64,000 bases of DNA from Actinomadura pelletieri DSM 43383. GTDB lineage: Bacteria > Actinomycetota > Actinomycetes > Streptosporangiales > Streptosporangiaceae. Below, one piece after another: positions 1 through 64,000 of the stretch. The first letter of the stretch is position 1; the number at the start of each line of letters is the position of its first letter. A model generated the notes under the pieces. It saw only the letters and a list, made by a program, of their open reading frames with translations. It did no database searches and was not told where the DNA came from. The position numbers were made by a program, and so were the translations under genes. The stretch is from positions 620,001 to 684,000 of the forward strand of contig NZ_RBWU01000003.1 in assembly GCF_003634705.1 (NCBI RefSeq), given 5' to 3'.

Positions 1-3
1 ACT

Positions 4-34
4 TGAGATGAACTCATACTGAGACTTACTCAGT
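4..34. promoter_or_regulatory. Twin inverted-repeat operator upstream of the NUDIX-regulator operon
   Basis: Two copies of the same inverted repeat stand side by side: TGAG-N5-CTCA at 4-16 and the extended ACTGAG-N5-CTCAGT at 18-34. The cores are 16 bp apart and end about 25 nt before the first start codon, a position suited to repression. The neighbouring first gene encodes a NUDIX protein with a predicted DNA-binding C-terminus, so autoregulation is the obvious inference. The repeats are directly visible; the identity of the binding protein is not shown. Confidence 0.55.
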
Positions 35-59
35 TCGAGAGTGACAGGAGGAGGCACGG

Positions 60-893
60 ATGACTCCGGATCCGGCGCGCGACGAGAGCGAGTTCCTCGC
101 GAACTATGACCCGCGCGACTACGACCCGGTCTCCGTGACGGTGGACGTCGTCGCCCTCACCATCCGGGACGGAGCCCTGCACGTGCTGCTGGTGCGGCGC
201 GGGAACGCCCCGTACGCCGGGATGTGGGCGCTGCCGGGCGGTTTCGTCCAGGCGGGCGGGCCGCTCCAGGGCACCGACGCCGAGGACCTCAGCAACGCGG
301 CCGTCCGCGAACTCGCCGAGGAGACCGGACTCAGCGCCAAGGGCGGCGCGCTCGGCCGCATGCACCTGGAACAGCTCGCCACCTACGGCTCCCCCGGCCG
401 CGACCCGCGGATGCGCGTCATCTCCGTCGCCTACCTGGCGTTCGCGCCGGAGCTGCCCGACCCCGAGGCGGGCGGCGACGCCGCCGACGCGGCCTGGGTG
501 CCGGTCGACGCCCTCGGCCTCACCGAGTCCGGGGACCAGCGCCCGGGAACGACCCGCCGGCTGGCGTTCGACCACGCGCGGATCCTGTCGGACGGCCTGG
601 AGCGGGCGCGCGGCAAGCTCGAGTACACGCCGCTCGCCACCGCGTTCTGCGGCGCCGAGTTCACGATCCCGGAGCTGCGCGCGGTCTACGAGGCGGTGTG
701 GGGCGAGGAACTGCACGCCGGGAACTTCCACCGGAAGGTGCTGTCGGTGCCCGGGTTCGTGGAGAGCACCGGCGAGACGTCCGACCGTGGCGGGCGGCGC
801 GGCGGTCCGCGGCCCCGCCTGTACCGGGCCGGTGACGCCCGCCTCCTGCACCCCGCGCTGCTGCGGCCCAGCCGGGAGGAGGAGATCCGATGA
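60..893 (+). CDS. NUDIX-domain transcriptional regulator (NrtR-like)
   Basis: 277 aa. The N-terminal half is a NUDIX domain: the REL-AEETGL part of the box lies at residues 83-91 with a Glu at 75, and a short insertion follows the leading Gly-Gly (60-61). The C-terminal part (about 195-250, with an ELRAVYEAVWG...NFHRKVL pattern) resembles the winged-helix domain of NrtR-type regulators, which sense ADP-ribose-like nucleotides and repress NAD-metabolism genes. The ATG is preceded by AGGAGG at good spacing, and the twin inverted repeat at 4-34 is a likely own operator. First gene of a five-gene operon; its stop overlaps the next start (ATGA). The REUxEE core is intact, so hydrolytic activity is possible. 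Ligand and targets are unknown. Confidence 0.85.
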   Translation: MTPDPARDESEFLANYDPRDYDPVSVTVDVVALTIRDGALHVLLVRRGNAPYAGMWALPGGFVQAGGPLQGTDAEDLSNAAVRELAEETGLSAKGGALGRMHLEQLATYGSPGRDPRMRVISVAYLAFAPELPDPEAGGDAADAAWVPVDALGLTESGDQRPGTTRRLAFDHARILSDGLERARGKLEYTPLATAFCGAEFTIPELRAVYEAVWGEELHAGNFHRKVLSVPGFVESTGETSDRGGRRGGPRPRLYRAGDARLLHPALLRPSREEEIR

Positions 894-1918
894 ACGACCG
901 GGCGCTCGACGACGCGCTGGCGCGGCTCGACCGGGTGCGCGTCCCCGCCGACCTGTTCGGGGAGGACGAGGTCGAGGCGGCGCGGCGGTACCGGCGGCTG
1001 GCGCGGCTCGTCCACCCCGACGCGACCGGCGGCCGCACCCGCGACGCGTTCGTCAGGCTGAACGCGCTGTGGCGCGCCTACACCCGAGACGACACCACCA
1101 CGATCACGACCCGCCGCCACGCCTACCGGCTCGACGGCGACGCGATCGGCGGCGACCTCGCCGAGCTGTACACGGCGATCCCGGACGCCGGGGGGAGCGC
1201 CGTGCTGCTGAAGATGCCGCGCGACCCCCGCGACGGTGACCTGCTGGAACGCGAGGCCGAGGCACTGCGGCAACTCTCCCGGGACGGCGACGAACGGTTC
1301 CTGCCGTACGTGCCGTGCCTGATCGAGTCGTTCCGGCACCGGGACGCCTCGACGGGCGCGCAGCGGCAGGTCAACGTGATCGCCGCGCTGGACGGCTGCC
1401 ACACCCTGACCGAGGTTCGGCGGGCGTTCCCGGACGGCCTCGACCCCCGCGACGCGGCCTGGATGTGGCGGCGGCTGCTCGTCGCCCTCGGGTTCGCGCA
1501 CCGGGCCGGCGTGCTGCACGGCGCCGTCCTGCCCGACCATGTGCTCATCCACCCGGAGAAGCACGGGCTCGTCCTGGTCGACTGGTGCTACTCCGTTCCC
1601 GGCCGGCACGCGACCGACGGGGCCGCCCGCGTCCCGGCGATGGTCGACCGTTACGCCGACCGGTACCCGCCGGAGGTGCCGGGACGGCAGGCGGCCGGCC
1701 CGGCCACCGACATCTTCATGGCCACCCGCTGCATGCTCGACCTGATGGGCGACAAGGCCCCGAAGGCGATGCGCACCTTCGCGCGCGGCTGCCTGCTCCC
1801 CGCGCGGAACCGGCGCCCCTCGGACGCCTGGCGCCTGCTGGCCGAACTGGACGAGCTGCTGGCGCGGCTCTACGGCCCGCGGCGTTTCCGCCCCTTCCAC
1901 CTGCCCACCGCACACTGA
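890..1918 (+). CDS. J-domain plus protein-kinase-like (probable pseudokinase) protein
   Basis: 342 aa. Residues about 28-65 form a J-domain-like helix pair with an intact HPD tripeptide (42-44), the signature by which DnaJ proteins stimulate Hsp70. Residues about 80-330 look like a Ser/Thr-kinase fold: a Lys in VLLK (108) and an acidic helix after it are present, but the catalytic-loop HRD reads HGA (210-212), the usual Asn position is His, and DFG reads DWC (231-233). Loss of the catalytic Asp argues for a pseudokinase or nucleotide-binding scaffold. It overlaps the upstream gene by 4 nt with its own GGGAGGAGG site and is followed after 10 nt by a vWA gene. Function is not established. Confidence 0.7.
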   Translation: MNDRALDDALARLDRVRVPADLFGEDEVEAARRYRRLARLVHPDATGGRTRDAFVRLNALWRAYTRDDTTTITTRRHAYRLDGDAIGGDLAELYTAIPDAGGSAVLLKMPRDPRDGDLLEREAEALRQLSRDGDERFLPYVPCLIESFRHRDASTGAQRQVNVIAALDGCHTLTEVRRAFPDGLDPRDAAWMWRRLLVALGFAHRAGVLHGAVLPDHVLIHPEKHGLVLVDWCYSVPGRHATDGAARVPAMVDRYADRYPPEVPGRQAAGPATDIFMATRCMLDLMGDKAPKAMRTFARGCLLPARNRRPSDAWRLLAELDELLARLYGPRRFRPFHLPTAH

Positions 1919-1928
1919 GGAGACGACC

Positions 1929-2900
1929 ATGGGAAGCGGACACTGGTCCACCGACGTCTACGCCGCGCGCGCCAGCTACCGCGCGTCCACCGGCGCCAGC
2001 GCGTTCGCCTACTCCGACGGCGGCGCCACCACCGTCCACGCCGACCTGGACCCGTCCGGGGTGACCGTCCGGGAGAGCCGGGACTCCGACGACCACCCCG
2101 AATCACTGGCGATCGGCGTCCTGTTCGACGTGACCGGCTCGATGCGGAGGGTGCCGCGGACGCTCCAGTCCAGGCTGCCCGACCTGCTCGGACTGCTGCT
2201 GCGCAAGGGATACGTCGAGCACCCGCACATCCTGTTCGGCGCGATCGGCGACGCGACCTGCGACCGGGCGCCCCTCCAGATCGGCCAGTTCGAGGCCGAC
2301 AACCGGATGGAGGACGACCTCGGCAAGATCCTCCTCGAGGGCGGGGGCGGCGGTCAGATGACCGAGTCCTACGAGCTGGCCCTGTACTTCATGGCCCGGC
2401 ACACCGCGATCGACTGCTTCGAGAAGCGCGGACGGCGCGGCTACCTGTTCATGATCGGTGACGAGCTGGCGTACCCGAAGGTCAAGCGGCACGAGGTCGC
2501 GAACGTCATCGGCGACGAACTGCGGGCGGACATTCCGGTCGCCAAAATCGTCCGCGAGGTCCAGCGGATGTACGACGTGTACTACATCATCCCGGAGGGG
2601 GCCTACCACGCCGGCAGCCGCGAGCTGAAGGACTTCTGGCACGACCTGCTCGGCCAGAACGTGATCTACCTGGACGATCTCGACGCCGTGTCCGAGACGA
2701 TCGCGCTGACGGTCGGGCTGGGCGAGGACGCCATCGATCTCGGGGAGGGCCTGGACCACCTGGCGGAGACCGGTTCGGACGCGGGCGCGTCGGTGTCGCG
2801 GGCGCTGGCCCGGCTGGACGCGTCCCGGGCACCCGTCGCGGTGTCGTCCACGCCTCCCGGGCTGGACGGCTCGCGCCCGTCGTCGACCACGCGCCTCTGA
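1929..2900 (+). CDS. von Willebrand factor A domain protein
   Basis: 323 aa. After a 60-residue N-terminal extension, the strand LAIGVLFD runs into DVTGSM (67-72), which matches the metal-ion-dependent adhesion site pattern D-x-S/T-x-S (D67, T69, S71). The domain extends to about residue 255 (FMIGDELAYP, VYYIIPEGAYH, IYLDDLDAV); the last 60 residues are low-complexity. No signal peptide or membrane segment, so it is cytoplasmic. vWA proteins of this kind usually act as metal-dependent protein-binding platforms, often together with kinases or chaperones; here it sits directly between a J-domain pseudokinase and a PurA-like enzyme. Start ATG has a GAGGAG site overlapping the preceding stop. Confidence 0.75.
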   Translation: MGSGHWSTDVYAARASYRASTGASAFAYSDGGATTVHADLDPSGVTVRESRDSDDHPESLAIGVLFDVTGSMRRVPRTLQSRLPDLLGLLLRKGYVEHPHILFGAIGDATCDRAPLQIGQFEADNRMEDDLGKILLEGGGGGQMTESYELALYFMARHTAIDCFEKRGRRGYLFMIGDELAYPKVKRHEVANVIGDELRADIPVAKIVREVQRMYDVYYIIPEGAYHAGSRELKDFWHDLLGQNVIYLDDLDAVSETIALTVGLGEDAIDLGEGLDHLAETGSDAGASVSRALARLDASRAPVAVSSTPPGLDGSRPSSTTRL

Positions 2901-2902
2901 CC

Positions 2903-4225
2903 ATGGACCACGTGATCGTCGTCGACCTCGGCTTCGGGGACGCGGGCAAGGGCACGGTCGTCGACCACCTGTGCTCGGCGAACCCTCCCTCCCTGGGCGG
3001 ACGACCCTCCGGTCAGAGAGGGGTGAAGGCCGTCGTCCGGTTCAACGGCGGCGCCCAGGCGGCGCACAACGTCGTGACCCCGGACGGACGCCACCACACG
3101 TTCGCCCAGTTCGGGTCGGGGACGTTCACACCGGGCGTCCGGACGCACCTGTCGCGGTTCATGCTCGTCGACCCGCTGGCGCTCGCCGCCGAGGCCGACC
3201 ACCTCCGGGAGGTCGGCGTCGGCGACGCCCTGGACCGGCTGACCGTCGACCACGACGCCCTGCTGACGACGCCGTACCATCGGGCCGCGAACCGCGCGCG
3301 GGAGTCCGCGCGCGGCGCGGCACGCCACGGGTCGTGCGGCATGGGCATCGGGGAGACCGCGTCCTACGCGCTCGCGCACGACGACGCGCCCCGGGTCGGC
3401 GACTGCCGGTCACCGGCGCGGCTGCGGCGGCGGCTGGCCGCGCTGCGCGACTGGTACCGCGACACGTTCCCGTCCGGCGCCCGCGTCCCGGACGTCGACG
3501 CCTGCGTGGACGCGTTCACCGCCTTCGGCGACCGCGTCGAGATCGTCGGCGGCGACCACCTGCGGCGCCTGCTCCACGCCGGGACCGTGGTGTTCGAGGG
3601 CGCGCAGGGCGTCCTGCTGGACGAGTGGCACGGCTTCCACCCGTACACGACGTGGTCGACGACCACGTTCGCCAACGCGGAGACGCTGCTGGCGGAGGCG
3701 GGCGGGGCCGCGGCGCGGCTCGGGGTGCTGCGCGCGTACGCGACCCGCCACGGCCCCGGCCCGTTCGTGACCGAGGACCCGGCGCTGACCGCGGACCTGC
3801 CCGACCCGCACAACGCCGCGGGCCGCTGGCAGGGCGCCTTCCGCGTCGGCCATCTCGACGCGGTCGCGCTCCGCTACGCGCTGGACGTGACGGGCGGTGT
3901 GGACGGCCTCGCGGTCACGCATCTGGACGTCGCGGGGGCGCGTCCGGACCTGCGGATCTGCGAGGCCTACACCATCGGCGGCGAACGGGTCGGGCGTCTG
4001 GAGACCGGGCCGCCCGACCTGGACAGGCAGGCCGCCCTCACCCGCCTCCTGCGTACCGCCCGTCCCGTCTACGCGTCGCTCGGACGCGCGGACGAGACGA
4101 TCGAGGACGTGCTGGAGACCCCGGTCGTCCTCCGCTCCTTCGGCCCCACCTCGGCCGACAAGACGATTCGGCCGCTACGGGAACGGGACCCTGCGTCGGC
4201 GGGCGCCGGCACCGACCTGACATGA
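2903..4225 (+). CDS. Divergent adenylosuccinate-synthetase-like (PurA-like) enzyme
   Basis: 440 aa, alignable by eye along the whole PurA length. The P-loop GDAGKG (12-17) keeps the catalytic Asp13, NGG-x5-H keeps the catalytic His (55), and FEGAQG and DAVALRYAL are clear. Several positions normally fixed in PurA differ: the TGRGIG region reads SCGMGIG (144-150), losing the Arg; the aspartate-binding loop GATTGRxRR reads NAAGRWQ (304-310); and the guanine motif TKLD reads THLD (339-342). The ligation mechanism (phosphorylated purine-like intermediate plus an amine) may be kept while the amine or base acceptor changed. The operon setting also argues against housekeeping PurA. It starts 2 nt after the vWA gene. 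Confidence 0.75.
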   Translation: MDHVIVVDLGFGDAGKGTVVDHLCSANPPSLGGRPSGQRGVKAVVRFNGGAQAAHNVVTPDGRHHTFAQFGSGTFTPGVRTHLSRFMLVDPLALAAEADHLREVGVGDALDRLTVDHDALLTTPYHRAANRARESARGAARHGSCGMGIGETASYALAHDDAPRVGDCRSPARLRRRLAALRDWYRDTFPSGARVPDVDACVDAFTAFGDRVEIVGGDHLRRLLHAGTVVFEGAQGVLLDEWHGFHPYTTWSTTTFANAETLLAEAGGAAARLGVLRAYATRHGPGPFVTEDPALTADLPDPHNAAGRWQGAFRVGHLDAVALRYALDVTGGVDGLAVTHLDVAGARPDLRICEAYTIGGERVGRLETGPPDLDRQAALTRLLRTARPVYASLGRADETIEDVLETPVVLRSFGPTSADKTIRPLRERDPASAGAGTDLT

Positions 4226-4232
4226 TCGGGAC

Positions 4233-4937
4233 ATGCTTCAGGTCTGCCCGAACGGACGCCGGACCGAGGGCGTACCCGTCTCGCCGGAGGAGATCGCGGT
4301 CGCGGTCCGCGCCGCCGTCGACGTCGGCGCGCAGGACGCGCACGTGCATCCGCGGGACGACACGGGCGCCGACACCGTGGACCCGGTCCATGTCGCCGCC
4401 GCCGTCGACGCCGTGCGCGCGTCGACACCGTCCATCCAGATCGGGGTGACCACCGGCGCGTGGACGACGCCCGACCCGATCGAACGCGCCGCCCAGATCC
4501 GCGCCTGGACCGTCCTGCCCGACCACGCGTCGGTGAACTTCCACGAGGACGGCGCCGACCTCGTCGCCGAGGCGCTCTTCGAACGCGGCGTCGCCATCGA
4601 GGCCGGGATCTTCTCCGGCACCGACGGCGCCGAACGGTTCCTGCGCTGGCCGCACGCCCACCATGTGCTGCGGGTCCTCGCCGAGGTCACCGACCCCGAC
4701 CCGGAGACGGCGACCGGGACGGCGAAGGCCCTGCTGCACGACCTCGGCACCCGGCACGGCCGTCCGGTCCTGTTGCACGGGGAGGACGGCGGCGCGTGGC
4801 CCGTCCTGCGGCTCGCCGTCCGGCTGAACCTGGACGTCCGTATCGGGCTGGAGGACACGCTCGTCCTTCCCGATGGGGCGCCCGCCGCCGACAACGCCGC
4901 CCTCGTCCAGACCGCCCGGGCCCTGCTCACTCCCTGA
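4233..4937 (+). CDS. Short BKACE (DUF849)-family protein
   Basis: 234 aa. The segment DAHVHPRDDTG (35-45) carries the His-x-His-x-Arg metal/substrate motif of beta-keto acid cleavage enzymes, and IGLEDTLVLPDG near residue 210 matches the conserved C-terminal barrel segment. BKACE enzymes use acetyl-CoA and zinc to split 3-keto acids; typical members have 270-310 residues, so this is a short variety whose N-terminus lacks the first barrel strand. It begins 7 nt after the PurA-like gene and is the last gene of the operon. The substrate is unknown; a role in the same pathway as the PurA-like enzyme is inference from position. Confidence 0.7.
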   Translation: MLQVCPNGRRTEGVPVSPEEIAVAVRAAVDVGAQDAHVHPRDDTGADTVDPVHVAAAVDAVRASTPSIQIGVTTGAWTTPDPIERAAQIRAWTVLPDHASVNFHEDGADLVAEALFERGVAIEAGIFSGTDGAERFLRWPHAHHVLRVLAEVTDPDPETATGTAKALLHDLGTRHGRPVLLHGEDGGAWPVLRLAVRLNLDVRIGLEDTLVLPDGAPAADNAALVQTARALLTP

Positions 4938-4944
4938 ACAGGGC
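4920..4944. terminator. Possible terminator between convergent genes
   Basis: GCCCTG at 4920-4925 pairs with CAGGGC at 4939-4944 across the stop codon of the BKACE gene. No T-tract follows on either strand, so this is a weak candidate for bidirectional termination between the convergent neighbours. Confidence 0.3.
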
Positions 4945-4950
4945 TCGCCT

Positions 4951-5565
4951 TCAGGAACGCGGATTCTGCCCGGCGTCGGCGTCCATCCGCGCCCAGTCGG
5001 CCTCCCACATCTCGTCCCGGTGCCGGTCGCAGCGTCGCCGGACGAGCAGGTAGGCGATCCCCAGCGGAATCGCCGCGCCGAGGACCGTCGCGGCGCCGGC
5101 GTAGGCGGCGTCGGTCACCGTGCGGCTGTGCGGGCGGGGACGGACGGTCGGGTCGCCCGACCGGTCGACCCAGATGACCCGTTGCGCGCCGACCTTGGCG
5201 TTCTTCCAGCTCGGCAGCGTTCCGGAGCGGACCTTGCCGTCCGGGGCCTGCCAGGAGGCCTGGACGGTCTCGTGGACGTACCGGTCACCGGACGTACCGA
5301 TCCCGCCCGTCGAGGTGACCGTCGCGACGACCTGGCGGCGGTCGGCGCGTTCGGCCTTCTCCGCGCGCATCCCCGCGTCATAGGACCAGGACCCGGTCAG
5401 GGCCGCCAGCGGCGGCGCCATGACGAGCAGCAGCATGAGCAGCGCGAACGCGATCGCCCGCTGCACGCGGTCGACCCGGCGGCGCAGCGCGTTGCGCTCC
5501 AGACCGAGCCGCCTGCGCGCCCTGACGAGCGGCGAGTCGCCGCGCCCGTTGCCGGACCTGCGCAC
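4951..5565 (-). CDS. Rv1733c-like two-helix membrane protein
   Basis: 204 aa. Layout matches the actinobacterial Rv1733c family: basic N-terminus, a membrane helix (about residues 28-50), an extracellular domain of about 90 residues with the ATVTSTGG / WVDRSG pattern, a second helix, and a basic tail (LLVRRRCDRHRD). I chose the GTG at 5565 because GGGGAGG sits 8 nt upstream; an in-frame GTG three codons earlier overlaps that site. Function of the family is unknown. The MFS gene upstream ends 40-50 nt before it on the same strand, so co-transcription is possible. Confidence 0.65.
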   Translation of the reverse strand: MRRSGNGRGDSPLVRARRRLGLERNALRRRVDRVQRAIAFALLMLLLVMAPPLAALTGSWSYDAGMRAEKAERADRRQVVATVTSTGGIGTSGDRYVHETVQASWQAPDGKVRSGTLPSWKNAKVGAQRVIWVDRSGDPTVRPRPHSRTVTDAAYAGAATVLGAAIPLGIAYLLVRRRCDRHRDEMWEADWARMDADAGQNPRS

Positions 5566-5614
5566 TTGCGTCACCTCCCCGGGGAGTTCCCTCCCGGCAA
5601 GAGGCCCTCAGCCT

Positions 5615-7222
5615 TCATCTTCGGCCATCTTTTCCCAGGATATTCCCGAGTCCGTTGATCGGCACCTGACCGCTGGCCGAATCCTTTCCGGAATCACGCC
5701 CGCCATGCGGGATTGATGTCCACTTTCGGCCATGGTTTCGGTTTTGATCCTGGTCGGTGCCGTGGACGGCCAACGCGAGCAGGGCCCCGAGGACGCACAG
5801 CCCGGCGGTGATCCAGAAGATCTCCTGGTACTCGGTGCGCAGCGCGTCCTGGACCGCCGCGTTGTAGATCTTCAACTGCCGGGCGAACTCGTCCTTCGGC
5901 ATCAGGAACGGCAGCGGCGGCCGCAGATCGGCCGTCAACGCGTGGAACCGGTGGAACCCCCACGCCGACAGCGCGGAGATGCCGAGCAGCATCCCCATCA
6001 TCCGTGCCACGACCACGGCGGCCGACGCCACACCGTGCCGGGCCGCCGGGACGAACGCCAGCGCCGCCGACGACACCGGCGCGATCACCAGCCCGAGCCC
6101 GAACCCGGTGACGACGAGATCGACGTCCATCCTCGGCAGCGGCCCGTACGACGCGTCCGCCAGATTCGCGGGCCACCCCGCGATCAGCAGATAGCCCACG
6201 GCGGCGATCGCCATGCCCGCCGCCATCGGCCACCGCTCCCCCACCCGCCTCGCGATCACCCCGCCGGCGACCGCCGCGACCGGCAACGCCACCAGGAACC
6301 GGGTCAACAGCAGGGCGCCGTCCGTGGCGTCCTTGCGCAGCACGGTCTGCGCCACCAGCACGACGTCCACCAACGTCACCATCAGCGCCGCGCCCGACAG
6401 CAGACTCACGCCCAACGTCGCCAGCAACGGCCCCCGCCGCACACCCGACAGGTCGAGCAGCCTCGTCCTCGCCCTGATCTCCCAGAGCACGAAGACCACC
6501 AGCACGACCACACCGGCCACCAGCACGGGCAGCCCCCAGGGCGGCAGCGCCGACTCCTCCGGCTCCGGGTTGTACACCCCGGCGACCAGCAGCCCGAGCC
6601 CCACCGCCAGCAGCAGCCCGCCCACCACGTCCACCCCGGGCCGCGGCCCCTCCACACGCCCGCCCGGAACCGCGTACTGGACGGCCACCATCGCCACCGC
6701 CACCAGCGGTACGTTCACCCAGAAGATCATCCGCCAGTCCGCGACGGCCGCCACACCCGCCCCGTACAGCGGACCGAGCACACTCCCCAACTCCTGCGCC
6801 GCCCCCACCGCGCCGAGCACCACCGGCCGCTGCCGCGCGTCCCACAGATCACCGGCCAGCGCCATCGTCACCGGCAACAGCGCCCCGCCCGCGACGCCCT
6901 GCACCACCCGTCCCGCCGTCAGCACCGGCACACCGTCCGCCAGCGCCGTCACCACCGACCCCACCGCGAAGAACAGCAGACACGCCTGAATCAACGGCCG
7001 CCGACCGAACCGGTCCGACAACTGCCCCAGCAACGGCATCGCCGCCACATACCCCAGCAGAAACCCGGTCAGAACCGGCGTCACCCGCTCCAGCCGGTTG
7101 ATCGGAATGTCGAGATCCCGGACGACCGGCACCAGGATCGTCGTGACGACATAGGCGTCCAGCGCGGCCAGCAGCACCACCGCGCCGCCCGCCCCCACCG
7201 CGACCCGGCGGCGCCCCCTCAC
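5615..7222 (-). CDS. MFS exporter, P55-like partner of LprG
   Basis: 535 aa, with about 14 hydrophobic segments and DRFGRRP in the first cytoplasmic loop, as in the DHA2 drug-exporter family. The start is the GTG at 7222, which overlaps the stop of the upstream LprG-like gene (GTGA), so translation is coupled. In mycobacteria the lipoprotein LprG and the MFS protein P55 (about 518 aa) form the same two-gene operon and move triacylated lipids across the envelope; gene order, size and class agree here. The hydrophilic tail of about 50 residues is unusually long. Substrate is inferred from the mycobacterial pair only. Confidence 0.8.
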
Positions 7223-7905
7223 CGCGGCGCGCTGAACTTGTAGGGCGCGTCGAACTCCGTGAACGAGATCGTCACCGTGCCCCGCTCCTTCGGGAACCGG
7301 CCGCGCACCTTCACCAGCCGATGATCCGTCCGGCTCACCCACACCTGCCCCTCAAGGTCGGTGTCGATCCCCGGGATCAAGGCCGCCGCCTGCTCCCGAG
7401 GCAACCGCGCCGCGACCCGGTTCGTCTCCTTACCGTCCACCTTCTCGACCGCCTCCGCCCGCGGCTCCGCCGCCGACGTCAACAACCCCGCGATCCCTCG
7501 CCGCGGATCCAACACCGCCGACGGGTCGTACATGGTCGCCGCCAAAGCCTTCGGAAGCTTGCGCCACCCGCCCGTCGCCGCGTTGATATAGATGCTGTCG
7601 CCCAACGCGACGACCTTCATCTCGACGTTCTGGCCCTGCTGCTCGACCGTCAACGTTCCCTCCGCGTCCCCGGCGCGGAGCAGCTTCATGTCGCCGCCCT
7701 TCACGATGACCGGCGTCCTGCCGTCCGACTTCATCGTGAACGCCACGCTCTTCACGTTCCCCATCGCCTGCGCCGCATCCCGCAACGTCCGCGCGGCGAC
7801 GAAGTCCGCCTTCTTCCCGGGCTCATCCGACCCGCCCCCGTCACACGCCGCGGCGAACAACAACCCCGGCAACAAAAGAACGAGAACGAGAATGCGCTTG
7901 GACAT
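7219..7905 (-). CDS. lprG: LprG/LppX-family lipoprotein
   Basis: 228 aa. Signal peptide [20 protein letters not shown] followed by Cys21, a lipobox suited to lipidation. The mature part begins with a short Asp/Gly-rich linker and continues as the LprG/LppX-type half-barrel ([15 protein letters not shown]... ; [34 protein letters not shown]). Members bind acylated lipids in a cavity and hand them to the cell surface. It is cotranslated with the downstream MFS exporter, as in mycobacterial lprG-Rv1410c. Its promoter must lie in 7906-8065, the gap shared with tRNA-Met. Confidence 0.8.
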
Positions 7906-8065
7906 ACGCCGGACCCTACCGACGGGTACCCGTAACCGTCACTCGGTACCGAGGATGACTTCGCTGCTCCTCAAGTAGGACCCGCCCCAATCTCGGTGGC
8001 CCCTCCGAACGACCCGCCGCTAAGATGACAACCGGCCACGCCCCCACCGTCACCGGGGGACGCCC

Positions 8066-8139
8066 GGGGCGGTAGCTCAGCCGGTCAGAGCAGGAGACTC
8101 ATAATCTCTGGGTCGCGGGTTCGAGTCCCGCCCGCCCTA
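8066..8139 (+). tRNA. tRNA-Met (CAT), elongator type
   Basis: Full cloverleaf: acceptor GGGGCGG/CCGCCCT (first pair G-U), D-stem GCTC/GAGC, anticodon stem GGAGA/TCTCT with loop CTCATAA (anticodon CAT at 8100-8102), five-base variable loop, T-stem GCGGG/CCCGC with TTCGAGT, discriminator A at 8139. CCA is not encoded. The anticodon stem lacks the three G-C pairs of initiator tRNA. A lysidine-modified tRNA-Ile cannot be fully excluded. A TAAGAT hexamer at 8021-8026 may be the -10 box. Confidence 0.93.
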
Positions 8140-8191
8140 CGGACCTAGGCGAGGTGTGTCCGCGGAGAGCGCGGACCGGGGGTCCTTCGCC

Positions 8192-8264
8192 ATGTCTTTC
8201 TGGGGGGCGACCCCCAGACCCCCGATGTGGGGGCTCCGCCCCCACGCCCCCTGCGGCTGGGGTT
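8192..8264 (+). repeat. Tandem-hairpin repeat downstream of tRNA-Met
   Basis: About 50 nt after the tRNA 3' end. First hairpin CTGGGGG-GCGA-CCCCCAG (8200-8217), then TGGGGGC-TCC-GCCCCCA around 8227-8243, then CGCCCCCTGC. The same element occurs in the same orientation relative to tRNA-Asn at 24362-24426 (minus strand). There the first stem has C-G where this one has T-A, a compensatory change that supports a real stem. It could be a terminator or processing element for tRNA transcripts, or a mobile extragenic palindrome. Confidence 0.6.
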
Positions 8265-8700
8265 TGCGGTCAACCTTGCTGTCGGCGCGGATACGGGAAA
8301 AGCCGAGGGGGGTGACTCCAGGGCCTCGATGTGGGGGCTCCCCCTGCGGCTAGGGTTTGCGGTTGGCCTTGCCGTCGGCGCGGATGCGGGGAAAGCCGAG
8401 AGTGCATCTTCGAACGCTCGCCTGAACACGCATCGCGGGGCTCTGCACCCTGGCGGCAAGCGACAAGGCTCTCTCGAAACGCCCGCCTGACGACACCCCG
8501 GGACTCGCGATGAAGGGCTCCGCCCCCTTGGGAGGTTCGGGAGCAACCTCACTGTCAGGGCAGATGCGGGGAGAGCTGTAGGACTCTCTCGAAACGTTCG
8601 CATGTCGGTGCGCCTGAACACATAGCGGGGCACCCCCTCTGGGGGCCCTGGTCCGAAGTCAGCCTCACTGTCAGGGCAGATGCGGGGAGAGCTGAACCGA
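8251..8700. repeat. Degenerate tandem repeats, non-coding stretch after tRNA-Met
   Basis: The gap 8140-8743 holds no convincing gene. Unit 1 (8251-8307) and unit 2 (8344-8400) are near-identical, each running from CTGCGGCT to AAAGCCGAG. Two further shortened units share CCTCACTGTCAGGGCAGATG (around 8547 and 8662). Interspersed copies of CTCTCGAAACG and of GCCTGAACAC add to the pattern. Open frames here have no codon bias or start signals and are shadows of the repeats. Confidence 0.6.
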
Positions 8701-8743
8701 ACCTCTTTCATACGCCCATCTGGCGGGGTGGCTCAGCGGAGGG

Positions 8744-9514
8744 TCAGGCGGGCCAGGTTGGGGGGCGTTTTTGGAGGAAGGCGGTCATGCCCTCCTGGGC
8801 CTCGGGGGTCAGGGCGGACGCGGCCATCACCTCGATCGCGTAGGTGTAGGCGTCGGATTCTGGGCGGTCGAACTGGGCGTACATGGCCTGTTTGCCCAGG
8901 GCCTTGCTGCGGGGGCTGCCCTGGGTGGCGCGTTGGAGCAGGTCGTGGGTCGCCTTGTCCAGGTCGTCGTCGGGGACGGCGTAGTTGATCAGGCCCCAGT
9001 CGGCGGCGGTGGCGGCGTCGAAGATCTCGCCGGTGAGGGCCATCTCGGCGGCGCGTTTGCGGCCGATGTTGTGGGAGATCGCGACCAGGGGGGTGTGGCA
9101 GAACCAGCCGCCCTTTCCGCCGGGGGTCGCGAAGCCCGCGCTGGTCGCCGCGACGGCCAGGTCGCAGCTCGCGACGAGTTGGCAGCCCGCGGCCGTGGCG
9201 AGACCGTGCACGCGCGCCACGACCACCTGGGGGACGGACTGGATCGTCCGCATCAGCTCGGTGCACACCTGGAGCAGGTCGCGGACGTCGGCGTGGGAGG
9301 CGCCCGTCATGTCGGCGAAATCGTGCCCGGCGGAGAAGACCGGGCCGTTCGCCGCGAGGATGACGCCGCGGGCGTCGGTGGCTCCCACCTCGCGGAACGC
9401 TTCGGTGAGAGTGAGCAGGAACGCCCGGGACAGTGCGTTACGGCGGCGCGGACGGTTCATCGTGATCGTGGTGAAGGCTCCGTCGCGCCGGACCAGAACG
9501 TCGTCTTCGCTCAT
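8744..9514 (-). CDS. Enoyl-CoA hydratase/isomerase-family (crotonase fold) protein
   Basis: 256 aa. The oxyanion-hole segment ANGPVFSAGHDFADM (about 54-68) and the second segment VHGLATAAGCQLVASCDLAVA are clear crotonase features. At the place of the first catalytic Glu of true hydratases (PE-x-x-x-G) this protein reads TPGGKGG, while the Glu in RKRAAEMALTGE is kept; the GGKGGWFCHTPLVAISHNIG stretch resembles the ECHDC3-like subgroup. Hydratase activity is therefore uncertain and another CoA-thioester reaction is possible. A GGGAG motif precedes the ATG. It is divergent from the small gene at 9582. Confidence 0.8.
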   Translation of the reverse strand: MSEDDVLVRRDGAFTTITMNRPRRRNALSRAFLLTLTEAFREVGATDARGVILAANGPVFSAGHDFADMTGASHADVRDLLQVCTELMRTIQSVPQVVVARVHGLATAAGCQLVASCDLAVAATSAGFATPGGKGGWFCHTPLVAISHNIGRKRAAEMALTGEIFDAATAADWGLINYAVPDDDLDKATHDLLQRATQGSPRSKALGKQAMYAQFDRPESDAYTYAIEVMAASALTPEAQEGMTAFLQKRPPTWPA

Positions 9515-9581
9515 GCTCCCGACGTTACGTCAGACCCTCGTCGTACGGTGGGGCCACCGGACGTGCCGAGGGGGTATGGCC

Positions 9582-9968
9582 ATGAAGCTGCTCACCGCGA
9601 CCAACTCCACCCAGGGATTCCGCGACAACGACTTCGACTGGTGCGTCGAAGGTGAACTGGTCCATATCGGGATGGTCTGCGCCCGTGACCAGGACGACCC
9701 GGACGGCGGCTGCGGCTGCGGCCGTTCGTTCGCCGGGCTCAACTCCCATCGCGCCACCACCACCGCGATGGTTCGGGAGATCCCCGGGTTCACCGGCGAC
9801 GACTACGTCCTGGCGATCAGATCGAGTCTCGAACAGCAGGGCTGCGACCCGGCGTTCGCCGAGCACGAGGCGGCGCTGATGCGGTGCCTGGTCCGCGACT
9901 GGCCGGTGGGGGCGATCGTCGAGCGCAGGCTGGATGAGATCGTGGTACGGCACGTCCTTCAGCCCTAG
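9582..9968 (+). CDS. Conserved actinobacterial protein of unknown function
   Basis: 128 aa. Begins [20 protein letters not shown] and contains [20 protein letters not shown], a Cys/Gly cluster that could bind metal, though no known site is recognised. I have seen this N-terminal pattern in actinobacterial proteins without assigned function. Start at 9582 rather than the ATG at 9576, because GAGGGGG at 9568-9574 then has suitable spacing. An 8-nt gap separates it from the thiamine-binding gene, so they are probably cotranscribed. Confidence 0.6.
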
Positions 9969-10975
9969 GAGGGTTCATGCTCGTCGCGTTCTCGGTGACC
10001 CCGCTCGGCGTGGGCGAGGAGGTCGGAGAGTACGTCGCGGAGGCGGTGCGGGTGGTGCGCGAGAGCGGGCTGCCGAACCGTACCGACGCGATGTTCACGA
10101 CCGTGGAGGGCGAGTGGGACGAGGTGATGGCCGTGGTGAAGGCCGCCGCCGACGCCGTCGCGGCCAGGGCGCCGCGGGTGAGCCTGGTCGTCAAGGCCGA
10201 CCTGCGGCCCGGTGTGACCGGGGCGCTCGACGCCAAGGTCGAGTCCGTGGAACGGCACCTGCGTTCGTGATTCCGTGAAACAGGCCTGTGCGCCGTTCGT
10301 GCCGCCTCTGGCGAAGTTCCGTAGGCGCTCGACGGCCGTGCCGTGGTCGCCGGGCTTCGTCCACGGCGCCTCGTCCCCGATGAGCTGGAAGGCGTCGACG
10401 AGTTCCTGCTCGTCGCCGTCCTCGAAACGCAGGGTGCCGTCGTCCGACGACCCGTACAGCACGGCGCCGGCGAGACAGTCGGCCTGGAGTTCGGCGGCGG
10501 GCGACACCAGGCCGCGGCGCAGCCGGTTCTGGACGGCGTGTCCCCACTCGTGCGCGATCACGAGGTAGACCCAGGCGTCGCCGCGCGCGTACCCCGACCG
10601 CATCAGGTGCGCGTCCCACGCGACGAAGTCCCCGGACGGGCAGTAGGCCGCGTTGTCCCGGGCCAGGGGCTCGCCGTCGCATCGCGGCACCGTCCGGAGA
10701 TCGCGGCCGTCGTAGAGTCCGACGACGCGCGGTGACCTGTACCGGCCGGTGAACAGCCGGTTCCAGTGCCGCCGCCAGTAGTCGTCGGTGATCGTCTCAG
10801 CCGTGCGGAGATCCTCTCGGAACTCGTCCTCGTCGAACGCGGCGGCGCGAGGAACGGCGGGCTTGGTGTGCTGTGGGGAGGGGTCGAGCGCGCACGCGCT
10901 GGTGAGGGCCAGTGCGCAGGCGAGGGCGAGGGTGGTCAGGGGACGTTTCGGGAGGTGCGGTGCCGACTCCGTCAT
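9965..10975 (-). CDS. Neutral zinc metallopeptidase lipoprotein with anomalous C-terminus
   Basis: 336 aa as read. A signal peptide ends in LTSAC (lipoprotein), followed by a zincin domain with HEWGH at 142-146 and a third-ligand segment [15 protein letters not shown]. Members are secreted or anchored peptidases of unknown substrate. The recognisable domain ends near [10 protein letters not shown] (about residue 235). The remaining 100 residues are the antisense of the thiamine-binding gene, rich in His/Arg/Pro, and look like shadow sequence. Either the natural stop near 10270 was lost or a frameshift lies there. Homologues I recall end shortly after this Cys. Confidence 0.75.
9977..10270 (+). 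CDS. MTH1187/YkoF-type thiamine-binding protein
   Basis: 97 aa, the usual length of the single-domain MTH1187 family. Typical features: [32 protein letters not shown] at the N-terminus, then [17 protein letters not shown] and a C-terminal [13 protein letters not shown] strand. These proteins are cytoplasmic ferredoxin-like folds that bind thiamine or related ligands; the exact role is poorly known. GGAGGG precedes the ATG. No TPP riboswitch was recognised upstream. The zinc-peptidase frame on the opposite strand runs through the entire gene. Confidence 0.8.
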
Positions 10976-11014
10976 GCCCGGACATACGTATGCGCGGCGC
11001 GGAGAGGATGAACG

Positions 11015-11476
11015 TCAGGCGTCGGCGACGAGGCGGGCGGCGACGCGGTCGAGGACGACCAGTTCCTCCGCCGGAAGGTCGCGCAGGATCGGCGGCGGGC
11101 TGTCCAGGATGCGTTCGGCCCTGGCCGCGGCGGCACGTCCCGCCTCGGTCACCGTGACGATCTTGGAGCGGCGGTCGGCGGGGTTCGTGGACCGTTCGAC
11201 CAGGCCGCGACCGACCAGGTCGTCCACGACGAGGGTGGTGTAGGGGCGGTCGGTGAGCAGGTCGTCGGCGAGGTCGCGCAGCGTCATCGGCTCCTTGGCG
11301 GCGACGATATGGCGCAGCGCCTTGATCCGGATGAAGCTCATGCCGAGCGCCTCGGTGGCCTCATGCCGCCGGTCGGCGCGTTCGTGCATCAGGATCCGCA
11401 GGTTGTGCCAGGCCCGCGCCGCCATCTCGGAGCGCGGGTCCGGCGCCTCGGTGGATTGGGTGGCGGGCTCGGTCAT
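11015..11476 (-). CDS. MarR-family transcriptional regulator
   Basis: 153 aa. Winged-helix pattern typical of MarR: ALGMSFIRIKALRHIVAAKEPMTLRDLADDLLTDRPYTTLVVDDLVGRGLVERSTNPADRRSK, the last part being the wing (DRRSK). The start ATG at 11476 overlaps the stop of the DHA2 transporter gene (ATGA), so both are cotranslated. A near-perfect palindrome at 12932-12959 upstream of the transporter is the probable operator; MarR proteins usually repress their own operon and release DNA on binding small aromatic or lipophilic ligands. The longer frame upstream is a shadow of the transporter gene. Confidence 0.88.
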   Translation of the reverse strand: MTEPATQSTEAPDPRSEMAARAWHNLRILMHERADRRHEATEALGMSFIRIKALRHIVAAKEPMTLRDLADDLLTDRPYTTLVVDDLVGRGLVERSTNPADRRSKIVTVTEAGRAAAARAERILDSPPPILRDLPAEELVVLDRVAARLVADA

Positions 11477-12924
11477 GGGGCGCTCGCTCCCGTCACGTGA
11501 CGTTCCTCCGCGTCGAACAGACCGGCCGTGCGCGCGGCGCTGCGGGCGGCCCGGCGGCCGGTGGTGGCCGTTCCGAGGACGAGGACCGCGGCGGCGCACC
11601 CGACCAGGACCCAGTATGCCGGGCGGGCGGCGGACTCGAACGCGGACGCGGCGAAGGCGCCGGACATCCCGGCGGCGAGCACGGCGCCGAAGACGGCGAC
11701 GCCGAGCGCCTGCCCGACCTGCCTGCTGGTCGACGCGACCGCCGCGGCCACCCCCGCCTGCGCGCGCGGCATCCCCGACACGGCGGTGTTGGTGACCGGG
11801 GAGTTCACGGCGCCGAACCCGATGCCGAACAGCACGTACGCGGCGAACAGGGTGATGTCGCGGGTCTCGCCGTCGAACACGGCGAACAGCAGCCCGCTGC
11901 CGAGCATCGCCGCACCGGCGATCTGGAGTGGCAGGCGCGGGCCGCGCCGGCCGACGAGCCGTCCCGACAGCGGCGCGGACACGGCCGTCATCGCGGCCAT
12001 CGGCAACAGGTACAGCCCGGCTTCGAGCGCCGACAGCCCGCGGACGTTCTGCAGGTAGAGGGTGTTGAGGAACATGAACCCGCCGAGCGCCGCGAAGCTG
12101 CTGACGGCGATGACGGTCGCGCCGGCGAACGGGACGCTGCGGAAGAAGCGCAGGTCGATGAGGGGTTCGCGGGCGCGGACCGCGTGCCGGGCGAACCCGA
12201 TGAGCGACGCGGCGGCGACGAGGGCGGCGCCGTAGACGATCGGGTGGCCGAAGCCGTGTCCGGGGACCTCGATGATGGCGAACGTCAGCGACCCGAGCAA
12301 GACGATCAGCAGGGCCTGGCCGAGCGGGTCGGGACGGCGCGGGCGCGGCGCCCGGGACTCGGGGACGAACAACGCGGTCAACACGAACGCGGTCACCCCG
12401 ATCGGCACGTTCAGCCAGAAGATGGCACGCCAGCCGACGGACTCGACGAGCAGCCCGCCGACGAGCGGCCCCATCGCCATGCTGATGCCGACGACACCGC
12501 CCCAGACGCCGATGGCGCGGGCCCGCTCGCGCGGCTCGGTGAACACGTTCGTGATGATCGACATGGCGACGGGGTTGAGCATCGACCCGCCGACCGCCTG
12601 GACGACCCGGGCGGCGACGAGCAGGTCGAGGGACGGCGCGAGGCTGCACAGCACGGACCCGGTGACGAACAGCGTGAGCCCGGTCTGGAACACACGACGG
12701 CGGCCGATCCGGTCGCCGGTGGAGCCGGACAGGATCAAGAGCGACGCCAGGGTGATCAGGTAGGCGTCGATCGTCCACTGGAGTCCGGAGAGGGAACTGT
12801 CGAAGTCGTCCTGGAGCGTCGGCAGCGCGACGTTGAGGATCGTGTTGTCGAGGCTGACGATGAGCAGGCTCATACAACAGATGGCCAGCACCGCGATGCG
12901 GCGCCCGGGGGTGAGCTCTGGCAT
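11473..12924 (-). CDS. DHA2-family MFS multidrug efflux transporter
   Basis: 483 aa with 13-14 hydrophobic segments. Motifs: SLDNTILNVALPTL in helix 1, GDRIGRRRVF in the 2-3 loop, and GGSMLNPVAMSIITNVF (motif C-like region) as in proton-driven drug exporters of the EmrB/QacA type. First gene of a two-gene operon with the MarR regulator behind it. The start ATG at 12924 lies 8 nt downstream of the 28-bp palindrome, so a bound repressor would block the promoter or leader. Substrates cannot be read from the sequence. Confidence 0.87.
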   Translation of the reverse strand: MPELTPGRRIAVLAICCMSLLIVSLDNTILNVALPTLQDDFDSSLSGLQWTIDAYLITLASLLILSGSTGDRIGRRRVFQTGLTLFVTGSVLCSLAPSLDLLVAARVVQAVGGSMLNPVAMSIITNVFTEPRERARAIGVWGGVVGISMAMGPLVGGLLVESVGWRAIFWLNVPIGVTAFVLTALFVPESRAPRPRRPDPLGQALLIVLLGSLTFAIIEVPGHGFGHPIVYGAALVAAASLIGFARHAVRAREPLIDLRFFRSVPFAGATVIAVSSFAALGGFMFLNTLYLQNVRGLSALEAGLYLLPMAAMTAVSAPLSGRLVGRRGPRLPLQIAGAAMLGSGLLFAVFDGETRDITLFAAYVLFGIGFGAVNSPVTNTAVSGMPRAQAGVAAAVASTSRQVGQALGVAVFGAVLAAGMSGAFAASAFESAARPAYWVLVGCAAAVLVLGTATTGRRAARSAARTAGLFDAEERHVTGASAP

Positions 12925-12931
12925 CCCGCCT

Positions 12932-12959
12932 CCAATCGTTGTATGCCTACAACCATTGG
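12932..12959. promoter_or_regulatory. 28-bp palindrome, probable MarR operator
   Basis: CCAATCGTTGTA (12932-12943) TGCC TACAACCATTGG (12948-12959): the arms match with a single mismatch. A further half-site TACAACCATT follows at 12964-12973 as a direct repeat. It lies immediately upstream of the DHA2-marR operon, 8-35 nt before the start codon. Confidence 0.7.
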
Positions 12960-12984
12960 AAGGCTACAACCATTCCCGGGGTGC

Positions 12985-13782
12985 TCAGCCCACCGCGTTG
13001 ATCCGGGTGCGCGCCGCCGGGACGACGAGCGGGCTTCCGGTCTCCGGGCAGTCGATGACCCGGCACGGCAGCCCGAACACCTCCTCGACCAGTTGAGCGG
13101 TCACGACCGAGCCGGGGTCGCCCTCGGCGACGATCCGGCCGTCCCGCATGGCGATCAGGTGCGTGGCGTAGCGGGCGGCGGAGTTGAGGTCGTGCAGGAC
13201 GGCGACGACCGTGCGGCCCTCCTCGTGGAGCCGCGCGCACAGGTCGAGGACCTCGATCTGGTGCGCGATGTCCAGGTAGGTCGTCGGCTCGTCCAGAAGG
13301 AGCAGCGGGGTCTGCTGGGCCAGCGCCATCGCGATCCAGACCCGCTGCCGCTGCCCGCCCGACAGCTCGTCGACCGTCCGCTCGGCGAGGTCCTGGACGC
13401 CGGTCGCCTCCATCGACTCGGTGACGATCCGCTCGTCCTCCGTCGACCACTGCCGCAGCAGGCTCTGGTGCGGGTACCGGCCCCGGGAGACCAGGTCGGC
13501 GACCGTGATCCCCTCGGGCGCGATCGACGACTGCGGAAGCAGCCCGAGCGTGCGCGCCAGCTTCTTGGCGGGCCAGTCGACGATCGGACGGCCGTCCAGG
13601 ACGACGGCCCCGCCGGACGGCCGCAGGATCCGGGCGAGGGCCCGCAGCAGAGTCGACTTCCCGCACGCGTTCGGACCCACGATCACGGTGAACGACCCGT
13701 CGGGGACGACCACGTCGAGGTTCTCGACGATGGTGCGTCCGTCGTAGCCGAGCCTGAGCCCGGTGCCGGTGAGTCGAGCCAT
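12985..13782 (-). CDS. Iron-siderophore ABC transporter ATPase (FecE/FepC type)
   Basis: 265 aa. Walker A GPNACGKST, Q-loop segment LGLLPQSS, signature LSGGQRQR and Walker B LLLLDEPTTYLDIAHQ are all intact, the last being characteristic of the siderophore/cobalamin class. It energises uptake through the two FecCD permeases encoded directly upstream; only 3 nt separate it from the preceding permease gene. Third gene of a minus-strand operon under the iron box at 15886-15904. Confidence 0.92.
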   Translation of the reverse strand: MARLTGTGLRLGYDGRTIVENLDVVVPDGSFTVIVGPNACGKSTLLRALARILRPSGGAVVLDGRPIVDWPAKKLARTLGLLPQSSIAPEGITVADLVSRGRYPHQSLLRQWSTEDERIVTESMEATGVQDLAERTVDELSGGQRQRVWIAMALAQQTPLLLLDEPTTYLDIAHQIEVLDLCARLHEEGRTVVAVLHDLNSAARYATHLIAMRDGRIVAEGDPGSVVTAQLVEEVFGLPCRVIDCPETGSPLVVPAARTRINAVG

Positions 13783-13785
13783 TTC

Positions 13786-14817
13786 TCAGATCCGTCCCGT
13801 CTTGCGTTCGGTCACCAGGAGCCAGACCAGGTACGCGCCGCCGAGGAGCCCGGTCACGACACCGACCGGGAGCTGGTGGCCGGGGAAGGCCCGCTGAGCC
13901 GTCCAGTCGGCGACCACGAGCAGCGCGGCGCCCATGCACGCCGCGGGCAGCAGGTTCGGGCCCGGGGTGCGGCTGAGGCGCCGGGCGAGCTGCGGCGCGG
14001 TCAGCGCGACGAACGCGACCGGCCCGGCCGCCGCCGCGGCGAACGAGGTGAGCAGCACCGCCGCCGCGAGCATGATGAGCCGGACCCGTTCGATGGGCAC
14101 GCCGAGCCCGTGCGCCGCGTCGTCGCCCATCTCCAGCATCCGCAGCGCCCGCCCGCAGCCGACGAGGACGAGCGGTCCGAGGACGGCGAGCGCGACGAGC
14201 ACCGGCGCGGAGTCGGCCCAGTCGCGGCCGTCCAGGCTGCCGGTCAGCCACAGGACGGCGCGGGCCGCGTCGGTGATGTGCGCCTGGGTGAGCAGGTAGC
14301 CGTTCACGCCGGTGAGGATCGCGGAGACGCCGATGCCGACGAGGATCAGCCGCTGGCCGTGGGCGTGGCGCCGGCCGGCCACGAGGTACACGACCAGTCC
14401 GGTGGCGAGCCCGCCGCCCGCCGCCCCGGCCGCGACCGCGACGCTGCCCGCGCCGGTCAGCACGATCACGGCGAGGACGCCGGTGGCGGCGCCCTGCACG
14501 AAGCCCAGGACGTCGGGACTGCCGAGCGGGTTCCGGACCAGCGACTGGAAGATCGCCCCGGCGAGGCCGAGCGCCGCGCCGACCGCGAGCCCCGCCACGA
14601 CGCGTGGGAGCCTGATCTGGTTCACGATCAGGGAGTCGGCGGGCGTGCCCCGCCCGAGCAGCGTCCGGACGACGTCGGCCGGGCTCATCGGGAAGTCGCC
14701 GCTGCCGATGAGGAGCACGCCCGTGCCGAGCGCCACGGCGAGGAACACGGCCGAGACGACGAACGCGCGCGTGCGGAAGCGGAACGAGAGCCCGCCCGGG
14801 GTCCTGATGACGCTCAC
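13786..14817 (-). CDS. FecCD-family iron-siderophore permease
   Basis: 343 aa, about nine or ten membrane helices. Conserved family segments: IRLPRVVAGLAVGAALGLAGAIFQSLVRNPLGSPDVLGF and GLGVPIERVRLIMLAAAVLLTSFAAAAAGPVAFVAL, ending in QLPVGVVTGLLGGAYLVWLL. The GTG at 14817 overlaps the stop of the other permease (GTGA). It forms a heterodimeric channel with that protein. The longer open frame upstream belongs to the opposite frame of the neighbouring permease. Confidence 0.9.
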   Translation of the reverse strand: MSVIRTPGGLSFRFRTRAFVVSAVFLAVALGTGVLLIGSGDFPMSPADVVRTLLGRGTPADSLIVNQIRLPRVVAGLAVGAALGLAGAIFQSLVRNPLGSPDVLGFVQGAATGVLAVIVLTGAGSVAVAAGAAGGGLATGLVVYLVAGRRHAHGQRLILVGIGVSAILTGVNGYLLTQAHITDAARAVLWLTGSLDGRDWADSAPVLVALAVLGPLVLVGCGRALRMLEMGDDAAHGLGVPIERVRLIMLAAAVLLTSFAAAAAGPVAFVALTAPQLARRLSRTPGPNLLPAACMGAALLVVADWTAQRAFPGHQLPVGVVTGLLGGAYLVWLLVTERKTGRI

Positions 14818-15851
14818 GAGGACACCGCCCCGCGCCGCCGCCGGACGAAGTACAGGAACACCGGCCCACCCGCCACGACCGTCACGATCCCGACCTGGAG
14901 TTCGGACGGGCGTACGACGACGCGTCCGAGGACGTCCGCCGCCAGCATCAGCCCCGGGGCGATGACCGCGCAGTACGGCAGCAGCCAGCGAAGGTCGGGC
15001 CCGGTCAGCGCGCGGACGAAGTGCGGCACCATCAGCCCGACGAAGATGATCGGCCCGCATGCCGCCGTCGCCGCGCCGCACAGCAGGGTCACCGTGACGA
15101 TCGCGACGATCCGGACACGCGCGGGGTCGGCGCCGAGGGAGCGGGCGGTGTCCTCGCCCATCGCCATCGCGTTCAGCGGACGCGCCAGCAGCAGCGCCGC
15201 GACGAGCCCGACGAGAACGAACGGCGCGACGCGCACGATCGTGTGGTCCTGCGCGGCGGCGAGCGACCCGACCGTCCAGAAGCGCATCCGGTCGAGGGAC
15301 GAGGTGTCGAGAAGCTGCACCGCGTTCACGTAGGAGAACAGCGCGGCGTTCAGCGCGGACCCGGCCAGGGCGAGCCGCGCCGGGGTCGCGCCGCGCCCGC
15401 CGCCGACCGCGTAGAGCAGCACCGCGACCGATCCGGCGCCCGCGAACGCGAACCACACGAACCCGGTGAACGAGGTGATGCCGAGGAACGAGATCGCCGA
15501 CACGACCGCCGCGGCGGCGCCCGCGTTGATGCCGAGGAGCCCGGGGTCGGCGAGCGGGTTCCGGGTCAGCGACTGCATGACCGCGCCCGCGAGTCCGAGC
15601 GCCGTGCCCGCGAGCAGCCCGAGCAGGGTCCGTGGGAGCCGCATCTCGTGGACGATCGTGTACGCGGACGAGTCGCCGTGGAAAAGCCCGTCCCAGGCCT
15701 CCCCCAACGACAGCGGCTTGGCGCCGACCGCAAGGCTGAGCGCGCACGCGGTGAGCAGGAACAACGACGCGCCGATGAGCCCGGCCGCCCGCCGTGCGCC
15801 GGGTGACCGCTCGACGGCGGGCGCGCGCGACGACGGTTTGGTCAGCAACAC
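14814..15851 (-). CDS. FecCD-family iron-siderophore permease, first gene of the uptake operon
   Basis: 345 aa. Carries MRLPRTLLGLLAGTALGLAGAVMQSLTRNPLADPGLLGINAGAA and the GPIIFVGLMVPHFVR motif facing the ATPase. GTG start at 15851 with GGAG about 12 nt upstream; the iron box lies 35 nt before it. It pairs with the second permease; both are driven by the ATPase at 12985-13782. Expected to be expressed when iron is scarce. Confidence 0.9.
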   Translation of the reverse strand: MLLTKPSSRAPAVERSPGARRAAGLIGASLFLLTACALSLAVGAKPLSLGEAWDGLFHGDSSAYTIVHEMRLPRTLLGLLAGTALGLAGAVMQSLTRNPLADPGLLGINAGAAAAVVSAISFLGITSFTGFVWFAFAGAGSVAVLLYAVGGGRGATPARLALAGSALNAALFSYVNAVQLLDTSSLDRMRFWTVGSLAAAQDHTIVRVAPFVLVGLVAALLLARPLNAMAMGEDTARSLGADPARVRIVAIVTVTLLCGAATAACGPIIFVGLMVPHFVRALTGPDLRWLLPYCAVIAPGLMLAADVLGRVVVRPSELQVGIVTVVAGGPVFLYFVRRRRGAVSS

Positions 15852-15885
15852 CTGGCGTGCTCCGGGGGGACGTGGGAAAGCAAAC

Positions 15886-15904
15886 TTAGGTTAGGTTAAC
15901 CTAA
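15886..15904. promoter_or_regulatory. Iron box (DmdR/IdeR-type operator)
   Basis: TTAGGTTAGGTTAACCTAA is a 19-bp match, with at most one central deviation, to the actinobacterial iron-box consensus recognised by DmdR/IdeR (DtxR family). It sits in the 107-nt gap between the divergent permease and binding-protein genes and can control both directions. Confidence 0.9.
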
Positions 15905-15958
15905 GCCCCGTTCGACCGGAATACGGCCATCGTAGTTGATCCCTGGAGTGCGTCCTAA

Positions 15959-16996
15959 ATGTCGAAGTCCGATCTCCGTCAGCTTTCCCGGAACGGCCTC
16001 ACCCGGCGGGGGCTGCTCAGCGCGGGCGGCGCTCTCGCCGTCGGCGCGCTGATCAGCGCGTGCGGCGGCGACAACGGCGGCGGCTCGGCGTCGTCGGGCG
16101 GCGCCTGGACGTTCACCGACGACCGCGGCACGAAGGTCGAACTCAAGGCGCGACCGAAACGCGTCGTCGGTTACGTCGGCACCGCCGCCGCCCTCCACGA
16201 CTTCGGCGTCGACCGGCAGCTCGTCGGCGTGTTCGGTCCGACGAAGCTGAAGGACGGCGGGCCCGACCCACAGGCCGGAAACCTGCCCGTCGACCGGCTG
16301 GAGATCATCGGGAACGCGTTCGGCGAGTTCAACATCGAGAAGTACGCGGCGCTCCGTCCCGAACTCCTGGTCGACAACATGTTCGTGGAGAACGAGCTCT
16401 TCTACGTCCCCGTGGAAAGCAAGGACAAGATCTACGCGCTGGCGCCGAGCGTCGCCATCGCCAGCGGCGCCGTCGCGCTGCCCAAGCCGATCGAGCGGAC
16501 CGCCGCGCTCGCGGCCGCGCTCGGCGCCGATCTGAACTCCCCGAAGGTCACCGCCGCGAAGGCCCGGTTCGAGAAGGCGGCCGCGGCGCTGCGCGCGGCG
16601 GCCGCGGAGAACAAGGGCCTGAAGGTGCTGGCCGCGTCCGCGAGCCCCGACCTCTTCTACGCCTCCAGCCCGAACAAGAACACCGACCTCATCTACTTCA
16701 AGGAGCTGGGCGTCGAGCTCATCGTTCCGGACAAGCCGGGCCAGAACGGCTACTTCGAGGAGCTGAGCTGGGAGAACGCGGGCAAGTACAGGGCCGACGT
16801 CATCATGCTCGACTCCCGCACCCAGGCGCTGCAGCCGAAGGACCTCGGCGGCAAACCGTCCTGGAAGGACCTGCCCGCGGTGCAGGCCGGCCAGGTCATC
16901 CCGTGGCAGCCGGAGCCGCGTTTCTCCTACGAGGGGTGCGCGCCGATCCTGGAGGCGCTCGCCGCGTCCGTCAAGTCCGCCAAGAAGACCGGCTGA
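15959..16996 (+). CDS. Siderophore-binding ABC lipoprotein
   Basis: 345 aa. The N-terminus LTRRGLLSAGGALAVGALISAC has a twin-arginine signal followed by a lipobox Cys, so it is probably exported folded and anchored. The mature part is a FepB/FhuD-like binding fold (VELKARPKRVVGYVGTAAALHDFGVDRQLVGV; PELLVDNMF; TDLIYFKELGVELIVP). It delivers a ferric siderophore to the permease pair encoded divergently. GGAG stands 11-12 nt before the ATG. Shares the iron box with the permease operon. No siderophore synthesis genes are in the window. Confidence 0.88.
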   Translation: MSKSDLRQLSRNGLTRRGLLSAGGALAVGALISACGGDNGGGSASSGGAWTFTDDRGTKVELKARPKRVVGYVGTAAALHDFGVDRQLVGVFGPTKLKDGGPDPQAGNLPVDRLEIIGNAFGEFNIEKYAALRPELLVDNMFVENELFYVPVESKDKIYALAPSVAIASGAVALPKPIERTAALAAALGADLNSPKVTAAKARFEKAAAALRAAAAENKGLKVLAASASPDLFYASSPNKNTDLIYFKELGVELIVPDKPGQNGYFEELSWENAGKYRADVIMLDSRTQALQPKDLGGKPSWKDLPAVQAGQVIPWQPEPRFSYEGCAPILEALAASVKSAKKTG

Positions 16997-17007
16997 AAGG
17001 CAGCGAA

Positions 17008-17856
17008 GTGACCACGCCCGCACATCCCTACGCCTTTTTCGACCTGCACGTCGTGCGGACGGAGCGGCTCGGTCCGTCCATGGTCCGCGTCACCTACGGC
17101 GGGACGGGACTCGACGCGGACACTCCCGGCGACCGGTTCGTCTCCGCCGGCCGCGACCAGCGCATCAAGCTGTTCTTCCCCCACCCGCACCAGGACGCGC
17201 CCGTGATGCCGGACGGCCGGGGCGGCGACACGTGGTTCGCCGACTGGCGCGCCCTGGACCCGGCCGAACGCGGCGTCATGCGGTCCTACACCGTGCGCGA
17301 GCAGCGTCCCGGCGAACTCGACGTCGACTTCGCGCTGCACCACGACGGCGGCTCCGGCCGGGCCGCCGCCTGGGCCGCGGCGGCCCGTCCCGGCGACCGG
17401 GTCGCCGCCCTCGGCCCGACCGGTCCCGACAACGGCGGCTACGACTTCCGGCCGCCGACCGGCGCCCCGGTGCTGATGGCCGGCGACCTGACCGCGCTGC
17501 CCGCCATCGCCGGCAACCTCGCGTGGCTGCCCGCCGGTACCCCGGCCCGCGTCTGGATCGAGGTCCCGCACCCGGACGACCGGCAGGACCTGCCGACCGC
17601 CGCCGACGCGGAGATCACCTGGGTGTCCCCCGGCGGGCTGGCGGACGCCGTCCGGGCGGCGGAGGTCCCGGACGGCGCCTACGCGTGGATCGCGGGCGAG
17701 TCGTCGGTCGTCAGGACGCTGCGCCGCCACCTGGTGAAGGACCGCGGCATGGACCGCCGTGCCGTCGAGTTCACCGGCTACTGGCGGCGCGGCGCCTCCG
17801 AGGAGGACCTGCTCGCCGAGTACATCGCCGGGGAGAGCCCCGCCACCGTGGAGTGA
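17008..17856 (+). CDS. Siderophore-interacting protein (FAD-dependent ferric reductase, ViuB/SIP type)
   Basis: 282 aa. The FAD-binding motif RSYTVRE is at residues 92-98, and the C-terminal NAD(P)H-type domain contains LMAGDLTALPAIAGNLAWLP and YAWIAGESSVVRTLRRHLV. These cytosolic enzymes reduce ferric siderophores to free the iron. GTG start with AAAGG 7 nt upstream, 11 nt after the binding-protein stop, so the two genes are one operon under the iron box. Ends 2 nt from the convergent mrp operon. Confidence 0.9.
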   Translation: MTTPAHPYAFFDLHVVRTERLGPSMVRVTYGGTGLDADTPGDRFVSAGRDQRIKLFFPHPHQDAPVMPDGRGGDTWFADWRALDPAERGVMRSYTVREQRPGELDVDFALHHDGGSGRAAAWAAAARPGDRVAALGPTGPDNGGYDFRPPTGAPVLMAGDLTALPAIAGNLAWLPAGTPARVWIEVPHPDDRQDLPTAADAEITWVSPGGLADAVRAAEVPDGAYAWIAGESSVVRTLRRHLVKDRGMDRRAVEFTGYWRRGASEEDLLAEYIAGESPATVE

Positions 17857-17857
17857 C

Positions 17858-18187
17858 TCATCTCCGGCCGTCGGATTCGTCCAGCGTGAGGGTGTCGGGG
17901 TCGATCGCGCCCGCCCGGTAGGCGGCGGCGCCGATCGTCTGCGCGGCGACGGGCGCGGTGATCAGCTGGAAGATCGCGACGAGTAGCAGCGGGGTGGCGG
18001 CCGCGACGGAATCGGCCTGCGGCGCCACGCCCGCGAGGATGAGCAGCAGCCCGATCGTCTGCGGTTTCGTCGCCGCGTGCAGCCGCGTGAGCAGGTCGGG
18101 GAACCGCAGCACGCCGAGCGCGCCCACGGCGGAGAACGCCGCGCCCGCGGGCAGCAGCACCGCCGTGACGATGTCACCGGCGATCAT
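17858..18187 (-). CDS. mrpG: Mrp Na+/H+ antiporter subunit G
   Basis: 109 aa, three membrane helices, with the typical GALGVLRFPDLLTRLHAATKPQTIG stretch of MrpG/MnhG. Last gene of the minus-strand mrp operon; its ATG overlaps the mrpF stop by 4 nt. Confidence 0.9.
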   Translation of the reverse strand: MIAGDIVTAVLLPAGAAFSAVGALGVLRFPDLLTRLHAATKPQTIGLLLILAGVAPQADSVAAATPLLLVAIFQLITAPVAAQTIGAAAYRAGAIDPDTLTLDESDGRR

Positions 18188-18453
18188 GTGCGGTCCTCCG
18201 CCCGTTCCGCCGCGAGCCGGGCGGCCGTCACCGACCCGACGAAGCCGAGCAGCGCGATCACCACGAGAAGGGTGGCGTTGGCGGGTTCGTCGACGGCGGC
18301 GGCGCGGACCGCGATGCCGCTGACGAGCAGCACGGTCAGGACGTCCACCGCCATGATGCGGTCGAAGGGCGTCCGTCCGCGGACCAGCCGCGCGGTCGTC
18401 ATCAGGACGGCGGCGCCCAGCAGCGCCATCGTCACGGCGTACACGATGCTCAT
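18184..18453 (-). CDS. mrpF: Mrp Na+/H+ antiporter subunit F
   Basis: 89 aa, three hydrophobic segments; GRTPFDRIMAVDVLTVLLV is the MrpF/MnhF signature. The ATG at 18453 overlaps the mrpE stop (ATGA). The longer open frame in this region is not coding. Required as a small membrane subunit of the hetero-oligomeric antiporter. Confidence 0.9.
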   Translation of the reverse strand: MSIVYAVTMALLGAAVLMTTARLVRGRTPFDRIMAVDVLTVLLVSGIAVRAAAVDEPANATLLVVIALLGFVGSVTAARLAAERAEDRT

Positions 18454-18989
18454 CGGTCGTCCTCCGTTCGTCGTGCGTCGTCCGGTGCCACGAGGGCCCG
18501 CATCAGCCGCCGTTCGGTGCGCAGCACGCTCTCCCGCATGGCGTCCGCCTCCTCGGGGTCGCGGACGGGCATGCCGTGGATGCGCAGAAGGGAGCGGTCC
18601 CAGTCGAGGTCGACGAGCAGCGTGCCGGGCCGCAGGGACACGCTGGTGGTGACGGCGAGCAGCACGAGTTCGGACCGCGACCGCGCCTCGACCTCGACGA
18701 TCGCGCCCCTGACCCGTCCCGGTGCGCGCAGCGCGTGCCAACCGATGACGAGGCTCGACACGAGCAGGTCCCACGCGAACTCCCCGGCCGCCACGGCGAG
18801 CCGCAGCGGCCGGATCCGTGTGACCATCGGCACCGTGGGCAGCCTGCTCACCACGTAGGCGACGAGGACGGCGACGACCCCGCCGGCCAGGGTGAGGGCG
18901 TCGACGCGTCCCCACAGCAGCAGCCACACGCCGAGCAGCCAGGTGGCCATGCCGAGTCGCGCACCGGCTCGCCGCAACCCGTCGTTCAT
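18450..18989 (-). CDS. mrpE: Mrp Na+/H+ antiporter subunit E
   Basis: 179 aa. Two N-terminal helices followed by a cytoplasmic domain with VSLRPGTLLVDLDWDRSLLRIHGM, as in MrpE/MnhE. Start set at the ATG 18989, which overlaps the mrpD stop (ATGA); the frame continues upstream only as a shadow of mrpD. Confidence 0.88.
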   Translation of the reverse strand: MNDGLRRAGARLGMATWLLGVWLLLWGRVDALTLAGGVVAVLVAYVVSRLPTVPMVTRIRPLRLAVAAGEFAWDLLVSSLVIGWHALRAPGRVRGAIVEVEARSRSELVLLAVTTSVSLRPGTLLVDLDWDRSLLRIHGMPVRDPEEADAMRESVLRTERRLMRALVAPDDARRTEDDR

Positions 18990-20506
18990 CGCGCCGCCCC
19001 GTCCAGCACCGCGTTCCGGTAGGGGGCCGGGTCGAGCAGATCGCTCGCGGCGTGGCGGCTCCACACCGACAGCGGCCCCGCGAACACCGAGATGAGCAGC
19101 CCGCCCACGAGCATCACGGCGGTCACCGACTGCATGACCCGCACACCGCCCCGCGTGTAGGCCTCCTCCGCGGGCGGCTCGGCGGCGTCCCGCGGTTTCG
19201 GCCGCCAGAACCCCAGCGTCCAGATGCGCGCCATCGCCATGAGCGTGAGGACGCTCGCCGCGACCGCCACCCCGGTGACGACGTACGCGAGCGGGCGTCC
19301 CTCACCGAGCCCCGCCTGGAACAAGGCGAGCTTGGCGACGAACCCGGACGTCGGAGGCACCCCGCTCACGCTCAACGCGGGCACGAAGAACAGCACGGCG
19401 ACGACCGCCGACAGCTGCGCGAGCCCCCCGAGCCGGTTCAGTGAGATCTCCCCGGCGCGTCCCTGCATCAGATCGCTGACCAGGAACAACGTCGCCTGAA
19501 CCACGATGTGGTGGACGAGGTACAGGATCGCCCCGGTGAGCCCGGCCACGCTGAACAGCCCCAACCCGAAGAGCATGTAGCCGATGTGACCGACGAGCGT
19601 GAACGAGAACACCCGGTGGACGTCGTCGTGCGTCAGCGCGCCGAGCGTGCCGACGAGCATCGTCGCCGCCGCCAGCCCCAACATGACCCACGACATCTGG
19701 TCACGGGGGAACACCAGCGTCTGGACGCGGATCAGCGCGTAGATGGCGGCCTTGGTCAGCAGCGCCGCGAACACGGCCGTGACCTTGGTGAGCGCGACCG
19801 GATAGCTGTCGGGCAGCCACAGGTGCATCGGGGCGATCGCGCCCTTGATGCCGAACACGACGAGGAACAGCAGGCCGAGCGCCGAACGCGTCCCGGACGG
19901 CAGACCCTCCACCCGCACCGACAGGTCGGCCAGATTCACCGTGCCCGCCGCCGCGTAGGTCACGCCGAGCGCGGTCAGGAACAGGATGGACGACGTCAGG
20001 CTCACCACCGTGTACGTCATTCCGGCCCGCATCCGCTCCGCCGTCGGGGTGAGCGTCATCAGCACGTAACTCGACGCGAGCATGACCTCGAACGCGACGA
20101 ACAGGTTGAACAGGTCGCCGGCGAGGAACAGCAGGCACACCCCGGCGGTCAGCGCGAGGTACGCCGGATAGAACACGCCCGGTTCGTGCGGCCCGAGCCC
20201 ACCGGCGCCCTCCGCCACCGCGTGCAGCATGATCGCGAGCAGGACGGCGGCGGACACCACCAGCAGCAGCGCCGACAGCCGGTCCGCGACGAGCGTGATG
20301 CCGAGCGGCGCGGCCCAGCCGCCCATCTGCACGGCGGTCACCCCGTCACGGGCGACGACCGCCACCAGCCCGCCCGCGGCGGCGACCACGCCCGCGACGA
20401 CCAGCGGGGCGAGGACGCGCAGCCACGCCTCCCGCCGGCGGCTGATCATCGCCAGCGCCGCGCCCGCCAACGGCAGCACGAACGGCAGCGGCACGAGCAC
20501 GTTCAT
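18986..20506 (-). CDS. mrpD: Mrp Na+/H+ antiporter subunit D
   Basis: 506 aa with about 14 helices. Homologous to complex I NuoM/NuoN proton channels: APMHLWLPDSYPVALTKVTAVFAALLTKAAIYALIR and HDDVHRVFSFTLVGHIGYMLFGLGLF contain the conserved Lys and His of the channel. The ATG at 20506 overlaps the mrpC stop. Together with the MrpA part it forms the ion-translocating core. Confidence 0.92.
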   Translation of the reverse strand: MNVLVPLPFVLPLAGAALAMISRRREAWLRVLAPLVVAGVVAAAGGLVAVVARDGVTAVQMGGWAAPLGITLVADRLSALLLVVSAAVLLAIMLHAVAEGAGGLGPHEPGVFYPAYLALTAGVCLLFLAGDLFNLFVAFEVMLASSYVLMTLTPTAERMRAGMTYTVVSLTSSILFLTALGVTYAAAGTVNLADLSVRVEGLPSGTRSALGLLFLVVFGIKGAIAPMHLWLPDSYPVALTKVTAVFAALLTKAAIYALIRVQTLVFPRDQMSWVMLGLAAATMLVGTLGALTHDDVHRVFSFTLVGHIGYMLFGLGLFSVAGLTGAILYLVHHIVVQATLFLVSDLMQGRAGEISLNRLGGLAQLSAVVAVLFFVPALSVSGVPPTSGFVAKLALFQAGLGEGRPLAYVVTGVAVAASVLTLMAMARIWTLGFWRPKPRDAAEPPAEEAYTRGGVRVMQSVTAVMLVGGLLISVFAGPLSVWSRHAASDLLDPAPYRNAVLDGAAR

Positions 20507-20859
20507 CGGTCCTCGCAGATCCGGCGGTCCTCGACATCGTCCATGACCTCGTCCTCGCCGAGCAGCACCCGGCTCCGGTAGGCCAGGGCCAGCAGGAACG
20601 CCGTCACCCCGAACGTGATCACGATCGCGGTCAGCGCCATCGCCTGTGGCAGCGGGTCCGCCGAGCGCCCCTCGCCCTCCCCGAGGATCGGCGACGTCCC
20701 GGCGGCCCCGCCCGCCAGCAGCAGGACGAGGTTCGCGCCGTGCCCGAGCAGCATGAAGCCGACCACGACGCGGATGAGCGACCGTTCCATCAGCAGGTCG
20801 AACCCGGCGGCGAACAGCACCGCGACGAGCACGACGAGAACCAGCGCTGGCTCGTTCAC
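20503..20859 (-). CDS. mrpC: Mrp Na+/H+ antiporter subunit C
   Basis: 118 aa, three helices, NuoK-like; GFMLLGHGANLVLLLAGG and DPLPQAMALTAIVITFGVTAFLLAL are the family segments. GTG start at 20859 overlaps the mrpAB stop (GTGA). The C-terminus is acidic. Confidence 0.9.
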   Translation of the reverse strand: MNEPALVLVVLVAVLFAAGFDLLMERSLIRVVVGFMLLGHGANLVLLLAGGAAGTSPILGEGEGRSADPLPQAMALTAIVITFGVTAFLLALAYRSRVLLGEDEVMDDVEDRRICEDR

Positions 20860-23606
20860 GTGTCGTCCTCCAAACTCGCGCCAAGCGTGGCGAGGATCGT
20901 CAGCACCAGCCCGAGCACCAGCAGGTACACCCCGGCGTCGAAGAACAGGCTCGTCGGGACCTTGACCTCCCCGAGGACCGGTACCGTCGCGTCCCAGACG
21001 TCCCCCTGAAGGAACTGGCCGCCGGACGTCCACGCCGCCGCGCCGGTCGCGACCGCGAGCCCGAGGCCACCGCCGAGCAGCACGCTGGGACGCACGGGCA
21101 CCGCGGTGGCGAGCTCCCGCCGCCCGCCCGGCAGGTAGCGCAGCACATACGCCATGCCCGCCACGAGCCCGCCCACGAACCCGCCGCCGGGACGACCGTG
21201 CCCCGCGATCAGCAGGTACAACGAGAACACCAGGATCGTCGGCCCCAGCAGCCGCGCCGCCGCCTCCAGCACCACCGACGACCCGCCCAGCGGCGGACGG
21301 CCCGGCGTCGCGAGCCACCGTTTCCGAGGTTCCCGCGCGGCCTCCTCCCCCGCCGTGGGCGGACGGACCGGCCGCCATCCCCCCGGCCGGGACAACATCA
21401 GCCCCGACACGCCCATCGCCACGACGGCCAGCACCGTGATCTCGCCGAGCGTGTCCAGGGCCCGCAACTCGACCAGGATCAAGTTCACGACATTGTTCGC
21501 CTCCTCCTCGGCCGCGGGAGTCTCGTAGCGCGGCCCGACCGGCGCGGTGTTCCGGCTCAGCGCCGCCATCACCAGGAACGTCGCGACGAACCCGCCGAGG
21601 CACAGGCTGATCACACCGGCGGGCGCCCGGCGGCGACGCGGCGGAAACCGGTCCGGAAACCGCCGCAACACCAGCACGAGCATGATCAACGACAGGGTCT
21701 CCACGACCAGCAGCGTGAGCGCGAGGTCCGGCCCGCCGTGCACCACGAACAGGCCGCCCATCCCGTAGCCGACTCCGGCGAGCAGCAACGCCGCCGACAA
21801 CCTGCGCCGCGCCCGCACAACCGCGATCGCGCACCCGCCCACCACCGCGGCCAGCACGGGCTGCACCGGGTCGTCCCAGGCCCGAAGCGTCCCCGAGGAG
21901 GGGCCATCCCCACCGATCAGGCCCACCACCAGCGCCGTCCCGGGCAGGACCAGCACCATGACCCCGATCACCGCGAGATAGACCGGCAACGACCCGATCT
22001 GCAGGCGTTTCGTCACCGCGTGCGCGACGCCGTACACGCCCTCGATCACACCGTCATAAACCCGTTGAGCGTCTGGAACCGACCTCCACACCGGCTTCGC
22101 CGGAAACGACCGCCCGAACATGACGTACAGTCCCGCACCCACCACGAATGCAAGCACCGACAACCCGATCGGCAGCCCGAGCCCATGCCACAAGGCCAGC
22201 TCGTAATCGGCCACTCCCACATACGGCTCAATCAAGCTCCGCACCGGCCCCGGGTACACGCCCAGGGCGAACCCGGCGACAGCCAGCACCACCACCGGTA
22301 GCACGAGCCCCCACGGTTCTCCACCCGGCGTCCCGTCCGACGCCCCACCGAACGCCCCATGCAGGAACCGCACACCGTAGGCCACGGTCAACGCCGACCC
22401 CGCCACCACCCCACCGAGAACGGCGGCGTCCACCCCACCATGGGCGAACGCCTCGAACGCCGCCTCCTTCGCGACGAACCCGAGGAACGGCGGCAACCCG
22501 ATCATGGACGCGACCGCGGCCGTTCCGGCGACCGCGAGCACCGGCAGGCGCCGTCCCGCCCCCGACAGGCATTCGGCGCGCCGCGTCCCCGTCTGGTGCT
22601 CCAGCGCACCGGCCGCCAGGAACAGCGGCGCCTTGAACAAGCCGTGCCCGAGCAACAAGGCGATGCCCGCAAGAGCCGCCGTCGGCGTCCCATGTCCCAA
22701 CAGGACCATCAGGAGGCCGAGCTGACTCACCGTCCCGTAGGCGAGAAGCCGCTTCAGATCGTCCTGCCGCAACGCGACCAGCCCTCCGACGACCAGACTC
22801 ACCAGCCCCGCCACCACCACCATCGGCCGCCACACACCGGTCTCGGCGAACCCGGGCGCGAGCCGCGCCACCAGGTAGACACCCGCCTTCACCATCGCCG
22901 CGGCGTGCAGGTACGCGCTCACCGGCGTAGGCGCCACCATCGCCGCCGGAAGCCACGCGTGCAACGGCACCTGCGCCGACTTGGCGAACGCACCCAACAG
23001 CACCAGCACGACACCCGCGTCCGCCGCCGCACCGCCGGGCGGTTCGTGCACCAACACGGAGATCCGGTACGTCCCCCCGGCCTGCCCGAGCAGCACGAAC
23101 CCGACCAGCATGACCAGCCCGAACGCCGTGGTCGTCAACAGCGCCTGGGTCGCCGCCCGCCGCGACTCCGCCAGATCCGGCCGAGGAGCGCCGATCAGAA
23201 TGAACGAACTGACGGTCGTCAGCTCCCAGAACACGTAGAGCACGAGCAGGTTGTCGGCAAGCACCAGCCCGGTCATCGCCCCCGCGAACGCCACCAACGT
23301 CCCGGTCATCAACCGTTCGGCCCGCTCGAAGTACCAGCCGGAGTAGCACAGCACCACCGCCCCGACCCCGCCGACGAGCACCAGCATGACGACCGCCAAC
23401 GCGTCGAGCCGCAGATCGACGGCCAACCCGAGCTCGGACGCCCACCCCACCGTCTCCGTGACATCGTCCCCGGCCCGCGCGAGCGCCCACCCCACCGTCA
23501 CCGCCGGAAGCACCGCGGCCGCACACGCCATCACCCGCCGATGCCGCCCAAGCGCCCAGGGCACGCCGACCGCGACGACGGCGTAGGCCAGAACGAGCGT
23601 CACCAT
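20856..23606 (-). CDS. mrpA: Mrp Na+/H+ antiporter, fused subunits A and B
   Basis: 916 aa. Residues 1 to about 650 are the NuoL-like MrpA part (APTPVSAYLHAAAMVKAGVYLVARL; LLAYGTVSQLGLLMVLLGHG). Then come the MrpA C-terminal and MbhD/E-type helices (about 560-740), and from about residue 775 a MrpB domain (GPTILVFSLYLLIAGHGRPGGGFVGGLVAGMAYVLRY). No separate mrpB exists, so the operon is mrpAB-C-D-E-F-G, all overlapping by 4 nt. Mrp antiporters export Na+ (and other cations) in exchange for protons for pH and salt homeostasis. The promoter should lie in the repeat-containing gap above 23606. Confidence 0.9.
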   Translation of the reverse strand: MVTLVLAYAVVAVGVPWALGRHRRVMACAAAVLPAVTVGWALARAGDDVTETVGWASELGLAVDLRLDALAVVMLVLVGGVGAVVLCYSGWYFERAERLMTGTLVAFAGAMTGLVLADNLLVLYVFWELTTVSSFILIGAPRPDLAESRRAATQALLTTTAFGLVMLVGFVLLGQAGGTYRISVLVHEPPGGAAADAGVVLVLLGAFAKSAQVPLHAWLPAAMVAPTPVSAYLHAAAMVKAGVYLVARLAPGFAETGVWRPMVVVAGLVSLVVGGLVALRQDDLKRLLAYGTVSQLGLLMVLLGHGTPTAALAGIALLLGHGLFKAPLFLAAGALEHQTGTRRAECLSGAGRRLPVLAVAGTAAVASMIGLPPFLGFVAKEAAFEAFAHGGVDAAVLGGVVAGSALTVAYGVRFLHGAFGGASDGTPGGEPWGLVLPVVVLAVAGFALGVYPGPVRSLIEPYVGVADYELALWHGLGLPIGLSVLAFVVGAGLYVMFGRSFPAKPVWRSVPDAQRVYDGVIEGVYGVAHAVTKRLQIGSLPVYLAVIGVMVLVLPGTALVVGLIGGDGPSSGTLRAWDDPVQPVLAAVVGGCAIAVVRARRRLSAALLLAGVGYGMGGLFVVHGGPDLALTLLVVETLSLIMLVLVLRRFPDRFPPRRRRAPAGVISLCLGGFVATFLVMAALSRNTAPVGPRYETPAAEEEANNVVNLILVELRALDTLGEITVLAVVAMGVSGLMLSRPGGWRPVRPPTAGEEAAREPRKRWLATPGRPPLGGSSVVLEAAARLLGPTILVFSLYLLIAGHGRPGGGFVGGLVAGMAYVLRYLPGGRRELATAVPVRPSVLLGGGLGLAVATGAAAWTSGGQFLQGDVWDATVPVLGEVKVPTSLFFDAGVYLLVLGLVLTILATLGASLEDDT

Positions 23607-24188
23607 GCCGCCCGCAGCCCCCCTCCGCCAGGCACGTCGCAGCCGATCTACCCGATGACCGCCCCCGAAACGTCCACAAGCCCCCGATAACGCCTACCCC
23701 CACCGTGTCGGCATCCGGAGTACTTCCCGCGCGCCGACGTTCGGGGTGTCGGGGCGGTGCCGGACGAGGCGTCGACGGCGCCGTCGCTGAACGGCCCGGA
23801 TCCAATCCCGTGCGGCGTGATGGCACCAACTAACCTGAACCCGCACCCGCCACCAAACCGTGCCCGACGAGAGCCGAGGCCAGGAACCGGGTCACACCAC
23901 GTCGACACTCGATGGCACGCCCGAGCACCTCATACCGGACGCCACCCGCACGGTCTCCGGAGAGAAGGGCTGAGCGCACCCGTGAAATCGCTCCACACGC
24001 AAAAGCCGAGGTTGACGGCCCACCGACAGTTCGCCGCCCCGAAGCAACCAGAAAGAAAACGCAAGGCGCACCCAACGATCCAGCCCCTCAGCAACCCGAG
24101 CAAACACACGACCGAAACCACGACCACCAGGAGCCTCGAGGCGGAGCCCCCACATCGGGGACCCGGAGAAACGGCGGACCCCAACAAA

Positions 24189-24206
24189 GGTGAGCCCAAG
24201 CTCACC
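24189..24206 (-). terminator. Terminator-like hairpin, third after tRNA-Asn
   Basis: GGTGAGC/GCTCACC with a 4-nt loop; on the minus strand TTTGTT follows directly. Copy of the hairpins at 24310 and 24443. Confidence 0.5.
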
Positions 24207-24309
24207 GAGCACCCGCACACAACCACAAAACACAACCGGCAAGGGGCATAGGGGCGAAGCCCCACATCGACAGTCCGGAACCCGGGCGAACACACAGCAG
24301 ACCCAGAAA

Positions 24310-24327
24310 GGTGAGCACAAGCTCACC
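24310..24327 (-). terminator. Terminator-like hairpin, second after tRNA-Asn
   Basis: GGTGAGC/GCTCACC with a 4-nt loop, followed on the minus strand by TTT. Same stem as at 24189. Confidence 0.5.
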
Positions 24328-24442
24328 GAGCACACCCCGCACAGAACCACAAGGCGCAACCGGCAGGGGGCGTTGGGGGCGGAGCCCCCACATCGGGGGT
24401 CCGGGGGTCGCCCCCCGGAAAGACATTGCGGGCCCCGGCGAA

Positions 24443-24460
24443 GTTGAGCCAAGGCTCAAC
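24443..24460 (-). terminator. Hairpin just downstream of tRNA-Asn
   Basis: Perfect 8-bp stem GTTGAGCC/GGCTCAAC with a 2-nt spacer, 22 nt beyond the tRNA 3' end on the minus strand. No T-run follows. Likely first terminator or 3'-processing hairpin of the tRNA transcript. Confidence 0.5.
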
Positions 24461-24482
24461 GAGCACACCACCCCCGCCTCGG

Positions 24483-24555
24483 CTCCCGCGATTGGACTCG
24501 AACCAATAACCTGCCGGTTAACAGCCGGCTGCTCTGCCGATTGAGCTACGCGGGA
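24483..24555 (-). tRNA. tRNA-Asn (GTT)
   Basis: Minus-strand cloverleaf: acceptor TCCCGCG/CGCGGGA fully paired, D-stem GCTC/GAGC, anticodon stem GCCGG/CCGGC with loop CTGTTAA (anticodon GTT), T-stem ATTGG/CCAAT with TTCGAGT, discriminator G. CCA is not encoded. Confidence 0.95.
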
Positions 24556-24711
24556 TCGTGCTTGGTGCCCTGGGTGTGGGGCACTGCGGCGGGTCTAGGT
24601 TAGCGCATGTGCGGAGCTGTTCGCGCACGTCTTATTCCCGTGCCGGCACGGATGGGGGGCGTGTTGGCGGGTATGGGGGTGGGACGAATCCGCCGTCAGT
24701 GGGAGTTGGAC

Positions 24712-24978
24712 ATGAAAGCTCGCATGATGTTCATGGCAGGCGCCGCGATCGGGTACGTCTTCGGGACGAAGGCGGGCCGGGAGCGGTTCGAGCAGATCAA
24801 GCGGCTGTCGCAGCAGGTGTCGGAGAACCCGAACGTCCAGGATGCGGCTGGGAAGCTGCGGGCGAAGGGCGAGGAGTTCGCCGGTGCGGCGCGGGAGAAG
24901 GCGGTGCATCGGAAGGAGCGGGTGCCGGAGCAGGGGCATCGTACGGCCGAGGAGCAGCCGCCGGTGTTTCCGGGTTAG
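24712..24978 (+). CDS. YtxH-like small protein
   Basis: 88 aa. The N-terminal segment MMFMAGAAIGYVFGTKAGRERFEQI is a glycine-rich membrane-associated helix followed by the TKAGRERFEQ pattern common in actinobacterial YtxH-type proteins; the rest is charged and probably helical. Function unknown, envelope stress has been proposed for relatives. GGAG lies 6-9 nt before the ATG; an upstream in-frame extension has no support. It converges with the next gene and their stop codons overlap. Confidence 0.7.
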   Translation: MKARMMFMAGAAIGYVFGTKAGRERFEQIKRLSQQVSENPNVQDAAGKLRAKGEEFAGAAREKAVHRKERVPEQGHRTAEEQPPVFPG

Positions 24979-25460
24979 AGGCCGGTCTGGCGGCGTAGGT
25001 CTTCGAGGACCTGTTCGGCCTGGGCGCGTAGGCCCGGGTCGGACGGGTCCAGGCCCGCCTCGAAGACGAAGGTCCAGCGGACGTCGCCGCCGGTGGCGGG
25101 GCGGCGGCCGGCGATGCGGACCTTGCCGCCGCCGGGGAGGGCGGCCTGGTGGGTGACGGCGATGGTGGCGGTGACGCGTTCCCGGACGGTTTCCGGGACC
25201 GAGCCCGGGTCGGTGAGGCGGACGTGGTGTTCGGCGCGGGAGGTCTCGGTGACGTGGAGCCACCCGTCCTTCCAGGTGGCGTGCTCGACGCGTTCCCAGG
25301 GGATGCGGGTGAACCCGCCTTCGGGGGTCGGGATGTGCAGGGCCGTGGTGGTGGTGGCCACGTGGGAGCCGCCGCGGGTGGGGGCGGTGGCGAGGACGCG
25401 TTCGCCCCGTTCGAGGGTGAGCGCGGCGCGGAGTGAGGGTCGTCCCCGGAGTCGGCGCAT
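24975..25460 (-). CDS. Conserved protein with PH-like N-terminal domain
   Basis: 161 aa. The pattern LERGERVLATAPTRGGSHVATTTTALHIPTPEGGFTRIPWERVEHATWKDGWLHV is that of bacterial PH-like (bPH) folds. The C-terminal half (DPGSVPETVRERVTATIAVTHQ; WTFVFEAGLDPSDPGLRAQAEQVLEDLR) is conserved in actinobacterial homologues I recall, with no known function. ATG at 25460 chosen by homology; the long upstream frame is a shadow of the glycoside hydrolase gene, which ends 17 nt upstream, so the two may be cotranscribed. Confidence 0.65.
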   Translation of the reverse strand: MRRLRGRPSLRAALTLERGERVLATAPTRGGSHVATTTTALHIPTPEGGFTRIPWERVEHATWKDGWLHVTETSRAEHHVRLTDPGSVPETVRERVTATIAVTHQAALPGGGKVRIAGRRPATGGDVRWTFVFEAGLDPSDPGLRAQAEQVLEDLRRQTGL

Positions 25461-25477
25461 GCCCCAACGGTAGGCGA

Positions 25478-26797
25478 TCAGGCTGCCTGGGGGGCGCGGC
25501 GGGCCCCGAGGAGGTCGAGGACGAGCGCGGCGGACCAGGCGTAGTCGTGGCTGCCGCGGCCGGTGCCGTCGAAGGGGTCGAAGAATTCGCGGAATCCGGA
25601 CTGGCGGACGAGCCGCATCGTGGAGCCGTAGACGAGGTCCGCGACGACGGGCAGGTCGTGGCCGACGGCGCCGTACCAGACGAGCCAGTTGGTGCTGATC
25701 CAGGTGGGGCCGCGCCAGTAGCCGCCGCGGTCGAAGGCGGGGGCCTGGATGTCGCAGGTGGGGACGGGGTATCCGGCGGCGCCGGCGAAGCGGGCCGACA
25801 GGAGGAGGTCGACGAGGCCGCGGACCTTCGGGGACGGCAGTTCGGGGTCGAGGAGCGGCCCGAACGCGCCGACGGTGATGATGGGCAGGAGCCGGTCGGC
25901 GCGGAGGTCGCGGGCGCGGAAGCAGCCGGTTTCGGGGTCCCACAGCCGGTCGAGGAGGGCTTCGTGGACGCGTCGCGCGAGGTCGCGGTGTGGGGCGGGG
26001 TCGGCGCCGACGAGGACGGCGATCTCGGCGAGGGCGTGGGTCGAGGCCAGGTAGATGGCGTTGACCAGCGGGTCTTCGACGGCGAACGGGTGTTCGTCGC
26101 GCAGGTAGCCGGGGCGGTGTCCGGCGTCGCGCATGAGGGCGACGAGCCGGACGTAGCGGTCGTAGTCCTCGCCGGTGGGGAGGGTGTGGGCGCGTTGCGC
26201 GGGCGCGTACGCGGTGGGCGGCAGTTGGAGGGCGCCGAGGGGCCTGTCCCAGGCGGGGCTGTTGTCCAGGCCCGACTCCCACGGGTGGCAGATCGCGATG
26301 AGGCCGCTGGAGGCCAGGTCGCGGGCCTGGGCGAAGTAGCGGTGCTGGGCGGTCAGCATCGGGTAGAGGCGGGCGAGGAACGCCCGGCTGCTCTCCCCGT
26401 CGGTGGCGCACTCGTGCAGGCGCAGCGCGGCGAGGGCGTGCAGGGGCGGCTGGGTGAGGCCGGAGGTGTGGACGCCGCGGGGCGCGGCGGGGTGCCGTTC
26501 GCTGCGCCACAGTTCGGGGCCGGGGAAGAACGCGTGGCGGGCGAGGCTGGTGTTGAACACGATGTGGGGCAGCATCCCGTCGGCCCATTGGCCGCGGAAC
26601 AGGGAGAGCAGTTCGGCCTCGGCGCGGTCGCGGCGGTGGCGGGCGAGGCCGAGGCTGATGAACGCCGAGTCCCAGCTCCACTGGTGCGGGTACAGGCCGG
26701 GGGACGCCGCGGTGGACGTCCCGGTCCAGTTCGCGTCGAGGACCCTGGCCGCGGCCTTCCACAGCGCGGTCTCGTCGCCGGTCAGACGGACGCTCAT
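25478..26797 (-). CDS. GH63-type glycoside hydrolase, possibly glucosylglycerate hydrolase
   Basis: 439 aa, an (alpha/alpha)6-barrel type protein without signal peptide. Landmarks: HQWSWDSAFISLGL (38-51), GMLPHIVF, HPWESGLDNSPAWD (171-184, likely containing the catalytic Asp), GYWRGPTWISTNWLVWYG and GFREFFDPFDGTGRGSHDYAWSAAL (with a candidate catalytic Glu). Size and motifs match the mannosylglycerate/glucosylglycerate hydrolases of GH63 known from mycobacteria and Thermus, which recycle the compatible solute glucosylglycerate when nitrogen returns. Trehalase-like or other alpha-glucosidase activity is possible. An AT-rich palindrome lies 119 nt upstream. Confidence 0.75.
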   Translation of the reverse strand: MSVRLTGDETALWKAAARVLDANWTGTSTAASPGLYPHQWSWDSAFISLGLARHRRDRAEAELLSLFRGQWADGMLPHIVFNTSLARHAFFPGPELWRSERHPAAPRGVHTSGLTQPPLHALAALRLHECATDGESSRAFLARLYPMLTAQHRYFAQARDLASSGLIAICHPWESGLDNSPAWDRPLGALQLPPTAYAPAQRAHTLPTGEDYDRYVRLVALMRDAGHRPGYLRDEHPFAVEDPLVNAIYLASTHALAEIAVLVGADPAPHRDLARRVHEALLDRLWDPETGCFRARDLRADRLLPIITVGAFGPLLDPELPSPKVRGLVDLLLSARFAGAAGYPVPTCDIQAPAFDRGGYWRGPTWISTNWLVWYGAVGHDLPVVADLVYGSTMRLVRQSGFREFFDPFDGTGRGSHDYAWSAALVLDLLGARRAPQAA

Positions 26798-26915
26798 GTG
26801 GTCAGGGTGACCTCCTCCTGAGCTGGAGAGGGGCTCACCGTGAATTGTGGCCTCAGAACGCGGTCGCTGCGACCCCTTGGGGCAGGTCGTTTCCCAACGG
26901 GCGAGGGCACACGGC

Positions 26916-26929
26916 AGTAAATATTTACT
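26916..26929. promoter_or_regulatory. AT-rich 14-bp perfect palindrome
   Basis: AGTAAATATTTACT is a perfect palindrome in a very GC-rich background. It lies in the 140-nt gap after the last gene of the ter operon and before the GH63 gene. It could be an operator or promoter element for the hydrolase, or part of the ter 3' end. No further evidence. Confidence 0.4.
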
Positions 26930-26937
26930 CTTCGCCT

Positions 26938-27744
26938 TTACAAGGCTGTTGCGCGTTCCAGAAGCCAGTCGGCGATCTCTTCGCCGGCGCGGACGCCGCG
27001 GGCGGTGGTGACGGCCGTGGTGGGCGACGTCCAGCCGGTGTCGTGCAGCTCACCGTGCGCCGGGCGGATGGACAGGTCGGCGGTTTCGAGGAGTTCGATG
27101 TCGAGGAGCGAGTCACCTGCGGCGAGGGTCGTGGACGCGCCCGTCCGGTGGGTGATCTCGGTCGCGGCTGCGGCCTTCGTCAGACCCGCGGGCAGGCAGT
27201 ACACCTTGCGGCCCTGGAGGGACGTCCGCCAGCCGCGTTCGGCGCACCAGCCGGTGAGGTCCTCCACCCAGGCGGGCGGGAGGGCGGCGCGGTCGACGAC
27301 CAGGTAGGCGAACAGGTCGGACGCGGCGCGCCGCTTGAACACGAAGTCGCCACTGGTCTGGACGAGATGCTCCTGGACGTCCGCGAGCGCCGCGCAGTTC
27401 TCGGTGACGCGCGCCCGGACGGCCGCCGCCCACTCCGCGTCGTCCACGCCGTCGACGAGTATGTGACCGCCGTTGGAGCAGATGGCGTAGGGGGCGGGTT
27501 TCTCCAGGAGGTTCACACGGTTGTACTGCTGCGGGGTGCGTGTCGTCGTCGGGACGAACGTCGCCGTCTCCGCAAGGGCCTCCAGTGTGCGCGCGGACGC
27601 CTCCGTCATGTAGGAGAGCGGTGCGCCCTGGTAGAACTCCACGCACAACAGACGCGGCATCGTTTCGTCTGGGCCGTCCAAGGCGAACGCGGCGGTGGAG
27701 TAGATGAGCGTCCGATCGAGGTCGGAACACACAAGCACGGTCAC
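26938..27744 (-). CDS. HAD-superfamily hydrolase of the Ter-linked module
   Basis: 268 aa. Motif I is SDLDRTLIYS (residues 7-16), a DxD-type HAD nucleophile; GDSLLDIELLETADL near residue 220 is motif IV; the cap region lies between. It resembles sugar-phosphatase-like HADs (Cof type). In published genome analyses (Anantharaman, Iyer and Aravind) such HADs recur beside TerD genes, PRTases and a CitE-like protein as a predicted pathway for a nucleoside-like metabolite. GTG at 27744 overlaps the upstream stop (GTGA). Last gene of the operon. Confidence 0.8.
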   Translation of the reverse strand: MTVLVCSDLDRTLIYSTAAFALDGPDETMPRLLCVEFYQGAPLSYMTEASARTLEALAETATFVPTTTRTPQQYNRVNLLEKPAPYAICSNGGHILVDGVDDAEWAAAVRARVTENCAALADVQEHLVQTSGDFVFKRRAASDLFAYLVVDRAALPPAWVEDLTGWCAERGWRTSLQGRKVYCLPAGLTKAAAATEITHRTGASTTLAAGDSLLDIELLETADLSIRPAHGELHDTGWTSPTTAVTTARGVRAGEEIADWLLERATAL

Positions 27745-28853
27745 TGGACGGCCCCCTTGCCGTATCGCGGGTGGATGAACCCCATGCAGGCGTAGGGGAA
27801 CCGGTCGGGTTCCACGTCGATGACGGGGACGCCGCGTTCCTCGGCGAGCAATCTGATGTGAGCCGTCTCGGCGCCCGCGTCGTCCCGGACGAGGACCTTC
27901 CACGGAACGCGGCGCAGCAGCACCCGGGTCGTCTCACCGATGCCGGGTTTGACGAGATTCAGGTCATCGATCCCCTCGGCATGGGCGCAGCGGCGGACGG
28001 CCTCCCACCCCGACCAGTCGGGAGTGCGGTCGGCGGCCCGCAGATCCGGCAGGTCCTTCGCGACGCGTTCCGCGACGTCCCCGAAACGCGCGCAGACGGT
28101 GTCGAGGAACAGCCCGGACACGTCGTCGGCGGCGAGGTCGGCGTAGAACTTGGCGCCGTGGAAGTCACCGGGCCCGATCAGGTCGTCGTTCAGGACGGTG
28201 CGGCTGACCAGTCCGGAGACCGTCGAGTTGAGGCACGCCGACGGGATCAGGTAGTCGTCCCGGGTCCCGAAGAGGGACGTGCACCGCCCCGGGTCGGCCA
28301 GGACCGCGAGGTCGGCGGGGAACGGATGGGGGGCGAGCGCGGCGGTCAGTTCGCGGGTGATCGCGCCTTTGCCCGTCCAGCCGTCCACGAACATGACGGA
28401 GGACGGGTCGTGGTGCTCGGCGAGATACCGCAACGCCACCGTGTCGATGCCCCGGCCCCGGACGATGCTGAGCGTGTAGTGCGGGACGTCCAGGCCGTGC
28501 GCGAATCGCGCCCAGCGGCGCATCAGGATCCCGACCGGGGTTCCGGCGCGGGCCAGGGACACCAGGACCGTGTCCGGGCCGCGCTCGGCGAGGATCATCT
28601 CGGTGACCAGGCCGGTCGCGTGGGCGAGCCGTTCCGCCGACGCGTCGAGGGCCCGGTGGAACAGCCGCCGGTACTCGGGACCCGGCTGGTACTCCACCGG
28701 CAGCGACTCCGCGTAGTGGGCGCGGCCCGCCTGGATCGCCGCCTCGCGTTCCTCCGTGGGCGCTTCGAGCCGCACATGCGAGAGGTCCTTGAGCAGCCAC
28801 GTGACGTCTTCCGCCGGGTAGCTGCCGAAGGACGGCCCGTACAGCGGTTTCAC
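27741..28853 (-). CDS. StiP/PRTase-like protein with C-terminal Pelota-like domain
   Basis: 370 aa. The N-terminal region (YGPSFGSYPAEDVTWLLKDLSH, then VSLARAGTPVGILMRRW, LAEHHDPSSVMFVDGWTGKGAI) corresponds to the Ter-linked family called StiP or PRTase_1, with a PRPP-loop-like VDGWTGKG. The last 70 residues (VPWKVLVRDDAGAETAHIRLLAEERGVPVIDVEPDRFPYACMGFI) look like a Pelota/L7Ae-type RNA-binding domain. Whether it is a transferase or a cysteine protease is not settled. GTG start at 28853 overlaps the previous stop; GAGGAG precedes it. Confidence 0.75.
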   Translation of the reverse strand: MKPLYGPSFGSYPAEDVTWLLKDLSHVRLEAPTEEREAAIQAGRAHYAESLPVEYQPGPEYRRLFHRALDASAERLAHATGLVTEMILAERGPDTVLVSLARAGTPVGILMRRWARFAHGLDVPHYTLSIVRGRGIDTVALRYLAEHHDPSSVMFVDGWTGKGAITRELTAALAPHPFPADLAVLADPGRCTSLFGTRDDYLIPSACLNSTVSGLVSRTVLNDDLIGPGDFHGAKFYADLAADDVSGLFLDTVCARFGDVAERVAKDLPDLRAADRTPDWSGWEAVRRCAHAEGIDDLNLVKPGIGETTRVLLRRVPWKVLVRDDAGAETAHIRLLAEERGVPVIDVEPDRFPYACMGFIHPRYGKGAVQ

Positions 28854-30229
28854 GCGCTCCTCCTCGCCGGGACGGTCGCGACCAGCACGGGCGCGACCGC
28901 GCGCAACCGACGCAGCAGCCCGTCGGCGAGCGCGGGAGTGTCTCCGATGTCGTCGACGACAAGAACGATCCGGTCGAAACCGGGCTGTCCGGTCGGGGGG
29001 AGGACGTTGTAGGCGTACCGCTCCCCCGGCCCGTCGGCGGGCTCGTCGTGGGACGGGAAGACCAGGCGCGTCCTGATCGCGTAGCCCGGGTCGTCGACGG
29101 CGAGCACCGGTGACCGCGTCGTCGTCGAGTACCGGACATCGACGTCCGGCAGCGTGTATCCGAGCGTCTCGGCCAGCCGCAACGGCGTGTACATGAGTTC
29201 CTCGAACCCCAGCACGAGGACGCGGGAGAAGCCGCCTCCGAGGCCCGCGGCGACGGTCTCCGCCATGTCCGGCAGCTCTTCCTCCAGGCGTTCGCGGTGT
29301 TCGGGGAGGAAGCCGTGGCGGCCGCCGTCCGGCAACCCGGCGGGCCACTCCAACGCGGCCCTCGACACCGGGAACGAGCCGACGGCCGAGTCCGGAGCGG
29401 CGGCGGGCGCCGGTAGCCGGGCGACGAGCGCCTGCCCGGCGTCCAGAATGTCGTCCGGGAGTTCGACGCTCCCACCCGCCAGCGCCACCGTGTCGATGCG
29501 GGTGCCCAGGCGATCGGCCAGCTCGGACATGCGGGCCGACTCGGCGGGCCCGCGCAGGTCCACCAGGGCCGCGATGACGTAGTGACCCCTGGGCCGGACG
29601 GCGTGCAACGCCTGGACGGTGTTCAGGACGGTGCGACCGGTGGACAGTTCGTCATCCACGAGCACGACCGGTACATCACGGTCGAGCGCCGCGAAGTCGG
29701 ACGGGAGCAGCAGATGGCTCGTGGCGTGGCTGTGCTCCTCCTCGAACCCCCCGTACGTGGCGAACCCCCTGACCGGGCGGCGCGTGGAGTGCAGGTAGTA
29801 GGCGCCGCCGAGCGCGTCCGCCACCGAGTGGCCCAGGGCCGTGGCCGTCTCCGCGTAGCCGAGCACGACCGCGTCCACCGGGACCCGCGGCGCGCGAAGA
29901 AGGTCACGCATTCCGGTCGAAGCGCCCGGCACGTCCCGCAGCGCGTCCGAGAACAGACCACCCGGCTCGAACGGCTTCTCGTCGCGCAGGCGCGCACGGA
30001 CGAGCTGACCGAGCAGCAGCCCCGACCCGTACACCAGCCAGGGGTCGGTCGGGACGTGCTTGCCCAGCACCGTGGAGACCAGCAGGTGGGCGCGCCGGGG
30101 ATTGCGCCGTACCGCCAGCCCGACAAGATCCCTCAGGCCCACCCCGACCGGACGGGCCGCGTCCGACAGGCGCACACCGAGCCGTGACGCCACCCACGAA
30201 CCGGCCCAGGCGGACTCGGACGCCGTCAC
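28850..30229 (-). CDS. Phosphoribosyltransferase with TRSP domain (Ter-linked)
   Basis: 459 aa. The PRTase domain contains VDAVVLGYAETATALGHSVAD and the PRPP-binding loop VVLVDDELSTGRTVLNT (about 196-212). The C-terminal half (FLPEHRERLEEELPDMAETVAAG; VLGFEELMYTPLRLAETLG; DIGDTPALADGLLRRL) matches the TRSP-type domain found fused to this PRTase in Ter gene clusters. Predicted to move a phosphoribosyl group onto a base-like acceptor. GTG at 30229 overlaps the stop of the CitE-like gene. Confidence 0.8.
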   Translation of the reverse strand: MTASESAWAGSWVASRLGVRLSDAARPVGVGLRDLVGLAVRRNPRRAHLLVSTVLGKHVPTDPWLVYGSGLLLGQLVRARLRDEKPFEPGGLFSDALRDVPGASTGMRDLLRAPRVPVDAVVLGYAETATALGHSVADALGGAYYLHSTRRPVRGFATYGGFEEEHSHATSHLLLPSDFAALDRDVPVVLVDDELSTGRTVLNTVQALHAVRPRGHYVIAALVDLRGPAESARMSELADRLGTRIDTVALAGGSVELPDDILDAGQALVARLPAPAAAPDSAVGSFPVSRAALEWPAGLPDGGRHGFLPEHRERLEEELPDMAETVAAGLGGGFSRVLVLGFEELMYTPLRLAETLGYTLPDVDVRYSTTTRSPVLAVDDPGYAIRTRLVFPSHDEPADGPGERYAYNVLPPTGQPGFDRIVLVVDDIGDTPALADGLLRRLRAVAPVLVATVPARRSA

Positions 30230-31452
30230 CGGCTGCCCGCCGCTTCCAGCAGTTCGACGAACGTGACGCCCTCCGCCGCCACGCCGAACACCCGCGCGCG
30301 CAGCATCAGCCGCCGCGCCCACGCCCGATGCGGCTTGGCCTCGTTCATCTTGTTGGCGTAGGAGCTGGCCATCGCGCCTCCCCCGGAGACATCCAGGATA
30401 TCGGCGGCGTCGCAGTACTCCTCGTGCGTCACCACCGAGAGCGCGTGCACGGCCGCGACATGACTCGGATGGATCACGGTCTTGCCGGTGAGGCCGTTCG
30501 CCTTGTCCAGATGCACCTCGCGGATCAGCCCGTCCAGGTCGGACGTGATCAGCCGCTGCCGCAGCGGAGCCGCCCGCTGCGCCTCGAACGGCGACTGCCG
30601 CAGCTGCGGCTTGAACATCCGCTCGCCCGCCGAGAAGTACTCCCAGACCGGGCCGGTGACCACGTATCCGGTGCCGTCCGCGCGGCCCAGGATGTTCACC
30701 ACGTCGCAGATCACGCCCGCGACCGGCCGGATGTCGTAGATCGTGAGGTCGGGCGGACGGCGCAGCCCGTACGCCGCGGACATGTCCGTCGCCCCGATCC
30801 GGACGGCGAGGATCCGCGGCCGGTGCTTGGCGAGCAGCCGCGCGACGTCGTTCAGCATCTCCGTGCGGGTCTCGGCGTACACCGCCTCCGGGCTCTCGAT
30901 CACCGGCATCGCCAGCAGGCGCCGTCCCGACCGGGCCGCGGCGTCCTCCACCGCGTCCAGGAACGGTCCACCCGAGGTCGCCGTGAACTTCGGCAGCACG
31001 AACCCGCTGACCAACGCCGCCGCGTCACCCAGCCGCCCGATCAGGTCGCCGATCTGGCGGGGGTCGCGGACGCGGATGAACAGCAGCGGGACGTCCCGCC
31101 GCGCGGCGTCCTCCACTTCGAGGCTCTCGGAGTCGGTGTCCGCGGGGACGGCCACACCGGCGGCCCGGCCGCCGGCGTGCAGCTCGCGCAGCTGCGCCAC
31201 CAGGTTCGCCTCGCCCGCCTCGACCTCGTCGTCGGCGATCGCGTCCTCCAGGCACACCACCATGCTCATCACGCCGCCCCGCGCCGCGCGCACGATGTCG
31301 CCCGCGAGGGCGGGCCGCGTCGCGGGGCTGTACAGCGTCGCGCCCAGCGCCACGCCCAGCACCGCCGGGTCGTCGTGCCGGTCGAAGGGCCGCGGATGCC
31401 GGTAGAACAGGTGCTTGCGACGCGCGGCGTCAACGTGGTCGAAATGCCGCAT
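30226..31452 (-). CDS. HpcH/HpaI aldolase / citrate-lyase-beta-like protein (Ter-linked)
   Basis: 408 aa. Barrel motifs of the CitE/HpcH family: GVMSMVVCLEDAIADDEV (Asp/Glu metal ligands), LLFIRVRDPRQI, LLAMPVIESPEAVYAETR and GKTVIHPSHVAAVHAL. Longer than ordinary CitE (about 290 aa), as in the Ter-associated subgroup. Predicted carbon-carbon lyase or synthase step of the Ter-linked metabolite. The ATG at 31452 is 22 nt after the terD-1 stop, in one operon. Confidence 0.8.
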   Translation of the reverse strand: MRHFDHVDAARRKHLFYRHPRPFDRHDDPAVLGVALGATLYSPATRPALAGDIVRAARGGVMSMVVCLEDAIADDEVEAGEANLVAQLRELHAGGRAAGVAVPADTDSESLEVEDAARRDVPLLFIRVRDPRQIGDLIGRLGDAAALVSGFVLPKFTATSGGPFLDAVEDAAARSGRRLLAMPVIESPEAVYAETRTEMLNDVARLLAKHRPRILAVRIGATDMSAAYGLRRPPDLTIYDIRPVAGVICDVVNILGRADGTGYVVTGPVWEYFSAGERMFKPQLRQSPFEAQRAAPLRQRLITSDLDGLIREVHLDKANGLTGKTVIHPSHVAAVHALSVVTHEEYCDAADILDVSGGGAMASSYANKMNEAKPHRAWARRLMLRARVFGVAAEGVTFVELLEAAGSR

Positions 31453-31473
31453 GGACGCCCCGTCAGACGCTGG

Positions 31474-32052
31474 TCACAGGTGCGTCGCCACGGCGGGCAA
31501 CAGATGCTGGAACGTCCGGCCCGTCGCCGTCGCGCCGATCGCCGTCATCGACCAGCCGTCACCGTCCCGCGACACCTTCGCCATGATCTGCGCGTTGTGC
31601 TGCCCCGCGCCGCTCAGGTCGTAGCGGGCGATCTCCTGACCGGTGGTCTCGTCCACCAGCCGGCAGAACGCGTTCGCGATCTGGGAGAAGTCCTGGCCGG
31701 TGAAGGAGTTCACCGTGAACACCAGCTGGGTGACGTTCGCCGGGACGTTCTGCAGGTCGACGTTGATGACCTCGTCGTCGCCCTCGCCCTCCCCGGTCAG
31801 GTTGTCGCCGGTGTGCAGGACGGACCCGTCCTTGCTGCGCAGCTGCCGGAACCACACCTGGTCGGCGAGGTTGCCGGCGGCGTCGAACAGCAGGCACGAG
31901 GCGTCCAGGTCGATGGACTGGGTCTTGCCCTTCCCGAACAGGCCCCTCTTGGCGACGGCGTCCCAGCCGAGGCCCATCTTGACCCGGGTGAGCGTCCCGC
32001 CACCCGGCTTGGTCAGCGAGACCTTCTGTCCCTTCTGCAGCGAGATGGACAT
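31474..32052 (-). CDS. terD: TerD-family protein (TerD-1)
   Basis: 192 aa. Begins SISLQKGQKVSLTKPGG and carries [37 protein letters not shown] and ITEDGNELARYDL-like segments with clustered acidic residues that bind calcium in characterised TerD proteins. It is the most divergent of the three copies here (an extra GLFGKGKTQ insertion after GLGWD). Cytoplasmic, linked to tellurite and envelope stress. Lies between terC and the biosynthetic genes. Confidence 0.9.
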   Translation of the reverse strand: MSISLQKGQKVSLTKPGGGTLTRVKMGLGWDAVAKRGLFGKGKTQSIDLDASCLLFDAAGNLADQVWFRQLRSKDGSVLHTGDNLTGEGEGDDEVINVDLQNVPANVTQLVFTVNSFTGQDFSQIANAFCRLVDETTGQEIARYDLSGAGQHNAQIMAKVSRDGDGWSMTAIGATATGRTFQHLLPAVATHL

Positions 32053-32126
32053 CGTCGGCTCCTTCGATGGTCGATGCGGTGGGGTCGGACTTCAGGGGAC
32101 TCGGACAACGCCGGATCTGCCGCGGG

Positions 32127-33278
32127 TCAGACCTTGCTCGTCGAGCTTGTCGAATGGAGTGGCGTGCCGTCCTCGCCCGAACCGGCCGCGGGGGATTCCC
32201 CGTCCCCGCCCCGGTTGCGGACGACCGAACTGACGAACGCGGCGATGATCAGCCCGGCGCCGAGCCCACCCGTGATCCACTCGGGGACATGGTGCCCGAT
32301 GCTGACCAGCATGCACACGGCGAGCGCGCCGATCGCCCAGTGCGCGCCGTGCTCCAGGTAGACGTACTCGTGCAGGGTGCCCTTGCGGACCAGGAAGACG
32401 GTCAGCGACCGGATGTACATGGCGCCGATGCCGAGGCCCAGGGCGATGACGATCGGGTCGGTGCTGATCGCGAACGCGCCGATGACGCCGTCGAAGCTGA
32501 ACGAGGCGTCCAGCACCTCCAGGTACAGGAACAGGAAGAACCCGGCCTTGCCGGTGGCCAGTGCGAGCGAACTCGGACCCGACCGACCGGCGGCCTTCTC
32601 CCCGGCCGTCCCGTCCTCGTCCTCCGCGCCCCCGTCGTCCTCGTCGTCGTCCTCGCCCGCCTCCGAGAACAGCTCACCGAGCCCGTTGACCAGGATGTAG
32701 GTCACCATGCCGAGCACGCCGGCGATCATGACCTGACCCGGGTCGTCGGCCGACAGCCACGACACGAACGCCAGCGCGCCACCCGCGACGACCACGGCGA
32801 GCTGGTCGAGCTTGCCGATGCGGGCGAGCGGCCGCTCCAACCACGGCAGCCACTTGTCGGCGCGCTCCTCGAACACGAAGTCGAGGAACAGCATCAACAG
32901 GAACATCCCGCCGAACGCCGCGATCATCGGATAGGCGTCGTTCATCAGGTCGTGGTAGCGGTCGGAGTCGTTCAATGCCAGGTCGAACGCCTCGTACGGG
33001 TTCAGCTTCGCCGTCAGTCCCACGATCAACAGCGGGAAGATCAACCGCATGCCGAACACCGCGATCGCGATGCCGACCGTCAGGAAGATCTTCTGCCAGA
33101 AGGGGCTCATGCGGTCGAGCACCTTGGCGTTGACCACGGCGTTGTCGAACGACAGCGAGATCTCGAGAACGGCCAGCACGGCGACCAGCGCGAACCCGGT
33201 CGGCCCGCCGTACAACAGGGCGAGGAGCAGGCCAGCGGCCGTGACGCCGAAGGACCACCCGAAGGTGCGAAGAATCAT
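32127..33278 (-). CDS. terC: TerC-like DUF475 membrane protein
   Basis: 383 aa with nine or so helices; LEISLSFDNAVVNAKVLDRMSPFW and YLEVLDASFSFDGVIGAFAI are the two repeated TerC/DUF475 signatures with conserved Asp in the membrane, thought to move metal ions. Between the halves (about 208-238) is an unusual cytoplasmic insert of Asp/Glu (EAGEDDDEDDGG...EDEDG), a possible metal-binding loop. Sits among terD genes in the same operon; TerC and TerD proteins interact in other bacteria. Confidence 0.88.
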   Translation of the reverse strand: MILRTFGWSFGVTAAGLLLALLYGGPTGFALVAVLAVLEISLSFDNAVVNAKVLDRMSPFWQKIFLTVGIAIAVFGMRLIFPLLIVGLTAKLNPYEAFDLALNDSDRYHDLMNDAYPMIAAFGGMFLLMLFLDFVFEERADKWLPWLERPLARIGKLDQLAVVVAGGALAFVSWLSADDPGQVMIAGVLGMVTYILVNGLGELFSEAGEDDDEDDGGAEDEDGTAGEKAAGRSGPSSLALATGKAGFFLFLYLEVLDASFSFDGVIGAFAISTDPIVIALGLGIGAMYIRSLTVFLVRKGTLHEYVYLEHGAHWAIGALAVCMLVSIGHHVPEWITGGLGAGLIIAAFVSSVVRNRGGDGESPAAGSGEDGTPLHSTSSTSKV

Positions 33279-33344
33279 GCGCGTATTTCTGCTAGGAAGG
33301 ACGGCCGGGCGTGCGTGCGGCCGAGATGCGGAGGCCGCCGGCTG

Positions 33345-33923
33345 CTAGCCGACGTTCACGCCGAAGTCCATCGCGATACCGGCCAGACCCGAGGCGTACC
33401 CCTGACCCACCGCTCTGAACTTCCATTCGCCGCCGTGCCGGTACAGCTCCCCGAAGACCATCGCCGTCTCCGTGGAGGCGTCCTCGGTCAGGTCGAAGCG
33501 GGCGAGTTCGTTGCCGTCGGTCCGGTTGACGATACGGATGAAGGCGTTGCGAACCTGCCCGAAGCTCTGCTGCCGGTTGTCGGCGTCGTAGATCGACACG
33601 GGGAAGACGATGCGTTCGCATTCGGCGGGCACCGCACCAAGGTCGACGTTGATGGACTCGTCGTCGCCCTCACCCTCACCGGTCAGGTTGTCCCCCGTGT
33701 GCTCGACCGAGCCGTCCGGGCTCTTCAGGTTGTTGAAGAACACGAAGTGCTGGTCGGACATGACCTTGCCGGTGGACGCGAGCATCAACGCGGAGGCGTC
33801 GAGGTCGAAGTCGGCGCCGGTGGTGGCGCGGACGTCCCAGCCGAGGCCGACGGTGACCGCCGTGAGGTTGGGGGCGGCCTTCGTCAGTGAGACATTGCCG
33901 CCCTTGGCGAGTGAAACTCCCAT
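33345..33923 (-). CDS. terD: TerD-family protein (TerD-2)
   Basis: 192 aa. [52 protein letters not shown] and [17 protein letters not shown], the canonical TerD pattern with the acidic calcium-binding clusters. Very similar to TerD-3 next to it, suggesting recent tandem duplication. Second gene of the operon. Confidence 0.92.
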
Positions 33924-33966
33924 GGGCCACTCCCTTCCTGTGGGTCTGCGTTCTGGGGGGTGAATC

Positions 33967-34542
33967 TCAGAGGTTGACGCCGAAGTCCGTCGCGATGCCG
34001 GCGAGGCCCGAGGCGTAGCCCTGCCCGACGGCGCGGAACTTCCATTCCGCTCCGGAGCGGTAGAGCTCGCCGAAGACCATCGCCGTCTCCATCGAGGCGT
34101 CCTCGCTCAGGTCGTAGCGCGCCATCTCCGATCCGTCGCCCTGGTTCAGGACGCGGATGTACGCGTTACGAACCTGTCCGAAGTTCTGGCCCCGGCCGTC
34201 GGCCTCGTAGATCGACACGGCGAAGGCGACCCGCTCCGCCGTGGCGGGCATCGCGCCGAAGTTCACCTTGAGCTGCTCGTCGTCGCCCTCGCCCGCGCCG
34301 GTCTTGTTGTCGCCGCTGTGCTCGACGGCGCCGTCCGGGGTACGCAGGTTGTTGAAGAAGACGAAGTGCTGGTCGGTGATGATCTTTCCGGAGGCGTCCA
34401 GGACCAGGGCGGAGGCGTCCAGGTCGAAGTCGGTGCCGGTGGTGGTGCGCAGGTCCCAGCCCAGACCGACGGTCACCGCCGACAGGCCGGGGGCCTGCTT
34501 GGTGAGCGAGACGTTGCCGCCCTTGCTGAGACTGACACCCAC
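33967..34542 (-). CDS. terD: TerD-family protein (TerD-3), first gene of the ter operon
   Basis: 191 aa. Same architecture as TerD-2 ([43 protein letters not shown]). Start set at the GTG 34542, which gives the family N-terminus; the upstream frame has a long Arg/Pro-rich shadow. Two inverted repeats at 34606-34638 lie 64-96 nt upstream and are candidate control sites for the whole eight-gene operon. Confidence 0.9.
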
Positions 34543-34605
34543 GATGGGCCTCCAAGATCGCATGCCGGTGTTCGGACGCCGCCCCGGCGCCCAGCCATAT
34601 CGACG

Positions 34606-34638
34606 TAGCAGCGATGCTATCCGTTCCATTCCGAACGG
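34606..34638. promoter_or_regulatory. Two inverted repeats in the ter / coiled-coil divergent region
   Basis: TAGCA-GCGA-TGCTA at 34606-34619 and CCGTTC-CATTCC-GAACGG at 34621-34638, adjacent to one another in the 213-nt gap between the divergent terD-3 gene and the coiled-coil gene. Suitable places for operators; no regulator is encoded next to them. Confidence 0.4.
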
Positions 34639-34755
34639 AGGCATGAACGCCACCTGACGTGGAACCTGTGCGCCACCGGGCGTACACGCGGGACGGCCGG
34701 ACGGGCAAAACGGGTCCGTCTGCGCCAGACTGGTCAGGGACGAAGGGAGGCAGCG

Positions 34756-36003
34756 TTGCGGGGAGCGGGTGACCAGCGCCGCCGGGGCCGGGGGGCACAG
34801 GGGGCCGCCGCGGCCACCGAGGCCAGGGAGGCGGCGGCGACCGCCTTCTACGACATGGACCAGGCGCAGAAGTACATCGACGGCCGCGTCACCGTGTTCG
34901 AGGACCTGGACGCCAGGGCGGCCGAGCCCGTGCGGCGTGAGTTCACGGGGCTGGCCGAGTCCGCCGACGCCGCCGCGGTCGCCTACATCTCCGTTCTCGA
35001 CGCGCATGACCTCGGTGACCAGGACCGGACACCGGCCGAGTACGACGCCGCGCGGCGCGCGTTCGTCGCGTCCACCGAACGGCTTCAGCAGGTCACCCGG
35101 AACCTGAACGGGTTCGCCGAGCGGCTCGCCCCGAAGATGGCCCGGCTGGAGAGCGCCCTCGATCAGCTCCCGCCGCGGCTGACCGCCGCCCGCGACGCCG
35201 TGGCAGCCGCCGACGCCGCCGTCCGGGCCGCCGCGGACGCCGGAATGGACGCCTCCGACCCGGAGGCGGAGCTGGCCCAGGCCAGGCAGATCCTCGCACA
35301 GCTCGGCTCGCAGGGCCTGGGCGGGCTCGGGCTGGACGGGGCCCTGCGCAAGGCCGAGGAGGTCCACGAGATCGCCGAGCGGGCGCGCGAGGCCGCCGCG
35401 GAGCTGCCGCAGATGGCGCAGAAGGTCCGCAACTCGCTCGCGTCCGTCCGGACCCGCGTGGACGTCGTCGCGAACCGTGTCGGCCCGGTCAAGGAGGCGA
35501 TGAAGGTCCTGCTGCGCGGCTACTCGCAGGCGTGCTGGCAGGACCTGAAGGGCGCGCCGGAGTCGATCGAGGCGGCCGTGACGCGGGCGCGGGAACGGCT
35601 GAACGAGGCGTCCGCCCACACGTCCCGCGCCGAATGGAAGGAAGCGCAGCGGGCGCTCACCGCCGCCCGCACCGAGCTGAACGCCGCCGACCGCCGCGCC
35701 GGCCAGGTCACCGGCCGGGTCGAGGAGCTGCGGGCCGTCGCCGCCGACCCGGAGGGGCCGGCGGAGCGCGTCCGGTTCGCCGTGCGGGACGCGCAGCGAC
35801 TCGCCATGGCCCAGCCGGGCGGAGCGGCACCACAGCACGCCCGGGCGCTCGACGCGCTCGTGGCACGCCTGGAGGAGGCACCCAAGCGCCTCACCGGCGC
35901 CCACCCGGACTACTGGGCCTACCTGCGGGAACTGGAGTCCATCAAGACCGCCGCCGGCGACGTCGTCACACGAATCCGCGCAGAACGCGCCGCCCAAGGC
36001 TAA
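34756..36003 (+). CDS. Alanine-rich coiled-coil protein divergent from the ter operon
   Basis: 415 aa, almost wholly helical and rich in Ala, Arg and Glu, with heptad-like stretches ([87 protein letters not shown]). No signal peptide, membrane helix or known domain. TTG start at 34756 is supported by GGGAGG 5 nt upstream. PspA- or SMC-hinge-like proteins have similar composition, but I do not recognise the family. Its position suggests a role with the ter genes; that is inference only. Confidence 0.65.
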
Positions 36004-36040
36004 CCAAGCCCAAGCACCCAGGCCCGTTTCACCCTGCCCG

Positions 36041-36655
36041 CACGCGAACACGCACCCACCCGGCGCAGCAACGCCGAAGACGAGCAAACCCGCACGCATC
36101 GCAAAGCGATGCCACGCTCGCCCCAGGCCCGGTCACGCAGCAAACCGCCAGACGAGCAAAGTGCGCCGAGCCTGCAACAAGTACAGCGACCTCAGCCCGC
36201 GCGCGAACGCGTTACCCGCCCGGCGAAGCGAAGCCGAAGGCAAGCGAAGCCGGGCGGATCGCGAAGCGATGCGCGTTCGCCCCAGGAACGGTCACGCAGC
36301 GAGCCGCCAGGCGAGCGAAGTGGGCCGAGCCTGCAATAAACACAGCCCCGCACGCGAACACGCGACCCACCCGGCGCAGCAGCGCCCAAAGACGAGCGGA
36401 ACCGGGCGCATCGCGAAGCAATGCGCCTTCGCCCAGGCCCGGTCACGCAGCAAACCGCCAGACGAGCAAAGTGCGCCGAGCCTGAAATCAACACAGCGAC
36501 CTCAGCCCGCGCGCGAACGCGTTACCCGCCCGGCGCAGCGAAGCCGGAGGCGAGCGGAGCCGGGCGGATCGCGAAGCGATGCGCGTTCGCACCAGGAACG
36601 GTCACGTAGCGAGCCGCAAGGCGAGCGCAGTGGGCCGGTCCTGCAATAAACACGC
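36041..36655. repeat. ABAB repeat block, 310-bp period
   Basis: The gap 36004-36671 has no gene. Two alternating units, A (starts CACGCGAACACGC at 36041 and 36351) and B (starts CTCAGCCCGCGCGCGAACGC at 36191 and 36501), repeat with an exact offset of 310 bp. All four contain ATCGC(A/G)AAGC(G/A)ATGC palindromes, CAGGxxCGGTCACG and ...CCTGxAA...; B units end in CTGCAATAAACAC. The end sequence CTGCAATAAACACAGC (36331-36346) also occurs at 63617-63632. Open frames here are by-products of the repeats. Confidence 0.75.
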
Positions 36656-36671
36656 CTGCCATCAACACAGA

Positions 36672-37139
36672 TCAGCGTGGGCGGTCGTGCAGGCCCATTG
36701 TGAGGTTGCGGGCGACCATCGGTGGGCCGCCGGGCTGCGGCTCCCCGTACGGCGGGGGCGGCGTCTGTTGCTGGGGGTAGGGCTGTTGGTGCGGCGTCTG
36801 CTCGCGCTGCTGCGCCTGCGCGGGCTCCACCCACACGGCCGTCCCGTACGCGCAGATCTCCAGGCCGCCGCCGGCCGCGACCGTGTCGAACCGCATCCCG
36901 ACCACGGCGTTGGCGCCCTTGCGGCGCGCCTCTTCGCCGAGCCGGTCCACCGCCTCGCGCCGCGCGCCCGCCAGACCGGACGCCGGCTGCTCCCCCGTCA
37001 CCCGGAACGTGGCGCTGCTTCCGCCGTGTCCGGGCTGCGGCGCGACGATCTGGTCGGTCTGCGCGGCGGATCCGTGGACCTCGCCGAGCACACTCCTGAT
37101 CTCGTACCCCGCCACGCCGTCAGTCGTCACGATCAGCAT
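36672..37139 (-). CDS. YbjQ-family (UPF0145-like) protein with Pro/Gln-rich tail
   Basis: 155 aa. The first 105 residues fit the YbjQ fold (MLIVTTDGVAGYEIRSVLGEVHGSA; AVDRLGEEARRKGANAVVGMRFDTV; ICAYGTAVWV), a pentameric cytoplasmic protein of unknown function thought to bind metals or ligands. The last 50 residues are a disordered Gln/Pro-rich tail (PYPQQQTPPPPYGEP), which is unusual for the family. Ends inside the edge of the repeat block. Confidence 0.8.
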   Translation of the reverse strand: MLIVTTDGVAGYEIRSVLGEVHGSAAQTDQIVAPQPGHGGSSATFRVTGEQPASGLAGARREAVDRLGEEARRKGANAVVGMRFDTVAAGGGLEICAYGTAVWVEPAQAQQREQTPHQQPYPQQQTPPPPYGEPQPGGPPMVARNLTMGLHDRPR

Positions 37140-37301
37140 GACACCACGGTAATTCACCGCCCGGACGGAATGGGACGCAATCCTTCGACGGCCGTCCTTG
37201 ACCGCGGTTTCGGAGCACACCGGCCGGCCTCCCGGCGACCCGGCCGGGAGGCGCGCGATCAGGCCGGGCGACCCGCCGTGCCCGCGCGGTGACGTCCGCC
37301 G

Positions 37302-38477
37302 TCAGTCGAGATATTCGCGGAGCATCTGCGCGCGGGACGGGTGACGCAGTTTCGCCAGGGTCTTCGACTCGATCTGGCGGATCCGTTCCCGCGTCACGCC
37401 GAACTCCCTGCCGACCTCCTCCAGGGTGCGCGGATGACCGTCGGTCAGGCCGAAGCGCAGCTGGATGATGCGCTGTTCCCGTTCCGACAGCGTGCCCAGG
37501 ATGTCCTCCAGTTGGTCCTGCAGAAGGATGAACGCCGCGGCCTCGATCGGCACGACGGCGTCCGCGTCCTCGATGAAGTCGCCGAGGTCGGAGTCTTCCT
37601 CCCCGATCGGCGACTGGAGCGAGACCGGTTCCTGCGCTATCCGCTGGATCTCCACGACCCGGATCGGGGAAAGGCCCATCTCCAGGCCGATCTCCTCGGG
37701 GGTCGGTTCACGGCCGAGGTCCTGGTGGAGTTGGCGCTGCACCCGGACCAGCTTGTTGATCGTCTCGACCATGTGCACCGGGATCCGGATGGTCCTGGCC
37801 TGGTCGGCGATCGCCCTGGTGATGGCCTGCCGGATCCACCAGGTGGCGTACGTGGAGAACTTGAAACCCTTGGTGTAGTCGAATTTCTCGACCGCACGGA
37901 TCAGTCCGAGATTTCCCTCCTGGATCAGGTCGAGGAACAGCATTCCCCGCCCGACGTAGCGTTTCGCGATCGAGACCACCAACCGGAGGTTGGCCTCGAT
38001 CAGGCGTTGCTTCGCCCGCGTCCCCTCGCGGGAGAGCAGTTCGAGGTCCAGGAGTTCGCCGCGACTGAGGACGGCGGTACGCGCCATCTTCTCCTCGGCG
38101 AACAGGCCCGCCTCGATCGATTTCGCGAGTTCTACTTCATCTTCTGCCGTGAGCAGCGGTACGCGACCGATCTCTCTCAGGTAGATCCGAACCAGGTCGC
38201 TCGTCGGCGCCCGCTTGCCGAGGTCTCCCTCGTCCGCTCGCGCGACGTCCTCGGTCTCCTGCTGAGACTCGAGGACCTCCACCCCCTGCTCCGCGAGCAT
38301 CCGGACGACCCGTTCGAGGGAGTCGTCCGGCAAGTCCGAGCGATCGAGCGCGGCAGCGACGTCCTCGACGGTCACGCCGCCGCGTTCTCTACCACGTGCG
38401 ACGAGGTCCGCCACCTGATCAACCGATGGCGCCTCGCTTGGCAGCACCGAAGGGCCCACGAAGACAGTTTGCGTCAA
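37302..38477 (-). CDS. RpoD-family (sigma-70 group 1/2) sigma factor
   Basis: 391 aa. A short region 1.1 ([34 protein letters not shown]) is followed by region 1.2/2 ([66 protein letters not shown]), region 3 and region 4.2 ([32 protein letters not shown]). It lacks the long N-terminal extension of streptomycete HrdB (about 511 aa). Position directly behind dnaG is as I recall for hrdA in Streptomyces, so it may be an RpoD paralogue rather than the principal sigma. TTG at 38477 is the longest-frame start, without clear ribosome site; a later GTG is possible. 41 nt separate it from dnaG. Confidence 0.85.
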
Positions 38478-38518
38478 GTGGGGCCAAGATCACAGGACCT
38501 ATTTTGCGGTCCCTTGAC

Positions 38519-40462
38519 TCACTGTGCTCCGAGACCTCGCTCCCGCAACACCCGTCTCTGCTGCTCAAGCGCGACAAGATCGCCGAAGAGGCGGGGGTAC
38601 TCCTCGGGGGCCTCGACCGGATTCAGCCGCTCGAGTTTAGACTTCGCGTCGGCGATCATCCGGGTGAGCTGGCGTTCCTGAATTCGGGAAAGCAATTCCA
38701 CCGCGTATCGGTCGCCCGAATCATCGGCCGCCCGTGCGGGTTCCACGCCGAGCCTGGTGATCAGGTCTCTGACCTGGTCGTCGGGGGCCAGTTCCAGCAG
38801 GCGCGCGACCCACTCGGCGACATTCTCCGCCGTCGCCACGCCGCCCGCGTCCGCGATGACCGCGCGCACCGCCGCGTGCGGCGGGGCGATGAACGCCTCC
38901 GCCGGGACCTCGTCGAAGGCGGGCCCGAGCATCGCCGGCCGCTGGACGGCGAGTTTCAGCAGCTCACGCTCGCGCTGGACCTCCGGGTCGCTCGGATCGA
39001 ACGCCGGCCGCGCCGCCGCCTGATCCCCGGCCCCGGGCCGGCCGTCGCCGCCGGCGCCGTTACGTGCCCCGCCGTTTTCGGCCCGTCCGTTTCCGGCCCG
39101 CTGGTTCCCGTTCTGGGCGCGGCCGTGCCGCCGGTTGGCCAGCTCGCGGACGCGGCGCAGCACGAACTGCTCGTTCATGAACCCGAGCCAGCGGTCGAGG
39201 TTGACCGCGTACAGATGGCGGCGCGACCGGTCCTTGATGGCGGCGACGACGGGGGCCGCGGCGTCCAGGGCGCTGAGCCGTCCCTCCACGGTGTCGAGGT
39301 CGTGCTGCTCGATCGCGCTGCGGACCGCGAACTCGAACAGCGGCAGCCGGGAGGCGATCAGGTCGCGTACCGCCGCGTCGCCGTGCCGGATGCGCAGGTC
39401 GCACGGGTCCAGACCGTCGGGCTGGACGGCGACGAAGGTCTGCGAGACGAACTTCTGCTCGTCGTCGAACGCGCGCAGCGCCGCCTTCCGCCCGGCCGCG
39501 TCGCCGTCGAAGGTGAAGATCACCTCGCCGCGGAACTCGTCCTGGTCCATCAGCAGCCGGCGCAGCACCTTGATGTGGTCGTCGCCGAAGGAGGTGCCGC
39601 ATGTCGCGATCGCGGTCGGGACGCCCGCCAGATGGCAGGCCATCACGTCGGTGTAGCCCTCCACCACCACGGCCTGGCGGCGTTTGGCGATCTCCCTTTT
39701 CGCCAGGTCGGCCCCGTACAGGACCGAGCCCTTGTGGAAGAGCGGCGACTCGGGGGTGTTCAGGTACTTGGGGCCGTCGTCGTCCTCGTAGAGCCGCCGC
39801 GCGCCGAACCCGATGACGTCGCCGGACAGGTCGCGGATCGGCCACATCAGCCGTCCGCGGAACCGGTCCATCGGGCCGCGCCGCCCCTCCTTGGCGAGCC
39901 CGCCCGCGATGATGTCGCGGTCGGCGAAGCCGCGTCGGCGCAGGTGCCCGACCAGGCCCTCCCACTCGCGTGGCGCGAACCCGACACCGAACCGCTCGGC
40001 GTCGGCGGGCTCGAAGCCGCGCTCGGACAGGAACGTGCGGCCGATCGCGCCGTCCGGTGAGTTCAACCGCTCGGCGTAGTACTCGGCGGCGGCCCGGTGC
40101 GCCTCGAGTAGCCGGGCGCGCTGCCCGCCGTCCTGGCGGGGGCCGCGCCCGCCGCCGTCCTCGTAGCGCAGCTGGACGCCCGCCTGCGCGGCGAGCCGCT
40201 CCACCGCCTCGGTGAAGGACAGGTGCTCGATCTCCTGGACGAACTTGATGACATCGCCGCCCGCCCCGCAGCCGAAGCAGTGGTACAGCCCGCGCGACGG
40301 CGTCACGTTGAACGAGGGCGACTTCTCGTCGTGGAACGGGCAGAGGCCCTTGAGATTCCCACCGCCCGCGTTGCGCAGCTGCAGGTACTCGCCGATCACG
40401 GCGTCGACCGACGACCGCTCCCGCACGAGCGCGATGTCCTCATTGCGAATCCGGCCTGCCAC
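38519..40462 (-). CDS. dnaG: DNA primase
   Basis: 647 aa from the GTG 40462, which gives the standard VAGRIRNEDIALVRERSSVDAVIG N-terminus. Zinc ribbon with C41, H44, C62, C65 (CPFH...HCFGCG), catalytic core with VVVEGYTDVMAC (Toprim acidic residue near 269) and DGDAAGRKAALRAF, then a C-terminal helicase-interacting domain after a Gly/Asn/Arg-rich linker (about 445-500). Makes RNA primers for replication at the fork. The dnaG-sigma order is the classic macromolecular-synthesis arrangement. The frame can be extended upstream by 48 residues without homology. Confidence 0.95.
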   Translation of the reverse strand: MAGRIRNEDIALVRERSSVDAVIGEYLQLRNAGGGNLKGLCPFHDEKSPSFNVTPSRGLYHCFGCGAGGDVIKFVQEIEHLSFTEAVERLAAQAGVQLRYEDGGGRGPRQDGGQRARLLEAHRAAAEYYAERLNSPDGAIGRTFLSERGFEPADAERFGVGFAPREWEGLVGHLRRRGFADRDIIAGGLAKEGRRGPMDRFRGRLMWPIRDLSGDVIGFGARRLYEDDDGPKYLNTPESPLFHKGSVLYGADLAKREIAKRRQAVVVEGYTDVMACHLAGVPTAIATCGTSFGDDHIKVLRRLLMDQDEFRGEVIFTFDGDAAGRKAALRAFDDEQKFVSQTFVAVQPDGLDPCDLRIRHGDAAVRDLIASRLPLFEFAVRSAIEQHDLDTVEGRLSALDAAAPVVAAIKDRSRRHLYAVNLDRWLGFMNEQFVLRRVRELANRRHGRAQNGNQRAGNGRAENGGARNGAGGDGRPGAGDQAAARPAFDPSDPEVQRERELLKLAVQRPAMLGPAFDEVPAEAFIAPPHAAVRAVIADAGGVATAENVAEWVARLLELAPDDQVRDLITRLGVEPARAADDSGDRYAVELLSRIQERQLTRMIADAKSKLERLNPVEAPEEYPRLFGDLVALEQQRRVLRERGLGAQ

Positions 40463-40689
40463 GACGAGGAGTCTACGGCGGTGCCCTGACATCCGGGACC
40501 GGGAGCCCGAACCCGGCGCCAGCCCGGACGACCGGGCCGGCGCCCGTTCGTCGATGTCCAAAAATCCAGAGATTTTGACCGGTCTCGGCCGACTCGGCAC
40601 CGACATCCGGAAAACTACTCTTTACAACATGGACCGTCGCGCGATGTGATGGCGGACACCCCAATTGCTCCACTCCAGGCGGACCCGAA

Positions 40690-42057
40690 ATGACGGATGT
40701 TGTACTCGACGGTGTCGACAAGGTGTATCCGGGCGGGGTGGCCGCCGTCCGAAATATCCGTTTGAAGATCAACGACGGTGAGCTGTTCGTGCTGCTCGGC
40801 CCGTCCGGCTGCGGCAAGTCCACGATCCTGCGCATGATCGCGGGGTTGGAGGAGATCACGAACGGCGACATCTGGCTGAACGGCGCGATCGCCAACGACC
40901 TGCCTCCCCGGGAACGGAACGTCGCCATGGTGTTCCAGGAGGGTGCCCTCTACCCGCACCGCACGGTCAAGGGCAACATGCTGTTCCCCCTGCAGGTCTC
41001 CGGGGACGACCGCGTCGAGGCGAACGCGAAGGTCCAGGAACTCGCGCGCGCCCTCGGGATCAACTCGATGATCGACCGGCTGCCGCGCACGCTGTCGGGC
41101 GGTCAGCGGCAGCGGGCCGCGATCGGCCGGGCGCTGGTCCGCGAGCCGTCGCTGTTCCTGCTGGACGAGCCGCTGTCCAGCCTCGACGCCGGCCTGCGCA
41201 CCGAACTGCGCGTGGAGATCTCCGCGCTGGTGCGCTCGACCGGCACCACCACCGTCTACGTGACCCACGACCAGGTGGAGGCCATGACGATGGCCGACCG
41301 GATGGCGGTGCTGCGCGACGGCGTCCTGGAGGACGTCGGCACCCCCGAGCAGATCTACCAGGACCCGGCGACCGTGTTCGTGGCCGCGTTCCTCAGCTCA
41401 CCGCCGATCAACCTGCTCCAGGGCACGCTGTGGACCGTGGAGGACGAGGGACTGCTGATCGACTTCGGCGCGCAGCGGCTGATGATCCCCTGGGACGACC
41501 CGCGGACGTCCTCGCTGATCAGTCACCAGGGCCGTCCCGTCACGGTCGCGATCCGCCCGGACAACCTCATTCCCGTCGCCCCCGGCTCCCCCGCGAAGCC
41601 AGGCACCGTCCTGTCCGGCCAGGTCAGGGCGCTGGAGTTCCACGGGCACGAGTGGCTCGCCTACGCCGAGGCCGGGATCACCACGGTCGACCCGAACACG
41701 GTGGGACGGCCCGCCCCGGCCACACCGCCGCAGCCCGAACGGCCCACGCTGCGCGAGAGGCTCCGGACGCTGCTCGGCCCGCCCCAGCGGCAGGAGCAGG
41801 AGCAGGCGGTCGAGGAGCACGTCGGCGGCCATCACCGGCGGCCCGACCTGATGTTCCGCATCGCGCCCGGCGACCGCCCGAACCGCGGTGACCGCGTCGC
41901 GCTGGCCGTCGACCTCGACCGGATCCTGTTCTTCGGCGCCGACGGACGCCGCGTCACCCCCGTCCACCGGCACCAGACGGCACCGCCCCGGGTTCACCGG
42001 CCCGAGCACGCGGGCCAGGAGGCTCCGCACGCCCACGACGGCCCCGGCCGGCGCTGA
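40690..42057 (+). CDS. Orphan MsmX/UgpC-type ABC sugar-transporter ATPase
   Basis: 455 aa. Walker A GPSGCGKST (37-45), MVFQEGALYPH Q-loop, LSGGQRQRAAIGRA, Walker B LFLLDEPLSSLD, H-loop VTHDQVEAM. The C-terminal TOBE/regulatory part is interrupted by a Pro/Arg/Gln-rich insert (about 335-393: PAPATPPQPERPTLRERLRTLL...), which is not in typical UgpC/MsiK proteins of about 370 aa. No permease or binding protein is near, so it probably serves several sugar transporters, as MsiK does. Start ATG 40690; the AT-rich 227-nt gap to dnaG contains AAAATC-CAGA-GATTTT at 40561-40576. Confidence 0.85.
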   Translation: MTDVVLDGVDKVYPGGVAAVRNIRLKINDGELFVLLGPSGCGKSTILRMIAGLEEITNGDIWLNGAIANDLPPRERNVAMVFQEGALYPHRTVKGNMLFPLQVSGDDRVEANAKVQELARALGINSMIDRLPRTLSGGQRQRAAIGRALVREPSLFLLDEPLSSLDAGLRTELRVEISALVRSTGTTTVYVTHDQVEAMTMADRMAVLRDGVLEDVGTPEQIYQDPATVFVAAFLSSPPINLLQGTLWTVEDEGLLIDFGAQRLMIPWDDPRTSSLISHQGRPVTVAIRPDNLIPVAPGSPAKPGTVLSGQVRALEFHGHEWLAYAEAGITTVDPNTVGRPAPATPPQPERPTLRERLRTLLGPPQRQEQEQAVEEHVGGHHRRPDLMFRIAPGDRPNRGDRVALAVDLDRILFFGADGRRVTPVHRHQTAPPRVHRPEHAGQEAPHAHDGPGRR

Positions 42058-42079
42058 CCCGCCGCGAACCCGCGGTTCG

Positions 42080-42556
42080 TCAGGCCGTCGCCGGGGTGAA
42101 CACCCACTTCTTGTACGACCAGTAGCGGAACGCGGCGCCGAACGCGACCCCGGCAAGCAGCCCGACGTTGTAGGCGACACCGCCGTGCAGACCGAGGGTG
42201 TAGTAGGTGAATCCGGTGCACACCACCGTGATGAGCAGCCCGACACCGTTCAACGCGAAGAAGATCGCGACCTCGCGGCTCGATCCGTCGCTGTCGCGGT
42301 GACGGAACACCCAGAACCGGTTGAGCAGGTACGACGCCAGCGTGGACACCACGGTCGGAACGACGACGCTCGTGACGGGACTGCCGCCGAGCAGGGCCCG
42401 CATCAGGTTGGCGCCGAAGATCATGATCAGCGTGCCCACGACGCCGACGAAGCCGAAGCTGAGCAGTTCGCCCAGGAAGCCGCCGCGATGGAAGGGGCCG
42501 TAAACCGGGGCGGACGCGACCGTTCTCATCGGTCTTGACCGCTGGATGGTGTTCAC
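42080..42556 (-). CDS. GtrA-family membrane protein
   Basis: 158 aa from the GTG at 42556 (AAGG about 9 nt upstream); an ATG at 42529 is also possible. Four helices with LLSFGFVGVVGTLIMIFGANL, STLASYLLNRFWVFRHRDS and FRYWSYKKWVF, the signatures of GtrA proteins that help to move polyprenyl-linked sugars across the membrane during glycosylation of wall polymers. Converges with the ABC gene (22-nt gap). Confidence 0.8.
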   Translation of the reverse strand: MNTIQRSRPMRTVASAPVYGPFHRGGFLGELLSFGFVGVVGTLIMIFGANLMRALLGGSPVTSVVVPTVVSTLASYLLNRFWVFRHRDSDGSSREVAIFFALNGVGLLITVVCTGFTYYTLGLHGGVAYNVGLLAGVAFGAAFRYWSYKKWVFTPATA

Positions 42557-42623
42557 TCGCCCAGACCTTACCTGAGGAGGCCATATACCAGAGTCACAAC
42601 CCACCCAAAGATCAACGACGGGC

Positions 42624-43850
42624 TCAGACGAGTTCGGCGAGCGGAACCTCCGGGTCGGTGAGCCGGGCGGTGTCCACGGGCCGTCCGGAGCGGATCAGCG
42701 CCTGCACGTCGCCGGTGACGTCCCACACGTTGACGTTCATCCCCGCGACGACCCGGCCGTCCGACAGCCAGAACGCGACGAACTCGCGGCCGGCGACGTC
42801 ACCCCGGTACACGACCTCGTCGTACTCCCCCGGCGTCGCGACACCGGAGAACTCCATGCCGAGGTCGTACTGGTCGCTGAAGAAGTACGGGACGCGGTCG
42901 TAGACGACGTCCTGCCCGAGCATGGCGCGGGCGGCGGCCGGTCCGCCGTTCAGCGCGTTCGCCCAGTGCTCCACGCGGACACGCCGTCCGAGCAGCGGGT
43001 TGTGGGCGTTGGCGACGTCCCCGGCCGCGTAGATGTCGGGGTCGGACGTGCGCAGCGAGGCGTCCACGAGGATCCCGTCGGACACCTCGAGCCCGGCCTC
43101 CTCGGCGAGCCGCACGTTGGGCCGCACCCCGATCCCGACGATCACGACGTCCGCGGGCACCTCGGCGCCACCGGAGGTCACCACCGCCGACACCTGACCG
43201 GCGCCCCAGAACCCGGCGACGCCCTGGCCGAGCCGCAGGTCGACGCCGTGCTCGCGGTGCAGGTCGGCGAAGAGCCCACCGAGTTCGGGGCCGAGGGCGG
43301 CGTGCAGCGGCGTCGTCCCCGGATCGATGATCGTCACCTCGTTGCCGTGGGCGCGGGCGGCGGCGGCCGTCTCCAGGCCGATCCAGCCGGCGCCGGCGAC
43401 GACGACCCGGCGACCGCCGTGCGCGAGGGCCTGTTTCAGGGCCGCCGAGTCGGCCATGGTCCGCAGGTAGTGGATGCCCTCCAGCTTGGCGCCGGGCACG
43501 TCCAGCCGCCTCGGGGACGCGCCGGTCGCCAGCAGCAGCTTGTCGTAGCCGATCGGCTCGCCCGTGGACAGCCGCACCTCGCGCGCGGTCCGGTCGATGG
43601 ACGTGACCGAGACGCCGAGCCGCAGCTCAACATCGTGCTCGTCGTACCAGTCGGCCTCGTGGACGTGGGCCTTCTCGCGCGGCTCCTTGTCCAGCAGGAA
43701 CCCCTTGGACAGCGGGGGCCGCTCGTACGGTCGTTCGATCTCGTCACCGATCAGCAGCAGTCGGCCGGTGAAGCCCTCCGCGCGGAGCGTCTCCGCCGCC
43801 TTGGCGCCCGCCAGGCTGGCACCGGCGATGACGAACGTCTCCTGGGGCAT
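42624..43850 (-). CDS. FAD-dependent ferredoxin/rubredoxin reductase
   Basis: 408 aa. FAD-binding FVIAGASLAGAKAAETLR (Rossmann) and ATGASPRRL, NAD(P)H-binding VVVAGAGWIGLETAAAARAHG, then IYAAGDVANAHNP. C-terminal reductase domain with the pattern EHWANALNGGPAAARAMLG. Belongs to the class that reduces ferredoxins for cytochrome P450s and dioxygenases; the partner is not nearby. Single gene, upstream gap of 92 nt shows AACCGGTAGTTATCC without a clear operator. Confidence 0.88.
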   Translation of the reverse strand: MPQETFVIAGASLAGAKAAETLRAEGFTGRLLLIGDEIERPYERPPLSKGFLLDKEPREKAHVHEADWYDEHDVELRLGVSVTSIDRTAREVRLSTGEPIGYDKLLLATGASPRRLDVPGAKLEGIHYLRTMADSAALKQALAHGGRRVVVAGAGWIGLETAAAARAHGNEVTIIDPGTTPLHAALGPELGGLFADLHREHGVDLRLGQGVAGFWGAGQVSAVVTSGGAEVPADVVIVGIGVRPNVRLAEEAGLEVSDGILVDASLRTSDPDIYAAGDVANAHNPLLGRRVRVEHWANALNGGPAAARAMLGQDVVYDRVPYFFSDQYDLGMEFSGVATPGEYDEVVYRGDVAGREFVAFWLSDGRVVAGMNVNVWDVTGDVQALIRSGRPVDTARLTDPEVPLAELV

Positions 43851-43942
43851 GACGACCTCCTGTGCTCAACCGGTAGTTATCCGTACTGCGGCCTCTGTAA
43901 CGAGACACACGAGTCATCATCGCGCGTTTCAGATCACGGGCC

Positions 43943-45226
43943 TCAGGCGGCCCCCTCCAGAGCGCGGTGGCGGGCCATGGCGGACAGGTCGGTCAGCGAC
44001 GCGATCTGGTCGACGACGGCGCGGAGCCGGGCCGTGTCGTCGGCGGCGTCCTCGAAGGCGGCGCGGAAACCGGGTTCGAGCGTGTCCGGGGCGCCGGCCA
44101 GCGTCATCTCGGCCAGTTCGATGATCAGCGTCCGCTGCCGGGCCCTGACCTCCTCGTGACTGATCCACACATAGTGCGCCGTGATGCCCTTGAGCAGCGC
44201 GTTCTCCAGCCGTTGGGCGCGCGGGACGATCAGCTCCGCGGCGTAGCGGGTCAGCGGACGGTCGCCGTAGGCGTCGCGGGTCGCGGTCTCGGCCGCCAGG
44301 CAGAACCGTCCGATCAGGGTGCTGGTGAGGTTCTTCAGCGCGGCGAGGCTGCGCGGGGTGCCGTCGTAGCGGTCGGGCCAGTACGGCTCGGCGAGCAGCT
44401 CGGCGAACCGCTCCTCCAGCTCGGCCAGGTCGGCGTCCGGGCAGTACAGCTTGGTCGCGGTGGCGGCGACGAGGCGGCGTTCGGTCGGGTCGGCGAGCCG
44501 CGCGAAGTCGATGTGCCCGGCGACCAGCGCGTCCTCCAGGTCGTGGACGGAGTAGGCGACGTCGTCGCTCCAGTCCATGACCTGGGCCTCGAAGCACGTC
44601 CGGCCCGGTTCGACGCCCTCGCGCACCCAGTCGGCGACGTCGAGGTCGTCGGGGTAGATGCCGAATTTCCCGTTGACCGCCTCGGCCTGGGACCAGGGGT
44701 ACTTCATCGCGGCGTCCAGCGCGGCGCGGGTCAGGTTGAGGCCGACGCTGCGGCCGTGCAGCGGCGGGCCGTCCGCCGCGAACGACTTGGGTTCCAGCCG
44801 GGTCAGCACGCGCAGGCTCTGCGCGTTGCCCTCGAAGCCGCCGCAGTCCTGGGCGAACACGTCGAGGGCGGCCTCGCCGTTGTGACCGAACGGCGGGTGC
44901 CCGATGTCGTGGGCCAGGCACGCCGCCTCCACCAGGTCGGGGTCGCAGCCGAGGGACTTGCCCAGCTCACGGCCGACCTGGGCGCATTCGAGCGAGTGGG
45001 TCAGCCGGGTGCGCAGGCTCTGCACGGTGCCGCCGGCGGCGTCCGCGCCGGGCGAGGCGACCTGCGTCTTCGCGGCGAGCCGGCGCAGGGCCGCGCTGTG
45101 CAGGACGCGGGCGCGGTCGCGTTCGAACGCCGTCCGGTCGCGCCGTTTGGCGGGTTCGGGTGCCCAGCGGTGCAGGTCCCGGGCCGTGTAGCCGCCGGAA
45201 CTCCCGTGGTCGAGGTGGGTCGTCAT
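43943..45226 (-). CDS. dgt: Deoxyguanosinetriphosphate triphosphohydrolase
   Basis: 427 aa. The HD motif is at [14 protein letters not shown] and [17 protein letters not shown], followed by [28 protein letters not shown] and [10 protein letters not shown]. Hydrolyses dGTP to deoxyguanosine and triphosphate and so balances dNTP pools. The [29 protein letters not shown]-terminus is typical. Gene lies near dnaG, as in other actinobacteria. Start ATG at 45226. Confidence 0.93.
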
Positions 45227-45263
45227 GGCCCTATCCAGAGTAAGCGGGCGCGCTGGGCACCGC

Positions 45264-45965
45264 TCACCGTTCGCCCCGCAGGACGTACGACAGGTAACCG
45301 CCGGTCTCGCGGACGATGTAGCGGAACTGCGTCTTGCGGGTCTGGACGCTGGGCCCGCTGCGGGTCGGGGACGCGGCGGACGTGATGCCGTGGTCCTCGC
45401 CCATCTTCTTGGAGCGCAGCCCGTGCCAGGGATCGGTGACGATCACCCCGGACTTCCAGTGGTGCCGTTCGAACTCCTTGCCCACGGCCGCCATGCTCTC
45501 CAGGGTGTCCCGTCCGACGGGCACCGCGAAGACCTTCGACGCGGGCACCCCGCCCTTCTTGATCAGCCAGGCGCGGCCCGAGCCCGCCTCGGTGTAGTTG
45601 TCGCCGGGCGCCTTGCCGCCGACGGTGACGATGGCGGGCGCGACCCCGGCCCGGTAGAGGTCGAGGGCGTGCTGGAGCCGCCACCTGAGCGTCGGGGACG
45701 GCACGCCGTTGTACTGCGCCGCGCCGAGGACGATGATCGCGTCGGAGCGCGGCCGCTCGTCCTGGCGGGCCTGGTACCAGACCCGCGTTCCCACGGTCAG
45801 GGGCGTCAGGACGACGATGGCCAGCAGCCCGAGGACGACGCCCACCGAGATCGTGAACCAGGGCGACCTGCGCCGCCTCTCCTGCTCGTTGTTCTCGGGC
45901 GTCTCGTCGTCGTCCTCGGGCCCGCGCCCCGGTACTTCAAGTTCCAACGTCATCGCTTCGGACAC
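45264..45965 (-). CDS. YdcF/SanA-family membrane-anchored protein
   Basis: 233 aa. Acidic cytoplasmic N-terminus ([17 protein letters not shown]), a single helix ([23 protein letters not shown]), then a DUF218 domain with [17 protein letters not shown] and [22 protein letters not shown]. SanA/YdcF proteins act at the envelope, with proposed roles in barrier function and peptidoglycan-linked stress. Probably cotranscribed with dgt (38-nt gap). Confidence 0.85.
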
Positions 45966-46029
45966 ACTAGTGAGATGGTCCGCGACGTGCGCCGGGTTCG
46001 CGGGTAAGCCGTGCCGGCCCGATCCTTTT

Positions 46030-48696
46030 TCAGCCGATCGCGGCCCGTCCCGCCTCCAGCCGCGCCACCGGGACGCGGAACGGCGAGCAGGACACGTAGT
46101 CGAGGCCGACCTCGTGGCAGAAGTGCACCGAGTCGGGGTCGCCCCCGTGCTCGCCGCAGATGCCGAGGTGCAGCTCGGGCCGGGCCCTGCGGCCCTCCTC
46201 CACGGCGATGCGGACGAGCCGCCCGACGCCGTCCCGGTCGAGGGTCTCGAACGGCGACACCCCGAAGATCCCGAGGTCCAGGTACTGGGAGAAGAACGCC
46301 GCCTCGACGTCGTCGCGGGAGAAGCCCCAGGTCGTCTGCGTGAGGTCGTTGGTGCCGAAGGAGAAGAACTCGGCCGCCTCGGCGATCTGGCCCGCGGTCA
46401 GCGCGGCCCTCGGCAGCTCGATCATGGTGCCGATCAGGGCCGGTACGTCGACCCCGGTGGCGGACCCGACCTCGGCCAGGATGGCGCGGGCCTCGTCGCG
46501 GACGGCCTCCAACTCCTGCACCGCCCCGACCAACGGGATCATGATCTCGGGACGCGGGTCGCCGCCCGCGGCCTTGCGCGCCGCCGCGGCCTCGGCGATG
46601 GCACGGACCTGCATTCCGAAAAGACCCGGAATCACCAAACCGAGCCGCACGCCGCGCAGGCCCAGCATAGGGTTCTGCTCGTGCAGTCGGTTGACTGCTT
46701 CGAGCAGTCTCCGGTCTTCCGCATCGGCCTCGTCGCCCGCGAGCGCGATCCTGACCGACAGCTCGGTGATGTCGGGGAGGAATTCGTGCAGGGGCGGGTC
46801 GATGAGCCGGATGGTGACCGGCAACCCGTCCATCGCCTCGAAGATGCCCTCGAAGTCCTGCCGCTGGAGGGGCTCCAGGGCGTCCAGCGCGGCCTGCCGC
46901 CCGCGGTCGTCGTCGGCGAGGATGAGCTGCTCGACGAGCTGCCGCCGGTCGCCGAGGAACATGTGCTCGGTGCGGCACAGCCCGATGCCGGTCGCGCCGA
47001 ACCGGCGGGCCCGTCCCGAGTCCTCGGGCGTGTCGGCGTTCGCGCGGACCTTGAGCGCCGCCCGCGCGTCGGCGTGCTCCATGACCCGGTGCACGGCCTT
47101 CACGAGTTCGTCGCCGTCCTCCACGGACAGCTCGCCCTCGAAGTACCGGACGACGGGCGAGTCCTCGACGGGTACCTCGCCGAGGTAGACGTCCCCGGAC
47201 GACCCGTCGATCGAGATCACGTCGCCCTCGCCGACCGTCACGCCGCCGGGCGCGGTGAAGCGCCCGTTCTTGACGTCGACGTCCAGTTCCTCGGCGCCGC
47301 ACACGCATGTCTTGCCCATGCCGCGGGCGACGACGGCGGCGTGCGAGGTCTTGCCGCCGCGGGACGTCAGCACGCCCCTGGCGGCGACCATCCCGGCGAG
47401 GTCGTCGGGGTTGGTCTCCCGGCGGACGAGGATCACGTCCTCGCCGCGCCCGGCGAGCTCCACGGCCCGCTCGGAGGTGAACACGACCTTGCCCACGGCC
47501 GCGCCCGGCGAGGCGTTCATTCCCCGGGTGAGTTTCTTGACGCCGTCCACCTTGCTGGCGAAGCGGGGGAACATGAGCTGGGCGAGCTGGTCGCCGGTGA
47601 CGCGGCGGGTCGCCTCGTCGGCGTCGATGAGCCCCTGGTCGAGGAGCTGGCAGGCGATGCGGAACGCCGCGGCGGCGGTCCGCTTGCCCACCCGGGTCTG
47701 GAGCATCCACAGCTTCCCGCGCTCGATCGTGAACTCGATGTCGCACATGTCGCGGTAGTGGTTCTCCAGCGTCTCCATGATGTCGAGCAGCCGGTCGTAG
47801 GACGCCTTGTCGATCCGTTCGAGCTCGGTCAGCGGGACGGTGTTGCGGATCCCGGCGACGACGTCCTCGCCCTGCGCGTTCTGCAGGTAGTCGCCGTAGA
47901 TGCCCTGCTGTCCGGACGCCGGGTCGCGGGTGAACGCGACGCCCGTCCCGGAGTCCAGGCCCATGTTGCCGAAGACCATCGCGCAGATGTTGACGGCGGT
48001 GCCGAGGTCGACGGGGATGCGCTCCTGCCGCCGGTACAGGACGGCGCGGGGGGCGTTCCAGGAGTCGAACACCGCCTTGACGGCGAGGTCCATCTGCTCG
48101 CGCGGGTCGGTCGGGAAGTCCCGGCCCGCCCGGTCCCGGACGATCACCTTGAACCGGTCGACGAGGGCCTTGAAGTCCTCGGCCACGAGGTCGCCGTCGT
48201 GGTCGCTGCCGCGGGCGCGCTTGACGTCCTCGACGGCGTCCTCGAACAGGTCGCCGTCGATGCCGAGGACGGTCTTGCCGAACATCTGGATCAGGCGGCG
48301 GTAGGAGTCCCACGCGAACCGCTCGTCCCCCGCCTGCGCGGCGAGGCCCAGCACCGACTCGTCGTTCAGCCCGACGTTGAGGACGGTCTCCATCATCCCC
48401 GGCATGCTGAACTTGGCGCCGGAACGCACGCTGACCAGGAGCGGATCGTCGCTCTGGCCGAGCTTCTTGCCCATCGCGGACTCCAGCGCGGCGAGGTGGC
48501 GGTCCACCTCGTCCGCGAGGCCCTCGGGCGGGTTCCCGTGCTCCAGGTAGTGCCGGCAGGCCTCCGTGGTGATCGTGAAGCCTGGTGGCACGGGCAGTCC
48601 GAGGTTGGTCATCTCGGCGAGGTTGGCGCCTTTGCCGCCCAGCAGTTCCTTGAGGTTCTTGTTTCCCTCGGTGAAGTCGTACACGAACTTCGGCAC
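46030..48696 (-). CDS. ppdK: Pyruvate phosphate dikinase
   Basis: 888 aa. Catalytic His452 lies in GGKTSHAAVVARG, and Cys847 in GICGEHGGDP is the pyruvate-site Cys. N-terminal ATP-grasp begins KFVYDFTEGNKNLKELLGGKGANLAEM. Interconverts pyruvate, ATP and phosphate with PEP, AMP and pyrophosphate. GTG at 48696 was chosen because AAGGAG lies 6 nt before it and it gives the family N-terminus. Possible leader repeats: CGGTTCC...GGAACCG around 48714-48745. No PEP-dikinase regulatory protein gene is adjacent. Confidence 0.93.
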   Translation of the reverse strand: MPKFVYDFTEGNKNLKELLGGKGANLAEMTNLGLPVPPGFTITTEACRHYLEHGNPPEGLADEVDRHLAALESAMGKKLGQSDDPLLVSVRSGAKFSMPGMMETVLNVGLNDESVLGLAAQAGDERFAWDSYRRLIQMFGKTVLGIDGDLFEDAVEDVKRARGSDHDGDLVAEDFKALVDRFKVIVRDRAGRDFPTDPREQMDLAVKAVFDSWNAPRAVLYRRQERIPVDLGTAVNICAMVFGNMGLDSGTGVAFTRDPASGQQGIYGDYLQNAQGEDVVAGIRNTVPLTELERIDKASYDRLLDIMETLENHYRDMCDIEFTIERGKLWMLQTRVGKRTAAAAFRIACQLLDQGLIDADEATRRVTGDQLAQLMFPRFASKVDGVKKLTRGMNASPGAAVGKVVFTSERAVELAGRGEDVILVRRETNPDDLAGMVAARGVLTSRGGKTSHAAVVARGMGKTCVCGAEELDVDVKNGRFTAPGGVTVGEGDVISIDGSSGDVYLGEVPVEDSPVVRYFEGELSVEDGDELVKAVHRVMEHADARAALKVRANADTPEDSGRARRFGATGIGLCRTEHMFLGDRRQLVEQLILADDDRGRQAALDALEPLQRQDFEGIFEAMDGLPVTIRLIDPPLHEFLPDITELSVRIALAGDEADAEDRRLLEAVNRLHEQNPMLGLRGVRLGLVIPGLFGMQVRAIAEAAAARKAAGGDPRPEIMIPLVGAVQELEAVRDEARAILAEVGSATGVDVPALIGTMIELPRAALTAGQIAEAAEFFSFGTNDLTQTTWGFSRDDVEAAFFSQYLDLGIFGVSPFETLDRDGVGRLVRIAVEEGRRARPELHLGICGEHGGDPDSVHFCHEVGLDYVSCSPFRVPVARLEAGRAAIG

Positions 48697-48989
48697 GGGG
48701 AGCTCCTTCTCGCTCCGGTTCCACACAGCGGCAGTGCCGGAACCGCCGCGGTGTGGACGCGACGTCGCGAACCCCCGAGCGGCGGATCCGCTGCCCTGTT
48801 TGCCGGGACTGTACCTGCGTGTCCCGCCGCTACTCGGCGCCCGGTGCGCGAGTTGGCGTTTTCGCAGGTCAGACCCCCAATAGTGGTCTATTCCAATTCG
48901 GACCAACGGGGATCTTCCGGGCGGTCTCCCCGCACCGGTGACTTACCCGCTCCATGGAAGAGGGAATGATGGATCACGGAGGTGAGAGT

Positions 48990-50876
48990 GTGAGGCCGAA
49001 GGTCGCCGGCGGCAGGGCGGGAGATCCGTTCGCCCCGATCGCCGATTTCGGGTTCCTGTCCGACTGCGAGACGACCGCCCTGGTCGCGCCCAGCGGGAAC
49101 ATCGAGTGGATGTGCCTGCCCCGGATGGACTCCCCCAGCGTGTTCGGCTCCATCCTGGACCGCGACGCCGGATACTTCCGGGTCGGCCCGGCGGGCGTGG
49201 AGGTGCCCGCCGCGCAGCGCTACATCCCCGGCACCATGGTCATGGAGACCACCTGGTGGGTGCACGGCGGCTGGCTCGTGGTGACGGACGCTTTGCTGAT
49301 GGGGCCGTGGCACCACGAGACGGAACGGTCCCACACCCACCGCAGGGCGCCGACCGACTACGACGCCGACCACGTCCTGCTGCGGATGGTGCGGTGCGTG
49401 AACGGGCAGGTCCAGGTCCGGCTCGACTGCATGCCGGTGTTCGACTACGGCCGGACGCCCGCCCGCTGGGAGCACACCGGCTCCGGGTACCACGAGGCCG
49501 TGGCGCGCGGGAGCGACATCGGGCTGCGGCTCACCACCGACCTGAACGTCGGGTTCGAGGGGTCGCTCGCCACGGCCCGGACGCTGCTGAAGCAGGGCGA
49601 GTCCCGGTTCGTGGCGCTGTCGTGGAGTGAGCACGCGGCACCGTCGTCCTGGCAGGAGGCGCAGGAACGGCTGGTGTGGACCGTCCACCACTGGCAGCAC
49701 TGGCTCGACCGGGGCCGCTTCCCCGACCACCCGTGGCGCAGCCACCTCCAGCGCAGCGCCCTCACCTTGAAGGGCCTGACGTTCGCGCCGTCCGGCGCGG
49801 TGGCGGCCGCGGCGACGACATCGCTGCCCGAGGCGCCCGGCGGCGACCGGAACTGGGACTACCGCTACACCTGGATCCGCGACTCCACGATGGCGCTGTG
49901 GGCGTTCTACACGCTCGGCTACGACTGGGAGGCCAACGACTTCTTCTACTTCATCACCGACGTCGCCGAGGCCGCCGAGGGCAAACTCCAGATCATGTAC
50001 GGGCTGGACGGCCGGGCGGAGTTGCCCGAGTCCACGCTGGACCACCTCAGCGGCTACGACAACGCGCGCCCGGTGCGGATCGGCAACGAGGCGTACATGC
50101 AGGCGCAGCACGACGTGTGGGGCGCCATCATCGGCTCCATCTACCTGTTCGTGCGCAAACGCGACCGGCTGGACGACCGGCTCTGGAAGATCATCATCAA
50201 GCAGGTGGAGGACGCGCTCGCCAACTGGCGCGTACCGGACTGCGGCATGTGGGAGGTGCGCGGCGAACCGCAGCACTTCACCTCGTCCAAGGTGTTCTGC
50301 TGGGTCGCGGCCGAGCGCGGCGCCCGGCTGGCCCGGATCCGGGGCGACCGGGAGCGGGCCGCGCGCTGGCAGGCCGCCGCCGACGAGATCCACGCCGACG
50401 TGCTCGCCAACGCGCTGGACGAGCGGGGCGTCTTCACCGCCCACTACGGCGCGACCACGCTGGACGCGTCGGCGCTGCTGATCCCGCTGCTCGGGTTCCT
50501 GCCCGCCGACGACAAGCGCGTCCGGGAGACCGTTCTCGCCATCGCCGACGAGCTGTCGGAGGACGATCTCGTCCTGCGCTACCGGCCCGCGGAGACCGAC
50601 GACGGTTTCGACACCGACGAGGGCAGCTTCACCATCTGCTCGTTCTGGATGGTCAGCACGCTGGTGATGATCGGGGAGCTGGACCGGGCGCGGGCGCTGT
50701 GCGAGAAGCTGCTGTCGTACGCCAGCCCGTTGCAGCTGTACTCGGAGGAGATCGATCCGCACACCGGGCGTCACCTCGGCAACTTCCCGCAGGCGTTCAC
50801 CCATCTCTCCCTGATCAACGCGGTCATGCACGTGATCAGGGCGGAGAACGACGAACCCCAGCCGCCGCTGGCCTGA
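48990..50876 (+). CDS. GH15-family glycoside hydrolase (glucoamylase- or trehalase-like)
   Basis: 628 aa. N-terminal beta domain (PIADFGFLSDCETTALVAPSGNIEWMCLPRMDSPSVFG) followed by an (alpha/alpha)6 barrel with ALTLKGLTFAPSGAVAAAATTSLPEAPGGDRNWDYRYTWIRDSTMALWA and DEGSFTICSFWMVSTLVMIGELDRA. No signal peptide, so intracellular. In mycobacteria a GH15 protein of this kind is a trehalase; glucoamylase-like action on alpha-glucans is equally possible. The GTG at 48990 has GGAGG 7 nt upstream; the ATGs at 48954 and 48966 are poorer starts. Divergent from ppdK over a 293-nt gap. Confidence 0.85.
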   Translation: MRPKVAGGRAGDPFAPIADFGFLSDCETTALVAPSGNIEWMCLPRMDSPSVFGSILDRDAGYFRVGPAGVEVPAAQRYIPGTMVMETTWWVHGGWLVVTDALLMGPWHHETERSHTHRRAPTDYDADHVLLRMVRCVNGQVQVRLDCMPVFDYGRTPARWEHTGSGYHEAVARGSDIGLRLTTDLNVGFEGSLATARTLLKQGESRFVALSWSEHAAPSSWQEAQERLVWTVHHWQHWLDRGRFPDHPWRSHLQRSALTLKGLTFAPSGAVAAAATTSLPEAPGGDRNWDYRYTWIRDSTMALWAFYTLGYDWEANDFFYFITDVAEAAEGKLQIMYGLDGRAELPESTLDHLSGYDNARPVRIGNEAYMQAQHDVWGAIIGSIYLFVRKRDRLDDRLWKIIIKQVEDALANWRVPDCGMWEVRGEPQHFTSSKVFCWVAAERGARLARIRGDRERAARWQAAADEIHADVLANALDERGVFTAHYGATTLDASALLIPLLGFLPADDKRVRETVLAIADELSEDDLVLRYRPAETDDGFDTDEGSFTICSFWMVSTLVMIGELDRARALCEKLLSYASPLQLYSEEIDPHTGRHLGNFPQAFTHLSLINAVMHVIRAENDEPQPPLA

Positions 50877-50962
50877 AATCGACCGGCACGGCCTTGATCA
50901 CAAGTTGACGACAAGCGCCGGAATTGCTCCTTTTGGTGGCAATCCCGGCTATTTTCTCGGCC

Positions 50963-52018
50963 GTGACGACCCCACCGCCCACCGACGGCGGCCCGGACGC
51001 TCCCGCGTGGAGCCCGCCGGACGGCCGCGTCCCCGCGCGGGACGCGCCGTCGCGGTTACCCGTCCACGTCCCCGGGCCGCCGCACGTAGCCGCGCGCACG
51101 ACCGGACCGCCGCACGTAGCCGCGCGTATGACCGGACCGCCGCCCGTCCCCGTTCCGGGCCGGCGGACCCGTCTCGCGATCATCGCCGTCATCACGGGCC
51201 TGTTCGCCGTGATCTCGCTCGGAACCGGCCTCGTGGTGGTCGAGTCCGGCGGCTCGCCGTTCGCCGCGGAGGACGAGACCCGTCCGCCGCCGCCCGCGGG
51301 CCTGGTCGCGGTCTCGACGCTGGAGGCCGGAGCCTGTTTCAGCGGGTACACCGAGGAGTACGCCGAGCCCGCGGCGATGCGCACGCCCTGTGACCGCCGC
51401 CATGGCGGTGAGGTCGGGGCCAAGGCGACACTGCGCCCCGGCCCCTTCCCGGACGAGGAGCGGCTCCTCGCGGAGGCGACGTACCAGTGCAAGGAGCGCA
51501 CCGCGTTCCTCGCCGACCGTCCCGCCGCGAGCGCGCTCGACCTCCGGATCGACATGCCCGACGAGGCCGACTGGACGCGCGGGAACCGCGAGGTGACGTG
51601 CCTGCTCGTCCACACCGGCCCCGGCGGGCTGACCGGGTCCCTCGCCACCAGCACGAAGACCCGGACGGGGCACCTGCCGGAGATGGAACCCGGCACCTGC
51701 ATCGAACGCTGGAACTCTCGGGTCGACGATCAGCGCGTCACCGACTGCACCGAGCCGCACGAGGCGCAGCTGTACGCCAAGTTCACGCTGAGGGGCGTCC
51801 GGTATCCGGGCGACCGGAAGCTGGACGAGGTGTCCAACGCGCGCTGCTTCGGGCGGAGCCTGGCGGTACTGGAGAAGCGGCTGCCGAAGCGGGTCGAGCT
51901 GATCTACGTGGGGCCGTCCGAGGAGTCCTGGGCCGCCGGCGACCGCCTGCTCTACTGCCTGGCCAAGAGCACCGGGAGACCGCTGCAGCGGACCCTGCTG
52001 AGGAAGAGGCGATCGTGA
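50963..52018 (+). CDS. Membrane protein with septum-formation-like extracellular domain (copy 1)
   Basis: 351 aa. Pro-rich cytoplasmic N-terminus with two perfect 9-residue repeats (TGPPHVAAR, DNA repeat near 51078-51130), one helix (RLAIIAVITGLFAVISLGTGLVVV), then two domains of about 110 residues, each with Cys pairs (EAGACFSG...TPCDRRHGGEV; PGTCIERW...DCTEPHEAQLYAKF), matching the septum-formation domain pattern (PF13845-like). Exported; role unknown. The GTG at 50963 mirrors the start of the paralogue downstream; a TTG at 50924 is possible. Its stop overlaps the next start. Confidence 0.7.
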   Translation: MTTPPPTDGGPDAPAWSPPDGRVPARDAPSRLPVHVPGPPHVAARTTGPPHVAARMTGPPPVPVPGRRTRLAIIAVITGLFAVISLGTGLVVVESGGSPFAAEDETRPPPPAGLVAVSTLEAGACFSGYTEEYAEPAAMRTPCDRRHGGEVGAKATLRPGPFPDEERLLAEATYQCKERTAFLADRPAASALDLRIDMPDEADWTRGNREVTCLLVHTGPGGLTGSLATSTKTRTGHLPEMEPGTCIERWNSRVDDQRVTDCTEPHEAQLYAKFTLRGVRYPGDRKLDEVSNARCFGRSLAVLEKRLPKRVELIYVGPSEESWAAGDRLLYCLAKSTGRPLQRTLLRKRRS

Positions 52019-53169
52019 CCACGCCACCACCGTCCCGAGACGACCACGGCGACCACGTCCCGAGACCCGTCCAGCCCGCCTGGGCGGCCTGGGCCCCGCC
52101 CGGTGACACGGGCGGGCCCGACCCGGTCGCCGCCGCGCCGGACGTCCCCTCCCGGTGGCCGCCGCAGGACGTCCACCGGCACGGCCCGGCGCCACCGTCG
52201 ACCACGGTCCTGCCCCGGACGAACCGGCTCGCGGTCTCCGCCCTCGTCACCGGGATCTTCGGGCTGGTCCCGCTGACGGTCCTGCTGTGCGTCGCGGCGC
52301 TCGTCCAGGCCGGGCGGCGCGGCGAGCGGGGCCGGGGCCTGGCCGTCGGCGGCCTGGCCGCGGCGGCGGTCTGGAGCCTCGTCGCGGCGCTCGCCGTGGC
52401 GGGACTCGTGGGCTCGATGGTCACCGCCGAGCGCGACGCGTCCGGCCGCGTCATCCACAAGGACAAGGTCCTGCCCGCGGCGCTGCGCGTCGGTGACTGC
52501 TTCACCGGCATCCGCGGCGACTACACGATCGGCCCGCTGACGGCGCTGCCCTGCGCCGAGCCGCACGACGGCGAGGTCGTCGCCCAGCTGCGGCTGCCCG
52601 GCAAGACCTACCCGGGCGACGAGAAGACCCTCGAACAGGCGACCAACGCCTGTTTCAAGAAGGCGTTCCGGCTGCAGCGGAGCCGGCACGCCAAGTTCCT
52701 GGAGCCCTACGCCGTCACACCGACCCGGACGAGCTGGCGCTCCGGGGACCGCAGGGTGCTCTGCCTGCTCCGCTACACCGGCCCGGGTGCCCTCGCCGCG
52801 CCGCTCGCCACGACCGTGGACCCGGACCAGAGGTACTGGAGCGAGATGACCCGCGGCGACTGCTTCGGCAAGTGGGACCCCACGAGCCTGGCCCAGCGCG
52901 TCGTGTCCTGCACCACCCCGTACTGGAACCAGGTGTACGGGGTCTTCACCCTGGAAGCCGGCCCGTACCCGGGCACGGAGACGATCGAGCGCAAGGGGCA
53001 GGTGCGCTGCGAGAGGCTGCTCCAGAAGGCCTTCGGTCGCCACCCCTACCCCGACCAGTACTCGTACTTCTACCCCGAGAAGCACGAGTGGGACGGCGGG
53101 ATCCGCACCGTCGTCTGCTTCGGCGTGAGCGAGGACCGCCCGCTGAAGAGACCGATGCTGCCGTCCTGA
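52015..53169 (+). CDS. Membrane protein with septum-formation-like extracellular domain (copy 2)
   Basis: 384 aa. Cytoplasmic Pro-rich start, DUF4190-like double helix (RLAVSALVTGIFGLVPLTVLLCVAALVQAGRRGERGRGLAVGGLAAAAVWSLVAALAV), then two Cys-containing domains (RVGDCFTGIRGDYTIGPLTALPCAEPHDGEVVAQL; TRGDCFGKWDPTSLAQRVVSCTTPYW). Paralogue of the preceding gene, tandem duplication; cotranslated (GTGA). Hypothetical role at the septum or envelope. The longer upstream frame is a shadow. Confidence 0.72.
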   Translation: MTTPPPSRDDHGDHVPRPVQPAWAAWAPPGDTGGPDPVAAAPDVPSRWPPQDVHRHGPAPPSTTVLPRTNRLAVSALVTGIFGLVPLTVLLCVAALVQAGRRGERGRGLAVGGLAAAAVWSLVAALAVAGLVGSMVTAERDASGRVIHKDKVLPAALRVGDCFTGIRGDYTIGPLTALPCAEPHDGEVVAQLRLPGKTYPGDEKTLEQATNACFKKAFRLQRSRHAKFLEPYAVTPTRTSWRSGDRRVLCLLRYTGPGALAAPLATTVDPDQRYWSEMTRGDCFGKWDPTSLAQRVVSCTTPYWNQVYGVFTLEAGPYPGTETIERKGQVRCERLLQKAFGRHPYPDQYSYFYPEKHEWDGGIRTVVCFGVSEDRPLKRPMLPS

Positions 53170-53233
53170 CCCGGGTGGCGGGCCCCGCCCGCCCGCCCGA
53201 AGGACGGGACGGGGCGAGGCCCGCGACCTGCGG

Positions 53234-55504
53234 TCAGACGACCGCGCCCGAGTCCTGCGAGGAACGGCGGGCCGGGCGCGACTTCGACTTGCGCTGCGGC
53301 GGCGGCGCCTTCGCGAACCGCTCCAGGACGATCGCCATCGGCGTCGCCGTGAACACGCTGGAGTACGTGCCGACCACGATGCCGATCAGCAGGGCGATGG
53401 CGAAATCGGTCAGGGAGTCGCCGCCGAGGAACGCCAGGGCCGTCAGGATGAACAGCGCGCCCATTCCGGTGTTGATCGTCCGCGGGACGGTCTGCAGGAC
53501 GCCCCGGTTCGCGATCGTCGCGAACCGTCCCTTCGGGTTCTCGCCCCACATCTCCCGGACGCGGTCGAACACGACGACGGAGTCGTTGACCGAGTACCCG
53601 ATGATGGTGAGCAGCGCGGCGAGGAACACCCCGTCGATGGGTTTGCCGAGCCAGGCGAAGATCCCCGTGACGATCGTGATGTCGTGGAACATGGCGATGA
53701 CCGAGCCGGCCGCGAACGTCCAGCGGAACCTGATCGTCAGATAGGCCAGCTGGACCAGCAGCGCGACGCCGAGGGCGATCAGCGCCTTGGTTCTCAGTTC
53801 GTCGCCCAGGCTCGGGCCGATCAGCTCGTCGCGCTGCTTGGTGGCGCCGCCGCCCTCCTTGGCCAGCGCCTCCTGGACGCGTTTCTCCTCCTCGTTGGTG
53901 AGGTCGACGGTCCGGACGGAGATGTCGTCCTGCCCGGACGTCTGGACGACCGCGCGCGGGAACCCGGCGTCGGCGACGGCGGAGCGGGCCACGTCGATGT
54001 CCACCGGACGGTTCGTGGAGTACTCGACGAGCCGTCCCCCGGTGAACTCGACACCGAAGTTGAGGCCGCGGGTGGCGATCCCGGTGATGGCGATGACGAC
54101 GGCGAGCGCGGAGATCCCGAGCCAGAGCCGGCTGTGTTTCATCAGGTCGGGGCCGCTTTCCTCCAGCCACCGCCGGATCCGTCCGGCGCCGGCGAGCCCG
54201 CCCGCCCTGCCCTTGGTGAGCTTCGGGAACCGCGCGGCGGCGGCGTCGGTGAGGACGCGGCTCAGCAGCATCGCGGACACGAGGGAGGCGAGGACGCCGA
54301 TGGTCAGGGTGACACCGAATCCCTTCACCGGCCCGGAGGCGAGGAAGAACAGCAGGGCGCCGGCGAGCAGCGTGGTGACGGCCGTGTCGGCGATCGCCGA
54401 CCACGCCTTGTCGAAGCCGACGGCGAGGGCCGTCCGGGCGCTGCGTCCGGGCGCCGCCGCCCGTTCCTCCCTCGCGCGTTCGAAGGCCAGCACGTTGGCG
54501 TCGATGGCCATGCCGATGGCGAGGACGAAACCGGCGAGTCCGGGCAGGGTCAGGGTCGCGCCGACCGCGACGAGCGCCGCGTAGGAGATCAGCGCGTAGC
54601 CGGTCAGCGCGACGGTGGCGAGGAAGCCGACGATGCGGTAGACGGCCACGATGAACAGCCCGGTCAGGATGACGCCGATGACCGCGGCGCGGGCGCTGGC
54701 GTCGATCGCCTCGTCACCGAGCGTCGGCCCCACCACCCGCTGCTCGATGATCTTCACCGGAACGGGCAGTGAACCGCCCTCGATCAGCGCGGCGAGGTCC
54801 TTGGCCTCGCCGGCGCTGAAGTCCCCGGTGATCTGCGTCGACCCGCCGGTGATGCCGACACCGCACGCGACGCTCTCGGTGACGCCCGGGGAGGAGATCA
54901 CCTTGCCGTCCAGGACGATCGCGATCCGCCGTTCGTCGCCCGCCGCGCAGGCGGCCTTGGCGGTCAGCCGCTCCCAGGTCTTGCCGCCGTCGCCCTTGAA
55001 GTCGACGTTCACGGCCCAGCCGCCGAGGTTCTGCGGGTCGTAGGTGGCGTCGGCGGAGCCGATGCCGTCACCGGTGAGGGCGGCGGGGCCGATCAGGATC
55101 GGCTGCCCGCTCTCGTCCTGGATCAGCTGCTGGCCCTTGTCGGGCGTGCCGTCATTGGGCAGCACCGGATGGGCGGTGAGCTGCGCGGTCTTGCCGATCG
55201 CCGCGGTCGCCCCGGCCGGGTCCTGAACGTCGGGCAGTTCGACGATCAGCCGCCGGTCACCGGACCGGGTGATCGACGACTCGGCGACGCCGAGCGCGTC
55301 GATGCGGCGCCCCAGCACCTCCCTGGCGCGGTCGGTGGACTCCCGGTCGGCCTTCACCGTCGGCGAGTTCTGGGTCTCCAGCACGATCTGGGTGCCGCCG
55401 CGCAGGTCAAGGCCGAGGCGGGCGGGTTTGGAATAGGCGAAGTAGAACGATGTGGCGAGTACGGCCAAGGCCAGTACCGCCCGCACCAGGTTGGCGCGAG
55501 TCAA
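53234..55504 (-). CDS. secDF: Fused protein-export membrane protein SecDF
   Basis: 756 aa. SecD half: LGLDLRGGTQIVLET, P1-domain region (EVLGRRIDALGVAESSITRSGDRRLIVELPDVQDP) and GFVLAIGMAIDANVLAFERAREE; SecF half from about 445: GLNFGVEFTGGRLVEYST, IAMFHDITIVTGIFAW and IGYSVNDSVVVFDRVREM. Twelve helices in total. It uses the proton gradient to pull preproteins out of the SecYEG channel. Actinobacteria usually have separate secD and secF; this fused copy looks like a second, paralogous system. I prefer the TTG at 55504 because GGAGG lies 6 nt before it; a GTG at 55519 overlaps that site. Confidence 0.88.
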   Translation of the reverse strand: MTRANLVRAVLALAVLATSFYFAYSKPARLGLDLRGGTQIVLETQNSPTVKADRESTDRAREVLGRRIDALGVAESSITRSGDRRLIVELPDVQDPAGATAAIGKTAQLTAHPVLPNDGTPDKGQQLIQDESGQPILIGPAALTGDGIGSADATYDPQNLGGWAVNVDFKGDGGKTWERLTAKAACAAGDERRIAIVLDGKVISSPGVTESVACGVGITGGSTQITGDFSAGEAKDLAALIEGGSLPVPVKIIEQRVVGPTLGDEAIDASARAAVIGVILTGLFIVAVYRIVGFLATVALTGYALISYAALVAVGATLTLPGLAGFVLAIGMAIDANVLAFERAREERAAAPGRSARTALAVGFDKAWSAIADTAVTTLLAGALLFFLASGPVKGFGVTLTIGVLASLVSAMLLSRVLTDAAAARFPKLTKGRAGGLAGAGRIRRWLEESGPDLMKHSRLWLGISALAVVIAITGIATRGLNFGVEFTGGRLVEYSTNRPVDIDVARSAVADAGFPRAVVQTSGQDDISVRTVDLTNEEEKRVQEALAKEGGGATKQRDELIGPSLGDELRTKALIALGVALLVQLAYLTIRFRWTFAAGSVIAMFHDITIVTGIFAWLGKPIDGVFLAALLTIIGYSVNDSVVVFDRVREMWGENPKGRFATIANRGVLQTVPRTINTGMGALFILTALAFLGGDSLTDFAIALLIGIVVGTYSSVFTATPMAIVLERFAKAPPPQRKSKSRPARRSSQDSGAVV

Positions 55505-55564
55505 AGGGAACCTCCACACGGAACTCCGGCGCCGGGCGTGCGCGCGGCACCGCGGACAGAGACC

Positions 55565-55972
55565 TCAGATCCGTGGGAGGGAGGGTGGGGCGCGCCCGCG
55601 CGGGACGCCTCTCGGCGCGATGTCCGGGGGGACGCGGGCGGGAACGGCGCGGACGGCGCGCCGGGACGGCGGCCGCACCTCGCCGACGGTCGCGGGCAGC
55701 ACCACGAGCGACGGCTGGACCGCGGGCGCCGAGCGGACGTCCGGGGACGCCACGACCGCATGCTCGTGGGGGCTCGGGCGGTGCTTGGTGGACGAGCGGG
55801 TGCGGGCGGGCGCCTGCTGCGCGGCCCCGTTCCGGACGCCGGAGATCGTGCCGGTGGGGGACGTCCCGCCGTGGGCCCCGGTACCGGCGGGGCCGACCAC
55901 GATGCCGAGCAGGCCCAGCGCGACGACCAGCAGCCGGGCGACAGGGCGGGCAGGCCAGTGCGCCTCGCGCAT
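55565..55972 (-). CDS. Small secreted protein, unknown function
   Basis: 135 aa. Basic N-terminus and hydrophobic segment (VARLLVVALGLLGIVVGPAGTGA) form a likely signal peptide; the rest is Pro/Arg/Val-rich without recognisable motif. GAGGAGG 5-10 nt before the ATG supports translation. It ends 60 nt before secDF on the same strand. Conservation could not be judged, so it might be a spurious ORF. Confidence 0.45.
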   Translation of the reverse strand: MREAHWPARPVARLLVVALGLLGIVVGPAGTGAHGGTSPTGTISGVRNGAAQQAPARTRSSTKHRPSPHEHAVVASPDVRSAPAVQPSLVVLPATVGEVRPPSRRAVRAVPARVPPDIAPRGVPRGRAPPSLPRI

Positions 55973-56159
55973 CCCGCCCCTCCTCTCGGGCTCACCGACC
56001 GGTCGCCGGACTCACGAGCGGTTCACGTCACCGACCCTCATAGTGTCACGATCCGCGCCCACACCGGCCACCACGGCGACCCCGCGACAACCCCAAGGTT
56101 CGCGATCGCGTTCGGGAGGAGGGGCACGAGCGGAGCGATACGGCGATCAATCCGCAGGC

Positions 56160-56197
56160 CACGACGATGGAGGCCCGCCGGGACCCCCATCGTCGTG
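56160..56197 (-). terminator. Long hairpin downstream of glyS
   Basis: Perfect 11-bp stem CACGACGATGG (56160-56170) / CCATCGTCGTG (56187-56197) with a 16-nt GC-rich loop, 13 nt beyond the glyS stop on the minus strand. The arm sequence TTCACGACGATGG recurs in the 63.4-63.7 kb repeats. Within the 237-nt gap 55973-56209 nothing else is recognised. Confidence 0.6.
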
Positions 56198-56209
56198 AAC
56201 CGTCGGAAC

Positions 56210-57598
56210 TCAGCAGCCCACGAGTTGGGCGGCGAGGAAAGACTCCACCTGGCTGATCGCGATCCGCTCCTGGGACATCGAGTCGCGTTCCCGGACGGTG
56301 ACCGCGTCGTCCTCCAGGGTGTCGAAGTCGACGGTGACGCAGAACGGGGTGCCGATCTCGTCCTGACGGCGGTAGCGGCGGCCGATGGCGCCGGCGTCGT
56401 CGAAGTCGACGTTCCAGTTCTTGCGGAGCCGCGCCGCGAGGTCACGGGCCTTCGGGGACAGGTCGGCGTTGCGCGACAGCGGCAGCACCGCGCACTTCAC
56501 CGGGGCGAGCCGCCGGTCGAGCCGCATGACGGCGCGCTTCTCCATCTTGCCCTTGGCGTTGGGCGCCTCGTCCTCGGCGTAGGAGTCCATCATGAACGTG
56601 AGCGTGCACCGGTCGACGCCCGCCGCGGGCTCGATCACGTACGGGACGAACCGTTCACCGGACTCCTGGTCGAAGAACGACAGGTCGGCGCCCGACGCCT
56701 TGGAGTGCGTCGTCAGGTCGTAGTCGGTGCGGTTGGCGACGCCCTCCAGCTCGCCCCACTCACCGCCGACGAAGTCGAACCGGTACTCCACGTCCACGGT
56801 CCGCTTGGAGTAGTGCGACAGCTTCTCCTGCGGGTGCTCGTACAGCCGCAGGTTCTCCTTGCTGACACCGAGGTCGACGTACCACTGCATGCGCTCGTCG
56901 ATCCAGTACTGGTGCCACTCCTCGTCGGTGCCCGGCTTGACGAAGAACTCCATCTCCATCTGCTCGAACTCGCGGGTCCGGAAGATGAAGTTGCCGGGCG
57001 TGATCTCGTTGCGGAACGACTTGCCGATCTGACCGATGCCGAACGGCACCTTGCGGCGCGCGGACTGCTGGACGTTCAGGTAGTTGACGAAGATGCCCTG
57101 CGCCGTCTCGGGACGCAGGTAGGCCAGGCCCGACTCGTCCTCGACCGGGCCGAGGTAGGTCTTGAGGAGGCCGTTGAACATCTTCGGCTCGGTGAAGGAG
57201 CCCTTGACGCCGCAGTTCGGGCAGGCGATATCGGCGAGACCGTTCGCGGGCGGCCGGCCGTGCTTGGCCTCGTAGGCCTCTTCGAGGTGGTCGCCCCGGA
57301 AGCGCTTGTGGCAGGACTGGCATTCGGTGAGCGGGTCGACGAACGCCTGGACGTGGCCGCTGGCCTCCCACACCTCGCGCGCGAGGATGACGCACGAGTC
57401 GAGGCCGACGATGTCGTCACGGCCCTGCACCATGGACTTCCACCACTGGCGCTTGACGTTGTTCTTCAGTTCGACGCCCAGCGGACCGTAGTCCCAGGAG
57501 GCGCGGAGCCCGCCGTAGATCTCGCTCGACGGGTAGACCAGCCCCCGGCGTTTGGCGAGGTTGACGATCTTGTCCAACACATCGGAACGGCGTGCCAT
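56210..57598 (-). CDS. glyS: Glycyl-tRNA synthetase (class II, dimeric type)
   Basis: 462 aa, the length of the single-polypeptide bacterial/archaeal-type enzyme. [31 protein letters not shown]-terminus, CQSC (about 93-96) and CPNC zinc-ribbon pairs, motif 2 [25 protein letters not shown], motif 3 region [14 protein letters not shown]. Charges tRNA-Gly. No T-box leader was recognised in 57599-57762. It lies in the conserved actinobacterial glyS-zur-uppS neighbourhood. Confidence 0.95.
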
Positions 57599-57762
57599 GA
57601 GTATTCTCCATCCGGCTGGCGGTCGGCGGGACAGTGCGTACGCCCCGGTCCCGCTCCCGCGGGCGGCGGCGAGTGGTGTTCCCCGGTGATCCCACGGCGC
57701 GATCTTGCTCGGCGCCCGCGGGCAGTGCCCAGCTTAGGGCACGGGTGGGGTCAGTTAACCGG

Positions 57763-59031
57763 CTAGAGGACGCGACCGTCCACAACATTGCTGTCGATGT
57801 TGAGGGTGACCCCGCCGTGACTCTCCTTGTGGCCGCCCCGGTACTGCTTGATGCGGGCGTGCGGATGCCACCAGTGGTCCGGGACGAAGGGGTCGCCGTA
57901 CAGCTCGGCCCTGCCGTTCCAGTGGGCGAACCAGATGGCGACGGGCTTGCTGATTCCCTCGGCGTCGCCGACGTCCCGGATGCCGGACTTGACGCTGCTG
58001 TAGAGGCACGGGTCGTACCCGAGACTCGCCAGCCGCCGGACCCAGTTGTCCACGAACCGCAGGACGGCGGCCTTGCAGCCGCGGTTGCGGCTGTCGTAGG
58101 CCTCCATGTCGTAGTAGATCGGCGCGCCCTGCGGAATGCCGAGCGCCCGGGCCTTGGCGGCGGCGTCCTCGGCGGCCACGGCGCCCTGCGACGCGGCGTT
58201 CTTGGCGGTGAAGCGCTGCCGGCGGCTCCCGCACGGCGCCTGGAGCCCGACGTAGGTGGGCGTGACTCGGTAGCCCATGTCGCGGACCGCGCTCAGCCAG
58301 GCCTCGGTGAGGTTGGGTTGCGCGCATCCGCGCGCCGCGCCGCCGATGTAGATGTTCGTGACCTCGAAGGACGGCCGCCACGCCCGCATGGTCGCCAGGG
58401 ACGGCGCCGTGCAGCTGTCGAACCCCCTGCCGCGCACCCACGGATTCGCCGGGTCCGGCGGAAGGTCGCCGCGGGCGCGTCCGGGCCGCTGGTCCGGGAT
58501 GGGCGGAGCAGGCGAACGGGTCCCGGTGGCGCGCCTTGAGTCCAGCCGGGTGCCGCGCAGGATCCGCTGGAGAGGTGCCGGATCCGTCCCGTACACGCCG
58601 GTGATGGCGGCCCCGGCCTCGGGGACGGTGAGCCGCGCCTCGTGGTCGACGGTCGGCGGGACGGTGAGCGTGGCGAGCCCGTCGGCGCGCACGACCCTCC
58701 CGGACGCGCGGTGCCCCTCGGCGGACGGCCGCGCCCGCTCTTCGGGCCGGACGTGGAGAGCCTCGGTGCGGCCGACGAGCCGGGGCGGGCAGTCCTGCTG
58801 CGGTCCGGGACGGCCGAGGTAGAGGGCGTGCCGGTCGAAACGGACACAGCGGGACGGCTCCCGATCGAGCCGGTGGACCTCCCAACCCACCGGCACGGGT
58901 ATCCGCAGCCCGAGATACTCGACGACACGCGGGGCGGCGTGGGCGGGCGGCGGGACCGCCGCGACGGACGGTCCGGTGGCCAGGACGGCGCCGGACAGGA
59001 CGGCGCAGGGCAGCAGGAAGGCGCGGCGCAT
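57763..59031 (-). CDS. Secreted DUF1906 (Rv2525c-like) glycoside-hydrolase-like protein
   Basis: 422 aa. Signal peptide MRRAFLLPCAVLSGAVLATGPSVAA. N-terminal region to about 200 is of unknown fold (VEYLGLRIPVPVGWEVHRLDREPSRCVRFD). The C-terminal domain (GFDSCTAPSLATMRAW..., TNIYIGGAARGC, GYRVTPTYVGLQAP, GAPIYYDMEAYDSRNRGCKAAVLRFVDNW) is the DUF1906 TIM-barrel-like domain, possible wall-polymer hydrolase, known as Tat-exported Rv2525c in mycobacteria. ATG at 59031 with GGGGGAG before it. Confidence 0.82.
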   Translation of the reverse strand: MRRAFLLPCAVLSGAVLATGPSVAAVPPPAHAAPRVVEYLGLRIPVPVGWEVHRLDREPSRCVRFDRHALYLGRPGPQQDCPPRLVGRTEALHVRPEERARPSAEGHRASGRVVRADGLATLTVPPTVDHEARLTVPEAGAAITGVYGTDPAPLQRILRGTRLDSRRATGTRSPAPPIPDQRPGRARGDLPPDPANPWVRGRGFDSCTAPSLATMRAWRPSFEVTNIYIGGAARGCAQPNLTEAWLSAVRDMGYRVTPTYVGLQAPCGSRRQRFTAKNAASQGAVAAEDAAAKARALGIPQGAPIYYDMEAYDSRNRGCKAAVLRFVDNWVRRLASLGYDPCLYSSVKSGIRDVGDAEGISKPVAIWFAHWNGRAELYGDPFVPDHWWHPHARIKQYRGGHKESHGGVTLNIDSNVVDGRVL

Positions 59032-59152
59032 CAGATCTCCCCCGAACGGGCACGGCATGATCGACGCCGCAAAGATGACCTTGGTCGGAGCACCGAAACC
59101 GGCCACGCCGCTTCTTGCCCGGTCCCTTGCCCTACCGAGACGCGCCCGTTGA

Positions 59153-59437
59153 TCAGTGGGCGGCGACGACCTCGTAGGCGCCGGGTTCGTCCACGGCCAG
59201 CGCGGCGAGCGGCATGAACCGCATCCGCAGTTCGTGGCCGCCGAGCGCGCGGCGGTAGTGGCCCGCGCCGTCCCACTCGGTGACCAGGGCCCACAGCCCG
59301 GGGTCGTCGACGGTCCTGCCGAGCCGTCCGGAGCGGAAGCCGGGGCACTCGGACAGGGTCGCCAACACCGCGGTCATGCGGTCGGCGAAGTCGTCGGCGT
59401 CCTCGCCGGGCACCCGGTACCGGGTTATCGCGATCAT
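59153..59437 (-). CDS. Antibiotic-biosynthesis-monooxygenase (ABM)-like small protein
   Basis: 94 aa, ferredoxin-like dimer type: MIAITRYRVPGEDADDFADRMTAVLATLSECPGFRSGRLGRTVDDPGLWALVTEWDGAGHY. ABM-like proteins oxidise quinone precursors or haem, but many members have no activity. Neighbours give no pathway. Divergent from the next small membrane-protein gene. Confidence 0.75.
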   Translation of the reverse strand: MIAITRYRVPGEDADDFADRMTAVLATLSECPGFRSGRLGRTVDDPGLWALVTEWDGAGHYRRALGGHELRMRFMPLAALAVDEPGAYEVVAAH

Positions 59438-59483
59438 GTGTCCATCCTCTCGCGGGCCAGGGGATTTCCGTTACCGTGGGCCC

Positions 59484-59789
59484 GTGCGAACGAAGGGTGG
59501 GCCCGGTGGGCTGCGGGCCGCGATCGAGCGGCGCAGCGCGGCGCCGGTGGTGTTCCTGCACCGGCTGCCGCGGTGGACGCTGCTGGTCGCGGTGTTCGCG
59601 CTGCTGGTGGTCGGGATGGCCGGGAGCGGCTGGGTGGCGGCGGCCGGGCTGCTGGTCCTGGCGGCGGCGCTGGCCTGGTTCGCCTATCTCAACTGGCCCG
59701 CGCTGGACGGCTCGGGCCGGGCGCTGCGGATCGTCGCGCTGGCGATCCTGCTGGCGTTCGCGCTGGGGCGCGGTATCGGGCGACTTTGA
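59484..59789 (+). CDS. Small two-helix membrane protein (DUF6703-like)
   Basis: 101 aa. GTG start with a weak site; N-terminus MRTKGGPGGLRAAIERRSAAPVVFLHRLPRW, then two helices (TLLVAVFALLVVGMAG; AAGLLVLAAALAWFAYL) and a third weaker segment. Seems a conserved actinobacterial family of unknown function. Its stop codon TGA is the first part of the Zur box that controls the zinc operon downstream. Confidence 0.7.
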   Translation: MRTKGGPGGLRAAIERRSAAPVVFLHRLPRWTLLVAVFALLVVGMAGSGWVAAAGLLVLAAALAWFAYLNWPALDGSGRALRIVALAILLAFALGRGIGRL

Positions 59790-59801
59790 CAATCATTTTC
59801 A
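59787..59801. promoter_or_regulatory. Zur box upstream of znuA
   Basis: TGACAATCATTTTCA is a 7-1-7 inverted repeat with one mismatch and fits the actinobacterial Zur box TGAAAATNATTTTCA. It lies 21 nt before the GTG of znuA and overlaps the preceding gene's stop. Confidence 0.85.
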
Positions 59802-59821
59802 CCGTCGTCCATAATCGACGG

Positions 59822-60784
59822 GTGTCCCGCTTCCGGAACCACACGCGCGCCTCCCCCGCGAAGGTCCTCGCGACCGCCGGACTGGCGACCGGGCTCGCGG
59901 CCGGTCTGGCGGGCTGCGCCGGCGCGGGCGCCGAGGTTCCGCCCGGCAAGACCGCGGTGATCGCGTCCTTCTACCCGGTGGCGTGGCTCGCCGAGCGCGT
60001 CGGCGGCGACGCCGTGCACGTGCGGACGCTCACCGAGCCCGGGGCCGAACCCCACGACCTGGAACTGACGGCCCGGCAGGTCGCCCGGGTCGAGGACGCC
60101 GACCTCGCCGTCTACGTCAGGGGCGTTCAGCCCGCCGTGGACGAGGCCGTCCGGGGGCACGCCAAGGGCAGGTCGCTGGACGCGACGAGCCTGGTGAAGA
60201 CGCTGCCGCCCCCGGACGAGACCGACGACGAGGAGGCGCACGACGGGATACGCCACGACGAGGCGTCCCACGACCCGCACGTCTGGCTCGACCCGAGCCG
60301 CATGGCGACCGTCGCGACCGCGCTCGGCGCCCGGCTCGCCGCCGCCGACCCCGCCCACGCCGCGGACCACCGGCGACGCGCCGCGTCCACCGCCGCCGAA
60401 CTGACCGCGCTCGACCGCCGGTTCACCGCCGGGCTGGCGTCCTGCGCGCGCCGGGACATCATCACCGCGCACGCCGCGTTCGGCTACCTCGCCGACCGCT
60501 ACGCGCTGCGCCAGATCCCCGTCGCGGGCGTCGACCCGGCGAGCGAGCCGTCCCCGCGACGGATGGCCGACCTGTCCCGCCGGGTCGTCGCCACCGGCGC
60601 GACCACGATCTTCACCGAGACCCTCGCCAGCCCGAAGGTGGCACGGTCGCTGGCCCGGGAGGCGGGCGTGCGGACCGCCGTCCTGGACCCGGCCGAGGGC
60701 GTCGAGGACGGCTCGTCCGACGACTACCTGACGATCATGCAGGGAAACCTGCGGACGCTGCGCGCCGCGCTGGAGTGCTCATGA
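59822..60784 (+). CDS. znuA: Zinc ABC transporter substrate-binding lipoprotein
   Basis: 320 aa. Lipoprotein signal with Cys32 in LAAGLAGC. Cluster A-I binding fold: TEPGAEPHDLELTARQVARVEDADLAVYV, a His/Asp/Glu-rich loop (about 132-154, DETDDEEAHDGIRHDEASHDPH) that is a zinc-capture feature, HAAFGYLADRYALRQIPVAGVDPASEPSPRRMADL, and FTETLASPKVARSLAREAGV. Start GTG 59822. Zur box directly upstream indicates zinc-controlled expression. Followed in overlap by ATPase, permease and zur. Confidence 0.93.
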   Translation: MSRFRNHTRASPAKVLATAGLATGLAAGLAGCAGAGAEVPPGKTAVIASFYPVAWLAERVGGDAVHVRTLTEPGAEPHDLELTARQVARVEDADLAVYVRGVQPAVDEAVRGHAKGRSLDATSLVKTLPPPDETDDEEAHDGIRHDEASHDPHVWLDPSRMATVATALGARLAAADPAHAADHRRRAASTAAELTALDRRFTAGLASCARRDIITAHAAFGYLADRYALRQIPVAGVDPASEPSPRRMADLSRRVVATGATTIFTETLASPKVARSLAREAGVRTAVLDPAEGVEDGSSDDYLTIMQGNLRTLRAALECS

Positions 60785-61473
60785 AGGACGCCCCACCGTT
60801 CGCGATGACGGACGGACTCGTCCGCCGGGACGGCCGCGACATCCTCACCGGCGTCGACCTGCGGGTGGGGGCCGGCGAGGTGCTCGCGGTCCTCGGGCCG
60901 AACGGCGCGGGCAAGTCCACGCTGGTCAAGGCGCTGCTCGGGCTTGTCCCGCTGGCGGGCGGCCGGACCGAGATCTACGGTTCGCCACCCACACGGTTCC
61001 GCGACTGGAAGCGGATCGGGTACGTCCCGCAGCGGCTGCCGATGGGCGGCGGGGTGCCCGCGACCGTCCGGGAGGTCGTCGCGTCGGGCCGCGTCGCCCG
61101 AACGTCCCGCTGGCGTCCCGCGGTCCTCGGCGACCGGGCGGCCGACCGGGCCGCCGTCGACCGGGCCCTGGCGACGGTCGGCCTCACCGACCGCGCCCGC
61201 GACTCGGCGCACCTGCTGTCGGGCGGCCAGCAGCAGCGCGTACTGATCGCCCGCGCCCTCGCCGGCGAACCCGACGTGTTCGTGATGGACGAACCCACGG
61301 CGGGCGTCGACGCCCGCAGCCAGACGGCACTCGCCACGGCACTGCGCGGCCTGGCCGAAGCCGGGAAGACGGTGGTCCTGGTGGCACACGAACTGGGCCC
61401 GATGGAACCGCTCATCACCCGCACCGTCGAGCTGGGACGTGGCCGCGTCGTCGATGGGGCGATCACGGGATGA
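60781..61473 (+). CDS. znuC: Zinc ABC transporter ATPase
   Basis: 230 aa. Walker A GPNGAGKST, Q-loop GYVPQRLPM, signature LLSGGQQQRVLIARAL, Walker B VFVMDEPTAGVD, H-loop VAHELGPM. Start overlaps the znuA stop (ATGA). Confidence 0.93.
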   Translation: MKDAPPFAMTDGLVRRDGRDILTGVDLRVGAGEVLAVLGPNGAGKSTLVKALLGLVPLAGGRTEIYGSPPTRFRDWKRIGYVPQRLPMGGGVPATVREVVASGRVARTSRWRPAVLGDRAADRAAVDRALATVGLTDRARDSAHLLSGGQQQRVLIARALAGEPDVFVMDEPTAGVDARSQTALATALRGLAEAGKTVVLVAHELGPMEPLITRTVELGRGRVVDGAITG

Positions 61474-62375
61474 ACGAGATGCTGCAGTACGAGTTCATGC
61501 GCGTCGCCCTGGTGATGGCGGTGCTGATCGGGCTGACCGCCCCGGCCGTCGGCACGTTCCTCGTCCAGCGCAGGCTGTCGCTGCTCGGCGACGGCATCGG
61601 CCACATCGCGCTGACCGGCATCGGGCTCGGGCTGCTCACGAGCACCTCGCCCGTCCTCGGCGCCCTGGTGGTGTCGGTCCTCGGCGCGGTGGCGATCGAG
61701 GTCGTGCGGGCCCGCAGCCGCAGCGGCGCGGACGTCGCGCTGGCACTGCTGTTCTACGGCGGGCTCGCGGGCGGCGTCATCCTCAACAGCGCCAGTGGTG
61801 GCAGCGGCGCGAGCCTCCAGTCCTACCTCTTCGGTTCGATCACCAGCGTGACGACCACCGACCTGTACATCGTCGTGGGCCTCGCCGTCGCGGTGCTCGG
61901 GATCGTCGCGCTGTTCGGCCGGGAGCTGTTCCTGCTGTGCCAGGACGAGGAGGTGGCACGGGCCGCCGGACTGCCCGTCCGGTTCCTCAGCGTGCTGATC
62001 GCCGCGACGGCCGCCGTCACCGTCGTGATCGCGATGCGCGCGATCGGGCTGCTGCTCGTCAGCGCGCTGATGATCGTCCCGGTGGCGGCGGCGCAGCAGC
62101 TCACCCGGGGCTTCCGTGGCACGATGCTGGCCGCGATGGCGATCGGTGTACTGTCGGCCGTGGCGGGCCTGGCGGGTTCCTTCCAGTACGATCTGCCTCC
62201 GGGCCCCTCGATCGTGCTGTTGGCGCTCGCAGTATTCGTCGCCGCGGTCGCCGGGGGCACACTGGTGCGTCGTAGACGCGCACGGGCCGGCGCGGCCGGG
62301 GAGAGCCTCTCCCCCACGGCCGGTCCCGGCGTCGAGGCGCGCGTGGACGCCGAGGCGGAGGTACTTGGAGGATGA
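61470..62375 (+). CDS. znuB: Zinc ABC transporter permease
   Basis: 301 aa, about eight helices. QRRLSLLGDGIGHIALTGIGLGLL and DEEVARAAGLPVRFLSVLIAATAAVTVVIAMRAIGLLLVSALMIVPVAAA are the ABC-3 family signatures. Overlaps znuC and zur by 4 nt each. Confidence 0.93.
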   Translation: MNEMLQYEFMRVALVMAVLIGLTAPAVGTFLVQRRLSLLGDGIGHIALTGIGLGLLTSTSPVLGALVVSVLGAVAIEVVRARSRSGADVALALLFYGGLAGGVILNSASGGSGASLQSYLFGSITSVTTTDLYIVVGLAVAVLGIVALFGRELFLLCQDEEVARAAGLPVRFLSVLIAATAAVTVVIAMRAIGLLLVSALMIVPVAAAQQLTRGFRGTMLAAMAIGVLSAVAGLAGSFQYDLPPGPSIVLLALAVFVAAVAGGTLVRRRRARAGAAGESLSPTAGPGVEARVDAEAEVLGG

Positions 62376-62758
62376 CGACGGCGCGCCGGGACGCGGTACG
62401 GCAGGTCCTGGCCGACTGCGAGAGCTTCCGCAGCGCACAGGACATCTACGCCGATCTGCGCGCGGACGGCTCCAAGATCGGCCTCACCACGGTGTACCGG
62501 GCGCTCCAGGCGCTCAGCGACGCCGGTGAGGTCGACGTGCTGCGCACCGACGACGGCGAGGCCGTGTACCGTGCCTGCCGCACCGAGCAGCACCACCACC
62601 ACCTCGTGTGCCGCGACTGCGGCCGGACGATCGAGGTCGAGGGCCCGGCCGTGGAACGCTGGGCGGACGCGATCGCCGCCGAACACGGCTTCAGCGACAT
62701 CACGCACACCGTCGAGGTCTTCGGCACCTGCCGCGAATGCGCCGCCAAGACCCGCTGA
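62372..62758 (+). CDS. zur: Zinc uptake regulator Zur (Fur family)
   Basis: 128 aa. Winged helix with SAQDIYADLRADGSKIGLTTVYRALQALSDAGEVDVL, then HHHHLVCRDCGRTIEV (first CxxC at 80-83) and FGTCRECAAKTR (second CxxC at about 119-122) forming the structural zinc site, with sensory His residues between. Shuts the znu operon when zinc is sufficient. Fourth gene of the operon, so the Zur box makes it autoregulated. Confidence 0.94.
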   Translation: MTTARRDAVRQVLADCESFRSAQDIYADLRADGSKIGLTTVYRALQALSDAGEVDVLRTDDGEAVYRACRTEQHHHHLVCRDCGRTIEVEGPAVERWADAIAAEHGFSDITHTVEVFGTCRECAAKTR

Positions 62759-62817
62759 CCACGTCAACGGCGAGGTTCGGTGATCCGGCGGTCCGGCCAT
62801 GGTGAAGAATCGGATGC

Positions 62818-63243
62818 ATGGCTACGACACGTACCGCAAACGCGCACTGGGAAGGGCCGCTCCTCAGCGGTCAGGGGACCGTCTCGCTGGACTCCTCGAA
62901 GCTCGGCACCTATGACGTGACCTGGGCATCGCGGTCCGAGGAGCCGGGCGGCCGGACAAGCCCGGAGGAGCTCATCGCCGCCGCGCACTCCACCTGCTAC
63001 TCGATGGCGCTCTCACACGGCCTCGCCGGCGCCGGGACCCCGCCGGAGAAGGTGGACACCAAGGCCGAGGTGACGTTCCAGCCGGGCGAGGGCATCACCG
63101 GCGTGCACCTGACCGTCCGGGCGAGCGTCCCCGGCATCTCCGCCGCCGACTTCGAAAAGGCCGCCGAGACCGCCAAGACCAACTGCCCCGTGAGCAAGGC
63201 CCTCACCGGCACGACCATCACCCTGGACGCAGCTCTGGTCTGA
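62818..63243 (+). CDS. OsmC-family organic-hydroperoxide-resistance-type protein
   Basis: 141 aa. The catalytic Cys-based pattern is SPEELIAAAHSTCYSMALSHGLAGAG (first Cys) and AKTNCPVSKALTG (second Cys). These enzymes reduce organic hydroperoxides. Begins 59 nt after zur; transcription from its own promoter is likely, though read-through is possible. Confidence 0.9.
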   Translation: MATTRTANAHWEGPLLSGQGTVSLDSSKLGTYDVTWASRSEEPGGRTSPEELIAAAHSTCYSMALSHGLAGAGTPPEKVDTKAEVTFQPGEGITGVHLTVRASVPGISAADFEKAAETAKTNCPVSKALTGTTITLDAALV

Positions 63244-63369
63244 GCCCATAAGCGTGGCCTGGGGAGACGACCGCAACCCGCCTCCCCGGCCACGCAACCA
63301 CCCGAACCACCGCGACCGCGCTGAAAGCCCACCAGGGGTTCAGGCGCGACCAGAGCAAGAACCTGCGAC

Positions 63370-63735
63370 GCCAGCCCTCACACGCAGTTCACAACGATGG
63401 AGGCCTGCCAACCAAGCCTCCCAACAAACGCACCCACCCCAGCCCGCCTCCGCAACCCCGCAACAACCTCGACCACTGCGATCGCGTCCGAAGGCAGGTT
63501 CAAGCGAAGCGAGAACCTGATCGCGCAGCGAGCCGCTAGGCGAGTCGGAGTCGATGCCAGCGATCGCACCGCAGTTCACGACGATGGAGGGCCGCCAGGC
63601 CCGAAGGAGGAGTGCACTGCAATAAACACAGCAGCGAGCCGCAGGGCGAGTCGGAGCGATGCCAGCGATCGCACGCAGTTCACGACAATGGAGGGCCGCC
63701 AGGCCCGAAGGAGGAGTGCACTGCATTGGGCACAG
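63370..63735. repeat. Extragenic repeats reaching into the 3' end of uppS
   Basis: The gap 63244-63679 has no gene. CGCAGTTCAC(R)ACRATGGAGG occurs three times (near 63381, 63571, 63674). The last two copies are 104-105 bp apart and share GATGCCAGCGATCGCA, GCCGCCAGGCCCGAAGGAGGAGTGCACTGCA. CTGCAATAAACACAGC at 63617-63632 and the flanking CGAGCCGC-AGGCGAG match the B unit of the block at 36.0-36.7 kb. Confidence 0.7.
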
Positions 63736-64000
63736 CTCCCCCGTAGCGGCGGTCTCTGGAGGCGTAGATTTCGCAGGCGTGCCAGAGGTGGCGGCGGTCG
63801 AAGTCGGGCCAGAGCGTGTCGAGGAAGACCATCTCCGCGTACGCCGACTGCCACAGCAGGAAGTTGGACGTGCGCTGCTCCCCGGACGAGCGCAGGAACA
63901 GGTCCACGTCGGGGATGCCGGGTTCGTCCAGGTAGCGGGCGAACACCTTCTCGGTGATCTTGTCGGGGTTGAGCCGGCCGGCCCGGACGTCGCGGGCGAG
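63680..64000 (-). CDS. uppS: Isoprenyl (di-trans,poly-cis-decaprenyl) diphosphate synthase, 3' part
   Basis: Partial: the gene reads on the minus strand and its start lies beyond 64000. Visible are about 105 C-terminal residues, including [39 protein letters not shown] (RxSGE region and hydrophobic core) and [13 protein letters not shown]. Synthesises the undecaprenyl/decaprenyl carrier lipid for wall synthesis. After the expected end RRYGGA about 15 more residues ([17 protein letters not shown]) are encoded by the repeat; the family normally ends near RRxGGA. Confidence 0.93.

Follow-up and report, generated by a model that had tools for sequence, protein, structure and literature searches.

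Several described systems share one or another part with the locus presented here. TerY-P triads comprise a vWA protein, a PP2C-like phosphatase and a kinase that ends in a zinc ribbon or OB-fold, and TerY-P-like modules act in phage defence (PMC11090510, accessible part). The ARG-centred NrtR-Nudix/vWA conflict systems include an NrtR-like Nudix regulator and a vWA protein predicted to be a peptide-binding chaperone; their enzymes are ADP-ribosylglycohydrolase (ARG) and phosphatases (PMC9503650, accessible part). PurZ of the 2-aminoadenine phages S-2L and phiVC8 is a phage-borne PurA paralogue with altered specificity (PMC8342488, accessible part). A vWA protein and a PurA-like protein were not found described as a unit in the literature covered, which leaves out most subscription journals and bioRxiv; the accessible part of PMC9476963 merely lists the kinase and the PurA-like gene of a C1 phage.

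The operon considered here (Table 1) opens the window, the whole stretch of 64,000 nucleotides analysed from Actinomadura pelletieri DSM 43383. The spacing of its five open reading frames agrees with the original prediction (a 4-nt overlap, then 10, 2 and 7 nt), and the domain names proposed there hold for all five in Pfam, profile and model comparisons. The ribosome sites, said to be clear, are so for genes 1–3; the PurA paralogue has no obvious site and the BKACE gene a weak one.

Table 1. Features of the operon (window coordinates)
Feature	Position	Strand	Basis
Operator	1..39	+	three CTCA-N4-GAG units, 16 bp apart
NUDIX with NrtR-type winged helix, predicted local transcription regulator	60..893	+	PF00293, PF21906
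J-domain fused to pseudokinase	890..1918	+	DnaJ profile match, kinase-fold model, catalytic Asp lost
Core vWA protein carrying a DxTxS metal-site motif	1929..2900	+	AF2 model, vWA fold, phrog_2971
Core PurA paralogue, substrate pocket altered	2903..4225	+	PF00709, residue counts, tree, phrog_1211
BKACE-family protein, neighbour outside the conserved unit	4233..4937	+	PF05853 (Pfam), 92 bits

A regulated, conserved unit had been proposed, and it is recovered as four genes without BKACE (NUDIX, J-domain pseudokinase, vWA and PurA paralogue), which keep this order in 64 of 68 chromosomal loci and occur in several actinobacterial families. BKACE, formerly counted as a component, is a loose neighbour of the module: it lies nearby in 28 of the 68 chromosomal loci (26 in Actinomadura, one in Thermomonospora and one, on the other strand, in Actinoplanes) and directly behind PurA in four. 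Separation of the genes in relatives, named beforehand as a refuting result, is not borne out for the vWA–PurA pair: the vWA gene is followed by the PurA-like gene in 98 of 101 loci. These loci, among them the window's own (L003) and L006, extend well beyond actinobacterial chromosomes to plasmids of Rhodococcus, Tsukamurella and proteobacteria, to phages (cluster C1 mycobacteriophages and phages of Vibrio and Rhizobium) and to viral contigs; near copies (L087/L091/L093, L097/L104, L099/L100) and broken or split copies (L029, L069, L084, L129) occur in the collection. A class of vWA genes without PurA was considered and rejected, its candidates being a Rhodovulum locus (L103) and two contig ends among the 101, and, in 20 further family loci, L122 (no PurA found) and L129 (a C-terminal fragment).

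Carriage of the module by phages and plasmids was missed in the original prediction. PurA-like matches were obtained in 89 plasmid records; among the 60 matches listed, 16 records reached at least 34% identity, and these also gave a vWA match, Methylorubrum being paired by organism only. Phage records with a PurA-like match number 225, some of them resembling ordinary purA (Listeria, Salmonella, others), and 206 have a vWA match.

The upstream repeats, earlier described as an operator-like pair, are present, and their count is three (window positions -3..7, 13–23 and 29–39); the first begins four bases before the window (C3:619997) and is cut by its edge. The promoter (-35/-10, TGGACA-17-TACGTT) is just outside the window, on its upstream side, and two or three units with 16-bp spacing stand behind the promoter. 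The double unit was found at a single place in its own genome with one mismatch allowed. Two units are present in 80 of 83 upstream regions, that is in 77 of 80 distinct ones, since L123, L125 and L126 are treated as duplicates of L052, L071 and L064.

Both Pfam matches of the NUDIX protein exceed their cut-offs (70.6 bits for PF00293, 46.8 for PF21906) and its best solved match is 3gz5; it scores below the NrtR equivalog NF050029 (116.6 against a cut-off of 400). The NUDIX and winged-helix parts and the repeated operator at its own operon are shared with NrtR regulators of NAD metabolism. Unlike those, the actinobacterial operon contains no NAD gene, and in the Nudix motif of the chromosomal forms all 65 rows with letters retain R83, E84, E87 and E88. 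The NUDIX gene was not found in 25 of the 101 loci, mostly viral ones. An NrtR-like Nudix regulator, together with a vWA protein, is also shared with the ARG-centred systems, which, like the module, are present in actinobacteria, planctomycetes and proteobacteria (PMC9503650, accessible part). No ARG gene was detected among the Pfam-scanned neighbours, a smaller part of all neighbours, and the word 'adenylosuccinate' is absent from the main text of PMC9503650.

The N-terminal profile of the second protein matches solved DnaJ domains (best E 7.9e-8), and the HPD motif is present in 80 of 91 sequences and in 64 of the 67 chromosomal ones; its Pfam DnaJ score is below the cut-off (16.4 vs 27.8). 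The remainder, nearly to the C-terminus (model residues 69–325 of 342), has a kinase fold (model vs PknB: Z 25.1, rmsd 2.0, 228 aligned) and matches phrog_3043, labelled 'kinase' (E 8e-44). The catalytic Asp of HRD is missing from all 91 proteins, which makes the protein a pseudokinase; an active kinase or a TerY-P switch is rejected on this ground. In the window's own copy HRD has become HGA and DFG has become DWC. A close tie to TerY-P systems is not upheld: vWA and a kinase-fold protein are common to both (PMC11090510, accessible part), whereas here the latter carries an N-terminal J-domain and lacks the catalytic Asp, and no PP2C phosphatase gene was seen among the Pfam-scanned neighbours, which are a smaller part of all neighbours. 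The pseudokinase is dispensable, ten loci (L112–L121) consisting of NUDIX, vWA and PurA only.

The vWA protein has no Pfam or NCBIfam match, and its sequence profile finds no relative among solved structures (best E 0.35, an unrelated enzyme). Its fold is assigned from an AF2 model (mean pLDDT 87.6), which aligns with an integrin beta I domain (Z 15.7, rmsd 4.1, 206 aligned), and it matches phrog_2971 (E 7.7e-64). In the DxTxS metal site, D67 and S71 are present in every row with letters and T69 in all but one (Ser). Distances between vWA proteins correlate with those between PurA paralogues (r 0.60, 28 thinned viral and plasmid loci; none of 2000 permutations as high). Judged from sequences, vWA is a near-constant partner of the PurA paralogue. 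This adjacency distinguishes the paralogue's gene from ordinary purA; the loci were found through vWA and also checked from the PurA side. A group of module PurA without vWA is rejected, since its candidates, further PurA paralogues in 41 family genomes (G408, G420, G422:C65), score higher with the canonical than with the module profile.

The PurA paralogue is a clear homologue of PurA (PF00709, 224 bits, over the cut-off) and falls short of both PurA equivalogs of NCBIfam (174.1 vs 402 bits; 134.1 vs 395.55). In a quick tree of 66 rows picked from the proteins of the residue count it forms a separate clade (SH-aLRT 96). The count compared 115 module proteins, near copies included, with 31 canonical ones, proteins of 270 aa or less being left out. 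Along with the fold, the P-loop and D333, the module proteins share with PurA D13, K16 and H41 (113 of 113 with letters) and Q224, kept like T239 in 115 of 115. V273 is replaced by His and G302 by Gln in all 115, N38 by Gln in the module clade, and T129 is lost in 113 of 115 and R143 in 111 of 114. The TTGRxRR loop of PurA reads GxWQGxFR: T300, T301, R303 and R305 are replaced in nearly all 115, R303 remaining in one and R305 in none (both in 31 of 31 canonical proteins), and the pairing of columns 299–305, a loop whose length varies, depends on how the sequences are aligned.

The roles of these residues we take from one paper on PurZ and from general knowledge. On that assumption, residues thought to activate the purine 6-position are kept, and those thought to hold aspartate, ribose and the 5'-phosphate are changed. 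The accessible part of PMC6136348 does not give these roles. Ordinary adenylosuccinate synthesis by the paralogue is unlikely, because the residues for aspartate, ribose and 5'-phosphate are changed; by sequence (equivalog scores and changed residues), the claim that it is no ordinary adenylosuccinate synthetase stands.

An extra adenylosuccinate synthetase could nevertheless make the AMP precursor from IMP, restoring adenine nucleotides or clearing IMP/inosine under stress or infection. Such a role would agree with the PurA homology and the retained D13, K16, H41 and Q224, and would lean on host PurB, PF00206 matching none of 16 phage or virus records tested, some of them fragments. The replaced aspartate loop and the invariant His at position 273 argue against it, as does the ordinary PurA match of 580–620 bits that accompanies the paralogue in all but one of 41 family genomes, the exception having two partial matches, and we regard such a role as unlikely.

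Phage annotation and PHROGs (phrog_1211, matched with E 1.4e-78) label the paralogue '2-aminooxy adenylosuccinate synthetase', and together with its occurrence in phages this could suggest an enzyme similar to PurZ that would serve 2-aminoadenine or a related modified DNA base. Such an enzyme is very improbable: the PurZ signature is absent, the PurZ model scores 27.7 bits against a cut-off of 300, and bacterial chromosomes and plasmids commonly carry the paralogue as well. PurZ of phiVC8 has Ser at position 13, where the module proteins with letters all have Asp, and keeps T129, R143 and V273; among the annotated genes next to it, hypothetical proteins left out, there is no vWA or kinase.

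The changed aspartate pocket beside kept activation residues, the near-constant vWA partner and the widespread HPD motif could also fit a protein-modifying ligase, in which vWA and the J-domain pseudokinase would deliver a client protein. An amino group of that client would take the place of aspartate, and the purine nucleotide would end up attached to the protein. Against this, the pseudokinase is absent from ten loci, and we know of no precedent for a protein-modifying ligase in the PurA fold; this activity seems distinctly doubtful. A pseudo-enzyme which just binds nucleotide, working alongside the vWA protein as sensor or scaffold, would suit the changed substrate pocket and the neighbouring pseudokinase. 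It is quite improbable in view of the P-loop Lys, Asp13, His41 and Gln224, invariant where letters exist over very divergent members, in contrast with the lost catalytic Asp of that neighbour.

A minority of the viral lineages have NAD genes next to the module. NAMPT/NAPRTase lies 0.3 kb before vWA in L080 and L081, where a PF01467 nucleotidyltransferase follows the pseudokinase, and 3.9 kb before it in L085; NADAR precedes vWA by about 1 kb in L099 and L100. NAPRTase gave no match in 19 of 24 virus records, some of them fragments, and the few neighbours of the chromosomal operon that were scanned include no NAD gene.

The preferred explanation, held tentatively at slightly under an even chance, is a locally repressed, NAD/ADP-ribose-linked module that would make a modified purine nucleotide and be used by hosts and phages. 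The NrtR-like NUDIX protein would repress the operon and be released on binding an ADP-ribose or NAD-type ligand. The PurA paralogue could then, with GTP, activate the 6-position of some purine nucleotide that is not plain IMP and attach an amine that is not free aspartate. The vWA protein, via its metal site, may hold the enzyme or a client of the enzyme; a link to Hsp70, or tuning, may come from the J-domain pseudokinase. The product, or removal of the substrate, could serve phages and bacteria in NAD/ADP-ribose-centred conflict or stress.

A more specific proposal, rather unlikely as it stands, is a PurA-fold ligase acting on the 6-position of an NAD/ADP-ribose-type or a protein- or RNA-bound nucleotide with a non-aspartate amine. 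It would yield a new N6-modified adenine cofactor or signal, have vWA as its obligate partner and be carried by phages and hosts in NAD-centred conflict. With an NAD-type substrate the phosphate and ribose contacts would be changed because the 5'-phosphate is buried in a diphosphate. If true, the PurA family of enzymes would gain a new reaction, and conflict modules a new class.

The module provides a common context for the phage protein families phrog_1211, phrog_2971 and phrog_3043, of which one has no function assigned and the other two are doubtfully labelled, and it is testable because the carriers sampled best are cluster C1 mycobacteriophages, with M. smegmatis as host. A descendant of PurA whose amino-donor pocket has been rebuilt, paired with vWA across bacteria, plasmids and unrelated phages, points to a new nucleotide reaction, which may matter in phage–host contests.

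The window, which starts at C3:620001 (C3, its contig) of the 7.5-Mb genome, holds five consecutive ORFs. Family searches assign ORF 1 to NUDIX proteins with an NrtR winged helix, ORF 4 to PF00709 (PurA) and ORF 5 to BKACE; ORF 2 gave weak J-domain/kinase matches and ORF 3 no family match. In AlphaFold2 models built from alignments of related loci, the ORF 3 product has a vWA fold (mean pLDDT 87.6), its top structural match being an integrin beta I domain (Z 15.7, rmsd 4.1, 206 aligned). The ORF 2 product has a kinase fold (mean pLDDT 93.6; against PknB, Z 25.1, rmsd 2.0, 228 aligned), N-terminal to which a profile search places a J-domain (RabJ 7.9e-8, DnaJ 1.9e-5). The HRD catalytic Asp is missing from this pseudokinase in 91 of 91 sequences; the beta3 Lys and its Glu are retained in 83 and HPD in 80. 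In the vWA protein the DxTxS metal motif is almost invariant across loci, and the EGGGGG(Q/N)xxESY and GDE motifs are mostly retained. In chromosomal NUDIX proteins the Nudix-motif residues R83, E84, E87 and E88 are present in all 65 rows that have letters, and G90 in 63; E88 is replaced by Lys in 7 of 10 plasmid or viral ones.

Coordinates of the module and of associated features
Record	Coordinates	Strand	Feature
Window	60-4937	+	Five consecutive ORFs
Window	4951-5574	-	Rv1733c-family protein, converging on the end of the operon; 138.7 bits for a cut-off of 80
L010, Actinomadura locus	5060-7042		Example of the ~660-aa protein
L070, Phycisphaerales contig	1299-3811		Kinase-like protein, zinc-ribbon-like CxxC pair replacing the J-domain, then vWA; contig ends 219 bases past vWA
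L071, module locus	upstream of 5075		Operator as an 18-bp perfect inverted repeat (GTTGTTCTCAGATAGAGA-AAA-TCTCTATCTGAGAACAAC)
L080, viral contig	2562-9606		Six-gene run
L099, Vibrio phage	5216-5935		237-263 aa protein directly 5' of vWA
L100, Vibrio phage	5217-5930		237-263 aa protein directly 5' of vWA
L101, Rhizobium phage	4777-5568		237-263 aa protein directly 5' of vWA

When one genome from each species was scanned with six exact peptide patterns, 66 loci encoding the vWA protein came up, the majority in Actinomadura; of the named relatives found, Actinomadura spongiicola is the nearest, its vWA protein being 95% identical. Other carriers are Thermomonospora, Nonomuraea, Nocardiopsis, Allonocardiopsis, Actinorugispora, Actinoplanes, Catellatospora and one planctomycete contig. 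With the window's own locus and L006 added, the order NUDIX - pseudokinase - vWA - PurA is complete in 64 of 68 loci, with median spacings of -4 nt (n=62), 12 nt (n=65) and 3 nt (n=51); one or two genes are lacking at three contig ends (L012, L038, L070) and in L044, which has no pseudokinase. Under even sampling the module is rare across the phylum (2 of 396 genomes, the window's genome included). It is patchy in the family (43 of 150) and within the genus, being present in this genome and G526 and absent from G432, G480 and G505.

Profile scans of 101 loci found the vWA protein in 101, the PurA-like protein in 98, the pseudokinase in 91, NUDIX in 76 and BKACE in 28. PurA lies 3' of vWA in the same orientation, at most about 1.7 kb away, and it is missing from three loci: Rhodovulum L103 and two whose contigs stop 88 and 219 bases past vWA. 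Among 20 further family loci, at least three of which repeat earlier ones, PurA was complete in 18, fragmentary in L129 and not found in L122; ten (L112-L121) have a kinase-less form, NUDIX - vWA - PurA, with the operator of the four-gene form. By these counts, vWA and PurA form the core, with NUDIX as the usual regulator, the pseudokinase as common but dispensable, and BKACE outside. The five-gene operon of the original prediction stands for four genes. In 28 Actinomadura loci a ~660-aa protein (no Pfam family for the one copy scanned) lies near the module, in 20 of them between it and BKACE.

Outside chromosomes, searches for the vWA protein gave 206 phage records out of 50,697, of which 188 belong to Mycobacterium, 10 to Rhizobium, 6 to Vibrio and 2 to others, as well as 21 of 72,556 plasmid records and 20 viral contigs. 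Starting from PurA instead gave 225 phage records with a nearly identical spread over genera: 189 for Mycobacterium, 10 for Rhizobium, 6 for Vibrio and 20 for others, the last including ordinary-looking purA. The order is kinase gp267 - vWA gp268 - small gp269 - PurA-like gp270 in mycobacteriophage Gizmo and kinase - vWA - PurA - NUDIX on Rhodococcus and Tsukamurella plasmids; plasmids of Agrobacterium and Allorhizobium carry kinase - vWA - PurA preceded by a divergently oriented NUDIX gene. In Vibrio and Rhizobium phages a 237-263 aa protein occupies the expected pseudokinase place; the L099 and L101 copies had no Pfam match, and it is perhaps a diverged pseudokinase.

The NUDIX gene is preceded by a sigma70-like promoter, read by eye, that runs into two or three CTCA-N4-GAG units 16 bp apart. 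The two-unit operator matched at 13 or 14 of 14 positions in 80 of 83 upstream regions (not in L012, L057 or L122), against a maximum of 12 in 100 mononucleotide shuffles per region; three units matched at 19-21 of 21 positions in 41. Since the double unit occurs in this genome (15 contigs, 97% complete; one mismatch allowed) at this place only, the regulator appears to be dedicated to this operon; a backwards control pattern gave 1 match. A different palindrome (TTTTAGTC-N5-GACTAAAA; TATTTCTAGTC-N5-GACTAGAAATA) stands immediately 5' of the kinase gene on the Rhodococcus/Tsukamurella plasmids, and Agrobacterium has a similar half-site, TTAGAC-N9-GTCTAA. Viral contigs L080 and L081 showed no inverted repeat 5' of NUDIX.

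The PurA paralogues form a clade separate from canonical PurA (SH-aLRT 96, in a quick tree with long branches and an unsure PurZ position). All 41 family genomes searched have a further PurA match in addition to the module's, of 580-620 bits in 40 and as two partial matches (375 and 300 bits) in G409. Against 31 canonical sequences (E. coli numbering), 115 module proteins, near copies included, retain D13, K16 and H41 (113/113 with letters), Q224, T239 and R272 (115/115) and D333 (108/110); D13, H41 and Q224 presumably have roles in O6 activation. Replacements are N38 to Gln (111/113), T129 to Cys (109/115), V273 to His (115/115) and K331 to His (101/109); R131 and R305 are gone from all, and R143 is Arg in 3 of 114. 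T301 becomes aromatic (112/115), G302 Gln (115/115) and R303 Gly (113/115), in a variable-length loop (299-305) where residue pairing is alignment-dependent. According to PMC8342488, PurA R303 contacts O2' of IMP and aspartate; for PurZ it describes a loop in contact with aspartate, a base pocket lined by T132 and V241, and an alpha-phosphate paired with R146 from the other subunit. Via the phiVC8 row, T132, V241 and R146 of S-2L PurZ would correspond to E. coli T129, V273 and R143. We read these residues as keeping the activation chemistry and altering both the amino donor and the nucleotide handle. Public annotation calls the protein '2-aminooxy adenylosuccinate synthetase', a doubtful label since phiVC8 PurZ has Ser13 whereas the module paralogues have Asp.

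Viral contigs L080 and L081 carry a six-gene run, NrtR-like NUDIX - NAMPT/NAPRTase - vWA - PurA - pseudokinase - PF01467 nucleotidyltransferase (NMNAT matches weak), which is a virus-borne NAD-salvage unit joined with the vWA-PurA module. NAPRTase lies 3.9 kb 5' of vWA in L085 and is a remnant in L084. Vibrio phages have NADAR about 1 kb 5' of vWA; 3' of PurA they encode a TROVE protein together with an Rv2179c-like exonuclease. In Rhizobium phage RHph_Y65, genes for HAD, PRTase and NUDIX proteins lie upstream. Anywhere in the record, NAPRTase occurs in 5 and NADAR in 9 of 24 virus records. As PMC9503650 gives NadV frequencies of 22% for medium-sized phages and 33% for jumbo phages, mere presence means little and adjacency more. 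Because NAD genes adjoin the module in some viruses and the regulator is NrtR-type, a putative link to NAD/ADP-ribose is favoured.

The proposal of a stress-induced pathway making or sensing an unusual nucleotide was right in spirit, for a system wider and more mobile than sequence alone could reveal. The operons described in PMC9503650 resemble the module in being Nudix-regulated and conflict-type with a vWA chaperone-like part; the module differs in its PurA-derived core enzyme. If its reaction proves new, the system would rank higher than a variant of a Nudix-regulated conflict-type operon.
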